From Hypomesus transpacificus (Eukaryota > Chordata > Actinopteri > Osmeriformes > Osmeridae), in assembly GCF_021917145.1 (NCBI RefSeq), contig NC_061073.1, positions 1,266,075-1,330,074 on the forward strand: DNA of 64,000 nt, in the 5' to 3' direction. The position numbers and the translations under genes are program-made. This document shows positions 1-64,000 of the stretch, one piece after another. The notes beneath the pieces were generated by a model, which made no database searches, was not told the origin of the DNA, and worked only from the letters and a program-made list of their open reading frames with translations. The stretch's first letter is position 1, and each line of letters opens with the position of its first letter.

Positions 1-3000
1 AGCAGTAAGCCAAGGCATAGCATGCTTTACCCTGGCTGAAGGAAAAATCAAATGAAGGGTGACTCATGCTTGTTGGGGGAAAGGAGAGCTCAGTGAGAGG
101 CAGAAAGATGGACTAAGGCTCTGGGACGAATTCTCAGATCTCGCTAGGCGTGAGAGCTTTCAACATTTGCTGAAACTAATGTGAAGCTCTGCCAGGGTAC
201 AATAATACATATTTGAAGACTAAAGGATTTGATTGGTTATCAGAAAACAAGGAAATCCAAGGCACTTCACATTGTTTTTATGCATTTATTGTTATGGCAT
301 GTTTATTATAACAGTTGCTTAAAATATCTGTGACACACAATTAATAAAAATGCTCCCCAAAAAGGCTTTTTCTTTCAAACTATACGTCCAACCAATATAT
401 CCCTTTGTAACATAATGATACGGACATTAATGATATGGGAATAAATGCAGTACTTACTGGTGGTGTAGTCTAGTATGAAGTTGCTTTCAATTTACCAAGC
501 CCTTTCCTCCTCGTGTCATCGCCACAACCCATATATCACTCCTCATTTTATAGTGCATATCACATAGACTACACTGCTGTGGTCTAATTCACGAGAGCAT
601 AACTGTCTTTCAGGTTATATGGGTAACTGTTCTCTCTGGTTTCTGTAAGGGCAAACGGAGTGTTTCCCTTCTGCGTTAGGATTTAAATCTATAAACAAAA
701 AGCAGTAACCACAAGCACAACTGACAGTGCTTGTAACAATAGCAATTGTTTTAATTAATGGTAAAGGATTTTAAATGACAAGGTTTTACATTTTAATAAT
801 CAGATGACCTTTTTTCTACTGGTATTTTTCATACATTCAAGTATTATGAACATGATTGTTTGTTTTGTCGTATCACAATGTTGGTTTGTTTTTTTAACAA
901 ATAAAAATTAATGCGTAGTATTCACTTCCCTTGCTTTGAATCTGTACCACACATGAAGAAAGCTTTTCCAAGGGGGATACATGTACATGGACTAATAATT
1001 ACATTTTAAAACATTTTTATATAATAGAGCTCCTTCTTCCACATGTACCTCTGGCAATGAGCTTCAGAGAGTTCAGCACACGCTAATATGTTGAGAGGAG
1101 TGGCCTGTACAAACTCTAAATGTGATACACTCATGTAGACTGATTAGCAGTTCTACAGCAGAAAGCTCAAACATCACCGTTTCTGTATCCAACTAAGCAA
1201 CCCATGATTTTTGGGGGCAGAATAATTTATGTTCAGATCACAAGTAGAAAACACTTCTATGTGCGTGTAAGGGGAAACTCATTTTCTTTCAGTGAACTTT
1301 CTTTGCTAACAGCATCTGAACATACTTAGCACAGTGTGCTGCCAAAGTCAATACAGTGACATCTTAAATGGATGGGTCTTTCTCTGTGGTGGCTGTTCCT
1401 GTTTTCAGACGGCCTTGGCCTCCTGCGCTTAGCTTCCTGTCAGAATGAGGGATTGTGTAGGTGCTACGAAGAGCCTGCAAGTGACATGGCATTTAAATTT
1501 CAGTGCTGGAGAACACTAAAGGGCTGTTCTGTGTTCGCTCCTGCCTCACAACGCTGTAGGAAAGATTTCTGACATGCATTGGTCTATCTCTCTTGTGTCC
1601 AATAAACAGAATGACAAATCCGGCAACTATGGCAGGGTGTCTGGGAAAGTGAATCCTCCTTCTCAGAGTCTTCAGAGGATTGTGTGACCTTTGATCCAAA
1701 CAAGTGTCACGTATCTGACACTACAGATAATTTGACAATTTAATGGGACCTGACAGTCTAATTACCATTGTAACAGTTATGGCTGAGCAACAGTTTAATA
1801 ATTGCATACCATATTTCATATATACAGTGTATGGGAATAAAAAACACCCGCCAATGGTTATCCTATAAATGTTGTCTAGAAAAAACATATTCAACACTGT
1901 AAAACAATGAAATCACACAAATCAGTGTTACAGTAGTAATCAACTGCACCAATTTTCCATCTTAACAATAAATTATTTCTGACCACATAAATGAAAGGAC
2001 ATGGTGGCTCCAATGAAGTTATCGTACTGTAATTACAAATTGCAATTCCAGAGGGTCATACCTCTGGGTCTATGATGGATGCTGTCAGAAGGAAACTGCA
2101 GGACATAGAACAAACATTCATCTCAAAGTTTCTACCATAAATGGAAATCTAACTGGCTAATGTAGTCCTCTTAAATACATCTAATGGATTGGTCTACATC
2201 CTTTATTTAACTCTTTGCACCAGCAGAGAAAATGCCCATAGAATTTAAAATGGCTGTTCATGCTTTTTCACTTGGTCTGTGAAAGCAAACTTAAGTTTGA
2301 GACAATAGGTTTGTATATTCTCTGCTAACTTGTGCGTTTTACTCTGTCTGCCGTGGATTTCTAGCTGTAGAGGAGTGACAGTGGAGACACCAGCACCCTT
2401 GTGAGATTTTCAATTAGAGGGCACACGCAAAAGACGAAAGCACTGAAAAAATCTGTTTTTTCTAGGCGGCTGGACGCAGCCAAAAACGCACACTCAATGG
2501 GAACAATTTTGGTGGGGGAAACAGAAGCGCTGAGAAGACTAAAGGTAAACTCTCCCCAACCCCAACACTTTGGTGCCATTAAAAGGCCACCAAAAATAAA
2601 GTCACACTGTCGTTTCTGGTCAGGGTGCTCTGCTTTGTTCCTATATTAGGGGCTTCTCATATTTTCTTTTAAATCCAAGTAATACAAATATAAATATTGA
2701 CTACATATTTTGGGACGTTTTTCACATCTGAAAACAGGTTTCTCTCAATAGGACTGTTTGGAGAATAACCATGATGTCCTAATGTAATGAGGTTAGAATA
2801 CAAGAAAGGACATTAAAGATTAAAGCAAATGATCGATGGTTTTGCAGACTGACAGACTGACTCTCTATACTTATGAATTATTATTTTGCCTTAATTGATA
2901 ATGCCTAAATAGAAGCCATTGATTTTGTGAGAGCCAGTCACTTTATTGATAAAAACTTCTTATTTTGGTAGACCTCTGTAAATACATGTTAAAAGGTTTA

Positions 3001-4660
3001 GATGCCCCCAGACCATCAACACCTTCAAAATGAAATTTCCAAACAAGATGATCGTTAAATACAACATAGAACAAAATAACAGCCACATAATAATAATAAT
3101 AATAATAAAGTGCCAAATAACTTATATCAATATCGTGGGAGTAAAATGTGTGTCGAGGAGTGAGGTAAAACACTGGGGGAGAACGAGATGTGATGTGTCA
3201 CATGGTTGTCCCTCCTCGAATGATCCCATAGGATGTCTAAGCCGATCGGAAAGGAGACAAACGACAACCAAATCTTGCCCCATAGCCAGGCAGAAAGTCA
3301 CAGAAGAACAAGTGGAGGATTTTAAACCCCTTTACTCACCCCTCTGCAGATTGGTATTTTTAGCATCTATACAGCTTTGAATACGGTGCAAATACCCATC
3401 CTGCCCCGGGCCTATGAACTGGTTTGCTTTCATCCTGTTACGCTTTCATTATGACGGGGCTCTTATTATAAAGTCTACAGGCCAAATCCCCCCTTACATA
3501 CCAAAGCAAAACTCATAATCTTGAATAAATGCCCTGTTGTGGTTTCATAACAACATTTTCAAAGAAACATTGGTTTGGATAGACATATGATACCCAAAAA
3601 GATTCTTAGTCAAGATTGTGCATTTCAGAAACACACCTGCAGCACTTAATTTCTCTCGAAGAATAAGATTAAGGTAAAAGTTTTAGAATTTTTGATAACA
3701 GAACGCATGGAGGATAAAAACCAGATGACTGATCAGCAGAGATTCTCAAACTTTTCCAGCAAGGTGCCAACCACTAGACCAGTCGTGACTTCTACCCCAC
3801 TTGGTTGGGTGAAGAATTATGACAGTTGACTTACATACATTAAGGTATAACCACTTTGTTTTTTTATTTGGATACCAAACTTGATGAGTTTTATTGTTTT
3901 GTGATAACCATGGCTAACTTCTAGGTTCTGTCTTTGTTTTGAGATGAACATGTGGGTTTTCCTTTTTTGGCCTTTGCTAGAACACCAACTGCTTTTTTAT
4001 TATTTATATAAAAATCAAATCTTCATGGCCTGGCACCTATTCATGGAACAATCATTTGATCACATCAAAAATGAAAAACCCCAAAGCAACAGCATGGTTC
4101 TTCATGGATGAAAATGATGATAAGACTGATTTGGGAGCTAAGAGGGAGGAGTCGGTACTCCAAACAACAAATGGATCCATTGGAGTTTGTTTATTATGTC
4201 CCTGCTGTGTCTGACGCACACAACAGCGCTGTTTTTTGTTTACCAACACTGTGTGAGATTTGGATATCTAAAGGCTGTGTTTGGGCACTTAAATAACTCG
4301 TGTAAATAACCCTGCAGAGTAGAGTCTCAAGGGAAAAAAGTGACGAACTAATCAACGTATTCCAGAAAAACTAAATTATCAACCTTTGTGGGAGCATTTG
4401 AGTCACAGGAATCCAATAAATGCAATGTGTGACTAACTACTCTCACCCATGGCCGGTTTATCCCAAAGGGCTACATAGTTGTCGGTGGCAAAAATGTTAT
4501 TGTTCATGTGATCAAAATATATTTTATAGGGCGGCTCACCGCAATGAGCGTATACCGCTACGGTCTCAACGCAGCCGTATGGGTTTGATTCTGGCCTGGG
4601 CCTTTCCTGCACATCTCTCCCCTTCCCCTCTCACTCCTTGTATTTCCCTCTAACTGTTTT
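1..4660. other. AT-rich non-coding stretch, no gene recognised
   Basis: I found no coding exon, splice-bounded open frame or RNA gene here. Open frames are short, lack family motifs and look like chance. A (TAA)n microsatellite lies at 3088-3108. The stretch could be the 3' flank or UTR of a gene outside the window, but nothing visible decides this. Confidence 0.55.
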
Positions 4661-4664
4661 TCAT

Positions 4665-4855
4665 AATTGGAGGGAGTCAGGTGGCTGAACGGTGAGGGAG
4701 TCGGGCTAGTAATCAGAAGGTCGCCAGTTCGATTCCCGGCTGTGCCACATGACGTTGTGTCCTTGGGCAAGGCACTTCACCCTACTTGCCTCGGGGGAAT
4801 GTCCCTGTACTTACTGTAAGTGTCTGCTAAATGTAATGTAAATGTAAATAATTAA
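4665..4855 (+). repeat. tRNA-derived SINE
   Basis: A tRNA-like head carries an A-box-like segment (GTGGCTGAACGGTGAGGGAG) and a B-box-like AGTTCGATTCC. It is followed by a body and a 3' tail with TCTGCTAAATG and short (ATGTAA)-type repeats. This layout (RNA polymerase III promoter head, LINE-like tail) is that of a tRNA-derived SINE moved by a partner LINE. The tail motif is shared with fragments at 39700-39786, 49353-49545 and 58633-58690. Subfamily not assigned. Confidence 0.75.
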
Positions 4856-4898
4856 AGCAGAAAAAAGCACAAAAACCCATTCATGTGTTCGTTGTGGG

Positions 4899-5465
4899 CA
4901 GGGGCGTCGTTAGACCCTTTTTACTGGGGCACGTGCCCCAGTATAAATCTGCTGTGCCCCAGTAAAATCAAAAGTTTGAGTTTCAACAATTTACTTTATT
5001 AGTCAGTTCAATGGTAAAAGATGCATGCAAAACTCCATGCGCTCTTTTGAGCTTGCCAAATAGCCACTGCTGCACGCACTCAGAAATCCAGATGTCGTAC
5101 TTGGCACATACGTCAGAATTGAGGTATAGGCTAAGAAAACATTACAAAACTAAAGAAAGTTTCTAAATGATGGGCCTACCGATCATCTTATTTTGATTAA
5201 AACATAAAAACAATATTAGGCTACATTAAGCTCAAAAAGCAGTATTTGCGCTCAAATGAATGAGAATAAAGGGTGCTCTCGCATTAACTATTGATGTCCT
5301 TGCCAAAGCTCATATCAAACTTGCGTCCTGGAACTGTTGTATAGTGGGTTAAGCAAGGGGAGTTTCTATAGCCTAGTAGTGCATTGTGCAGCAAGCTTGG
5401 GGAAAGAAAGGGATATGAATAGGGGCCTGTGCCCCAGTAGAGTTTTATGTCTAACAACACCTCTG
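4899..5465. mobile_element. non-autonomous hAT-type element (MITE) with 8-bp TSD
   Basis: The element starts CAGGGGCGTCGTTAGAC and ends in the imperfect inverted counterpart (GTCTAACAACACCTCTG). It is flanked by the direct repeat GTTGTGGG at 4891-4898 and 5466-5473. An 8-bp target duplication with CAGGGG-type termini is the hallmark of hAT transposons. It is about 567 bp with no transposase, so it was moved in trans. A 22-bp perfect palindrome sits just inside the left end (4922-4943), and its half motif TGCCCCAGTA recurs nearby and near the right end. Confidence 0.8.
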
Positions 5466-5546
5466 GTTGTGGGATGCGTTCCCATGTCCCTTCTAATATG
5501 TTGTCAGTTGCTGGCTTTTCAGTTGCTTGTCAGTTGCTGTTCACTA

Positions 5547-7055
5547 ATCAGTCTATCATTTTGACAATGACAATCATTTTCATGGTAGGTATATTTGAAC
5601 AGTGAGAGACAGAATAACAACAACAAAATCCAGTAAAACGCATGCCAAAATTGTTACAAATGTATTAGCATTTTAATGAGTGAAATAAGTATTTGACCCC
5701 CTCTCGATCAGAAAGATTTCTGGCTCGCAGGTGTCTTTTATACAGGTAACAAGATTAGATTAGGAGTACACTCTTAAAGGGAATGCTCCTAATATTAGTT
5801 TGTTATTTGTACAAAAGACACCTGTTCACAGAAGCAATCAATCAATCAGATTCCAAACTCTCCACCATGGCTGATACCAAAGAGCTGTCCAAGGTAGTCA
5901 GGGACAAGATTGTAGACCTACACAAGGCTGGAATGGTTGGAATGGGCTACAAGACCATCGCCAAGCAGCTTGGTGAGAAGGTGACAACAGTTAGTGCGAT
6001 TATTCGCAAATGGAAGAAACACGAAAGAACTGTCAATCTCCCTCGGTCTGGGGCTCCATGCAAGTTCTCACCTTGTGGAGTTGCAATGATCATGAGAACG
6101 GTGAGGAGTCAGCCCAGAACTGCACCGGAGGATCTTGTTAATGATCTCAAGGCAGCTGGGCCCAAGAAAACAATTGGTAACACACTATGCCGTGATGGAC
6201 TGAAATCCTGCAGCGTCCGCATGGTCCCCCTGATCAAGGAAACACATGTACAGTCCTGTCTGAAGTTTGCCAATGAACATCTGAATGATTCAGAGGAGAA
6301 CTGGGTGAAAGTGTTATGGTCAAAATCGAGCTCTTTGGCATCAACTCAACTCTCCGTGTTCGGAGGAGGAGGAATGCTGCCTGTGACCCCAAGAACGCCA
6401 TCCCCACCATCAAACACGGAGGTGGAAGCTTTATGCTTTGGGGGAGTTTTTCTGCTGAGGGGACAGGAAAACTTCACCACATCAAAGGGACGATGGACGG
6501 GGCCATGTACCGTCAAATCTTGGGTGAGAACCTCCTTGCCTCAGCCAGGGCATTGGGACGTGGATGGGTACTTCAGCATGACAATGACCCAAAACACACG
6601 GCCAAGGCAACAAAGGAGTGGCTCAAGAAGAAGCACATTAAGGCCCTGGTGTGGCGTAGCCAGTCTCCAGACCTTAATCCCATCTGTGGAGGAAGTTGAA
6701 GGTTCGAGTTGCCAAACGTCAGCCTCGAAACCTTATGACTTGGAGAAGATCTGCAAAGAGGAGTGGGACAAAATCCCTCCTGAGATGTGTGCAAACCTGG
6801 TGGCCAACTACTAGAAACCTTCAAGAGTTTTGCCATCACGTACTAAGTCATGTTTTGCAGAGGGATCAAATACTTATTTCACTCTGCAAATCAATTAATA
6901 CCCATTTTGACATGCGTTTTTTCTGGATTTTTTGGTTGTTATTCTGTCTCTCATTGTTCAAATCCTACCATTAAAATGATAGACTGATCATTTCTTTATC
7001 AGTGGGCAAATGTACTAAATCAGCAGGGGATCCAATCTTGTTTCCCTCTCTGTAT
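5547..7055 (+). mobile_element. Tc1/mariner element, degenerate, left end truncated
   Basis: The right flank holds a long inverted repeat whose complement is present at the left from about 5547 (AATCAGTCTATCATTTT and GAGAGACAGAATAACAAC). The outermost part of the right repeat, about 6990-7050 up to the Tc1-like TA end, has no left partner, so the left terminus is deleted or rearranged. A short sequence around 5565-5590 seems duplicated inside the left repeat. Between the repeats lies a broken transposase gene. The copy should be immobile: it lacks a complete left terminus and an intact transposase. Confidence 0.85.
5870..6850 (+). pseudogene. Tc1-like transposase pseudogene
   Basis: Reading starts at MADTKELSKVV (ATG about 5867) and shows the paired-type helix-turn-helix DNA-binding region (IAKQLGEKVTTVSAIIRKW). 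The frame is then lost near 6315. A second frame continues with the catalytic-domain pieces [13 protein letters not shown] and [16 protein letters not shown], ending at an early stop after PDLNPI. A third frame holds the C-terminal KVRVAKRQPRNL and KEEWDKIPPEMCANLV. At least two frame changes and several substitutions rule out function. The family normally encodes a DD34E cut-and-paste transposase of about 340 residues. Confidence 0.88.
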
Positions 7056-7860
7056 TTTTTCTCCAAGTAAATCAAATGAAACAATCTGTGCTTCAGATAT
7101 TTTGTCATTGTTTCTCATGGTGTATCAAACAATTATGTCTGTGGAAACTCGATGATTATTGTATCGCTAGTACTTGCTTGGCATACGCCTGACTACTGCA
7201 GCAAATTAGAACAGCGATTTACAGCTTTGGCTTGTGTTGTCACTGCCGTAGATAGTGCAGACTTCTCCTTATATAAAATATATTTAATACATTTTGCTGA
7301 TTGATGGTAGCCTTCATTAACCATTGGTACATGGGACCGCTCTGCAAATAAATAGGCTATCAATGAACTTGACTCCTCAGATCAGTGCTGGGCAGACTGG
7401 GCTAGTTGCCTATGCCAGTTTGTTGTCAGTGCTGTGTAATGTGATTAGACCATTCTGCTTTGAAGTTATTCATCATGAAGCGTGTACAGAGGTGTGCCAT
7501 AGGCATGTGCCATTCATGTGTATTGGTAAGCCTTGATATTGCCATGCTGCTATACTAACCACTGTTTAGCCGATTTAAATTCATATATTGGACCCCACGC
7601 TCATATTTAAAATGTCATTCACAAATAAATTCACAGTTACCTAAGTAAACTGTATAATTGCCCCCACTTAAATATAAGCATTTGTAGGATTAGTCCTTAC
7701 CACATATTGAACAAGAGCCAACATCACATTTCATTAACATTACCAATTATAAGCACATTTCAATAAATTATATTAAAGCAGGGTTTGATACCTGAACTAT
7801 CTATTTGTTATTTACCACCCTAATACTGTGTAATGTATAAGGGAATTTTCTTAAACGACT
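7056..7860. other. intergenic stretch before cartpt
   Basis: AT-rich sequence between the Tc1 remnant and the cartpt promoter. No coding exon, RNA gene or clear repeat was recognised. Confidence 0.5.
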
Positions 7861-7874
7861 GAGACAAGGAGACA

Positions 7875-7900
7875 AACTACGTAATTTCACTTACGTAGTT
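7875..7900. promoter_or_regulatory. CRE/ATF-like inverted repeat upstream of cartpt
   Basis: AACTACGTAA and TTACGTAGTT form a perfect 10-bp inverted repeat separated by 6 bp, about 170 bp before the cartpt start codon. Each arm has an ACGT core like a CREB/ATF site. Mammalian CART promoters respond to cAMP through a CRE. That this site has the same role is an inference. Confidence 0.4.
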
Positions 7901-7963
7901 CAGGGAATCAATGTACAAGGCGGAGCTAATTCATGTCAAAGTACATACAAAACCTGTGGAGCA

Positions 7964-7972
7964 TACAAAAAG
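7964..7972 (+). promoter_or_regulatory. TATA-like motif, candidate cartpt promoter
   Basis: TACAAAAAG lies 97 bp before the cartpt ATG, leaving room for a transcription start near 7990-8000. An ATTGG (inverted CCAAT) follows at about 7987. A weak candidate based only on position and composition. Confidence 0.35.
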
Positions 7973-8068
7973 AGGGAAAACTGCGGCTATTGGTCAATTG
8001 AGCCGAATCATCCAAACAGCAGAACTTCTTGCACCTTAGTAACAGACGCGCCTCTCCAGATCAGCACA

Positions 8069-8960
8069 ATGGAGAGCTCCAACTTGTGGGCGAGAGTTCT
8101 GGTTTGCGCTGCGCTGCTGTTCCTTCTATGCGGTGCTGAAACTAACGAATCAAAGATGGAAGGGGATTTGGAAACGAGAGCAGTACAGGACTTCTATCAA
8201 CAAAATCCAAATCTAACGAACGAAAAACGTCTTGTAAGTTTACTTAAATGCATAGCTTAAATGTTTTCTCATTCAACACCAGCAATTACTGGTGTATCTT
8301 GCTATTTGATAACACAGCTTTTCTTTAGGCTACTTCCCCAGACACCGATTATTTTATTGTATCAATGTAAACCAAATTTGTTGCAGATCATATACTTTTT
8401 CTCTTATGGTTATTAAGTAATTTTTTTAATTTAAGATTTTTGATCTTCTGAATATGGCAATTCACAGACTCAGTTGATGTTACTAATTAGTCATTTTCTA
8501 AACAGCTTGGAGCTCTACACGACGTTCTCGAAAAACTGCAGACCAAAAGAATTTCCCCATGGGAGAAGAAATTTGGACAAGTTCCAACTGTAAGTGATCT
8601 GCGCCTTCACATGTTAAACTACTTCCATATAGCTTCATGTTGATTTCATCAATCGTTTAAACAAAATTAAATTGACTGACATTTGCATTCATTAACTTAA
8701 GCTAGTCAATTTTCTAACTTTGTAGAATCTTTAAGCTATAGCAGATCATATTAAAAGAATATATAAGCCTAACTACACCGGTTAAATAAATGAAAACGAA
8801 TTACTCATTGTTCACACTGAATAAAACAATTTAATTTATTCTTGTTTTCCAGTGCGACATGGGAGAGCATTGCGCAGTGAGGAAAGGGGCACGCATCGGC
8901 AAGATGTGCGACTGTCCGCGCGGGGCGTTCTGCAATTTCTTTTTGCTGAAGTGCTTGTGA
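8069..8960 (+). CDS. cartpt: CART neuropeptide precursor
   Basis: Three coding exons (8069-8233, 8506-8589, 8853-8960) give 118 residues, the usual size for a cocaine- and amphetamine-regulated transcript prepropeptide. Residues 1-23 are a signal peptide (hydrophobic [14 protein letters not shown]), so the product is secreted. A variable pro-region follows. The mature C-terminal domain begins after basic pairs and carries [13 protein letters not shown] and the terminal FLLKCL. All six cysteines of the three-disulphide fold are present, and CART is known to suppress feeding. Intron phases are consistent and donors and acceptors are canonical. ATG 8069 directly starts the signal peptide. Fish have several cart paralogues and I cannot say which this is. 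The gene converges on rps17. Confidence 0.95.
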
Positions 8961-9036
8961 ATATTTTGTCATTGCGTTAAGTGAAGTTAGTTTATAAATC
9001 GTTGTCATTGATGTAGCGTAACTATCTATATTGTAA

Positions 9037-9042
9037 ATTAAA
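9037..9042 (+). terminator. polyadenylation signal of cartpt
   Basis: ATTAAA, the common variant signal, lies 77 bp after the cartpt stop codon and is the first such hexamer downstream. Confidence 0.6.
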
Positions 9043-9895
9043 GACGTCGGTTGTTTTTTTAACTGACTGTTGTTCTCGCTTCACTGTAACATTTGTTATA
9101 TGTTGGTCTTTACAACATAACAAAATGACTTAGAACAGTAAAGGCTATTTGATACCTTAGCTTGACCATCTTATTTTTTTTCATCCGTGTAGTATAACCC
9201 TAGTTTACAACGGTCTCAGCAGAGCACTCACGATACCAGGACACTTGCTACATTCAAAACTGAAATGTCTTAATTTTGGTTTCGACAGTCTTTTGGCGAA
9301 AAGCCGTGCGTAATGACGCACAAATACTCAGATTCCGCACCAACGTGCCCATCGTTAAGGCTGAAGCAAAATTACCATCATCTGCCTTGTACAGGCAGAG
9401 GTGACAATGGGTATGGGTGTTTGGTGCACGACATGCAAATAGCACAGGTCCAGGTGTGAACTAGTGTCTACAGACAAACCTATGGTCAGCTTGAAACACT
9501 TGCCCATGTGGACTATAAAACCATGACATACAATAATTACAGAAAACATTCTTACTGTGCCAATTTTAGTTCTCCAAAATCATGTAAAAATCTGGATTGG
9601 CAAATTGATGTGGATTTACATTTATTGAATGGGTATAAAGCTCTTAGACTAGAAATATATATTTTTTTCTGGTAAGCACTCCCAAGTTCTTACATCAAAG
9701 GGAATATTAACAAAGGCTGCAGCTTGCCAATGGCCATACACTTGCTGTCCGCTGAAACTATTCCAACATTTCCAAGATCATGACCGTCATCCAAATCAAA
9801 TAGCCGACAAGCATCATCATCCAACGGAATCAAGTGTTCCACATCGAAATGAACTCACAGGACAAACAGGTCTGTTTTTTGTTTTGTTTTTTTAC
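9043..9895. other. gap between convergent cartpt and rps17
   Basis: No gene or clear repeat seen. The stretch separates the 3' ends of two convergent genes. Confidence 0.5.
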
Positions 9896-9901
9896 TTTAT
9901 T
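9896..9901 (-). terminator. polyadenylation signal of rps17
   Basis: AATAAA on the minus strand, about 20 bp after the rps17 stop codon. A very short 3' UTR is typical of ribosomal protein genes. Confidence 0.7.
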
Positions 9902-9921
9902 AAGAGATATTAACAAAACGC

Positions 9922-13075
<3,154 letters not shown>

Positions 13076-13088
13076 GTTGAATCGGGCT

Positions 13089-13098
13089 GGTAGAAGAG
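13089..13098 (-). promoter_or_regulatory. candidate 5' TOP start of rps17
   Basis: CTCTTCTACC on the minus strand begins 23 bp before the ATG. mRNAs of ribosomal proteins start with C followed by pyrimidines, which gives mTOR-dependent translation. A second candidate, CCTTCTT, lies about 30 bp further upstream. Confidence 0.4.
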
Positions 13099-13336
13099 AC
13101 CCAACGATTTCTCAGGCGGAAGTTAAGAAGGACATCCGGAAGTGCAAATTCTGTGAAATGGCAGCATATTCTCTCTACCTCCTCTTACGGGGGGAGGAAT
13201 TAGATGCATTCAATGAACAAACTGCTTTGTTTAACAAAAGTGGAATCAAAAACGTAAAAGTAACATTGCGTGTTATCATAACGTGAGTCACATCTAAGCC
13301 TATTTGTTTTCATATTTCACAGGTGAGACACTTTGT

Positions 13337-13366
13337 TGAGGGTGGGGGGGGGGGGAGGGGGGGTGT
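13337..13366 (+). repeat. G-rich run with G-quadruplex potential
   Basis: A long, barely interrupted run of G residues around 13341-13363, near the start of a repeat-rich block upstream of rps17. Likely length-variable. Confidence 0.6.
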
Positions 13367-13389
13367 TAGTTGGGGGGTCCGAGGGCATA

Positions 13390-14680
13390 TTCCCCTGAAT
13401 TTATTATTATTCCTCTGGTAGGAGGAACCTATTGTTATTGTAGGTTTTATTATTATTATGCTGGTTCCATGGGAGTCTATGGTTTCCACTAGTGAAATTT
13501 GGTATATTGAAACTAGAGTGCACTTATAACCACCACACCAAAAATGGCCAATGTCAGGCGATAGGTTCCGCTACAGGCCATGCTCCAATTTGTCAATTTT
13601 CAAAAGGATGCCATTTCCAGCCCATGAGTCCCAACATTCTGAACATTTGTACATATGTCTTATTTATCGTGAGGGAAAAAAAAGCCTCAGGAACCCATTA
13701 CGGCCGCCATATTGGATTTTTCGGTACAATAATAATGTGTCTATGTATGTGTGTGTAGGATACATGTCTTTCAATTTGATATGTAGCACAAAGGAATGCA
13801 ATACAATAAGGCACATTTATTAGCATATTTTCCACCTGTTGCAAATATTTATTGTGTTCATAAATCAATTCCTATTGACTTGATCTGTTTCACACATGAG
13901 GAAGATCTACACATTGTTACTATGTACAAAGCCAACTTTATATCTCCAAAAATTATTTAATTAAAGGGAAATCAAATGTATCGCTAATGCTAAAATATTG
14001 CTTTACACACATATCTTCTAGTCATAAACCGATACTCAGATTCAATCACAAGTTCATATGAAGATTTTTGACAATGTTTAGTACACAAATATGAGAAATA
14101 GTTGAATGTAAGATGTAAGATTTTGAATATTTGAAATATGCATGCTTGGCTAATATTGCTAGCCAATATTGCAGGCTCTTAACATGACTGTCTCTCTTGC
14201 TCCACAGTCCAGGACCTTGACACACACGCAAGCTTAGAGCGATGCACATCCCACATGTCCAAAACAGCCCTGATCAAGCCCTCACTCGTTGGCGTGAAGC
14301 AAAAGCCCTGCATCTTGCAGGGCTTTCGTGCATCTTGGTAGTATTTTATTTCCGATTTGGTATATAATGGTATAAAAGTTGTCCACATTTTGAAACATTG
14401 AGAGCATAGACCATGAGTAACTGCCACACCACAAATGGCAAACCATTGCCCATAGGTAGCACTACAGGCCACACCCCAATTGTCCATTTTCAAATTGATG
14501 GCATTTCCACCCCATTATTTCTCATAGGGAACACAAAAGTCTGAAGAACCCATAATGTCTGCAGGATAAATTTTTATCTACAGTGACAATTTGCGAAGAA
14601 TCGTCCATTTTGAAATGGTTGGAGATGTGGAAATGTGGAGGAGGAATCCGCCATTTCTGCTTGCAGCTATATTTTATTGT
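13390..14680. repeat. diverged interspersed repeat, two related parts
   Basis: The segment 13480-13730 and the segment 14390-14560 share the order CACCACACCA..AATGGC, GGTTCCGCTACAGGCCA/GGTAGCACTACAGGCCA, CAATT..CCATTT and GGAACCCATTA/GAACCCATAA, separated by AT-rich sequence. They look like two old copies or halves of one teleost repeat family. No coding capacity remains. The family is not named with confidence. Confidence 0.5.
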
Positions 14681-14754
14681 AGTACTGTAACTCATATGGC
14701 AAAATGGGGTGAGGTGGGGTCTGGTGAAGGAGGTTCAGACGGGGTGTCTGTGCC

Positions 14755-15075
14755 GGTGTGACTGGGTCAGCAGGTGGGACTGGGTCAGCAGGTGGGACTA
14801 GGTCAGCAGGTGGGACTGGGTCAGCAGGTAAGACTGGATCAGCAGGTGGGTCTGGGTCAGCAGGTGGGACTAGGTCAGCAAGTGTGACTGGGTCAGCAGG
14901 TAAGACTGGATCAGCAGGTGGGTCTGGGTCAGCAGGTAAGACTAGATCAGCAAGTGTGACTGGGTCAGCAGGTAAGACTGGGTCAGCAGGTGTGACTGGT
15001 CAGCAGGTGGGTCTGGGTCAGCAGGTAAGACTGGGTCAGCAGGTGAGACTGGGTCAGCAGGTGGGAGTGGTCAGC
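14755..15075 (+). repeat. minisatellite, about 18-bp unit
   Basis: About 17-18 tandem copies of a unit like GGTCAGCAGGTGGGACTG, with variants AAGTGTGAC and AGGTAAGACT. Some spacing irregularities occur near the right end. The long open frame across it is a repeat artefact. Confidence 0.9.
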
Positions 15076-15395
15076 AGGCGGCTCTGATGGAAGGGGAAAG
15101 AGCATAGGACCTGGTTTGAGGCCAGCAGAGGGAGGTCACCTCGAGGGTTTGTGATCACAAACCTGTAGGACACACAACTGTTACCTTCACAGAACACCTC
15201 ATCACCTGCAGCTCCACCTCATCATGCTCCTGCTGGTCCATCCTCTATGACTGCAGTCTGGGTCATCTCTATTGTGTTCTGTTGTGTTTCACTGTGTTCT
15301 GGAGGAGGGGGGGAGGGGTGAGAGGTGCAGTACCAAGGTCCGCCAGCAGAGGGACGGACTGTCCGGTCGTCTTTTGGTGTGGTGGGTGGAGTCAG

Positions 15396-15708
15396 GGCCT
15401 CTGTGTGAGGGCTGAGGGCCTCTGTCTGCGGGCCTCTGTCTGTGGGCTGAGGGCCTCTGTCTGAGGGCCTCTGTCTGTGGGCTGAGGGCCTCTGTCTGTG
15501 GGCTGAGGGCCTCTATCTGCGGGCCTGTGTCTGTGGGCTGAGGGCCTCTGTCTAAGGGCCTCTGTCTGAGGGCCTCTGTCTGAGGGCTGAGGGCCTCTGT
15601 CTGCGGCCCTCTGTCTGAGGGCTGAGGGCCTCTGTCTGAGGGCCTCTGTCTGTGGGCTGAGGGCCTCTGTCTGCGGGCCTCTGTCTGTGGGCTGAGGGCC
15701 TCTGTCAA
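15396..15708 (+). repeat. minisatellite, GGCCTCTGTCTG-based
   Basis: Alternating units GGGCCTCTGTCTGAG and GGGCCTCTGTCTGTGGGCTGA repeat for about 310 bp with small changes. Open frames on both strands come from the repeat. It lies beyond the inferred 3' end of csnk1g1. Confidence 0.9.
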
Positions 15709-15870
15709 ATTTTAAAGTTTGTCCACTAGCTTTTAAAATAATAGGAATCTTTTCACTGACTACAATATAGTTATGAGAATCACAGAGAACTTACTAATAA
15801 ACACATTTCTGTTGAGCATGTCTATCCATTAGGAAAAGAGAGGCAGGGACAAAAGAAAATGTTGTGGGTG

Positions 15871-18582
15871 TTTATTGTAAAAAAAAAAAGTTCAGTGCTC
15901 TTTTGTGTGTAGTACAATTGTATGGTATTGTGACATGTTCTGCTAATTTGAAAATTTGGCATTTAAAACAGATATGGAAAAAGGTTTTTCCTGTAGCTTT
16001 AAATTAAACTCATAAAACAAGAACACTTAACAACTGCAGCCCTTGGTCAGGTTGGGTAGGTCCAAATACACTTAAAATTTGCATTCACATTTCATCACAA
16101 TAATATTCATAATACATTTTAAATACTACATTACTATTTTTCATAGCTTTAAAGGAAACCATTAACAGCCATTAACAGGAGACAATGTTTCCCTACGTTT
16201 TGAGGAGGAAAGAAGTCAATTTTTTTTATTGACTTTCTCTGAAAAACATGTAATTTTTTGTGACCTTGCCTTGGGATTGTCTTGTGTATTTGTATTTGGC
16301 TGTCCATGGACTGCCCTCTACCCGATTCATCATATATCAAAGAGTACTCAAGGAACTTAAGTGGGAGAGGAAAATAGGGTAGGACAACCAATATGCAAGT
16401 GACCAAACCTTGATCAATTTAATCATACATTTGGATTTTGGGAATAACAGTCCAACTGGAATAAAAGATGTAAATCAAATACATTTACCAAAAGTTAAAA
16501 AGTGTCATAAGGGAAAAGGCTGCTCATCAAAAAAAGAAAAAGAAAAAAAAAAAGAAGCAAAACTGGTTTGAAACGTACAAATATAAGACGCCAAAAAAGG
16601 CAGCTTCCGTACTCACTAGGGTGCTTCACTCGATGAAGTGTTATAAATCTGCAGTTTACGCCAAATAACATTTAATATGATATAATGTTGGACATCGAAA
16701 CACATTCACAAGAACCTTGGTTTAGGGTTCGAACATCTACAGTGGAGTTATGCAATTTCAAATATACAATGAAATTGAAAAAAAGAAAAAAAAACCCTCT
16801 TTATGTTCTGTTTTTCCGTCCATTGTTAACATAAGGGAAGAAAACACTGATCATATTATCCATGGTAGCAATAAATTGACAGGAATTATAAACACTTTCA
16901 CAGTAGGAGCAGAAGAAGTGAACCGACCTCTCACTTCTTTCACCCACCAAAATGCAAGGTTTTTGATAAAAAAAAGGCTAAAATACAGTACATCATACAT
17001 TTCTGGTTCACATTTAATACACAAAATGAATTCAAACAACATATACTTGGTAGGAGTAAACACTGGTGCTTAGCAAGACATCATCTTTGCCACGTTTAGC
17101 ATTTTATAACCATAACATTCGTAATAGAAGAGGGCACGGCACCTGCAGCCGAGGAATAACAACAAGCACATCTGGAGATCCAGAAAAACATTGTCTCCAT
17201 ATTCGAATCAGTATTAGTAGAAACCAACAGTGAGAATAGCATGGAATGTGATCATTTCCACAAGTATTCAATGACCTCAGTATATCCCAAGTGTTTGGAC
17301 GCATGAAAGACTGGACCCACTTCCAGCTTTTTGTGCCCGTCTATTAAGTTATTTTCTTAAAACTGGTCAAGGAGGCAAATAAATTCAGCCAAGACAATAT
17401 GGTCTTAGTAGCGGACATACCCTACGAAGTAAGGATTGAGGTCAACAGTGTCTGTGACAGGCCATTAGAGCAGTGAGGGAGCGTCATGGTAACAGACTTG
17501 TCCTTTTCATGGCTGGTGTCTCAATGCAGTGCACAGGCACCTGTCCTGAAAGGCGCTTTAGACAGGCGGTCTGATTAAGGCATCACATGGTCAGGCCAGA
17601 AGAGCAAGCAGTGACATGTCAATGATAAACTGCACTCAGCAAAACTAAGTCTACTTTCTTTGTCCCAGATCCTGTACACTTACAAGACAGACAAACAGGC
17701 TGGTGGTAGAACGGGCCTCCAGAGTTAATATCTGGGCCGACTTAAAACGTTCTACTGATTAGTGTTTTGGAGACGATAAAGCAAAGCGTATACAAGTTCA
17801 ACATTGCGGATCAACTTCATTCTGCAACCCCAAACTGACAGACACAAACAAAGCAGTAGAAATTTGGAGACAAGGAGATGAAGCATGTTAACATCTGACA
17901 TGAAGGGTTACATCATTCAGAAGAGAAAAGTACAATGGAGCTCCTAATCAAAGCCATGGTAATATATTGCACCAAAACTGTACAGAGGTTTAATGCCTGA
18001 ACATCAATGGCTATGAGGGGTGCATGGATTATAATAAATAAGCCTCCCCATACCAGTCCATCCATATATACATTATGTACAAACATGAATATGTATCAAT
18101 AGGAAACACACAAACCCATAAAATAAGTCTTAAATTCAGTTGTTATTTGCATGGTTTAAGAGAGGAGAAATAGAGAAACAGAGAATGATTCATACAGAGA
18201 AAGAAAACAGAGACAAATGAGTCCAAAAGACTAAACTGTCTCTCAGTCAAAGACAAGATTAAGAGCAACAGGCTACTGGATAGATTTCCAGTTTAGAAAA
18301 AAGTTAAAGAGAAACACAAAAAAGGTGATGTACAGAAAATAAGTGTGCCTGCATTTGAGCCTCTTGTAATTTTTTACAAGGCCAAATGTCAAAAGAAAGA
18401 CAGGTGAAGCAGAAAAAAATAGAGGACTTAAGGGTTAGGTCTGTCTAATATTCTGTCTGAATAATTCCATTCAGTGGGCCCAGAACCATTAAGTAAGTAT
18501 CCCACTTTTCTTGTTTAGTGAATATTTCTCCCCTCCCATCCTAAAGGAGGGCATTTCTTCGTGAGGACACAGCGTGAGGAGC
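15871..18582 (-). other. candidate long 3' UTR of csnk1g1
   Basis: About 2.7 kb of AT-rich sequence after the csnk1g1 stop, without any other gene or recognised mobile element. AATAAA on the minus strand at 15871-15876 is a possible distal polyadenylation signal, directly followed by a T-run on that strand. CK1 gamma mRNAs generally have long 3' UTRs. The extent is an inference; earlier signals may be used. Confidence 0.4.
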
Positions 18583-21500
18583 TCATCTGTGCCTTGGAGA
18601 GCTCTTCTTTCGTTTTCGCTTGAAGAAACAACAGCACCTGTGGACCGAGATGAAGATATTTTCCAGGTGAACTTAACATACCATGTTTCACCGAAGAAAA
18701 CCTCATGCTATCCTGACAATGCATATTCAAACTTGTTGCATGTAATAAAACAAACAAAAAAAGTTAAATAAATAAAGTACAGAGAATGACACCGAGTGTG
18801 TGGAAGTGGGGAACAAGGAGTCACAGTGGCGTTGTCATAGCGTATGTGCAAGGCCATGTTCTTTCCAGTTCCTAGCCAAGAAAGGCCATGAAGAGAGAAC
18901 TCACCACAGGTTGAGCATTTTCACACAGCTACAGAGAGAATGAGAAGAGACAGATTAATACTAGTACATAGAGAAACACACACACACACACACAATACTG
19001 AAGCAGTCACTCTTGGCGGAGAGTATCTTCTGGAGCTGCTTGCCAGGCAGCTCCAGTTTTTTGTTCTAAAACTGGATTATAAACTGCATCGAAATATAAG
19101 CCGTACAACCACAAAAAAAAAAAAGTAAAATCGAGGTACAGGCCGCGGCTTTATTTCCAAATAATACGGTACGTGTGACGCTACTCCTTCACGGGTTAAA
19201 TAGCATTCACGAAAAAGTGTTATAAGCCGCACCGAGATATAAGCCGCACCACCACAATAATTATTTTTTATTGGGGTATAAACCGCGGCTTTATTTTGGA
19301 AAAATACAGTACTCAATATAATGAAATTCAAAAAAAATTATAGAATGGGTAAAAAAAAATGTAAAATAAAGAAGTCAATACATACTTGGCCTCATCCACG
19401 ACCTCCACCTCAGCCTGCGTCGTGATTGGTGCATTTGAGGGTACCGCCAGTGGATCGTCCGTATTTAGCTCCCCATTGGTGGAGCTGACCACCTGAAGCA
19501 TTTGGAGGGAAGGTTCACAGAAAGGTATTGAATCAGTTACAATCAATCATGCTTTATTGAGGACCATGTCCCAGTGGACAAAAATTGTGAATGTTTGTAA
19601 AGTGACATAACTGTTGTAATCACCACATAGCCTAAGTAGTGCTTCAGGTCATGACAGCTGATTTCACATCACACCATTATGACAAAGGGCAGCTTACATT
19701 TTACGATATGCTGTTTTGTCTAGCAAACTCTTATCCACTTTTATGACAATGTCAAGTTTACCATGTAGCCTACCTACAAGTCTCCTGCGTTGTGTCTGAA
19801 AGCAACAGTGTGGCCTTGACCCCTTTTTGCTTTTCCTGACATACCGTATTTCTTCAATTAAACGCCGCAACCAAAAAATAGGTAGCTGATTTCGCCACTC
19901 GCGAATTCGCCTTTCATCAACCCCAAGTTCGCGTGCTACAGATCTGTTGCTGCTGCGAGTGCTTTCGGCAGCTTTCTGTTTGAAAGCTAGTGTAAGAACG
20001 TTTCATTTAAGACAGTTAAAGTAGGCTATTACCCACGCACATCTAATTGATAGCCAATGAGAAAGGGAGTTGCCGCACTCATAGAAAAGGAGGTCGCACT
20101 TGTACTCCCGACTAAAGGCGCAGCTTCAATTTTACACAAGGCTTTGTGTTTGACTTCCTTGTCTATTCTTTGTTTATCTATGGCCGCACTGCAGCTACAA
20201 TTCACTAAATCTCTTTTACTAATTAAAAACCACCCCCGAATAAACGTTTAATCGAAGAAATACGGTATACTCATTTATTTCCAGTCATATACCTGTGGCC
20301 TCATTAATCTGGCTCATTAGCTTCACCTTAAAAGGACAGGCACTCGGGGTCATGTGTGTGGAAGGTATCTATATTCTAAGGAATCAGAGAAAGATGAGGG
20401 GGAGTGCCTTAACTAATTTACGACGTTGATCAAACTAAAAAAGAGAAGCTGCAGCTAAGTGCAACTAGTAACTATAAAGTTACATTTTTACATTACACTG
20501 AGGGCACATTTGTTTACTCAGGTGGATGAAACGGGGCATCGCTGTAGAGTAGTTCTACCAGTGAAATGTTGCTGTACCTGCACCGAGCCCCCAGGCCTGT
20601 CTGCAGCCAGGTGGGAGCTTAGGTAGGAGGAGTTGGTCTTTCTGTGGGGATGTGCATCCCACGCACCCCTGCCATCTGAAGCGGCTGTCTGGTGGGTGAT
20701 TGGTGGGTTGGATAGGCAGTGGGAGGACAGTGAGTGAACATTGAATGGAGGGAGGTAATGCAGAAAAACACAATCTGAGGTAAATGACATGGTATAGCAA
20801 TGGCTAAGAAATCATACGGTGAAGATTGCAGTATTTCGATGTAACGATTTAAGCTATAAAAAATTAAAAGCCATCTGAATTGTAATACTTTGTAAAGAAC
20901 TGCATGTTGCATAGCTGTTATGCCTTGTTTCTTAAACCTGATGGAATTGACCTATGCTACCCCTGTGTACCTGGTTCCGTAGAGGTTGCTGCATGGCTCG
21001 TTCTCTATTGGCATGGCTCTCTCTCGTGATGGCAGATGCTCCTGAGTCGACATGAGCAGACCCTACTGGTGTAGGCTGCAAAAAAGAGACAAGCTAAATT
21101 CTCAAAGAAATAAAGCCAGGTTTACACATATTTTAGGTATAGATGCATACAGGCTAAGTAAACAACAATATGGCAATTGTTAATTGCGCACCAATTCTAA
21201 CGAGTGAGCAAATTACTTACAATCTGCTTGCCGACCCAGTCATATGTGTAGTCGAAGGTGTATCCTTTTCTCTCAAACAACTCGGAGAAAAGCGTCCTTA
21301 GATACTCGTAATCAGGCTTTTCGAAGAAGTCCAGTCTTCGGACATAGCGCAGATACGTAGCCATCTCCTCTACGGAATATAAATACAAATGTGTCTTTTG
21401 GCCACATAAAAAGAGGCTTTGTCTAGTCACATTTTAAACCTACAACAAGATTGAATGGTGAAATGAATTTGCTGTACTTTTTGAAAATAGGAACATATCT

Positions 21501-23988
21501 ATAGTTTTTTTGTTATCTTATTATGTTATATCTTAATGTTAAACCAAAACATTTCAAAGAACCAACAAGGTTTTTTTGTAAACATCACAAACAGGTGTTA
21601 GTTTCAGGGACATGGAAGAATGCTGCAGATACCTGGGAAGTTATCACAAAGGACTTCGATGGGAGTGTTGCGTTTGGTGTCTCCAATCTTTTGGTATCGT
21701 TCCTTCAGGGTGTCAGCCTGCAAGAAAGTACAGGGTTCAATGTTTACTTTAACTTCTCACTGTTGTGAAAGTGTACTGGCCTAAACTAGGTGATATTAAA
21801 AACAATTTGATGTGTGGCCCACTATGTCCCTACGTTTGAAACGTATTTGTTTGAAACAAATTATTCATGCTACGGGTTGATTGTGTAACGTCTTAATCAA
21901 AACAAAATGACCACTCCATAGGCCATCCTCCATGTCACCAAGATGCAAACTTTATCCCCTTCTAAGACTATTGGATTTTCTTATCTACCAAAAAACTGGT
22001 GTAATATTTCTCATAATTGTAATTAAAAGTTTATAAATGGGTACCTTGAGTCCTTGCCATGGTAGACTCCCTCGTAGGAAATACATGAACATGTGGCCTA
22101 AGGCTTCCAGGTCATCACGTCGGCTTTGCTCTGAAACAGATCATTTCCTTGAAATTGTGACGAGACCCATCACAGCTGAGAAACAACAAAACTGGTGAGT
22201 GGCAAAAAGAACAGCAGAGTAAGAAAAAGCACAGCAAAGCAGGTTAGAAGACCTGCAGTTCTACCTTTTCCCAGGTGCGTGTTGATGGACATGTATCGTG
22301 CAGTCCCAGTGAGACTCTTGTGTTCTCTGTAAGGGATATGTTTTTTGGTCTCTGGGTCTATGTACTCCTTTGCCAGGCCAAAGTCAATAATGTGAATAAT
22401 TTGCTCCTTTGTGTTCCCCTGTCGCCCAATTAGGAAGTTTTCAGGCTTCACATCTCTGTAGATTAGATTTTTGGAGTGGACATACTCCATCCGTGAGAGC
22501 TGAAAAGGATCCAAATGGCAGAATGACAAACCAATAGAGTACATTGGCTTACTGATAAAGATTTGCCTTTTTGTTAATTTATGGTCAAAGTTTGACTGAT
22601 CAATTCAAAACTAAAATATTGAGTAGGTGTAAGAAATAGACTTACCAACTGAATGGCTATCATTAAGACAGTCTTTAGAGAAAAGAACCTTTCACACAAG
22701 TCAAAGAGGTCCTCCAGACTAGGCCCCAGCAGCTCCAACACCATGGCATTATATTTACCACAGGGCCCGAAGTAGAAGACCTGGGGAAGTCCCTCTGCTG
22801 AAAGGGGAGGAATAACAGTTGTGCAAGGACCCCAGAAGTAATATGTAAATGAGTGATTTGTATGAAAATGGAGTTCAAGTAACAGATTGGAATTTGTGGC
22901 CCTGCTCCTCTCAACAGTTTCCTGGTGTTCTATTCAAAGTCATTAAAAAATGCAGACCCTGGTCCCATGCAAGATGGATATTTGTATACACAAGATAATT
23001 TGTATTTATTTTTTTGTGTCTAACTTGCCAAGAGTGACAATCCCATTCTTCACCTTACCGGCCCACTCAAACATGATTATGATATTTGTAGGATATATCA
23101 TAAATTTTTTGCATTACAATAGTGTATACAATGTAGTGTAGTAGTTCATATAATTTGAGGATAAATAAATGATTTGCTTTGACAGAAAGGAATAGATACT
23201 GTTTGTAGATGTACCCTGTCAGAGAGAGTGGATTTATGAGAGTTTAAGTGTGGAGGTCAGTGGAGGTCTTACCTGTACTGCCCAATGTTTTGTAGAACCG
23301 GTACTCCAGATGCAGTTGTGGTGCCCTTGACTTTATTGGTTCCTGGAGTAGAGAGGGTCAGTTCAAGTGGGTCTTGTCACTATCAATAACCTATTTATAT
23401 TATTATAAATCAATACAACTGAACATAAATGTTAACTATTTCTGGACATCAAGAGATAAATATTATAGTCAATACTGACTCATTTGATTTAATTTGGGTA
23501 TACACAAATGTAATGTGGGCCATTATACTTACTAATTTTATTGCAACATATTCATTGGTGTAGAGGTTTTTACCTGGACAAGAGTAAAGTATTTTAAATT
23601 ACAGATTTCAATAATAAGAATTTGCCTTGTCTATTGCACATAGATGGATACGATGAGAAGATATTTTCAATACTGAATGGAATATGAAATTATTACATCA
23701 TAAATCAATTAACAACCAAAAACTAATGTTTTCTGTGCTAAATTATGGTTTGTGGAAAGCTTCAAAAGACATATGAATTATCAACACCAATCGTAACTCT
23801 TTCTTACCTAGTTTAAGCTCTCCAAAGTTACCACAGCCTATTTTCTTGCCGACTCTGAAGTTTGGTCCCACCATGAGTACTCCAGAGGAACCTGAAGACC
23901 CAGAGGCACGCGAGTGGCCGCTTCGCCCTTGACCTGCTTTGCTGCTCCGGGCTGGTCGCTCTGCCTCCTTCTCCCGGGCCTGCTCCAT
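18583..23988 (-). CDS. csnk1g1: casein kinase 1 gamma-1
   Basis: Coding exons in order: 23808-23988, 23533-23573, 23273-23342, 22646-22797, 22265-22499, 22045-22130, 21633-21717, 21221-21369, 20971-21075, 20578-20688 (in-frame, probably optional), 19386-19492, 18583-18637. This gives 458 residues, or 421 without the optional exon, close to human CSNK1G1. The Ser/Thr kinase domain runs from about residue 45 to 315. It has the glycine loop [11 protein letters not shown], catalytic [12 protein letters not shown] and the CK1-specific SINTHLGK activation region. The tail has [10 protein letters not shown] and ends [11 protein letters not shown], a basic segment with three cysteines, as in CK1 gamma proteins held at the plasma membrane by palmitoylation. 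The gamma group phosphorylates LRP6 in Wnt signalling. [20 protein letters not shown] favours gamma-1 over its paralogues. The first coding exon extends into 5' UTR to an acceptor near 24132, so upstream exons are non-coding. Confidence 0.95.
18976..18994 (+). repeat. (CA)n microsatellite
   Basis: About nine CA dinucleotides in the last csnk1g1 intron. Confidence 0.9.
19070..19320. repeat. transposon-like repeat with GCGGCTTATA units
   Basis: Read on the minus strand, two related segments begin near TACCGTATTATTTGGAAATAAAGCCGCGG-type and TACTGTATTTTTCC ends, about 115 bp apart. Both are followed by variants of GCGGCTTATA. It looks like a tandemly duplicated piece of a non-autonomous DNA element in the last csnk1g1 intron. 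The start resembles the terminus of the element at 19847-20268. Confidence 0.5.
19847..20268. mobile_element. non-autonomous DNA transposon with TACCGTATTTCTTC termini
   Basis: The left end TACCGTATTTCTTCAATTAA and the right end, which reads on the other strand as TACCGTATTTCTTCGATTAA, form terminal inverted repeats of about 23 bp around 420 bp. There is no transposase. It sits in csnk1g1 between the optional exon and the next coding exon. A short TA-type target site is possible but not decisive, so the superfamily is open. Confidence 0.65.
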
Positions 23989-26900
23989 GGCTAAGGTAGT
24001 GACTTGGTCCCTGGCAGGGTTCAGCAGGTGCTCTATGGGTGGGGGCAAATGGGCCAGGGCACAAGGCTCTGCCCAGCCCTGTCACTGCAACTGCCACATT
24101 TGGGATGGATGGCAAGAGTTCAGACAGGTAACCTAAAAAGAAAGAAAACGAATTTGTCTGCAGTGGAGTTGACTGACATAAACCCTGCACAACCCTAAAT
24201 GGGTATAAAATGAGGACTGGATTTCTCTAAATATCTAAAAATATCCACCCAGCAAAAGACAAATATCTGAAAACATAATTGCTAGATAGTTTCAAAACAC
24301 ACAATTTCACAAAGATTCTGTAAAACAACAATGTTCAAAATACATCCAGTCTATAACAATGTGATACAGATCCCATTGCCTTTTGATGTCAAGCTCTGGA
24401 ACATGATGGCTTTTAAGGCTGATTATTAAAATCAAACATGACCAGCCTACACAGTTACTAACAAGTAAATGATTAGATTGCATTAAAACCATTATAAAAT
24501 GTAATGCATTTTGTTACATCTTTTAAACAGAAATATGACGTATGCGAGGGGATGGGCTGACATTAATTAATGCACACTCTCACAGTTACAAGACCATAAA
24601 CCAACTCAAGAACAAACCAATCTAAGATATACCAAACAGTAAGCTACATTTATAAACTCATGGGAGTCTTCTGAGTATGTGTGATCCTTGACTGCCATGA
24701 CTCATGGTCCCTGAGTCACACCACCCTCACATCACTGCTTCAGAACTTGTGAAATACTTCTTTCCCTGACTTACCATCCCTATTTCCAGGATAGTGTCTG
24801 GTTATGCAAAGCCAAAGATCTACGGCATGGACATGTTTCTCCCTCCACTTCTCTCTTTTCCCATAAGTGTTCAGAATGGCGAGGTCTACTGGAAAGGGTC
24901 CAACTCAGCCACTACAAGAGCACTACAAGAGTCCTCAGCTACTTTTTCCCCCCACCTTCCATCCCCCAAGTCATCTAGAGAAGGTAGAATTCATTTTTCT
25001 CAATTAGTTTTCCTAGGTTTTTCCTGGTATATTCCTTGAGGGTTTTAAGTGCAGTTCAATGAGCATCTGTGAAGCCCGTCTAAACAGCTGCCTGACTTTA
25101 ACCAAAAATAAAAACGGTGAGTAAATGTATCCATGATTAAAGGATGGGGTGAAAACTGAAAATCTCTATTCATCCATTTATAAATCTGAATTCAGAATCA
25201 GAATGGGCTTTATTTCCCATGTAAGTTCACACAAACAAGGAATTTTCTGTGGAAGTACGGTGCATACGATAAACACACAATCTTGTGATTGTGCTGTCTA
25301 TTAACAAGCTCCTTGTCAACACACCGTCAACTCTCATAATTTAGCATGTAACATAGTTCTTGAATGGGCATAAATAGTCTGGTTACAACTGTAATGCAAT
25401 ATATAGCTTTCCAAATAAATGTCTCGATGAACCCCTTCAAATCAATGATTCTGTTATTGTGAGGGGCAATGTCTAAGAAATTAAAATAAAAACCATGTTG
25501 CCATTTAGGAAAGTGTATGGCCACCTGGCGTTTATTTACAAAATGTGCTTAACTTTAAATTAAGCATTTGATGTTTTGTCCTGGACAGTGTGGGCTTTTA
25601 ACGTAAAGAGTGGATACAAAGGATACAACTGGGCCTTTTGTTTGTTTGTTTACAGCTATCCGGTAGGCCTACTCACCTCCTCTAGTTCAGGGACAGAACA
25701 CTATTACAATGCAAAAAGACCTTGATTCAAGTTAATATATTTTGACAAATCGAGTAGTAATGACGAGACGAGACATTCATCGACAAATGGGACGCACCCT
25801 GTACAGAATGTACAGCAAACTGGCCAGAGATTGCGACCAGCAAGTCGTATGTTGAAAAATAGCCAGTTAGTTCATGTTATAGAGCAAATGTAGCCAGTTT
25901 GCTCAAATAATAACCTACGTCCCACCACAATTCCTATGCAAAGGCTGAGCACTGCACCTTTATTTTCTGTAAGCAAACCTACCCAGTGGTTTGGCAGTCT
26001 TGGAGAAATTAAAAGCGTGCTAAGCAAACGTATATGCCATTACCTAGATCAGTTACCAAACTATTTTACCTGGGCTGGATATGGCAACTTGCTAACTAGT
26101 AACAGAGTAAGTGCTGCTACTGAACGTTAACCAGCTTATACAGTAATGGCTACTAGTAGCTCCTAGCTAGCTAGCTAACCAACCAACTTACCCCTCGATT
26201 AATAACGCGTTAGTCGTATAATCCGATCTGTATATAATTTGGTCTACCCGCCCTCAATGAGGTGACTTTTTATACAAGAGCTTTCATGCTACGTTTTCAA
26301 TTTATATCACACGTACAGCCAGGGCTCAGAAATGTCCAACGATGATGGGTGAGCAGGGTGAAGCCAGCCTCAATAAGGAATCTAATTTCCGGTTATTCCT
26401 TGCTAAAAACAAAAAAGTTGAGAGGCAAAAAATGTATTTATTACTTTGTGACCAATTATCTTTATTTTCAAAAATAAATATACAAGTTAATAACATAGGC
26501 CTACTGTTAAGTATAAATCTGAACTCAATCAATACCTGTCAAAGTCTGGGTCCAAATTTTGAAAAAAGAAAGGTGAAAGGAATTAGAATAATAGTAGCCT
26601 AAAGGCTAATAAATGTATACACTTATTGTCTACATGAGTATGGCAGGCGTTAAAATAAAGCCTCCATTTGTACTAACTGTGGTTGACAAGATAGGGGCAT
26701 CTGAATTTTCAATTAATGAGTGGGAAAACTAGTTATTGTAAAAAAAATATATATAGGACAAGAGGGGTGATTAAATCAAATTATGTAACAATATGTGTAG
26801 ACTACTTTTGATATTAGATTATTTGTGTGGTCTTGTAATAATGCCCTAAGGATGTCTGAAAATAAACACTATTAACTGGACTAAATGGCAGGCGACATTC

Positions 26901-27950
26901 CAATAATTTGAACTTTCTTCAAGGTGGACTGGGCATTGAGTGTGGTTGAACTGTTTAGGTGAATAGCCAATGGCCTTAGTTTAATTCTTGTCTCAATTCC
27001 CTCTCGCTCAAAATTCAAACTGCTGGACCCGTCTTTCTGCTTCTGTGTCTCATCAACCCTGCTGGTTTGTCAGGCAGACACGAATCAATTCAAATTGTGC
27101 TATCCTTTACACATTTGGTCAACTGGTGAACTTTGTTCATGGTTTCCGTTCATAACGGGTGGCTCAATGTATTAATTGACCTGATTTCCTCCAGTCTGGA
27201 CATGTTCGTACTGTTATTTTACAGATTGTTTCTAGTAGAAATAAGACATATCTCCTTTTTAAATCATAAATATATTTATATAAATGTCCCTCTTTACGCT
27301 GCTGATAGGCCTACTTGTAATGATAGCTGCGACAAATCGTTAAATTTGAACCAACAGATCCCTCCTCAAGTCTACAAGTTTTAAGTTTTGGCATGTTTCA
27401 GGCTATGCTCTTAATTTGAAGTCAAATTCTCAAAACCGGAATTGCTACTGAGGACTATCGTGGCAAGTTTCACGCGGACACTGCAGGAAATGGTGACCCA
27501 ACACCATTATTTCCGGGTAAATTGCTAGGATACATCAAACATATCCTGGAAATATCAACATTCAACATTGCTCCTCCTACTGAGGTAGGGTAAAAAGATA
27601 CTAGGAGTTTACTCAGAAGTTCACCAGTCAATCGGATTATATATTTTTTTTACATTTTCGGAAACTTTTCAAAAATAAATGTTTCCTAATGTCGTAATTT
27701 TTATAATTTACAGCATATTAATGAAATACTACAATGCATATTAAGATACTTTGCTATAACTTTATTTGTAAAATTCTGTTAGCTTTTTTTTCTTTCTTTT
27801 ATGACAAAAAAAGAATCCGTCAATATTATGTGACTTTAGATTAATCAAGATGAGGCTACAATAATACAATTAAACTACAAGTAAATACAATTTTAATCAG
27901 GGAAATGTTTTAATAGTAACCACCAACACACCAAAAAAAATCGTTCTTGA
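23989..27950. other. csnk1g1 5' region and intergenic space to pclaf
   Basis: This should contain the non-coding first exon(s) and promoter of csnk1g1. The first coding exon continues as 5' UTR to about 24132. A good minus-strand donor (GAGGAG followed by GTGAGTAGG) lies near 25672 and could end an upstream UTR exon. No other gene was found. A short dispersed repeat is annotated at 25192-25300. Confidence 0.45.
25192..25300 (+). repeat. dispersed teleost repeat (TCAGAATCAG family), copy 1
   Basis: TCAGAATCAGAATGGGCTTT followed by ATTTCCCATGTAAG and CACAAACAAGGAATTTTCT matches the segments at 29070-29150 and 63101-63190 in order and spacing. A short interspersed repeat; its parent element is not known to me. 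Confidence 0.6.
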
Positions 27951-27956
27951 CGTGTT

Positions 27957-27996
27957 GACGTCTCCCACCATGACGTGCCTTAAATCCAGGCGGGAA
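27957..27996 (+). promoter_or_regulatory. pclaf proximal promoter: ACGT motifs and E2F-like site
   Basis: GGCGGGAA at 27989-27996, about 83 bp before the pclaf ATG, matches an E2F site. TGACGTCT near 27957 and TGACGTGC at 27971 are CRE-like. PCLAF is a proliferation gene under E2F/DREAM control in mammals, so the E2F match makes sense. Function here is inferred. Confidence 0.45.
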
Positions 27997-28078
27997 CCTT
28001 AGCAAGTCTCATTGAAGACGTCCTGTGTGGGAAGGTTTTCTGATTGTTGTGATTGTTTTAACAGTAAATCTAACAAAC

Positions 28079-29827
28079 ATGGTGCGAACCAAGGCAGACA
28101 GCGTGCCAGGAACATACAGAAAAGGTAATTTTTCAATTACTAATCAAAGTACAGCAGACGTTAGTTTCACAGTTTTAAATATTTACATTGTGTTCAAGCT
28201 CGTTATGACTGATCTAGCACGGACCTTTACAGTCGGAACACTGAGAAATAGATTTTTCTTAATTATGTTGGCATATCAATGCTACATTATAGTTAACAAC
28301 CTAGCACTACTACTTAACAACCTAGCACTACTACTTTCAAGGGTCAAATTGCATTTATATTCTACCAATAATTTTATTTTAAACTAAGTTGAATTTGAGG
28401 TAAGTGGTATGGCGCCGACGCGCTGAATATTTGGTTGCAGCACACTAGCCCGCTCACGAATGGCCTACACTTATGTTACAGACAGAAACCTGAGAAGTCA
28501 TTATATCGTCGCATTATGTATCAAATGCTCTATCTTGATTGAGCAGTTTGTCGTTATTTGAATCGCTTGCTTGCTAGATGTATCTGCCTTTCAAACTGGC
28601 GCCAGTTTTCGCCGCCCAAGGAAGACAACCAAAACGGCATGGCGCCTTCAGAGGACACACTTTCCAAACAGCTTGTTGAGCGAGAGTTCTATTCCGTTTT
28701 ACATCAGTATGCCATTTAATGGTAGATCTGATAAGCGACACCATGAATAATCCGCTCTACATCATGTATCTTTTGGCAGGCAAGCCAATATGCTTTTCTC
28801 GCCCTTTCTTAGGAGAATATCTGATCTTAAAGTTCCATTTTACAAATAGTGCCTACTAGCTGAAGTAGATACAAAATAAAGAAAATGCTTGCTTGTTGAG
28901 TAGTTTTGAAATTTTATTTTCCTGAATATAGCACAAAACTCTAAAGAATCAATCTTAAAGTTGGGAGGGGCCATTTATACCTCCAGCTGTGCTTAATATT
29001 TATGAAGTCAAAGCATCTAGAACCAAAAGATTGTTTGCTACCCAATGTCCTTCTCTTCACCTTTTGTCCCTGTTTTTAAGAATCAGCTTTATTTGACAAA
29101 AAAGTCTGCACAACTTTGTGCAAAGGAATTTACCATGGAATTTACTATTTTTCAGCCGTTGCAGCATCTGCACCCAGAAAATCATTGGGGGCTTCCAGTT
29201 CAGCCAATGCATCAAGCAGTGCTCAAGCAGGCACCCCTTGTAAGTTGGTCTCCCTACTGCCCAGCTGTGCTAAACTGAATCTTCTGTGAGGTGGACCATG
29301 CACAATAGCACACTACGCTTCAGCAAACACCTTATTATTACTTATTAGTGCATGACGATTTTTTTTAGTTTTACAAAAAGTATATATGTGTGTTTATAAC
29401 AAGTAATTGTTATTACATTAATGCTTTGCAGCTAAGGGAAAATATGCAGGTGGAAATCCTGTGTGTCCCCGGCCTACCCCAACTTGGCAGAAGGGTATCG
29501 GGGATTTCTTTGGGGGTCCAGGCAGGAAACCTGAAAAGGAAAACCAGCTTCCTGTCATGGAGGATGAGGAAGAGGCAGGAGGCAGTGGGGTATCAAAGGC
29601 ACCCAGGAAGTATGTTAGTGCACACACCGAGTTATGGGTGTTCCCACTCCTAACGATTCTGCAGAATCGATTTTTAGTGTTCAGACATTTTACAATGTCA
29701 CACAGATCATCATAATAATACGTTTGCTATTTGGAATCAATGATTTCACACATACCCCATTGTGATGTATTCTTTTTTCAGATCCAGACAGTTGCCCAGT
29801 GACGGTGAGGAAGATGCTGATGAATGA
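28079..29827 (+). CDS. pclaf: PCNA-associated factor (PAF15)
   Basis: Four coding exons (28079-28124, 29156-29239, 29432-29609, 29782-29827) give 117 residues, near the 111 of human PCLAF. The N-terminus MVRTKADSVPGTYRK is almost unchanged; it contains the lysines that become ubiquitinated (K15 and the second site in APRKSLG). The PIP box QKGIGDFF, which binds PCNA, and the KEN box in EKENQ, recognised by APC/C, are both present. The acidic tail ends GEEDADE. The protein acts at replication forks, regulates translesion synthesis and is degraded at mitotic exit. It is divergent from csnk1g1, its neighbour in human too. All junctions have GT/AG and matching phases. Confidence 0.95.
29070..29150 (+). 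repeat. dispersed teleost repeat (TCAG..CTTTATTTG family), copy 2
   Basis: AAGAATCAGCTTTATTTGAC, then TCTGCACAACTTTGTGCAAA and GGAATTTA, a copy of the family seen at 25192 and 63101. It lies in pclaf intron 1, ending close to the exon 2 acceptor. Confidence 0.5.
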
Positions 29828-29948
29828 ATTATGGATGCTTTCAGAATTCATAAGCCATGGCTACTAGTACTTGAAAGGGCTTAGTTATTTTTTTTAAATG
29901 TAAATTTCTTGTATATAATTACTGCCATCTAAAAAGTGTACAGAAGCT

Positions 29949-29954
29949 AATAAA
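29949..29954 (+). terminator. polyadenylation signal of pclaf
   Basis: AATAAA lies 122 bp after the pclaf stop. A T-run follows within about 20 bp, like a downstream U-rich element. Confidence 0.7.
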
Positions 29955-29959
29955 CAATT

Positions 29960-31240
29960 GTTCTTTTCTACCTTTTTTTTTTTTTTTTTTTTAACATGCA
30001 TTTTTTTGTGACATTCTAATATCCAATATGCCTCACCTATTAAATTGGCTTTTTACGATTTATATGCTGAAGCATTTTACTCGTTTTTTTTTTTATTCAC
30101 CTTACTGCCTTTGTCTCTAGGTGGCACTACTAGCCTACCTCAAAATGTGGGAGACCCAAGTCCTCACCCCTTGCTCCCGGTTTGAAGCAAATGATGAATT
30201 TTGGTGGTATTGTATTTACTTTGTTGGGCACCCGGTTGATAAGTTATTTTATTCTTTTAACCCGTCAAAATATTAAAAATTACCTTCCACAATTTTTTTT
30301 TTTCTCAAACCTGGTTCAAAATACTTAATTTTTCTTAAAATTTAGTTGAGTTTGAAACATCTGAAATGGGAAAACTAGCATCCCCCTTTTTTTGTTGCTT
30401 AGGTCAAAGATGGCACAGCCTCTGAAGCCCAGAGCATAGCCTCTGAAGCCCAGAGCACAGCCTCTGAAGCCCAGAGCATAGCCTCTGAAGCCCAGAGCAC
30501 AGCCTCTGAAGCCCAGAGCACAGCCTCTGAAGCCAGGGCACAGCCTCTGAAGCCCATGGCACAGCCTCTGAAACCCAGAGCACAGCCTCTGAAGGCCAGA
30601 GCACAGCCTCTGAAGGCCAGAGCACAGCGAGCCATTCTACTGCGGCTTCAGAAGTCTTGATCAGTCAAATGTATGCTCTTTGATCTGGAATATGATGCAT
30701 TTTTAAACATGAAACATGTACTCTTCATTTAAGGCTAAAATAAATTGTTTTAGAAAATCATGAACCTCATACACACCACCTGCCCCCCTCATTGTTGGTG
30801 TGATTAAGACTTACCATCTTGAGCCTGAAAGCTTATTACAGCACTGGTGGCATTCCTTAGGCTAAGGTAACAGGCTCTCCCAGAAGGAGATCATCCTCGT
30901 ACGCATTGCAGCCAAAGCTACTTATCTACAGTACGCCTGAAAACCTTGAATAGATCTGGAGTTGGATGCTGTACAGACAGAATATGGTCTTGCTCTTTGT
31001 AAGTGAACGTTAAGGTCATCGACAAGGGTTTTAGTTCAATTATCAAGATGTCAATCTAAGGGAACTGTACATTCCAATATATGCCTGGTAGGAAATAAAT
31101 ACAAATCATTGTCTTGATGCATCATTGGTTTCAAAAACACTGCATGCAGGCTACTGAGGGATGTAAGTATATAGTTAAGTATTTTATTAGTACAAAAATA
31201 TTACACACAATCTTGTTGGAGACTAGTTTTAAAACCATAT
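29960..31240. other. gap between convergent pclaf and prr5l
   Basis: No gene seen. It contains the 21-bp minisatellite at 30413-30630. A minus-strand AATAAA at 31183-31188 is a possible prr5l polyadenylation signal, giving a 3' UTR of about 480 bp. Confidence 0.45.
30413..30630 (+). repeat. minisatellite, 21-bp unit
   Basis: About ten tandem copies of CACAGCCTCTGAAGCCCAGAG with few changes. The open frames over it on the minus strand are repeat artefacts. Confidence 0.92.
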
Positions 31241-31268
31241 AAATGATCAAACCCTGTACAGGATTTGT

Positions 31269-31370
31269 CTGCTGTGGTACGGTCAACACATACTTCCTCA
31301 ATGTTCAGGTAGGGTTTTACTGCTGTGGCACGGTCAACACATACTTCCTCAATGTTCAGGTAAGGTTTGT
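31269..31370 (-). repeat. 51-bp tandem duplication in prr5l 3' UTR
   Basis: Two copies, each starting CTGCTGTGG and ending near ATGTTCAGGTA, differ at only a few positions. A recent local duplication downstream of the prr5l stop. Confidence 0.8.
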
Positions 31371-31662
31371 GAAGACGTTGACAGGATACATTCAGACATT
31401 TCCTAAATTCCCCAACCTTATTTCAATAAGTAGACTTTAGGATCATCCTCCCCTTTCCCCAATAATGGCTTCATCTGATAGACGATCCTGCTTCCTCTTC
31501 CATCCCTCCTATTAGATGTAGTCCACCGATGGATGGCGTGTTTGGTGAAACGGCACAGAGAGATGACCTTTTGACCATAGAGAACCCCCTGAAATCCCAT
31601 TCCTTTCCCTTCATCACTGAGGTATTTCTCCTTAAGGCTTTTTGGATAAAGGCCCCATTTTG

Positions 31663-32775
31663 TTAGCTGGGGGGAGGGCAAATCATTTCAGATGATCTTG
31701 GCTGCTTGAGAACCCCTCCCAATGGTGACTCCAGGATGTCAGGGTCACTGGAGAACGGTCTGCATCCCATGACACATTTGTTTCCCATTTCGCTCCCCCC
31801 ACTGCCCCTGCGGTCCTCCTCCATCCCAGAGTGCATCCTGCCTGATGCTGAAAGCAGCTGGATGTCCGAGTGAGCGTTGGCTACCGTGTGGCGTCGTATT
31901 CCACCCAGCTTCTCCAGGTAGGCTTCCCCCTCATGCTCCACCAGGGGAGCCAATGTGAACGAATCTGAGGTGTGGTGGGTTATGGTGATCTCTGGTCGGC
32001 TTGCTGCCTTCCTGGGGTACGTTGCACAGCATTCTGTGATGGAGGACAGAATGGAATCAAATGTTTTGAATATCTGTCAAGACTCATTGTAAATGCAATA
32101 AGATCCAACTATTCATCTTCACGCAAGATAAAAATAAATACAAATGGACAGATAATAAACATATAATATAAACAACATAAAACAAGTAACTTCTGTTGAG
32201 TATTCATCAGATAAGTATGATTATTCACCAGTCGTGTTTATCTGCACATGAAAGTAGCATGCTGTTGCAACCTTCTACTTTGAATTGTAAAGGAAAATCA
32301 TAGACGACAATACACAACAATGGAAAACTACTGGGAATGTACAGAATATGGCCAAACATATGTGGACACCCCAATGTCCAAGAGTTTAACACATCATCTG
32401 TCTGGTTGCAATTCTCACCACAGAGTTTTAAAATGTCTCAAGAAGTAACGACAGCACAATAAATGTTTGTAGGGAGCTTCATGAAATGGGTTTCTATGGC
32501 CTAAGATCACCTTGCACAATGCCAAACATTGACTGCAGTGATGGGAAAACACTCAAAAACTATACAAATTGAGCAGTAGGAAGGCACGGTGGCAGGTAAA
32601 TATAAAGAGAGAGGGAAAAACATTGCCAGGCTGTAAATCAGTGGGTTCTCTAGTGATCTGGCTAACACCAGGCCAGGGGGATCAGATCTTTAATAAATGG
32701 GGATTTGCAAGCTTTAGTGTTGTTTTTGATGTGGTGGATTTATTGTTCCACTTTAACTTCAAACCTGCGTAGACT

Positions 32776-32810
<35 letters not shown>

Positions 32811-35800
32811 CCCGCTAGAGCCTGAGGGGCAGTATAGGATTAACACATTCTTCACTCATTCTGAACCAGGTCAAATGGCTAAGAATCTATCCTAATCGTA
32901 TTTACTGTACTGTACTCTGGCCCATTACTCTCTTAACCTTTTTGACCCGTACCACATATGGAATCTGTGGTCCCAGCAGGGTACGGTACAGACATAGACA
33001 TGCATCTATGTATGTCTATAAAGCAACAATCGTGTCTGGTCCAGTATGTCAGTGTTCTCTGTTTAACACGCATTTATCGCCTTGTCTTTATTGTAAAGAC
33101 ATTTACTTAACATGCCGGTAGCATTGAATTACAACCATAAAGTTCTTGTTATAAAAAAAGCTTGGTCCACACACACAAACATTAGGTACAGTATATTCTG
33201 ACCTTTGTGTAAGAATTACATAACCTGGTTCATATAGTCCCAACAACTACAGCTAATGTTGTGTCTAAAAATAAAACAACACAGGCTTTAAGCCTGCCAC
33301 CGGCTCAGGCTGTGATGTGTAAACTTACCTTGGAAGCACATGCCTTTACTACCGTGAAGAACATTCCCCAGGTAAGGAGATATAACAATCTCCACCAGTT
33401 TCTCTAACTGGTAATACTCTTGACTGGGACTACCTGATTCATGGATGCCCTGCGGAAGGACAAACCCACATACAGTCAGTGGCCATGTACAGTAAAAAAT
33501 AGGAACTCTCCAATTGCACTAGACAAGGAAGGAAGGCACTTCCAAATACATTTAGTCTCAAATGTTATCGAAAACAAGATGATCTAATCAGTTTTGAAAT
33601 GTACACCTTTCCTGACTGACACTACGGTTTCCAAGCAAACATAGAACCCATTGGTGAGGACCTTGATTCTCCTACCTGTAGGATGAGCAGCATCTGAGTG
33701 ATGGCTGGGGAGGGCAACGTGGTAGTGCTGTGTGCCAGTGAGTCGTGGAGGTGGATCTTCAAGAGGACCAGGTCTCTGAAGCCTAACAGGGCCATCTGCC
33801 TGACGGTCAGCTCCTGACCCTGCAGTCCCAGCCAGAGAGAAGTTATTTCTGAACGCTTTACGCAATCTCTAAACAGTCTGTTGCACATGGTAACTGTCTT
33901 GGCTATACAGATGGTTGACAAATTAAAGGGAAAAAAACAACATAAAGTGTCTTCGTAAAGGGTTGCGCCAACACAATCCACCAGAACAGCTTCAGTGCAC
34001 CTTGACAGTCTCTGGAACTCTTCTGGAGGTTTGATACATAATAAGCATTCAAATTAAGTACAACTGAATGGAAGCATCTGCCTTTATTATGCTTTTGCTC
34101 TCCTTTATTCAGGTTTTTCCTTAAAGTTGTCACCTGTCACCTGTATCGTTCTGAGTGCGCAAAACATGTTTGTGACAGAATATGACATATGGTTTGTGAT
34201 GTGCAAAACAGGCTTCAATTTTCCAATGTCAAGAATGTTCTTGTACGATATAAATAAAAATGCCTTTTGATCAAATTGTCGAAAGCCGGGTCTGTCTGTT
34301 TGTATGTACTGCTTAATAACAGTACTATGTTTTAAGTGAGTAGTACCTGAACAGGGTAAAATATAGCCTGGAGTGTAGGCAATATCTCAGTGAAGAATCT
34401 CACCCACATCTCAGACAGAACGATGAGTTGGCTGTCACCTGGAGATAAGAACAGCTAATATTTTATGGGAATATAATTAAGGATGAATCATTTGTATTTA
34501 TTTATTTTACATCTGAGAGGACTTAAATGAAGGCAATGTGACAGACAAAAGCTAATTCCGTTTTTTTATTTTTTTATGATTTGAATCTTCAGCACACATC
34601 CATTTTACCTTTTTATTTTATGAGATAAAAAGAAATTATGAATTATAAAGTATTTGTATCTAAAGAGACTTTTTATCTTGGTTCACAGAGGCATTTTTAC
34701 ACAATGACTACTCACCCTCATAGAGGCATATTTTTTCCTTAATGTGTGACAGGCCTTTTGTCAAAAGTTGATTCTAAAGTAAAGGATATGAAAAAAGCAT
34801 GTTAAAATAACATTTGTGCATGTGATCTTTGCACCAACTCAAAGCATGTCATAATGGTTGGTAATATATTCTACATGGGACATCTGGTTTACAAATTAAA
34901 TATGTCTCAGATGCCAAGAGGGGTTGGGCTGACAACATAAAAGCAAGATACTTTCTTTTAAAGGGGTCATATACTGATTTTATAGTGTATTTCACACTGT
35001 TCCTTAAGGTCTCCGACTAGGGTATGTAACATTGGTTGGGCTGAAAATGGCCCGGGTGCTGTTCTATGCGCCCTAATGCCACCCTGTGAAATAGCCTTAG
35101 AATGGTCAAGAGGTTCTCACTCTTTTATAGTATGCTCATGAATATATAGATGAGCTGGTTGGTTTACAACGAGTGAAGCTGCGGAGCAAAGACGCAACAT
35201 AGCCAAACATGCATCGTGAATTGTAGATTTACATGACAACACAGGTTATTTATTCGAATGAAACATAGTCATGAAAATGAAATAACGTTAGCCCCATTGC
35301 CAATAAACGAAATCATCACACATTCTACCTATGTTGAATACAGGATACGTTAGCATTGCTAATAATTGTTAGCGACAAAATCATACTGTACTTACAGCTT
35401 GCAGTTGTGATGAGCATACGGTCAGATGTGTATGTACATTTTGGGGTATGACAAAGCCAAATACGGTGGAGCCACCGAGTGGACATCATTTTTGGAACAT
35501 GCCCGTTTTACAATGGCAGTTTCAAATTGTGAGATTTTCATAGGAAATAGATGTTAATGGATGTAGGTTCACTGTATGTCCATTTTACCCACCAAACTGT
35601 CGTTATTCAACTATGACAAGGTAAACTCGGTTTTGCATTCAATGACCCCTTTAACTTGGGGCTAATGAAAGAAAGTATCTTGCATTCATGTTAACTTGAT
35701 ACACAAGGTGAGCGGTAACACTTCAAAACAGCAGTTAGTGAAGCACTCTTTAATATTTCCGAACATGGATGACATGCATGTTTCAAGCTCTAGGTGTTAA

Positions 35801-38453
35801 TGTTTCCATTAGGCTTCTTCTACAGATTCTCTGGAAGCACTTCTTCCGGTCTTTAACATTTACACACGTCTCAACTCAGAAAGAGTTTCATTTATATACC
35901 AGCTCGTTCCAGTCATAAATATAAATATCCCAAACAATGTTTCCCAATGAACAAAGCTCTTCTTGAACCTAGCTGAAAATAATATTTTTTTCATAAAAAT
36001 CTTTTTTGTTGAAGACCGATTAGCTTTAAGCAAATCCCTAATCGTCAATCTAGCACCCCCTTTTTTTGTTATTAAGCCAGAATCAATGTGAACATATCTA
36101 TGCAGACATTTCTGTAGTACATATTTCCAAAACTCAACTCACACCAAAACAATGTAGATGAATAATTGCACTACAGCTAAGAGAAAAAGTACAGTAATAG
36201 TACGCAGTATACTATGGTCCGTCATATCACCATGTCTGCATTGCAGATTACCAGATGACTACGGTAATTTGTTGACTATACAGTGCACAATCATGCAAGA
36301 GGAAAAGTTCAAAACAAATACCTGGAAATATTCTGTGATAAATGAGCCCAGCTCTGTTTTGAGGAGCCACCTGTCGGGACCAAAAAAAGCTTGAGGGGTT
36401 CAAATATTCTCCTATCAATTTTTTGCAAAGTAACGATATACTAAACTGTTCTGCAGTGACATGAGCCATAAGAAGCAAGAGGTTACACTAAATTCAAGTT
36501 AATCTTTACAAATGATTAAATAATAAACAGATGAAAGAAGATAGTATCAGCTGACAGTAGAATGTCCCTGACAGTCCACAGTTCTCCACACCAGTGATGT
36601 CACCACATATTGGCTAGTACCTGATGCTCTCATTAAGAGTGTAAAGCTCATTTGCCTGCAACCCTCCTCCCTCAAACACCTTGATGACAGCTGTCTGGAC
36701 ACTGAGAGACCAAGAAAAAGGCAAGATATTAGGTTCAATTCGAGGTACAGGTGAAGTTGAGGATTGTACACAAACATCCAAAGTCAAATTGGAGTCTTTC
36801 TGGCGTTTTACATTAATATGAGTAAAACTAGGTGAAATAAAAATAGGCTAATCGTCTGATATTTTTCAATCAGCTTTTCGAAAAACTATTTATCTGAAAG
36901 ATTTTGCAAACACGTGTTGTCTTACAAGTACACTACTCTATTCGGATAGCTCAGTGGTTAGACATTTTCTAATCTCCTCTATATGTCACGTTTGAAAAAA
37001 ATATAAAGTCAAAGAGGATGTTACAATATGATGTGTCTCAGCTTGAATTATGTAACTGCAGTTGTTAATTACAGTACTTAAAGTCAGTTCACACGTATAT
37101 TTAACAGCACATTTCCTGTATTCTAAAACACTTCCTGTGTCAAGTCTTGGCACAGAAGGTCCAAAATAAATAAATGAGCACAAAAAGTACCTTGATCTAA
37201 ACGTTAACTTTTTTGTAATTTTCTGTATGGTTTCTGTGCTGTCCTAATAAAGTTATTAAGCTGATAAATCAAGTAAAGTAGGTGTTACATGCAAGGAATA
37301 TGATTTGCGTACATATCTAATATGATCAGAGAGCTAAATGTGATGAGAATACTCAAATGTTAGTGATCTTTATCATACATGCTTTCTTGTCCTTTTTAAT
37401 TGAAAGTAAAGCATGAATTGAAACGTACTGCACATAGTGTGCAACACAACCTGGACTTTTTATTTTTTCTAATTTCCCTCCGAATTCATACATGCCTCAT
37501 GCAATGTTTGAAATCCTTTCATACGATTTTACAATTTATCACTATAGAATACAACCCTTAGTTCCAAAAAAGCTATTTACTACCTTTATGGGGTAATGAA
37601 ACTGGATGCAAATTGACATAGCGTACATACTGTCAAACAGACCTTTTAGGTCGAATTGTTGTTCTATTAGTCTTTTATATAATAATCTATATCCTCCCAC
37701 CCCCCCCCCCCCTACCCCCCCCTCTTCCGACCCCCCCCCCCAACCCACACACACAGAGTTTTTAATCCAAATGCTTATGAAAAAACACTCTGTAGTGTCA
37801 CTATACTACCCTGCTGCGGAGGTGACCTCTGAGCAGCCACAGCACTCCCTGCCCCATCTACTTCCTACAAAACATCCTGCCAAATGTTCATATTCACTCC
37901 CAAAAAAAGGAGGGGAGGTCGTCTGACACTTCCGTTTGGAAAAAGAGGTCTAGGTTCCATTTCCTGATCAAACTGCCACCTCAACACCAAGTGACCCAAC
38001 AGAGTAAGTCCAAAAGCGAGGTAAATATGAGAGAATGACATTAGTGGATATGATCAGAGAGGAGGAAAGACATCAGAAAGAAGATCTTTCCCACTCTAGC
38101 CAGGGACAGGCTATTACAAATTCCATGGCTCTGATTCTTCACGCACTTCCTGGCATTAATTTGCCATTACAACTTTCTATGTCCTGTATGTTCTGCCATT
38201 TTCTCATGTGAAAGACAATGTCTCAGCCCTAATCCAGGTTGAAGCACAAAGACAGAGTTAGGTTAAGAACAGACATGTTATGGAAATTGATTCACAACTG
38301 TCTTCCTGTCACATACGTTAAGAGGCTTGCCCACCTGTTCCAGACACTCGCATTGGAAAGCTGCATGGCGGATGAGCTGGCATGGAAGCGGGCAAGGTCT
38401 GTCAGCACAGGAGAGCTCATGAAGCGAGGGCGAGGTCGCCGAAATGATCCCAT
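31663..38453 (-). CDS. prr5l: proline-rich protein 5-like (Protor-2), mTORC2-associated
   Basis: Eight coding exons in order: 38335-38453, 36621-36701, 36322-36370, 34716-34773, 34347-34438, 33676-33819, 33329-33449, 31663-32033. Together they give 344 residues (human PRR5L is somewhat longer). The start at MGSFRRPRPRFMSSPVLTDL equals a conserved internal methionine of the family. An in-frame ATG at 38484 lies before a good splice acceptor in the same exon and is probably intronic. Conserved blocks include GGGLQANELYTLNESI, LPTLQAIFYPVQ, GQELTVRQMALLGFRDLVLL and IRRHTVANAHSDIQLL. The last separates PRR5L from PRR5. The family binds Rictor in mTORC2 and affects PKC and Akt phosphorylation and mRNA decay; this is family knowledge. 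Introns hold a Tc1 fragment, a 30-C run and a piggyBac-like MITE. Confidence 0.94.
32341..32560. mobile_element. decayed Tc1/mariner fragment
   Basis: ATATGGCCAAACATATGTGG followed by ACACC resembles the terminal repeat of a common fish Tc1 family. GGAGCTTCATGAAATGGG and TGCACAATGCCAAACATTG are transposase remnants. No open frame survives. It lies in the last prr5l intron. Confidence 0.6.
32780..32809 (+). repeat. uninterrupted run of 30 C
   Basis: Thirty consecutive C residues, so the prr5l pre-mRNA has a 30-G run in its last intron. Very likely length-polymorphic and hard to sequence. Confidence 0.85.
34958..35654. mobile_element. piggyBac-like MITE with TTAA target sites
   Basis: TTAA then AGGGGTCAT at 34958-34970, and ATGACCCCT then TTAA at 35642-35654, form a short inverted repeat with the TTAA target duplication of piggyBac-type elements. 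About 697 bp and no transposase. It lies in a prr5l intron. A second perfect 16-bp inverted repeat lies outside it (34943-34958 and 35668-35683). Confidence 0.6.
37697..37745 (+). repeat. C-rich tract
   Basis: Three C-runs separated by short A/T stretches in the first prr5l coding intron. Low-complexity sequence. Confidence 0.8.
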
Positions 38454-41400
38454 TATGCACAAGTTCTGGAGTCTGAAATTAAGCATATTAAAAAAGATTA
38501 TAGAGTAAAATGTTCTTAAGGTTTACAATTGGTGGTTGAATGAAAACACATTTGAACTTGACTAAAATAAAATAAAAACACAGGACCACTTGCGTATCTG
38601 GAATCACATATTTTGTCTATCCTAAGAACATCTTACAGCAGCACTTCTGGAGCTACAATCATCTTCGCCAAAAAAGTCAGAAAGAAAAAATCCCCTCCGG
38701 CTGTGATTGTTCACATGAGACTTTTTCAAACAACAAGCAAAAGCAAATAACTGGCGGTGGAACTGACAAAAAATGTTTGTGTGGTTAAACCGCCCCAGAG
38801 TAAGATAACAAATTAGTTGACTGAAACTGTAGAGTGAGAAGCATGTAGGTGTGCCCAATGTGTCCGTGTCAACTTAAGCATCTGTGTCATACTGAAAACA
38901 GTGAAGTTACTTTCAGTCGTTTGCTAACTTCCTGTCTCACCATGTTCACAACCCAAATTACATTTATAGCATGTTGCTATCCACAACAGACCAAAACTTG
39001 GCTCAAACCATGAGAGATGTTCAAGCTATGCTATGCTGAGACAGTAATAACTACATACACTTTTGATTGAAATGGCAAGCTTATGAGCCAGGACCCAAAA
39101 TAACATTATAATGAGGTGTCTGCAAGCTGTAAGGAGAGGATAAGGGAAGAGGTCAAACTGAGTCAAGCAAAGTACGTGTGACTTTTAGAATTTAAGTTTG
39201 TTGACTGTGGATGGGTGGGTGGGGCACAGAAATGGGGCAAAGGAGAAGATTAAAAATGCCACCAAATGTTTCAGACGTCATGCGTGTGCCGAACATTCTG
39301 TCATTCCCATGTATACTGATCAGGCACAGACTGGAGACTAAATGTGTACAGTCAAGCAAATAGTTCAGAATCACCAAACCTCTGATTCAGTCTGACCCAT
39401 CCACCCACCGATGCCATTAACACTTCCCACATACATATGGGTGTCGCATATGGCACCCCAACCCCCTTCCTGATCTCTGGCACACCATATTTTGGACCAA
39501 GGGAATGCCGAACATTCAAGACACAACATACATTTGTACCAATCGCAGCATAAGTCAAAAGGAACACATCTTTGTTGAATATGTGTAAATGCCAGTTCAG
39601 TTGGGCTTCCCTATAGTTGCGTAGATAGATAATGTTATTGATGCACTGTATAAAAATACAGACCATTTCTTATGATTACAAACTGAAATATTGTTAGAAC
39701 TCTGTTCTTTTAGTCCTTGATTATCTGCTGTACTTCCTATATGCACTATTTGTATGTCGCTTTGGATAAAAGTGTAATTTAAATGATTGAATATAGAGTC
39801 CTGAGAGACGTTCCAAAATGTTTTGAAAAGCTGAAAGATCACACTCTTTCCTCTGTCCTGCCCCTCATGTCTCCTCATTCTGGCACCAATAAAAGTTGCT
39901 TGGCAACCCTAAATAAGTATTTAGTGATCTCTCAGTTTGGCAAGCCAGATGAAAATAAACAATAGCATGCTTGTGTGCACCCTCCCCGGGTGCTTCCATG
40001 TGCTATGATCCTAAGTGAAATTAGAGCAAAAGGCTTTGTGGCGCACACACTGGGACATGGGCTAACCCATCCTCCTCCTCGGTATCTTAAACTAGGGCCA
40101 ACTTCAAAAACGGACTTTAGCTCCTGATCTCTAGCATAGACCAAAAAGGAAAGGACATTTTCCCAAGACAAATCATACTATTCCAAAGACTAAAAAAATG
40201 CAGGTAATTCTTTAGACGGCGATTGCTATCATGGGGAACTGCTAACTGGGGTTAATCCCATTACTGACACAGGGTTGGTGCTTATTACGGATCTTTCTAC
40301 GATCGTAAAAAAGGAGTCAGAAAGGAGTCAGAAGGCAACGTTTTAAAAGTAGAGATGTGCGCTCCGTTCTCATGACTATATCTGACTTGTTAGTCAATAA
40401 TTTGTTGTTAATGTTTTAGAGAAGTTTGTGTACGTTTGTTAAACGTCTAATTCTCAATCGTAGGCTACTTCTTGTTACTATAATTAAAAAAAAAAAAACT
40501 GTAAAATCAGATCCACTGACAGCATCATCCCATTTTCATCCACATGTCTAAGTCATCAGCCGATCTGTCTTCCAAATAATTGCCTGCTCACACTTGCAAG
40601 AAGAAGAAGGTGGTATATGCTATATTTCTTTATGACGTTCAGACGTGCAAGTCCAAAACAAATGGAGATCAGCAATACTATCGCGATTATACGAGGCTAC
40701 CATCGACACTTTTGCAGTATCTTGAAAAGGAAGAGGAATCGCCTCTACTGGGGTAAAAACAAAATATATAAATAAATATGTTAACGCAAATATTAATGCA
40801 ACAAATATTCAAGAATATCTTACCTTCTGCAAGCTCACTTAAAACGGTTGGCTCGTCATTTGCTCAAGGAATTGCTCATAGAGCACTTTTTTTCACCGAA
40901 TCATGTTTTACCAACTTGCAATCAGCACACACTATATATTCGGATATTTACATGATACTATGGACGGGTGTGCAACTGTTTCCTTTGTCACTTGTCTAAA
41001 GTTTTCCGTCAGTTACAGACCGTAAACGTCAACCTTGCATCTAAAAGACAAGTAAATTGATGCTGACGAATCGCTCGTGCTCATGAAGCAATCGTCTCTC
41101 CCCCTTGACACTGATTGGTACGGTTCTAATGAATATTTATTAGGTGATAGACACGGCACCTGACTGGACAAAGCCGATAGAGAGTTTAAGTCCCAATTAT
41201 GAACTACATGTTCAAATGACAAATTTAATTATAAAAGTTTAAGAAAATGCTAAAATCATACATGAATCAAACGATATCAAACACTATACAATAGGGCTAA
41301 TAATACATTAAAGGTTTACAGTCGCTTGTCAGTAGCCTAGCCGATCGTCCTCCCCTTACTCCGGGGCTCGAATTTGAGGGAGCTTTAGGCCTTTGCTTTC

Positions 41401-42161
41401 TCCTGGCTCATGAACTAGGAAAAATAATTGAGTTTAGTTTAACCAATTCAACTCGATTATATAGGCTATGCATAAACCAAGTTGTGCTTTGCCCAAAACC
41501 AATCTTTGATTAGAGCCCCAAAGCCCTATGAATAAACTTCCATAAAGGCCACTAACCAGGCTATTCAAAGACATTTTACTCAAAAGTCCTAGACCACATT
41601 GATCTAAACCTTTAGCTAATATAAGCAAAAGCAAATAACTGTCGCCTGGCGGTAAAACTGGATAAAGTGTTTAAACTGCCCCCAGAGAGCAAATTAGTTG
41701 ACTAAGTGAAACTATTTTTAGATTAACGTTGGCCAAATACATTGACCAGGAGATGGCAGTTGCCTTTCTGACCGGCTGCAAAATACATGTTTCTGTACCA
41801 AACCATGATGGTACCAAATGTAGTATTTCTTTCTTGGACTCTCAATTTAGTTAATTACAATGGATTAACAATTTATTAACAACGTTTACAAAACTATGTT
41901 CAAGGCGGCTGAACGTTTTATTTCCCATTTTTGTCCAATGCGCACGAGTTGTTTTTTAACTTGTCGAATGCAAATGGTTGGGTGCTATAATCAATATTCT
42001 TAACAATGAAACACAAAAACTGCATTAAAACGCATTGTAAACGGGCATAAGCGAGGGCACGGTTAAAATAAAGATTTTGGTTTAAGGAAGACATCATTTC
42101 CCGGCGTGCACTTCGTGGATTTTGGTTGGTAAGAGCACATGACTTTTAGCTATATGTCAAC
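38454..42161. other. divergent upstream region of prr5l and commd9
   Basis: No coding exon found. A good minus-strand donor (GCAGAAG followed by GTAAGATATTC, exon edge 40824) with a TATA-like ATATATAG about 100 bp upstream could be a non-coding first exon of prr5l. A 95-bp segment occurs at 38735-38830 and again at 41623-41713. A fragment at 39700-39786 carries the inverted CGCTTTGGATAAAAG tail common in teleost SINE/LINE ends. The commd9 promoter should lie just before 42162. Confidence 0.45.
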
Positions 42162-45100
42162 ATGGCTGCTCTCTTGGACGAACATTTCTCCTCCATGCAA
42201 ATTCTTCTGAAGGTATTCATATCAATATTGCCACTTTAAATACCTAGCTACATCATTAAAAAATCAAGAATTCATTCGTGAAACCAGTTCATACATTTTA
42301 CTATGTTATAATACTTGCTAGCTAGCGAGCTAATATTGAAGAAATATAGAACAAGTTGTCTGAAGACAGGACCGTAAAATAGGGTTAAACAATTCGAGGC
42401 AGGTATTAAGACTAACCCGTGTAGGCCTATTTGAGTTTCTCCTGTCCTAAAACCATATTGTATGTTTTTGTTCTTTTGATGCTAAAGGCTCCATCGAAGG
42501 ACACAGTGCGGCAGCTATGTGCCGACAGTTTCTCTGCAGGATCTCTTGAGTCGATGTTGCTCACTGAAAACACGGCAGGAATTCTCTCCGTATCCGCAAG
42601 TGAGGCCAAACAGGTGGGTGTTGATGTTTTGTAGAATTAATTTAGAATACAGCGGTGTAGGCTATTCATTCGATTGGGTGCGGCCAGGTTGATATGATTG
42701 TATCGAAACATTACCCCCGCTCTATGAAATACAGAAAGACTATTATGAATTTCAGTTGATTTAACATAATTGAGTATTGGGACGAACACACTAATTTGAT
42801 CTAATATTCGAAATCCCCCCTTTACAGAAAGTCAGCTGCCCAAGTTACCGAGCAACTCCATGCCATCAGTTAGTTGGGGTTGGAAAATAGCCTTGTTTTG
42901 TGCAGCAACACATGAGGCAGGCTACTATTCAATTTAGACATTCGTTTTGATGTTCATCGTCGTCGTCGTCGTCATCTGCCGCTTGTCCGGGGATCGGGTC
43001 GCGGGGGCAGCGACCTAAGCAGGGAGGCCCAGACTTCCCTCCCCCCGGCCACTTCCGCCAGCTCTTCCTGGGGGACCCCAAGGCGTTCCCAGGCCAGCCG
43101 AGAGACATAGTCCCTCCAGCGTGTCCTGGGTCTTCCCCGGGGCCTCTTCCCAGTGGGACGTGCCCGGAACACCTCACCAGGGAGGCGTCCAGGAGGCATC
43201 CTAATCAGATGCCCGAGCCACCTCAGCTGGCTCCTCTCGACGCGGAGGAGCAGCGGTTCTACTCTGAGCCCCTCCCGGATGACCGAGCTTCTCACCCTAT
43301 CTCTAAGGGAGAGCCCGGACACCCTACGGAGAAAGCTCATTTCGGCCGCTTGTATTCGCGATCTCGTTCTTTCGGTCACTACCCATAGTTCGTGACCATA
43401 GGTGAGGGTAGGAACGTAGATCGACTGGTAAATAGAGAGCTTCGCCTTTCGACTCAGCTCCTTCTTCACCACGACGGACCGATGCAGAGCCCGCATCACT
43501 GCGGACGCCGCACCGATCCGCCTGTCGACCTCGCGCTCCATTCTTCCCTCACTCGTGAACAAGACCCCGAGATACTTGAACTCCTCCGCTTGGTTCAGGA
43601 TCTCCTCCCCGACCCGGAGATGGCACTCCACCCTTTTCCGGTCGATTACCATGGCCTCAGATTTGGAGGTGCTGATTCGCATCCCAGCCGCTTCACATTC
43701 GGTTGCGAACCGCTCCAGTGAGAGCTGAAGGTCACGGCCCGATGAAGCCAACAGGACCACATCATCCGCAAAAAGCAGCGACCCGATCCTGAGGTCACCA
43801 AACCGGACCCCCTCAACACCCTGGCTGCGCCTAGAAATTCTGTCCATATAGGTAATGAACAGAATCGGTGACATAGGGCAGCCCTGGCGGAGTCCAACCC
43901 TCACCGGAAACAAGTTCGACTTACTACCGGCAATGCGGACCAAACTCTGGCACCGGTCGTACAGGGACCGGACAGCCCCGATCAGGAAATCCGGTACCCC
44001 GTACTCTCGGAGCACCCCCCACATGAGCCCCCGAGGGACACGGTCGAACGCCTTTTCCAAATCCACAAAACATGTGTAGACTGGTTGGGCGAACTCCCAT
44101 GTACCCTCCAGGACTCCGCGGAGGGTATAAAGCTGGTCCACTGTTCCACGGCCAGGACGAAAACCACATTGCTCCTCCTGAATCCGAGGTTCGACAATCC
44201 GACGGACCCTCCTCTCCAGGACCCCTGAATAGACTTTCCCAGGGAGGCTGAGGAGTGTGATCCCCCTAAAGTTGGAGCACACCCTCCGGTCCCCCTTTTT
44301 AAAGAGGGGAACCACCACCCCGGTCTGCCAGTCCAGAGGCACTGTCCCCGATGTCCACGCGATGTTGCAGAGTCGTGTCAACCAAGACAGCCCTACAACA
44401 TCCAGAGCCTTAAGGAACTCCGGGCGGACCTCATCCACCCCAGGGGCCCTGCCACCGCGGAGCTTTTCAACCACCTCGGCGACCTCAGCCCCAGAGATAG
44501 AAGGGCCCCCCCCGATGTCCCCAGACTCTGCCTCCACGTCGGAAAGCGTGTTGGTGGAATTAAGGAGGTCTTCGAAGTATTCCTTCCACCGATCCAGGAC
44601 GTCCCCCGTCGAGGTCAGCAGCGCACCATCCCCACCGTATACAGTGTTGACAGAGCACTGCTTCCCCCTCCTGAGCCGCCGGATGGTGGTCCAGAACCTT
44701 TTTGAAGCCGTTCGGAAGTCATTCTCCATGGCCTCGCCGAACTCCTCCCATGCCCGGGTTTTTGCCTCCGCGACCGCCAAAGCCGCGTTCCGCTTGGCCT
44801 GCCGGTACACATCAGCTGCCTCTGGAGTCCTACCAGCCAATAAAGTCCGATAGGCCTCCTTCTTCAGCTTGACGGCATCCCTCACCTCCGGAGTCCACCA
44901 CCGGGTCCGAGGGTTACCGCCGCGACATGCACCGACCGCCCTGCGGCCGCAGCTCCGGTCAGCCGCCTCAACAATGGAGGCCCGGAACATGGCCCATTCG
45001 GACTCAATGTCCCCGGCCCCCCCCGGGACATGATCGAAGCTCTCCCGGAGGTGGGAGTTGAAGCTCCTTCTGACAGAGGGTTCCGCCAGACGTTCCCAGC

Positions 45101-48100
45101 AGACCCTCACATTACGTTTGGGCCTGCCAGGCCTGACCGGCGTCCTCCCCCACCATCGAAGCCAACTCACCACCAGGTGGTGATCAGTTGACAGCTCCGC
45201 CCCTCTCCTCACCCGAGTGTCCAAGACATGCGGCCCCAAGTCCGATGACACGACTACAAAGTCGATCATCGAACTGAGACCTCGGGTGTCCTGGTGCCAG
45301 GTGCACATATGGACACCCTTATGCTTGAACATGGTGTTCGTTATGGACAAACCGTGTCTAGCACAGAAGTCCAACAACAAAACACCACTCGGGTTCAGAT
45401 CGGGGGGGCCGTTCCTCCCAATCACGCCCCTCCAGGTCTCACTGTCATTGCCCACATGAGCATTGAAGTCCCCCAGGAGGACGAGGGAATCCCCAGGAGG
45501 AGCGCTTTCCAGCACCCCCCCCAGAGACTCCAAAAAGGGTGGGTACTCTGAGCTGCCGTTTGGTGCATAAGCACAAACGACAGTGAGGACCCGTCCCCCC
45601 ACCCGAAGGCGGAGGGAGGCTACCCTCTCGTCCACCGGGGTGAACCCCAATGTACAGGCGCCGAACCGAGGGGAAACCAGTATTCCCACCCCAGCTCGAC
45701 GCCTCTCACCAAGGGCAACTCCAGAGTGGAAGAGAGTCCAGCCCCTCTCAAGGAGACTGGTTCCGGAGCCCACGCTGTGCGTCGAGGCGAGGCCGACTAT
45801 ACCTAGCCGGAAACTCTCTACCTCGCGCACCAGCTCAGGCTCCTTTCCCGCCAGCGAGGTGACGTTCCACGTCCCTAAAGCTAACTTTTGCAGCCGAGGA
45901 TCGGACCGCCAAGGCCCCCGCCTTCGGCCGCCGCCCGTCTCACACTGCACCCGACCCCCATGACCCCTCCTGCGGATGGTGAGCCCACTGGAAGAGGGTC
46001 CCACGTTGTCTCTTCGGGCTGTGCCCGACCGGGCCCCATGGGAAAAGGCCCGGCCACCAGGCGCTCGCCATCGAGCCCCACCCCCGGGCCTGGCTCCAGG
46101 GGGGGGCCCCGGTGACCCGCTTCCGGGCAGGGGCAACTGAGAACCATTGTTGTATTTCTTCATGGTTGGTTTTTTGAGCCACTCTTTGTCTGGTCTTTCA
46201 CCTGGAACCTGTTTGCCTTGGGTGACCCTACCAGGGGCATGAAGCCCCCGACAACATAGCTTCCAGGATCACTAGGACACGCAAACCCCTCCACCGCGGT
46301 AAGGTGGTGACTCAAGGAGGGGCTGTTTGATGTTCATATTTATAAAATATACTTTTACAATTTTCTGGCAGTTATGACTATTGTTAAATTGAATTTATTA
46401 TTACTGAACTTGAATTTAGGCTACTAAAATTTTGTTCATAATCAAAATCTTTTGAACATTCAAATGAGAGTGGCTTTCAAAGAGAAAACAGGTGAGGCCC
46501 AATATGTAATGTCTTTGAACAAAGTATAGTTGTAAGTGAAAGGCGTGTTTTGAGTGTCATTAACTGTAGCACTTATTTTGGAATAATGAAAGAAACTGGA
46601 ATATCTCTACATTTCTCTTTTGTGTTTCCAGCTTCTCGTTGCCCTTCACACTCTATCTCACCACACCTTGTTCCACCACCTGACGTCACCTGAGGAAGTC
46701 TTTGCACTATTCCCAGAGTCTTTCCACCCCAGCCTCAAGAACCTCATCACAAAGATTGTACTTGAACTCAGGTTTGTTGGCCAACTCCACCTCAAGAACT
46801 CATAATCATACAAATTCAAAGATGGTAAAAATAACTTTTAACTGTACAAGTTTGATTAGGGTTTCAAGAGTACACTTCAGGGTTTCCCGCAGAATTGTTT
46901 TGTTAAGGTGGTAGGTTGGGGTTTGCCGTCAGACCGGGGGGGGGGGGGGGGGGGGGGGGTAGTTTATGCAATAAACTAATGCATTCTGCAGAGAAGGGAG
47001 ACTACCGTTGGTCACAGTTTGGAATGAAACAGGACGGAATAACACGTAGTTAAGGCGGCAGGTGGGTGTTGCTTTGGCGGCCCTGCACTTCAGTTTATTT
47101 TTCTGACAGGTGTCATCCTCTCAAATCCTCTCATCCTCTCTTACTAAAATGGTTTGCATATTTTTCTTCAGCCCCACATGGAGAAATGACGCTCTTTCTA
47201 ATCAAAGTAAGTTAGCTTTATTGGTTTAACTATATCTCTAATGTTCTAATGCAAAATGCATGTTTTTCTACATACTTGCAATCAGGGTTTGAATTGTAAA
47301 TGTGTTCCCAAGTTAAGTACTATAGGGTTTGTTAGAAGTGAAAGGTAAATGCATATAGTGCCTTGCAAAATAATTCAACCCCCTGACCAATTCTATCATT
47401 ACAGAATTGCAAATGGTAGATGGCATGTTGTCATTTTATTGTAAAACACTGAAGCTCATCAGTCCTTAATCCAATCGATATCTTATAAAAGAAACAAGAC
47501 AACTCAACATACATAGGCTATAAGTAAAAATGTGTAGAAAAAGCCATTTATGATCATATTGAAATGGAAGAAAAACTCCAAAAGGGGATGTATATATGAA
47601 TAGTGACTGTGCCCTCATGGATTCAAAATGTAGCGGTTTTGGTGTGGCAATGTAACTAAGTAGTTTGCTTTAGGGAATACATCTAGATTACGCAAGCCAG
47701 GTACATAAACTAGGGAGATACCTGTTATTGTTTTTATTTATTTATAGTCAGGCCTCCCTTTTGCCTCTGAGATTGTCATGATGAAGCTTATATAGTGTTC
47801 TCTATTGTTCTCTAAGTGTTGTGTACATTTGTTGATTTTCTTTTTCAGTCTCACTACCCCATCTTGTAGAGATGGACTGGAGAGTTGACATGAAGACAGC
47901 CTCTGACTCTGTGAGTCGTATGGCTGTTCCCACCTGTTTGGTGCATATGAAGGTACTGGATGCAGACAATACAATCCATCTGTCCCTTATGTTTCCCACT
48001 GACGTGTACAGTACAGTACCATCAATGAATAAACATTTCTTGCATACATGGACCTCCTGAAGTCTGTGATATGCAGTTGGTTGATGCCTATTTGTCAGTC

Positions 48101-48556
48101 ATACTTCCAAACTGATACTACAAACCTATTTCAACCAGACTCTGCCCATCATTATTCTGGGACAGTAAGGAATACTTATTTTAATAAACGACTGAAAGCC
48201 ACCAAGGTTCTGAAGTAGCAACCTAGTATTAAACCATTACACCACCATTACTGCTTTGTATTGATCATGACAATTTGCCTGATCGTAGGTCACAATTTAT
48301 TCTGTGTCAATATTTTGAATTCCATTTATGATGCATTTTTTTAAAATTAATAGTTGCTTTAAACATTTTGGATTCATACATACATTTTGGAACATTGTGA
48401 CTAACAGTTTTGTTGGTGTTACAGATCGAGGACAATCTTGGGGATAGTGACGCTCGCTCCTCAGTGACTGTGGAGTTGAGCAGGGAAACTCTGGACACAA
48501 TGCTAGATGGACTGGGACGCATCAGGGACCAGCTGTCAGTGGTGGCTGCAAAATAA
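42162..48556 (+). CDS. commd9: COMM domain-containing protein 9
   Basis: Six coding exons (42162-42212, 42488-42613, 46632-46771, 47172-47206, 47849-47952, 48425-48556) give 195 residues, close to the 198 of human COMMD9. The N-terminal helical part begins [17 protein letters not shown]. The COMM domain fills about residues 115-195, with [20 protein letters not shown], the invariant MAVPTC and [26 protein letters not shown]9 is a subunit of the CCC/Commander complex for endosomal recycling, for example of Notch and sodium channels, and modulates NF-kB signalling. Intron 2 was enlarged by a 3.4-kb LINE inserted antisense. The gene is divergent from prr5l, as in human. Confidence 0.95.
42946..42957 (+). 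repeat. target-site duplication, LINE 3' side
   Basis: TTTGATGTTCAT, identical to 46326-46337 on the other side of the LINE. Confidence 0.9.
42972..46163 (-). CDS. RTE-type LINE polyprotein (endonuclease and reverse transcriptase)
   Basis: 1063 uninterrupted codons from ATG 46161-46163. Residues 1-80 are Pro/Gly/Arg-rich and low in complexity. From about 85 to 345 is an APE-type endonuclease: [23 protein letters not shown] with the catalytic Asp and Asn, and [10 protein letters not shown] with the essential His. The middle holds the reverse transcriptase: [26 protein letters not shown] and [12 protein letters not shown], where FADD is the metal-binding active site. The C-terminal part, with [20 protein letters not shown] and [14 protein letters not shown], is typical of the family. 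No RNase H or gag-like ORF1 is seen, as usual for RTE. It would perform target-primed reverse transcription. The catalytic motifs are intact, so the copy could be active; that is an inference. Confidence 0.92.
46214..46323 (-). ncRNA. candidate HDV-like self-cleaving ribozyme at LINE 5' end
   Basis: The first base after the insertion junction begins GCCCCTC (46323-46317), which pairs with GAGGGGU (46291-46285) as P1, with a G-U pair at the predicted cleavage site. CACC (46309-46306) pairs with GGUG (46295-46292) as P3, directly abutting P1. CTTG (46316-46313) pairs with CAAG (46220-46217) as P2. GGGGC (46248-46244) and GCCCC (46238-46234) form a P4 hairpin with a 5-nt loop, extendable by CCTA/TAGG. 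This nested double-pseudoknot order is that of HDV-like ribozymes, known at the 5' ends of R2 and RTE retrotransposons. The catalytic C should lie in TCACC before CAAG. Activity is untested. Confidence 0.6.
46326..46337 (+). repeat. target-site duplication, LINE 5' side
   Basis: TTTGATGTTCAT, identical to 42946-42957. Two extra bases (CA on the minus strand) lie between it and the first ribozyme G, as often seen at LINE 5' junctions. Confidence 0.9.
46936..46959 (+). repeat. uninterrupted run of 24 G
   Basis: Twenty-four consecutive G residues in commd9 intron 3. Strong G-quadruplex potential in DNA and pre-mRNA. Confidence 0.85.
47350..47620. mobile_element. decayed Tc1-like terminal sequence
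   Basis: TATAGTGCCTTGCAAAATAA followed by TTCAACCCCCTGACCAATT resembles the terminal inverted repeat of a common fish Tc1 family. The following 200 bp keep no coding capacity. It lies in commd9 intron 4. Confidence 0.5.
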
Positions 48557-49107
48557 GGACATTCCTGACCTCAGGCCAGGGGTACCAAGTACGTTGGCTT
48601 TACTCCAATCAAGGAAGACATGAACATTATGAAAGCTATTTCATACAGGCTATGTGAAAGCCTGTTCAAGTTTCAATACTCTTCAGCAATGAAAGTTCAG
48701 TAGGAGAGCAAGTAAAGAATACATTTTTGTTTTCCTTTTCTTTTTTACTATTAACTGGCAGTTGTCAAAATGTGTTGATCGGTTCATGTATTGTCTATTG
48801 AAAACATGTCATTTGATTGACGTTAACAGTATGTTATGACTTTGCAACTTAAGAGTAAAAGACCAAACTTGGTTATGACACCACAACACAAATATCCTGG
48901 CATTCAACAGCAACTTGCCAGATGGTAAGATGCAGTACATATTTGTATATAATGTACTGATCATTTGGTCACATTTCACTTGGCTTAGCATTGCACTTGT
49001 TTAACCAAAATGTTTGGCTGTCCAAGACTAATAATACATTTTACCCCCTCACTGTTATTCACTGTCCAATTCAAGATGACCTATGCTGACGATTGTTTAT
49101 TCATTTC

Positions 49108-49113
49108 AATAAA
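49108..49113 (+). terminator. candidate polyadenylation signal of commd9
   Basis: AATAAA about 550 bp after the commd9 stop codon, on the plus strand. The region is AT-rich, so other signals are possible. Confidence 0.5.
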
Positions 49114-49121
49114 TTGGCAGA

Positions 49122-49127
49122 TTTATT
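49122..49127 (-). terminator. candidate polyadenylation signal of fcsk
   Basis: Minus-strand AATAAA, about 650 bp beyond the fcsk stop and only 8 bp from the commd9 signal on the other strand. A nearer alternative lies within the repeat near 49367. Confidence 0.35.
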
Positions 49128-49352
49128 ATTAAAACATTTTTGTAAAAAGCTTTGGGAATATTGTATCTTTGTATATTTATACCTTTATGTATATAATTGT
49201 TTCCTTTGGAAATATTTTCCAACAATCATGTATTTTGAACTCTTGTAATCAGTACAATACATATATCAAAAGGCCATACATGTGTTAGTGTTGTGACACA
49301 AAGACTGCAACAAATCTCTACCTAAACCAACTCAACACTGCCTTCATTTGTC

Positions 49353-49545
49353 AATTACATTTACATTTATTCATTTAGCAGATGCTTTTATCCAAAGCAA
49401 CTTCCAAGAGAGAGCTTTACAAAAAGTGCATAGGTCAATGGTCATAAACGGCGAGATAGCCCCAAAACATGAAGCATACATTGTGAAAAGCAAATAAGTG
49501 CTAAGAAACATCCAGAAACAATTAGAATGAGGAGCCTTAAAAATA
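49353..49545. repeat. dispersed teleost repeat with TTAGCAGATGCTTTTATCC core
   Basis: ACATTTATTCATTTAGCAGA, then TGCTTTTATCCAAAGCAACT and a body with GAGATAGCCCCAAAACAT. The core motif is very common in fish genomes and is shared with SINE/LINE tails. It lies in the predicted 3' UTR of fcsk. Confidence 0.7.
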
Positions 49546-49776
49546 AGAACCAACTGTTTGTATTATCCCAACCTAGATGTGTCACTGGGAGCAATTATGC
49601 CTCCTAAATGATGCCTGTTAAATTACAACAAAAACGAAGTAAAAGAGTTATGTTTTTTTGTGCTTTCAAATTAGACTGTAACAAGTACTTGGTTACAGTT
49701 GGCTGTAAAAGTAGTCCCTTGTGGGGTACCTATAAGAATTCCTCCTTCAGTGAGATGGTAAGTTGGTGTCTTGGTT

Positions 49777-52700
49777 TCAGCACGGCTTCAGCAGTGATAT
49801 CCCATCCATGTCTAGCTCTACTGAGTGGACACTAAAGTCTCCAAGACCCTGTGACACACAGTAGTCTATCAGCACAATTGTCTGAAAAAAGACTAATCAA
49901 TTTATAGATTAATACTATCTTATCAGGGCTATTGCTGCCACTTATCAAATTAATGTCCCTGACATATCAAACCAAAATTGTATTATACATGTGTGTCACT
50001 GACAGATGAACATTTAGGTATTTCGAGTAATTATCTTTAGATCACTTTCCTACCCATAAAATGATTGTTATAATGTATTATGCAACATACAATTATTATT
50101 TGTTTATTTTAGTTTCTACTCACTGGGGTATTGTTGAGGACCTGTCTCACTCTCTCGCCTTGCAGAGGCTGGTGGGTGAGGAGGTAGAGGAAGCCCCCTC
50201 CGCCCGCCCCCGCAAGGCTCTGCCCCAACACCAGGGGGCGTAAGGCATCCATCATGGTACGAACAGCAGCAGGCTCGCATCCAGGTGCCATCACCTTCTT
50301 CTGCTGCCACGAGCGATCCAGGCACTGCCCGAGTCTGTCTAGAGAGCCTTGTGTGTGTGAGAGAGTGAGCGAGTCAGACTTTGTACCATTCACGGTTTTA
50401 CCACTCCTGTTGACATGTAGCATGTACAGGTTGTCAAAAGACAATGTGAATGGGCAGAATAGTGTCCAATGTACATTTTCAGAAACAGTGTGAGTAAATG
50501 GAAAATTGGACTGTTGGAAATAGAATTTGGCCTCTACACTCACCAGCTGTACATGCACAAGCACATTCTTCAGCATTCTCCACCAACTGCTCAGCATTCT
50601 TCACTATCATGGGCAGACGACTGTGCCAGCTCCGCACCACGTCCTGCCAAACAACAAATGCCATTTTCACAACACTGAAGTTTGAGCTATCTTGCCTCAT
50701 TTCCGTCACACCATCCAAAGAACTTCTGTGTTTGCAAAGCCTCTCAGTTAGTGGGCATTACTGTGGTTATGTGATATTTCCTGTTTTTACAGATGCACCA
50801 GGGAAAAAGACAAGAGAAGAGGAGAAGAAGCCATTGTTATGCACACAGGGTTCCCAGTCTTAGGAATGATACCCGCGCAATCACAACATTGGGGCTATCA
50901 AGCGCTTGCTTAAAAAGTATTTTGTGTTCCGTCGCGAAAGTTTTAACTTTAAAGCACTGTTGAACATTGCTATTCTTTTCAGGCTTGAGTTATTAGGGTT
51001 GACTCCTTGATGTGGGTGATATGTGTTATCATGTGCAGAAGCGTTGCTTCCTCCACTGTCTAATGTAAAGAGAAAGTTGTATGAGAAATAGGAAGCAAAC
51101 TTGAAAATAGTGACAATTATACAGATACTTCTGTTTAGCAAGTATTCTACTAGTCTGATTTAGAGTCCAGATAATGAGTACTTTGAGACTAAATGGGATT
51201 GGTTTACCTGCAGCAGGTTTCTTGCTAACCGTGTTTTGCCTGTGTAAACCAATAGGAGATGTTGGTTCAGCAAAACCAGGAAGTCCTGGGAGACAGGAAG
51301 ACGCTCTACCTCCACACGGAGTGGCAGGCATGCTTTGGAGCGCGCCAACTTCACTCCTCCAACTAAACCTCCAACTTGGTCTTGCCAGCCACCACCTGGG
51401 ACAAGATGGAGAGGCACGAGAATAAAAGGGAGAGTTCTGTTGTAAAGAGAGACGACATTCATCCACCATAGAGTAAACAGGAGTGTGTGTCTCTCTTTGG
51501 TGTGTAGAGGTCAGTATAGTTTCAGACCTGTGGTTAGCATCTGCTCCAGGTGCAGCACAGCGTGAATGAGGGAGTCAGTGTCGTATGTGCGAGCAGTGCA
51601 TCTATACACTGCTGCAAACACCGCTCCCGCCAGAATACTACTGGTACCTACAAGAGAGGAGAATAGCAGTGAAACTTGTGATCCTTTACCTTGGTGTGTA
51701 GCTTTATTACAATATGTAGATTTTTTTTTTTTTTTTTACAACTGGTTACATATACATTCTTACAGTATATTGTTATGATAGAGAGAAAAGTGCCCAGCAC
51801 TTATTTTGGACACTTTATGACACTACATGCCACGATTTTCCATATTGCCACCATGTGGCATAGTGTCTCTGAAAATAATAAAACACCCGACATACTTGCA
51901 AGAAAGCCAGAAGACAAAGTGCCAGTCTTACCTAGACCTGAGCCGTGAGGCAGCAGGGACCAGCTGTGGACCTCCACTCCCCCACCCCAGCGCTGTAGTA
52001 GCTGCTCTTGCAAGGACTGGGGGGATGGGAAGGTGACCAGGCCACTGCACACACACACTGACTTTAGCAGGGCACCTGGGAAACACCACAATGTCCCAAC
52101 GCAGGGCACATGCACACACAAACAATATGAGTTGACCACAGACCAATCATTGGCACCTGCCATTAGATATTTACCATCACACCTCGACTTTACTTGAAAC
52201 ACATTTCGTTCATTTTCAATGCATGAACAAATCTACCATACATGAAATAAATTCATATGTTGGTGTGATCGTTTATGTGCCATATGGTTAGGTTGTTAGT
52301 GTGACGCCTCCCTACACGGCTGGTAATCAGAATCTCACCAGGGGCATTAGGTTGGCAGTGGTCCTTTAAATCCTCCAGATTCTCGCAAACAATCTCCGTG
52401 GCAACCCCACAGTCCTGTCCTCCGCTGGAGCTGACAAGCACCAAGCGTGGCTCTTTGATGCGACGGGCCCTGGCACCGATGGGACGTTTCCCATCGACCT
52501 TCACAGCCACGTTCACCACAGAACCGCCATGCTCGAAGGCTATGGGTGGAGTGTCGCTCCATCCACCTGTGGGAGCACGGCGGTATATGGAAAAGTATGC
52601 AAATATGTCATTAGTGTAAGAAAGGGCTACCCAAAAAAATGCTGAATGATCAGCTGAAAGATATAATCAAAATATACATTTCAACAACTTTAACAGGAAA

Positions 52701-55700
52701 TGAGGAGTTTGTACATTGGTCACTTAATTACTTTTAGCCACACTGTGGTTGCGGGTTTATTTTGAAAAAAAATGTAGACTATAAAGGTTAGGAAGGGAAG
52801 TAGTGTAGAGCTACTGGAAGAAGTGGAGAGGGGGGAAGACTTCAGAGGGAATTATCATTGACTTACCCGCAAGGTCCAATCTGGCAGGACACTCCACTTC
52901 CAGCCACTCCCCAATGGGTGGAGCCTCTCCATGACCAATGGATACAAATTTCTGGGCTGACTTCACAGCTTGCCTTAAAAGTATCTGTCCTGCTCCCTCA
53001 TAGTGGCGTGCAGCTCGTACCAGCAGGTCAGGCCTGTAAGGGGCAGTCAACACTACTTGAAGAAGTTGATGGATGGATTCAATAGTAATAAATAGCAGTT
53101 AGAAATAGTTCTACAGGTAACTTCAGGAAATTGTTTTATCCGTTAATAATTATTCCTTAATTAGGATCTGTATCAATTATAAACGAACTATGAGTTGAAA
53201 ATGCCAGGCTGCTTTAAGGAGATACAGCACATTACAGATAAACCCATGGAGAATGCATTTTTTGCTACAACGACAACAATAATTATTTTGATTATTCCCC
53301 TTCCCGTTTGTGTGAATTGTAAATTGACCATGCAACCACCATTTGGCACATAGTAGCATGTACTGTAGTAAAACGGATCTGACAAACTGTTGATTAGCAT
53401 AAACCCCTGTCATAGAACCACAAAACATCAGTACCTGATTCAAATAACACATATATCTTTCTGAACCAAGACTGCACAATTTAGAGCAAAACAAAAACAA
53501 AAAAACAAATCTAAAGGAATTCATACAACAAATCATTCAGAATCACTCATGTTTGGTGCAGATCTGGGGTAAGCTCTTTTTTTTTTGGAACAACTTCTCT
53601 ATTGTGTGGTTCATCACTGACGTGATCAGGCCAGTACAAAGCCACCCAGCCAAGACATGAATAAGCACCGTTGTACTGGCTTCTGTTGGTTGGCTGTGTC
53701 AGTGGCACGAGCAGAGGTTGACGTGCAACCTGTCACTACAACAACACTGACGATCTTTATGGTGTCATCCTGTATGTCGCTGGTGGAAACACCACCATAC
53801 TCCTACGCCCTCCTACTCATCCCAATAACCCCATCCCTGACCTGCTCAGCCAGTTACATCTCTCGGTGGCCAGGGCCTGGACACCAGCTGGCAAATCTCC
53901 TTGTTCCAGGAGGGAGAAGGCAGAACCCCAGGCAGGGTTAGCAGCTGGCCCACTCCTCAGACCCCCCCTGCCCTCCCCGGCCAGACAGCCTAGCACATCC
54001 GCTATATTGGCCAGGCACCTGGAAGCCACTCCCAAGTTCCCTGTACTGCTCGCTGCAACTGAAGAGGATGAAAGGAAATGGACATGGAAAGCATCTGTAG
54101 TATTAATGTATAGCATGTATCACAGTTCTTTGTGCGCTTGTACACTTTTCAAGACAATTAAACATACTTTTAGGGGTCTTGGTGAGAGTGTTCTGTTTAG
54201 TGATTGATACTACAGTAGTGCAACAGTCTACATTGACTATACTAGTAACCCAGCAAAGCCAGTGAGAATATTTAAAGAGTATATTCCATTGTAAGTCTAT
54301 GTTGAATGCTGCCCAGGCACCATAGAGAAAATTATTTCTCAAAGCCATTAGAGCTCAGATCCCTTTCACAGAGACTATAAAGGTAATGTTAGGAAACAAT
54401 TTCTCTGATAACTCCACTTACTGCCATCAAGTGTGCTCAGCAGCTCCCCCTGTTGGCCTCCCAGCACCATAGCCCTGAAGCTAGGCAGCAGACTGCAGTC
54501 ACTACGACCCTTCAGCATGTCAGTCACCCTCCTCCTCCCGGCCAGAAAAAACAACTGCTCCCTCCAGCCTAGCTCTGCTTCCTGGTCGGTCAGGGACAGC
54601 ACCTCCTTGAGAGACAGCTTCCACGCCGTTCTCCATTGCTCTAGTGACCCAAGGCCACCCAGCAGCCAGCAGGCACCCCCCTCTAGGTCCACAGCGCCCC
54701 CTTTGGGATGGAAGACTGGGAACAGACGAGCCTCCAGCAGAGAGCGATGGTCACCGGACATCCATAGCTCCTCCGGTCTGAGGAGAAATAAGTCAATTCT
54801 ACCAGCGGATATCATTTTCAAAGATTGTGCAAGAGCATCAGCTGCCCTGATTGAAAGAATGTTCGTAACATGTCGAAAAGAAAGGTGAGATGTTGAGTCT
54901 TTGATCTACAAAGGTTCTACAAAGGCTCCGATCCAGACAGTATTACTGCAAGATCATTATCCCTGGCGGGGAGGAATTAGTCTCACTGTATCCCAGTGCG
55001 ATGGAAGAAGTGGCTCCACTGTTGGTTTAGGAAGGAAGCCGAGCTGTCCTCAGAGGATAACTGGGGATGGGAAAGGTATGGGCGTGAGAGGGATGGACAC
55101 ATTGACAAAAAGGATGGTCCGAAACACACCATCAAAGGAAATGTTTCAAAATGTGCTTTCCATTCCATTGATTCCAGGTGTGAAAGGTTACAGGCATCTT
55201 GTTGCAAGGTGTGTTTTGAGGTATCTTGTTGTGAGGTGTGTTGTGAGGTATCTTGTTGTGAGGTGTGTTGCAGTATGAGGAAAATGACTAAACAAAAACG
55301 CTAACCTCCAGGTCGTCTCGAGCCCCAAGCACAGTGTAAACAGTGAGGTTTAACTCTCCCAGCTTTATGTGGTGTCCCTGAATGATGATGTCACTGTTTA
55401 GGACGAGATGACGGGCTTGCGATGAAGTCACCTTGAGGCCTGATAGTAAACATCCAGATTGGACTTCAATTGGGCCCTGTGGAGCACAGATATAGTGGTA
55501 GGAACTTTATTTAGTGAGGTTGAAAAATGTCATTCCTGCAGTTTGGGTTCATTTGTGTAGTCAATGGCTGTTATGGGATGCAGGATACAATAACATTTTA
55601 ATACAAAAGATTTAACAATGTGCACAAAACAGAGTCCTTAGGCCTCCAAGTTTAAGGTCAGCTTTAAAGGAGGCTGGAATTATATTTCCCTCTAGTGGGC

Positions 55701-58700
55701 ATCTGAAGCAATGTGGGTCACATGTTCCATAGTTGTGAAGACAGCTGAAATATTCCACTAGTAAGTTTACTTTATTTTAGTTCAGTATGGTTTGGTTTCT
55801 AATCAACCGAGCTTTGCAGGATCATGTTTGCTTGTGGAAAATCACCACAGTTTATAAGAAAATCTGAAGTGTTAGAAGATATGAAATTAAAACAGGTCCG
55901 AATGTAGGTGTGCTGCCCTACCTGTAGGTGACAGTGCTGGATCACTGCCCTGGATGCTACACTGACCTCCCCCTCTAGAACACAGTTGATCACCCTGCCG
56001 CCCTGACTCACACACTGGCCATTCTGGACAGTAGGGAGAGGAAAGGAAAAAATCAATGAACATACACAGCATACACTTTCAATTTACATTTAACATTACA
56101 TTTATTTTCTATAAACATAAATAAAATACCCGTTCCTTCAATTTATGTTCCTAGGCAGGCCACGTTAAGCCTGCTGACTGCTTTCATGGCTTTGACATCA
56201 TTGATGAAGTCTATATTCTACTATTCTAAAATCAACTCATGCATCTCTAACTATGCATCCATGCTAACTCTTCTCTTCTGAACTAGATAAATAACTTTAT
56301 TACTAACAATGCGACTTTACAAACAATGGCAAAGTTTACCTCTATGTGTGAAAGCGTGTCTCTCACTGTGCCCGCCTTAGTCAGGCGATCTATATGCGCT
56401 TGTCCTGACATGGTCAGGTAGTCATAGCAACCTCCTGGAACATAAACTGAAAACAATGCCATCCATAACAAGTTAATCACACATTAAAACACAACTCCCA
56501 TGAAGTATGGATACATTTATATAAGGATAAAGTGAAGGAAAAAGGTAGATATGTACCCATTGTAAGAGGGATTCCCCTCAGTATCTTCCACAGTACAGCT
56601 CTTGCGCTTGTCACCGCTGCCCCCTGTGGCCCCAGGGGGGAACTGCAGCCAAGCCTCTCTCCATTTATAAAGTCTGACTCTGTCAGGTTTGAGCACAGAC
56701 ACATCAACACATCCAAGAAGAGTGAAATCTAGGAGTGTGAAGAAGAGGCAAAACATCAACGTCAAGTTATTTCGTGAATAATACACATACAGAAGAAGTA
56801 CGAAAGTTCAAGCTGACAGGGATCTTTAAAACGTATTTCACTTTCATACTACCTTTTCTTTATTTACATTTTTCATCTACAAATACAATTCTCTGGTACG
56901 TTTTCAAGAGCAGCAATACTACCTGAAGGGGTGGAGCACCAGAATCCATGCCCATGTAGGTGCACCCATCCAGGGGAGGCGTCACGTAAGTCTGCAACAG
57001 TCGCTCGGACACATCCTTGCTGAAGAAAACTGGCCCCGAAACCTAGGGTTTAGTGTAAATTGTTGAATCCATTTCAAATGTGTTTTACAAAAATACAAAA
57101 TGGGGAAAAAGTCAAAGGGTCTGAACACCTTTCAAAAGTACCGTATAACTGGAGACCTTTGCTACATACTGTACCAGCACATGACAGGAGTAAACACTTA
57201 CCAAAGGCACCTTACCATCCGGTTGTGTGGCTTGGTGAATTTTGTCTTTTGTTCCTCTGTAGATGATATCACACACTCGACCCTGTGGATAAAATAGCAG
57301 TCCATTCATGTAATTTTTTGCAGCCATGTTAATGCTGTAATAACCATAGGACTTTTATTTAACTAAGTTATTTTGTACAATTGTACAAATGTCCTACCTG
57401 TTCATCAGCGAGGTAGACTCCATGGTTGGAGGCATAAATAGCATCTCCAGGAAGCGCCAACACTCTAACACCGGTAAAATCATCCCATGTCATCACTGAG
57501 AAGGAAAACATCATTACTATGTCATAACAATTAGGATACAACAGTACTTCTTGCACTACTTGTTTAACCGGTCACACTTATTTGTCTTGTTGCATATGTT
57601 TGCACGTGCACTTGCACTAGAAGTGCGAAGGTCTTATTTAGTTCTGTGTCGTTCAGAAATGCATGTAGTCTCGTGTATTTCTGGGCTGTTTTATATAGCG
57701 TGCATATGTGTTGTTTCATTCATTCATTGTGTACTGTACCATGTATACAACAATAAAACAACAATGAAAGCCACTTAAAGACTTACAGAAAAAGTATTAT
57801 AAATTATAAGTAAACACTAAGAAGATCTAACCATGGGCAGAAGGAATGGTCAGGATCATGTCTGTGCTGCAAACCCAAACACCCGGAGGAGAACCAGGAC
57901 ACAACTACAGGTGAAAGTAAAGAAACACAGAACAAACATAAGTTGAGCAACAAAAAAACGTTTCTCAATTGCAGGAACCTGAGTCATGTCCCCAGAAACA
58001 ACTTAAACAGAGACCAAGCAACTGATTATAGATCAACATATAATAGCTACAAAAATAAGAAATTTAAATTAGATTTGAAGTACTGATGTTATTTTTTTAT
58101 TGAACTTACTATATCCAATTTGACAGATGAGGCATGTGATATTTAATGTGCTGAACAAGAAATCTGCTTCAGTGTTTTTGCATATCCAAGTTTAGTAAAC
58201 AAGTACTTACTCTATAATAAAGGGGCTGGTCTTTAATAAAGTTAAAGTTTTTAGAACTATTCTAAAATGTGGATAATAGCAGACCTGGTTAGAGAGAGTG
58301 TCCAGCAACATATCCAAACAGCAGATAGGACCTTGTACAATCTGAGATGTGTTTTCGACAGCCATCCAACAGAATGCTCTTCCACAGCTATCGAAGGGAA
58401 AGTCCCGCCCCTGCAGACAGATGGAGAGAGAGAGAGGAGAAGCTAGAAATATTAGGGAAAACAGATACTGCACATCCTATGTAGTGTGAAAAACACTTCC
58501 TATAAAAAATTCCAGCCTTTGTTCAAGATTCATTCTCCTGCTGGCCTCACTGTGTGCAGGATGAGGATGTGAGCATCATCAAGCACGTCTGCAGTAACAA
58601 CCTATGAACAAAGAAATTACTATTAGTTTACATTTAGTCATTTAGTCATTTAGCAGACGCTCTTATCCAGTTTACTAGAGGATAATTGAACAAACGGTCC

Positions 58701-61700
58701 CTCAGCTTTGGGTGTCTTTTTGTATGTTGTTTTACCGCTCAGTACAATGTTTGGGGAATTGTGTGATGTCACTCACAGTGTATCCAGCTCTGGCGCTTAG
58801 ATGTTCAGCAGCCACCAGGAGTGCATTGAAAGTAGCCCCTCCACTCCCCAGGCGCTGCAGAGGGTCTGACACAGTGAGCAACAATGTCCGTTTTGGAATA
58901 CATCCACGCTGCTGTCTCAACTGTAGCTCTGAGAAAAACACATACAGATTATTTCACACAACGTATTTGTAAATGTAAAGATGTGTTTCCTGTGGCACTA
59001 AAGATACACATAAACTAGGCTACTACAAGAACAAACAATCGGGCATTCCTATATATAACTCATCACTCATGTTGGCTATAGAGAATTATTTGTAGATTTT
59101 TTTTAAATTGTTTATACAAATGTTATCTGACATGATTATTCTTATGTATGTAGATTTTGTTTTACAACTTTGGTTTTGGGTTAGACCGCTAGGAAACACT
59201 CCCCAAACAGACAGAAAAATTACTTGAAACATTGTGTTAAGTGTGTCATGTGACATGCAACAGTTGGTGGTAAAACAGCGAGGTGAAGTTAGTTTCATAT
59301 TCGACATTTGACATTCGTCTCACACTCGGAAGACAAGTTTTTTTTTTATAAATAAATTGCTAATCTCTGAAAACAGCATTAAAGCTGTGCTAAATTAAAT
59401 TCTGACCAATGGTCACACAGCTGCAAGTCAACCAGGAGCTAGGCTGTGGTTTAATTGTGACAGCATAACCAACGTGTATTTGCACCAATATGCTTTCCAC
59501 CAAATGCATCAGAGCCAGGGAGATGGACAGGAAGGAACCAGGAACTCTGTGTGGTCCATCAAAGGAGATCAAAGTCCACTTGGGGACTAGGTCCATCATT
59601 GTCCCACCAGCATCCAGGCCGATGTTGACAGCTCAACCCCCCAACACCAGAAGGGAGGTCAGATGGGCAACAGAGAGAAGAAAGTATAATTGGAGAATGC
59701 AAAGCGACAAATAACAATTACAATAATAATATGGGTGAGGTCCCCACCAGTCAAGTGTGATTTAGTGCAGTAGTTAAGCAAACTAAAGAGTTTTTGATGT
59801 AGCCCTAAACGCCAGGACAGCACCAGCCACCCTAGATTAGAAAAGGAAGTATGTTCCAGGTAAGAGAAACTGTATACACAAATGCTTGTGTATACAGAGA
59901 TGGGTTGCCTCCCTACGCCTATTAGTTGTGGGGGGGGGAACTCTGACTGTTGTCTGTGCATATGGACCGAACAGAAGATCAGAGTATTTAGCCTTTTTAG
60001 GGCCCCAGTGGGGGACTCCATAGTGCTGCTGGGAGACTTCAACGAGTACGTGGAAAGTGACAGGGACACCCGGAGAGACATGATTGGGAGGAAAGGCCTC
60101 CCTGATCTGAACCCAAATAGGTGTTTGTTTTTGTATTTTTGTGCTCGTCATGGATTATCTATAACAAACACCATGGTCGAACATAAGGATGCTCATAAGT
60201 GTACGTGGTACCAGAGCACCCTAGGCCGAAGGTCGATGATTGATTTTGTCATCATGTCGTCGGATCTGAGGTTGTATGTTTTGGAGTTTTCAACCTATCA
60301 CCATGTTGTGGTGAGTTGGGTCAGCGGGTGGGGGAAGACTCTGGACAGACCTGGTAAACCCAAGCGAGTAGTGAGGGTGAGATGGGACCGTTTGGAGGAG
60401 GTCCCTGTTTGTGAAATCTTCAACTCACACCTCCAGCGGAGTTTCTCAGGTATCACTGCGGAGGTTGGGGGCATTGAACCAGAGTGGGCAATGTTCAAAG
60501 CCTCCATTGCTGAAGCCGCGGTGGAGAAATGCAGCCTCTGAGGTAGTGACCACTGAGGTCGCCATACAACTCCACGGTGGCAAAGCCCAGGGATTCTTGC
60601 TCTTCTTGGGTGATCCAATCCCTGTACTTCCAAAGCGAAAGTTGTGTCCGGGTCCTCGGCAAAAGTTGAGTTTGTTCAGTGTGGGGGTGAGTCTCCGCAA
60701 GGGCTGTGCTTTGTCACCAATCCTGTTTGTGATATGTTCTGGACAGGATATTGAGCCGTAGTCGGGGTGGGGAAGGGTTGCGGTTCGGTGGGCTGGGGAT
60801 TTCATCGCTACTTTTTGCAGATGTAATCTTCTTGTCATGATTGGTCTGTGACCTTCAGCACTCACTGGATCATTTTGCGGTTGTGGTGGTTGTGGCTCAG
60901 GGGGTAGAGAGGGTTGTCTGTTAATCGCAAGGTTGGTGGTTCGATCCCCGACTCCTCCTAGGTCATGTGCTGAAGTATCCTTGAGCAAGACTCTGAACCC
61001 CAAGTTGCTCCCGATGGACAGGCCGGCGCCTCTCATGGCAGCTCGCTGCCGTTGTTATGTGTGAGTAAGAGTATGAATGGGTGAATGAGAGGCAAACATT
61101 GTGACTGGTGGCTGGTGTCTCCCTTAGAGATAGGGTGAGGTGCTCAGTCATCCGGGGGGAGCTCGGAGTAGAGCCGCTGCTCATTTGCGTCAAAAAGAGC
61201 CAGTTGAGGTGGTTTCTGGCCTCTGGTAAGGATACTGATAAGTAAAGGGTGTGGAAGTAGGCGAAGCATTACGAGAATACTCTGGTGTATATTTGAGATT
61301 TTTTGACACACATTTGAAAAATATGTTGAGATTAGCAAGGATTTCATGCTATGTTCAGAGATTAGCAGTTTTCTATCATTCTTTTAAAAACATTGAAAAA
61401 GTAAAGGGTGTGGAAGTAGACCAGACATTATTAGAATAATTTGGTGACAGTTTGAGGTTTTATATCCATAAAGATATAATAAAAGTCATAATTTTTCAAA
61501 ATTGTATGGGTAATTTTCACCCGGTCCCTAACTCGACGACGTAAAGTAGCGTCTTCCGAATGTGAGACGAATGTCGAACATGAAACTGACTTCACCTTGG
61601 TTTGAAAAACCAGGAAATCCAGCGATGTTGGACTTCTGAAATTGACAACAAATTACCTAATAATATAAATTAATTGGTAAATTCGTTGGCCACATATATT

Positions 61701-61843
61701 TATTTTAGATCTAGGCTACAGTAGGTGTATTTTTCTGATTGATAATAGTACATGAACTCACCTCTTTGAAAAGCATAGACGCTGTCTTTGTGTTGACAAG
61801 TCAAAACTATTACCGTCCAGCTAAATTCACATCTCTTTGACAT
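49777..61843 (-). CDS. fcsk: L-fucose kinase (fucokinase)
   Basis: Twenty-three coding exons in order: 61762-61843, 58777-58928, 58551-58601, 58285-58410, 57832-57904, 57398-57495, 57202-57282, 56923-57042, 56557-56728, 56340-56446, 55922-56023, 55306-55476, 54987-55060, 54422-54777, 53842-54058, 52867-53033, 52339-52566, 51932-52075, 51528-51647, 51208-51395, 50544-50643, 50124-50347, 49777-49848. The product is 1074 residues (human 1084). It phosphorylates free L-fucose at C1 with ATP in the cytosolic GDP-fucose salvage pathway. The N-terminal half is pyrophosphorylase-like, with [20 protein letters not shown]. The C-terminal half is a GHMP kinase: the ATP-binding [14 protein letters not shown] spans an exon junction, [10 protein letters not shown] follows, and [17 protein letters not shown] is at the end. 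An alternative last-exon acceptor at 49881 would add 11 residues in frame. Intron 1 holds nested retroelements. Confidence 0.96.
55192..55275 (+). repeat. short tandem repeat, about 27-bp unit
   Basis: TATCTTGTTGTGAGGTGTGT units repeat two to three times in the fcsk intron between exons 55306-55476 and 54987-55060. Confidence 0.7.
58633..58690. repeat. fragment of TTAGCAGACGCTCTTATCC repeat
   Basis: TTACATTTAGTCATTTAGTC followed by ATTTAGCAGACGCTCTTATC, the same core as at 49353. A short intronic fragment in fcsk. Confidence 0.6.
59885..61230 (+). mobile_element. decayed RTE-type LINE copy, 5' truncated, interrupted by a SINE
   Basis: Related to the LINE at 42958-46325 but broken, and sense-opposite to fcsk. 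Endonuclease pieces cover about 59895-60540: VALL-type strand, [12 protein letters not shown], the [11 protein letters not shown] block and [12 protein letters not shown] gap then jumps to RT pieces: [13 protein letters not shown] near 60690-60735 and a FADV remnant near 60815. A SINE follows, then C-terminal residues around 61130-61215. Frameshifts, stops and missing parts make it inactive. Confidence 0.8.
60886..61120 (+). repeat. tRNA-derived SINE inserted in decayed LINE
   Basis: A-box-like GTGGCTCAGGGGGTAGAGA, B-box GGTTCGATCCC and a body with CCTTGAGCAAGACTCTGAAC and GAATGGGTGAATGAGAGG. It splits the decayed RTE copy: the LINE sequence resumes at about 61120 with CCCTTAGAGATAGGGTGA. It differs from the SINE at 4665. 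Confidence 0.78.
61230..61450 (+). repeat. direct repeat AAGTAAAGGGTGTGGAAGTAG
   Basis: TAAAGGGTGTGGAAGTAG and about 45 bp after it occur at 61238-61285 and again at 61402-61445, with moderate divergence. A local duplication of about 165 bp period next to the decayed LINE. Confidence 0.6.
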
Positions 61844-63445
61844 GATGAGGTGTTCTTCCTCTACTATAACATTTGACACTTAAAACAAGTAATCCACCTC
61901 ATATATTCCGATGCATGGAACTTCTACCGTTACCCACAGACAGGCTTCTATGCGGAATGTCAGAGGATGCAGCCTCTTTAGCTTGTTATTTGATGTCCAA
62001 AAATAATAATACTTGTCACCGGTATCATCGAAAGAACAACTATTTTTGTAACTCGTTACGGTTACAATTAAGTTAGATGATTTATTATTTTAGTATCATG
62101 AGAAGGTTAACATGACCGTTATCACTAGTAGTCTATATGGTTAGATTAGTGTTTCTCAGGTCAAATTGCACTCGCATTGGTTTATGCTCTTCCATACGCT
62201 CCATTGGTCCTTAGATTTGTTTCCCTGTACATGCCGGCGGTGTTTGGGAAGATTAATATCACAATTTAGTAGGATAATCGCCCATCAAAAGTTGAGCGGA
62301 CAGCTCCGCAGTGGGCTTGTGAGCCAGTTAGCTATAGCTCAAACGAATGATCGTGTGTGTATATGTGTGCCAGAGTAGAAATACCATTCTCAGCGCCGAA
62401 ATTGTAAGCTTCTGACGTCATCAGTCAAGCGACACTAGCCCCAACACCTTTACAAAGTGTATACATTTTGCAACGCAATCTCATCATACGTCTCTTTACT
62501 ACATGCATTATAAGGTGAAGTATATACATCAAACTCATGGTATGGAGAAATTCTTACTAGTATAGCAATATCCAAATAGATCTGCTTTCAGTTTAATTTA
62601 GAAGTGAACTGGATTAATTTGCTTAACGTTAGCAAAGCTAGCTAGAAGTTGCCAATACAACTCGCTCTAGCTAAGTAGCTAGCTCGCTATTCACTCACTG
62701 CACTGTACAAAGACAACACAAATATGTAAGTCAAGACTGACCAAAAGCAATATAACTGAAACTAGTGGGTAATAGCAACCGTATTAAATCATAGGATCAG
62801 TATCTTTATAAAATTCGTTTTCAAAGTGGATGTTTTTCGGGTGACACCATAGAGTTCATACTCTGAACTCTCATAACTGAAAACTTGTGCCATTGAAAGA
62901 GTTTGGTGTCGCCAATGAAACATCAACATCGAAAATAATTTGAAATGTGGAACGATTCCGGTGAAACATTAATTAGGACTCAAGCCGGATGACCAGGCAC
63001 AGTGAGCGTTTGAACACTTTGCTCCTTTGCGACAGTTATTCGAGTTATTTTGCCATTTAGTTACTTTGCCACAGCTTAGTCCACACTGTTGTCCACACTA
63101 TCAGAATCAGAAAGGGTTTTATTCGCCATAAAAGTTTGCACAGACAAGGAATTTACTTTGGCAGGAAGATGCATACATTAAACATATAGGAATCTTAAAA
63201 CATAAATACGTGGTTTAACTACAACAAATGTACAAAGTCTAACTAATACTAAGGGTGCTTAGTTATATACCCCTTATATGCAACAGTACTAGAAAGCAAA
63301 GCTTGTTAGCTTATCAATATAGAGTCAGTAGAACCAGAGCCATGTAGAGAGAGCTAGTCACATTTCGCGACTGAACCACTGTCTGTACCCTTAATTTTTC
63401 AGTGTATAGGCTACCTCTACTCAACAAAGTCTCGAAAGATCAACA
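61844..63445. promoter_or_regulatory. divergent upstream region of fcsk and wdr61
   Basis: 1.6 kb between two head-to-head start codons. It holds a perfect CRE palindrome, TGACGTCA, at 62413-62420. A copy of the TCAGAATCAG dispersed repeat occupies 63101-63190. No other gene was seen. Shared promoter activity is plausible but not shown; the CRE is nearer the middle than either start codon. Confidence 0.5.
63101..63190 (+). repeat. dispersed teleost repeat (TCAGAATCAG family), copy 3
   Basis: ATCAGAATCAGAAAGGGTTT, then TATTCGCC, TTTGCACAGACAAGGAATTT and ACTTTGGCA. The best-preserved of the three copies in the window. Confidence 0.65.
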
Positions 63446-63899
63446 ATGAGCACTCAAGTAAGTAATTTGACGGGGTGTGGCAATATGATTGCTTGGTATT
63501 TTTGTGCTTACAATGAGTTATTCATTGCAGCAATGTTTTCTTGTAATTTCAGTACAGCATTCTGTTTAAGCAAGAGCATGGTGAGTAAGAATACCGCAAC
63601 ACCCCAAAACGGTTTTTCTCATGCTAGAAAGCTATTTGGAGTGTGGAATATTTAACATGATAAAGGCAGTATTTTTTCATCACTCATACATCTAACTAAA
63701 TCCATGAATACACATATGTACATAAACATATGTACATGTAGGTACAAGGATATAAAGATCTGAGTTCCTCCATGCATGTTTTTTTTCTGACAGCCCATGA
63801 TGATGCAATCTGGACGGCTGCCTGGGGTAGAAGTGAAAAGGACGGGTCTGAAACTCTTGTCACAGGCTCTTTGGATGACATGGTGAAAGTCTGGAAATG
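63446..63899 (+). CDS. wdr61: WD repeat protein 61 (SKI8 homologue), 5' part
   Basis: Three coding exons lie in the window (63446-63457, 63553-63580, 63794-63899); the gene continues beyond 64000. They encode [20 protein letters not shown], then the first WD repeat with [17 protein letters not shown]. This matches the N-terminus of WDR61/SKIC8 closely. The full protein (about 305 residues in human) is a seven-bladed beta-propeller. It belongs to the PAF1 transcription elongation complex and, in the cytoplasm, to the SKI complex that feeds mRNA to the exosome. Exon 1 codes for only four residues, supported by a GTAAGT donor and correct phase. Divergent from fcsk. Confidence 0.93.
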
Positions 63900-64000
63900 G
63901 TAAATTGTGATTTAGCCAACTGTACTGTCAACGTAATGCAAAGATTTTATTGGTTCATGTGAGATCTTAAGGAAAGCGTAATCTCACATATACCCACCAC

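Follow-up and report, generated by a model that had tools for sequence, protein, structure and literature searches.

The minus strand between 46323 and 46163 of the window (the whole 64,000-nucleotide stretch of Hypomesus transpacificus DNA that was analysed) holds the 5' leader of a LINE that encodes endonuclease and reverse transcriptase in a single reading frame, and the question that it raises is whether this leader encodes an HDV-like self-cleaving ribozyme and where such a ribozyme would cut. HDV-like ribozymes at the 5' ends of RTE LINEs go back to Ruminski et al. 2011, as cited in passages of PMC3774820 and PMC11620745, and a passage of PMC3774820 states cleavage at the 5' junction for the R4, L1 and RTE ribozymes. 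According to portions of PMC3774820 and PMC7761336, the ribozymes of R2 and other LINEs release the RNA of the element from host transcripts, and a section of PMC4035085 reports functional HDV-like ribozymes from fish. A literature search found no description of this fish LINE family. On the basis of sequence comparison and modelled pairing we regard it as rather likely that the 5' leader of this young RTE-type LINE is an HDV-like self-cleaving ribozyme of ~147 nt (46322-46176, minus strand). The element is numbered from nt 1 at window position 46323 on the minus strand (nt n = window position 46324 minus n) and comprises the following features:

42972-46322, minus strand: RTE-type LINE, apparently young and many-copy
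42972-46163, minus strand: open reading frame that has 1063 aa when counted from its first ATG and encodes endonuclease and reverse transcriptase (Pfam domain matches)
46326-46337, minus strand: 5' copy of the target-site duplication ATGAACATCAAA, from the sequence; 3' copy at 42946-42957

Pfam matches in the reading frame are RVT_1 (2.2e-32) and Exo_endo_phos_2 (1.1e-7), and the 3' tail of the window copy consists of GAC-repeat units. The features of an RTE-type LINE that are present are one endonuclease and reverse transcriptase frame, a short-repeat tail and, in the window copy, a target-site duplication of 12 bp; the assignment to RTE is provisional and follows the name given in the original prediction and a general likeness.

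Copies of the element were sought in the organism's own genome (437 Mb). With the leader as a DNA query 341 candidates came up; the best 40, which were scored, were all 99-100% identical. A search with the endonuclease domain gave 589 candidates, 150 of which were scored and listed; open frames of at least 1000 aa were counted by hand in about 115 of the 150 listed. Sixty of the listed matches (rows 11-70 of the 150) served as a sample selected independently of the 5' end, and the leader is carried by 50 of them in nearly identical form. The near-identity of the leaders, together with the many long open frames, indicates that the LINE family is young. In three copies (L092, L093 and L095) the element was matched in separate gapped blocks, like internally deleted derivatives that retain the leader.

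Other elements were found in the window and elsewhere. A decayed second RTE-like piece lies at 59882-61250 (about 62% amino acid identity in the endonuclease) and recurs in L010-L012 with shared non-element flanks, as if captured by another repeat; the leader gave no match in the RTE piece at 59.9-61 kb or in L010-L012. An open reading frame of 343 aa at 5783-6814 is a candidate Tc1-type transposase by its general likeness. A search with RVT_1 gave 7320 candidates, 150 of which were scored; of the eight loci loaded, six align to the LINE reading frame at 22-28% identity and two do not align, which suggests that they represent other lineages. Regarding relatives with a leader, IMG/VR gave none and the one relative found in GTDB (L019) is 5' truncated. 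The latter is a stretch of 171 bp, 87% identical to the LINE, at a contig end in a genome labelled Epulopiscium (MDJM01000023.1). Since Epulopiscium dwells in fish guts, host DNA in a bacterial bin is the likely source.

Regarding the 5' end of the 60 sampled copies, 47 start at window position 46322 (C, nt 2), where the common element sequence opens with CCCCTCC, and the same edge is used by 19 of 30 copies of an older subfamily (described below). The other starts were at nt 3, 5 and 16 (one copy each) and at nt 149, 150 and 177 (one copy each). The leader is absent from seven of the 60; one of the seven (L079) has a weak match at 151, and L028, which has an apparent start at nt 2 but a chance-level score, was counted as being without a leader. 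Two of the 60 copies (L050 and L056) start at the A run (nt 149-150) just before the start codon, perhaps by microhomology.

This edge corrects the cut of the original prediction, which had been placed before the G at 46323, two bases inside the target-site duplication. In the window copy the duplication is ATGAACATCAAA and is separated from CCCC by CAG, so the cut does not fall two bases inside it; the shared edge lies one base further in, at 46322. A G precedes the edge in only 13/47 young copies; the G at 46323 therefore lies outside the shared element, the predicted cut falls at 46322, and the G-U pair that had been proposed for the first position of P1 is not general. A cut at the G of 46323 was rejected as a general rule. 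A preliminary descriptor that required a G at the cut matched 46323 only.

G is nevertheless mildly over-represented before the edge: the older copies have it there in 8/19 cases, and both sets together in 21/66, compared with a G content of 18% in the flanks (P 0.005 combined; young copies, P 0.08; older copies, P 0.01), which amounts to some nine copies of 66 over background. A capped start that was copied with its cap, bases added on ending reverse transcription, or microhomology could each produce it. The first of these touches on an explanation without catalysis, in which transcription would begin at 46322 from an internal promoter, the leader being no more than an untranslated region that is structured and rich in GC. 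A fixed transcription start would likewise yield a uniform edge, the G excess could be cap-derived, and neither covariation nor an Rfam match was found (see below). The excess is small, however, and may also be explained by microhomology or added bases, and the promoter leaves unaccounted for an HDV-type core sitting at the very edge where shuffled sequences almost never place one. We consider this explanation unlikely and return to the ribozyme.

The core parts of the layout of the HDV and CPEB3 ribozymes, with the conserved U, C and G of an HDV-type L3 in their usual places, can be drawn at the shared edge as follows:

46316-46322, minus strand: 5' strand of P1, CCCCUCC (nt 2-8), beginning at the edge shared by 47/60 copies; predicted cleavage immediately 5' of 46322
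46314-46315, minus strand: J1/2 (nt 9-10, 2 nt long); at nt 9 the young subfamily has T and the older one C
46303-46305, minus strand: 5' strand of P3, ACC (nt 19-21), from the descriptor
46296-46302, minus strand: L3 loop (nt 22-28), UUACCGC, opening with U and having C and G at the third- and second-last positions
46293-46295, minus strand: 3' strand of P3, GGU (nt 29-31), with the 3' strand of P1 directly after it
46286-46292, minus strand: 3' strand of P1, GGAGGGG (nt 32-38), from the sequence
46285, minus strand: U39, possibly a one-pair P1.1 with A24 of L3, from the sequence

Counted from the shared edge, P1 consists of seven Watson-Crick pairs (nt 2-8 with 32-38). The GGU of P3 (46293-46295) runs straight into the 3' strand of P1, which bears out the earlier claim that P3 abuts P1. 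The HDV-type features predicted here are thus a P1 of ~7 bp at the predicted cut, a P3 abutting P1 and an L3 with U, C and G. A conserved C and G in L3, plus a U-G pair, are given for HDV-like ribozymes in a passage of PMC3774820; the G in question (G27) is kept in 50/50 young copies and changed in 4/25 of those older copies in which this position is present. In P1.1 only A24 and U39 are able to pair, giving one A-U pair at best; a P1.1 of one or two pairs is mentioned in a part of PMC4908430.

The choice of P2 determines the extent of the motif and the candidate catalytic C, and involves the following features:

46306-46313, minus strand: 5' strand of the favoured P2 (P2b), GAGUCACC (nt 11-18); partner 46176-46184
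46198-46202, minus strand: 3' strand of a rival P2 (P2a), GGUGA; partner 46306-46310; pairing broken by U124C in the older subfamily
46185-46188, minus strand: J4/2, C136-A-A-A, from its spacing to the 3' strand of P2; C136 (46188) is the proposed catalytic C
46176-46184, minus strand: 3' strand of P2b (nt 140-148) with a variable bulge at nt 141 (46183), from complementarity and the subfamily comparison

Of the four helices P1-P4 claimed originally, P1, P3 and a P4-type arm can be drawn, but the P2 (CUUG/CAAG) is weak, with a helix energy of about -1.0 kcal/mol, and does not reach P3. It was rejected together with its catalytic C in TCACC, for which C136 (46188), or C119 (46205) under the rival P2, is a better candidate. 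The motif, which had been ended at 46214, accordingly extends with the better P2 helices to 46198 or, better, to 46176 (38 nt further).

P2b combines seven continuous pairs (nt 11-17 with 142-148) with C18-G140 around the bulge at nt 141; without C18-G140 it lengthens to 9 bp (nt 9-17 with 142-150), and a helix of at least 9 bp from nt 9-18 was found in 0.76% of 168,868 tail shuffles. According to a part of PMC4908430 the ribozyme described there was inactive when no spacer separated P1 from P2, and the outermost two P2b pairs should therefore not form in the active fold. P2b then leaves a J1/2 of 2 nt, and C136-A-A-A ahead of its 3' strand. C136 is kept in 50/50 young and 29/30 older copies; it lies 18 nt past the P4 arm, with a possible 3-bp hairpin inside that stretch in the young family. 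The bulged nt 141 (46183) is polymorphic for A and C (C in 27/62 copies, T in one), and the variable position coincides with the bulge of the predicted P2.

The same ribozyme could instead be built with the short P2a (UCACC 46310-46306 with GGUGA 46202-46198), with C119 (46205) as the catalytic C and an end at 46198; P2a and P2b are mutually exclusive. P2a offers five Watson-Crick pairs (nt 14-18 with 122-126) directly abutting P3, C-N-A precedes its 3' strand, and nt 118-128 are left free by the nested optimum of nt 2-128. The helix is weak, however (-5.4 vs -8.7 to -11.3 kcal/mol for P2b), and cheap by chance, a P2a-type helix being present in 416 of the 1300 shuffles with P1 and P3 at the edge, or about a third. 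In the older subfamily U124C breaks P2a without compensation and leaves P2b intact, and standard pairs are found in 80% of P2a cells vs 98.5% of P2b cells in older copies, P2b having been chosen partly after the older subfamily was seen. We therefore hold a ribozyme with P2a to be decidedly unlikely and favour P2b.

The occurrence of the HDV-type core was compared with chance using descriptors that follow knowledge of the HDV ribozyme. On both strands of the 64-kb window the first full descriptor (with P2a) matched only 46322 and, with another P2 partner, 46323; the final descriptor, which asks for a P2 of at least 7 bp, gave 46322 as its single match. Among 272,607 dinucleotide shuffles of the leader, 1300 had P1 and P3 at the edge, 8 also had L3, 3 had L3 and P2, and none matched the first descriptor in full; the final descriptor was matched at the edge in 0/186,147 shuffles, in 41 when the L3 rule was dropped and in 1 when the L3 rule was dropped but C-N-A-A kept; since the rules were tuned with this site in view, all of these rates are optimistic, perhaps ten- to a hundredfold by our own estimate. 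Irrespective of position, P1, P3 and L3 together are not rare: they occur in the window at three places with a G first (about 0.9 expected) and at five with any first base. The weight of the descriptor evidence comes from the place of the match and from P2.

The older subfamily was reached by way of a pattern that skips the common 3' strand of P1; it returned eight copies, three of them with shared changes, and no compensating change in P1 was found among the eight. A second pattern, which itself permits few changes at nt 117-148, gave 32 matches of the older subfamily, 30 of which were loaded. Within nt 2-148 the consensus of the older subfamily differs from that of the young one at nt 9, 83, 124, 128 and 141; two further differences, at nt 157 and 170, lie outside this stretch. 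All five differences within nt 2-148 are unpaired in the model with P1, P3, P4 and P2b (nt 9 only without the outermost P2b pairs), for which the chance is about 1.4% (63 of 147 positions are unpaired), or about 4% if P2b is left out, the differences at nt 117-148 being limited by the design of the second pattern. The helices of this model are intact in both subfamily consensuses, in which the P2b pairs are all standard.

Compensatory double changes, which the original prediction had proposed to seek among genomic copies, were seen in no helix when 50 young and 30 older copies were compared, an outcome that by the standard of that prediction goes against it. This is a weak test because the copies are nearly identical; as the helices hardly vary, the absence of covariation neither favours the fold nor rules it out. 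Single copies carry uncompensated changes, as expected of decaying copies; one such change, at nt 101 of the P4 arm, is present in 5/70 copies, a count that includes eight copies chosen for changes at nt 33-37, so that those sites are no evidence. Some of the copy sets overlap (L004 = L076, L095 = L110 and L090 = L117 are the same places), with no known repeat within the 50 and 30 copies.

The remaining helix, and the folds that compete with the model, were assessed by folding energy:

46207-46282, minus strand: P4-type arm (nt 42-117), a long imperfect stem-loop, from folding energy

The fold of nt 39-118 has -31.5 kcal/mol (z -2.1; 6/200 shuffles were equally good), whereas the energy of the 110 nt delimited originally is not unusual (z -0.96), and whole-motif energy is uninformative. 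Within nt 2-128, P1, P3 and P4 together reach -45.3 kcal/mol vs -46.3 kcal/mol for the nested optimum, which contains all of P1 and the arm, not the 3-bp P3. For nt 2-165 without flank the nested optimum has the arm and 7/8 pairs of P2b, and no P1; with 40 nt of natural upstream flank it has none of the pairs of P1 (0/7), P2a (0/5) or P2b (0/8). Nested folding is blind to pseudoknots, but these optima show that the leader has strong competing folds.

Rfam was searched at gathering scores across the whole window, with three SNORA71 and no HDV-type family found, and within E 10 in 46150-46400, with one weak plant-virus promoter hairpin only. The covariance-model check that had been suggested thus gave no HDV-family match at E up to 10, which likewise goes against the original prediction. 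It is a weak test because the Rfam models are not known to catch every HDV-like ribozyme, and a model match is evidence of family membership, not part of what defines the fold. The three SNORA71 lie in a row on the minus strand (10081-10207, 11133-11259 and 12005-12131), presumably in introns of one gene. A ribozyme of another class, e.g., a truncated twister, of which conserved examples at RTE 5' ends are given in a part of PMC7761336, is highly improbable, as no other class is needed to complete the HDV layout and the Rfam search of 46150-46400 within E 10 gave the plant-virus hairpin only.

Modelled pairing and sequence comparison thus point to a leader that is probably a real HDV-like ribozyme, its mechanism being known and the LINE family a new example. 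The original proposal, an RTE-type LINE headed by such a ribozyme, holds in outline, with the predicted cut at the shared edge, the descriptor statistics and the subfamily differences in its favour, and gives way in its details.

As far as known systems are described in the portions of the literature cited, the leader is like the HDV-like ribozymes of RTE elements in heading a LINE of RTE type, in its predicted cut at the 5' junction and in its HDV layout, a likeness taken from citations; it is unlike them in its very long P4/J4 and in lacking an Rfam match of HDV type. With the R2 ribozymes, as described in passages of PMC3774820, it shares a P1 of 6-7 bp, a P2 of at least 5 bp that is often mismatched, the C and G of L3 and a variable P4. 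According to the same passages, R2 inserts at a specific site of 28S rDNA and its ribozyme often cuts within the rRNA sequence upstream, whereas the insertion sites of the fish LINE differ among copies and its predicted cut is at the element edge. Pr77 of L1Tc/SIDER, as presented in a section of PMC4035085, likewise starts with a C at +1 of the LINE 5' end and can be inhibited by a downstream segment, which we list as a likeness to the fish leader; it differs in belonging to the trypanosomatid L1Tc/ingi clade and in having about 77 nt, against about 147 nt in the fish. The likeness to HDV and CPEB3 (parts of PMC4908430) consists of the order P1-P2-P3, the P3 abutting P1, the 7-nt L3, the short J1/2 and the C-N-A-A before P2; unlike them, the fish leader has a P1.1 of at most one pair, a bulge in P2 and 18 additional nt that separate P4 from the proposed catalytic C.

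In the proposed mechanism, a host transcript started at a host promoter would read into the element, and the RNA would fold in three dimensions into a nested double pseudoknot with a P1 of 7 bp, a P2 of 7-8 bp, a P3 of 3 bp, a weak P1.1 and a long P4. C136 would help to cut just before the C at 46322, and the element RNA would be freed with a fixed 5' end as seen in most copies, giving rise to full-length copies. The start codon of the LINE lies 12 nt beyond P2b and thus beyond the predicted end of the ribozyme, a gap that, by way of speculation, leaves room for coupling to translation. We also put forward, as an improbable idea, a two-state ribozyme, in which the young subfamily would have gained a P2 (46202-46198) that is transcribed early and competes with the older P2 (46184-46176), which is transcribed later. 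By analogy with the downstream-segment switch of L1Tc, transcription might then time first the cutting and then the exposure of the start codon.

If the cutting is true, it would explain how this vertebrate LINE could obtain copies that are full-length and share a fixed 5' end, by way of host transcripts and self-trimming. Given the near-identical leaders and the long reading frames in about 115 of the 150 listed matches, the family would then be a convenient vertebrate system for the study of ribozyme-dependent retrotransposition, and HDV-like ribozymes would be present in one more animal LINE lineage.
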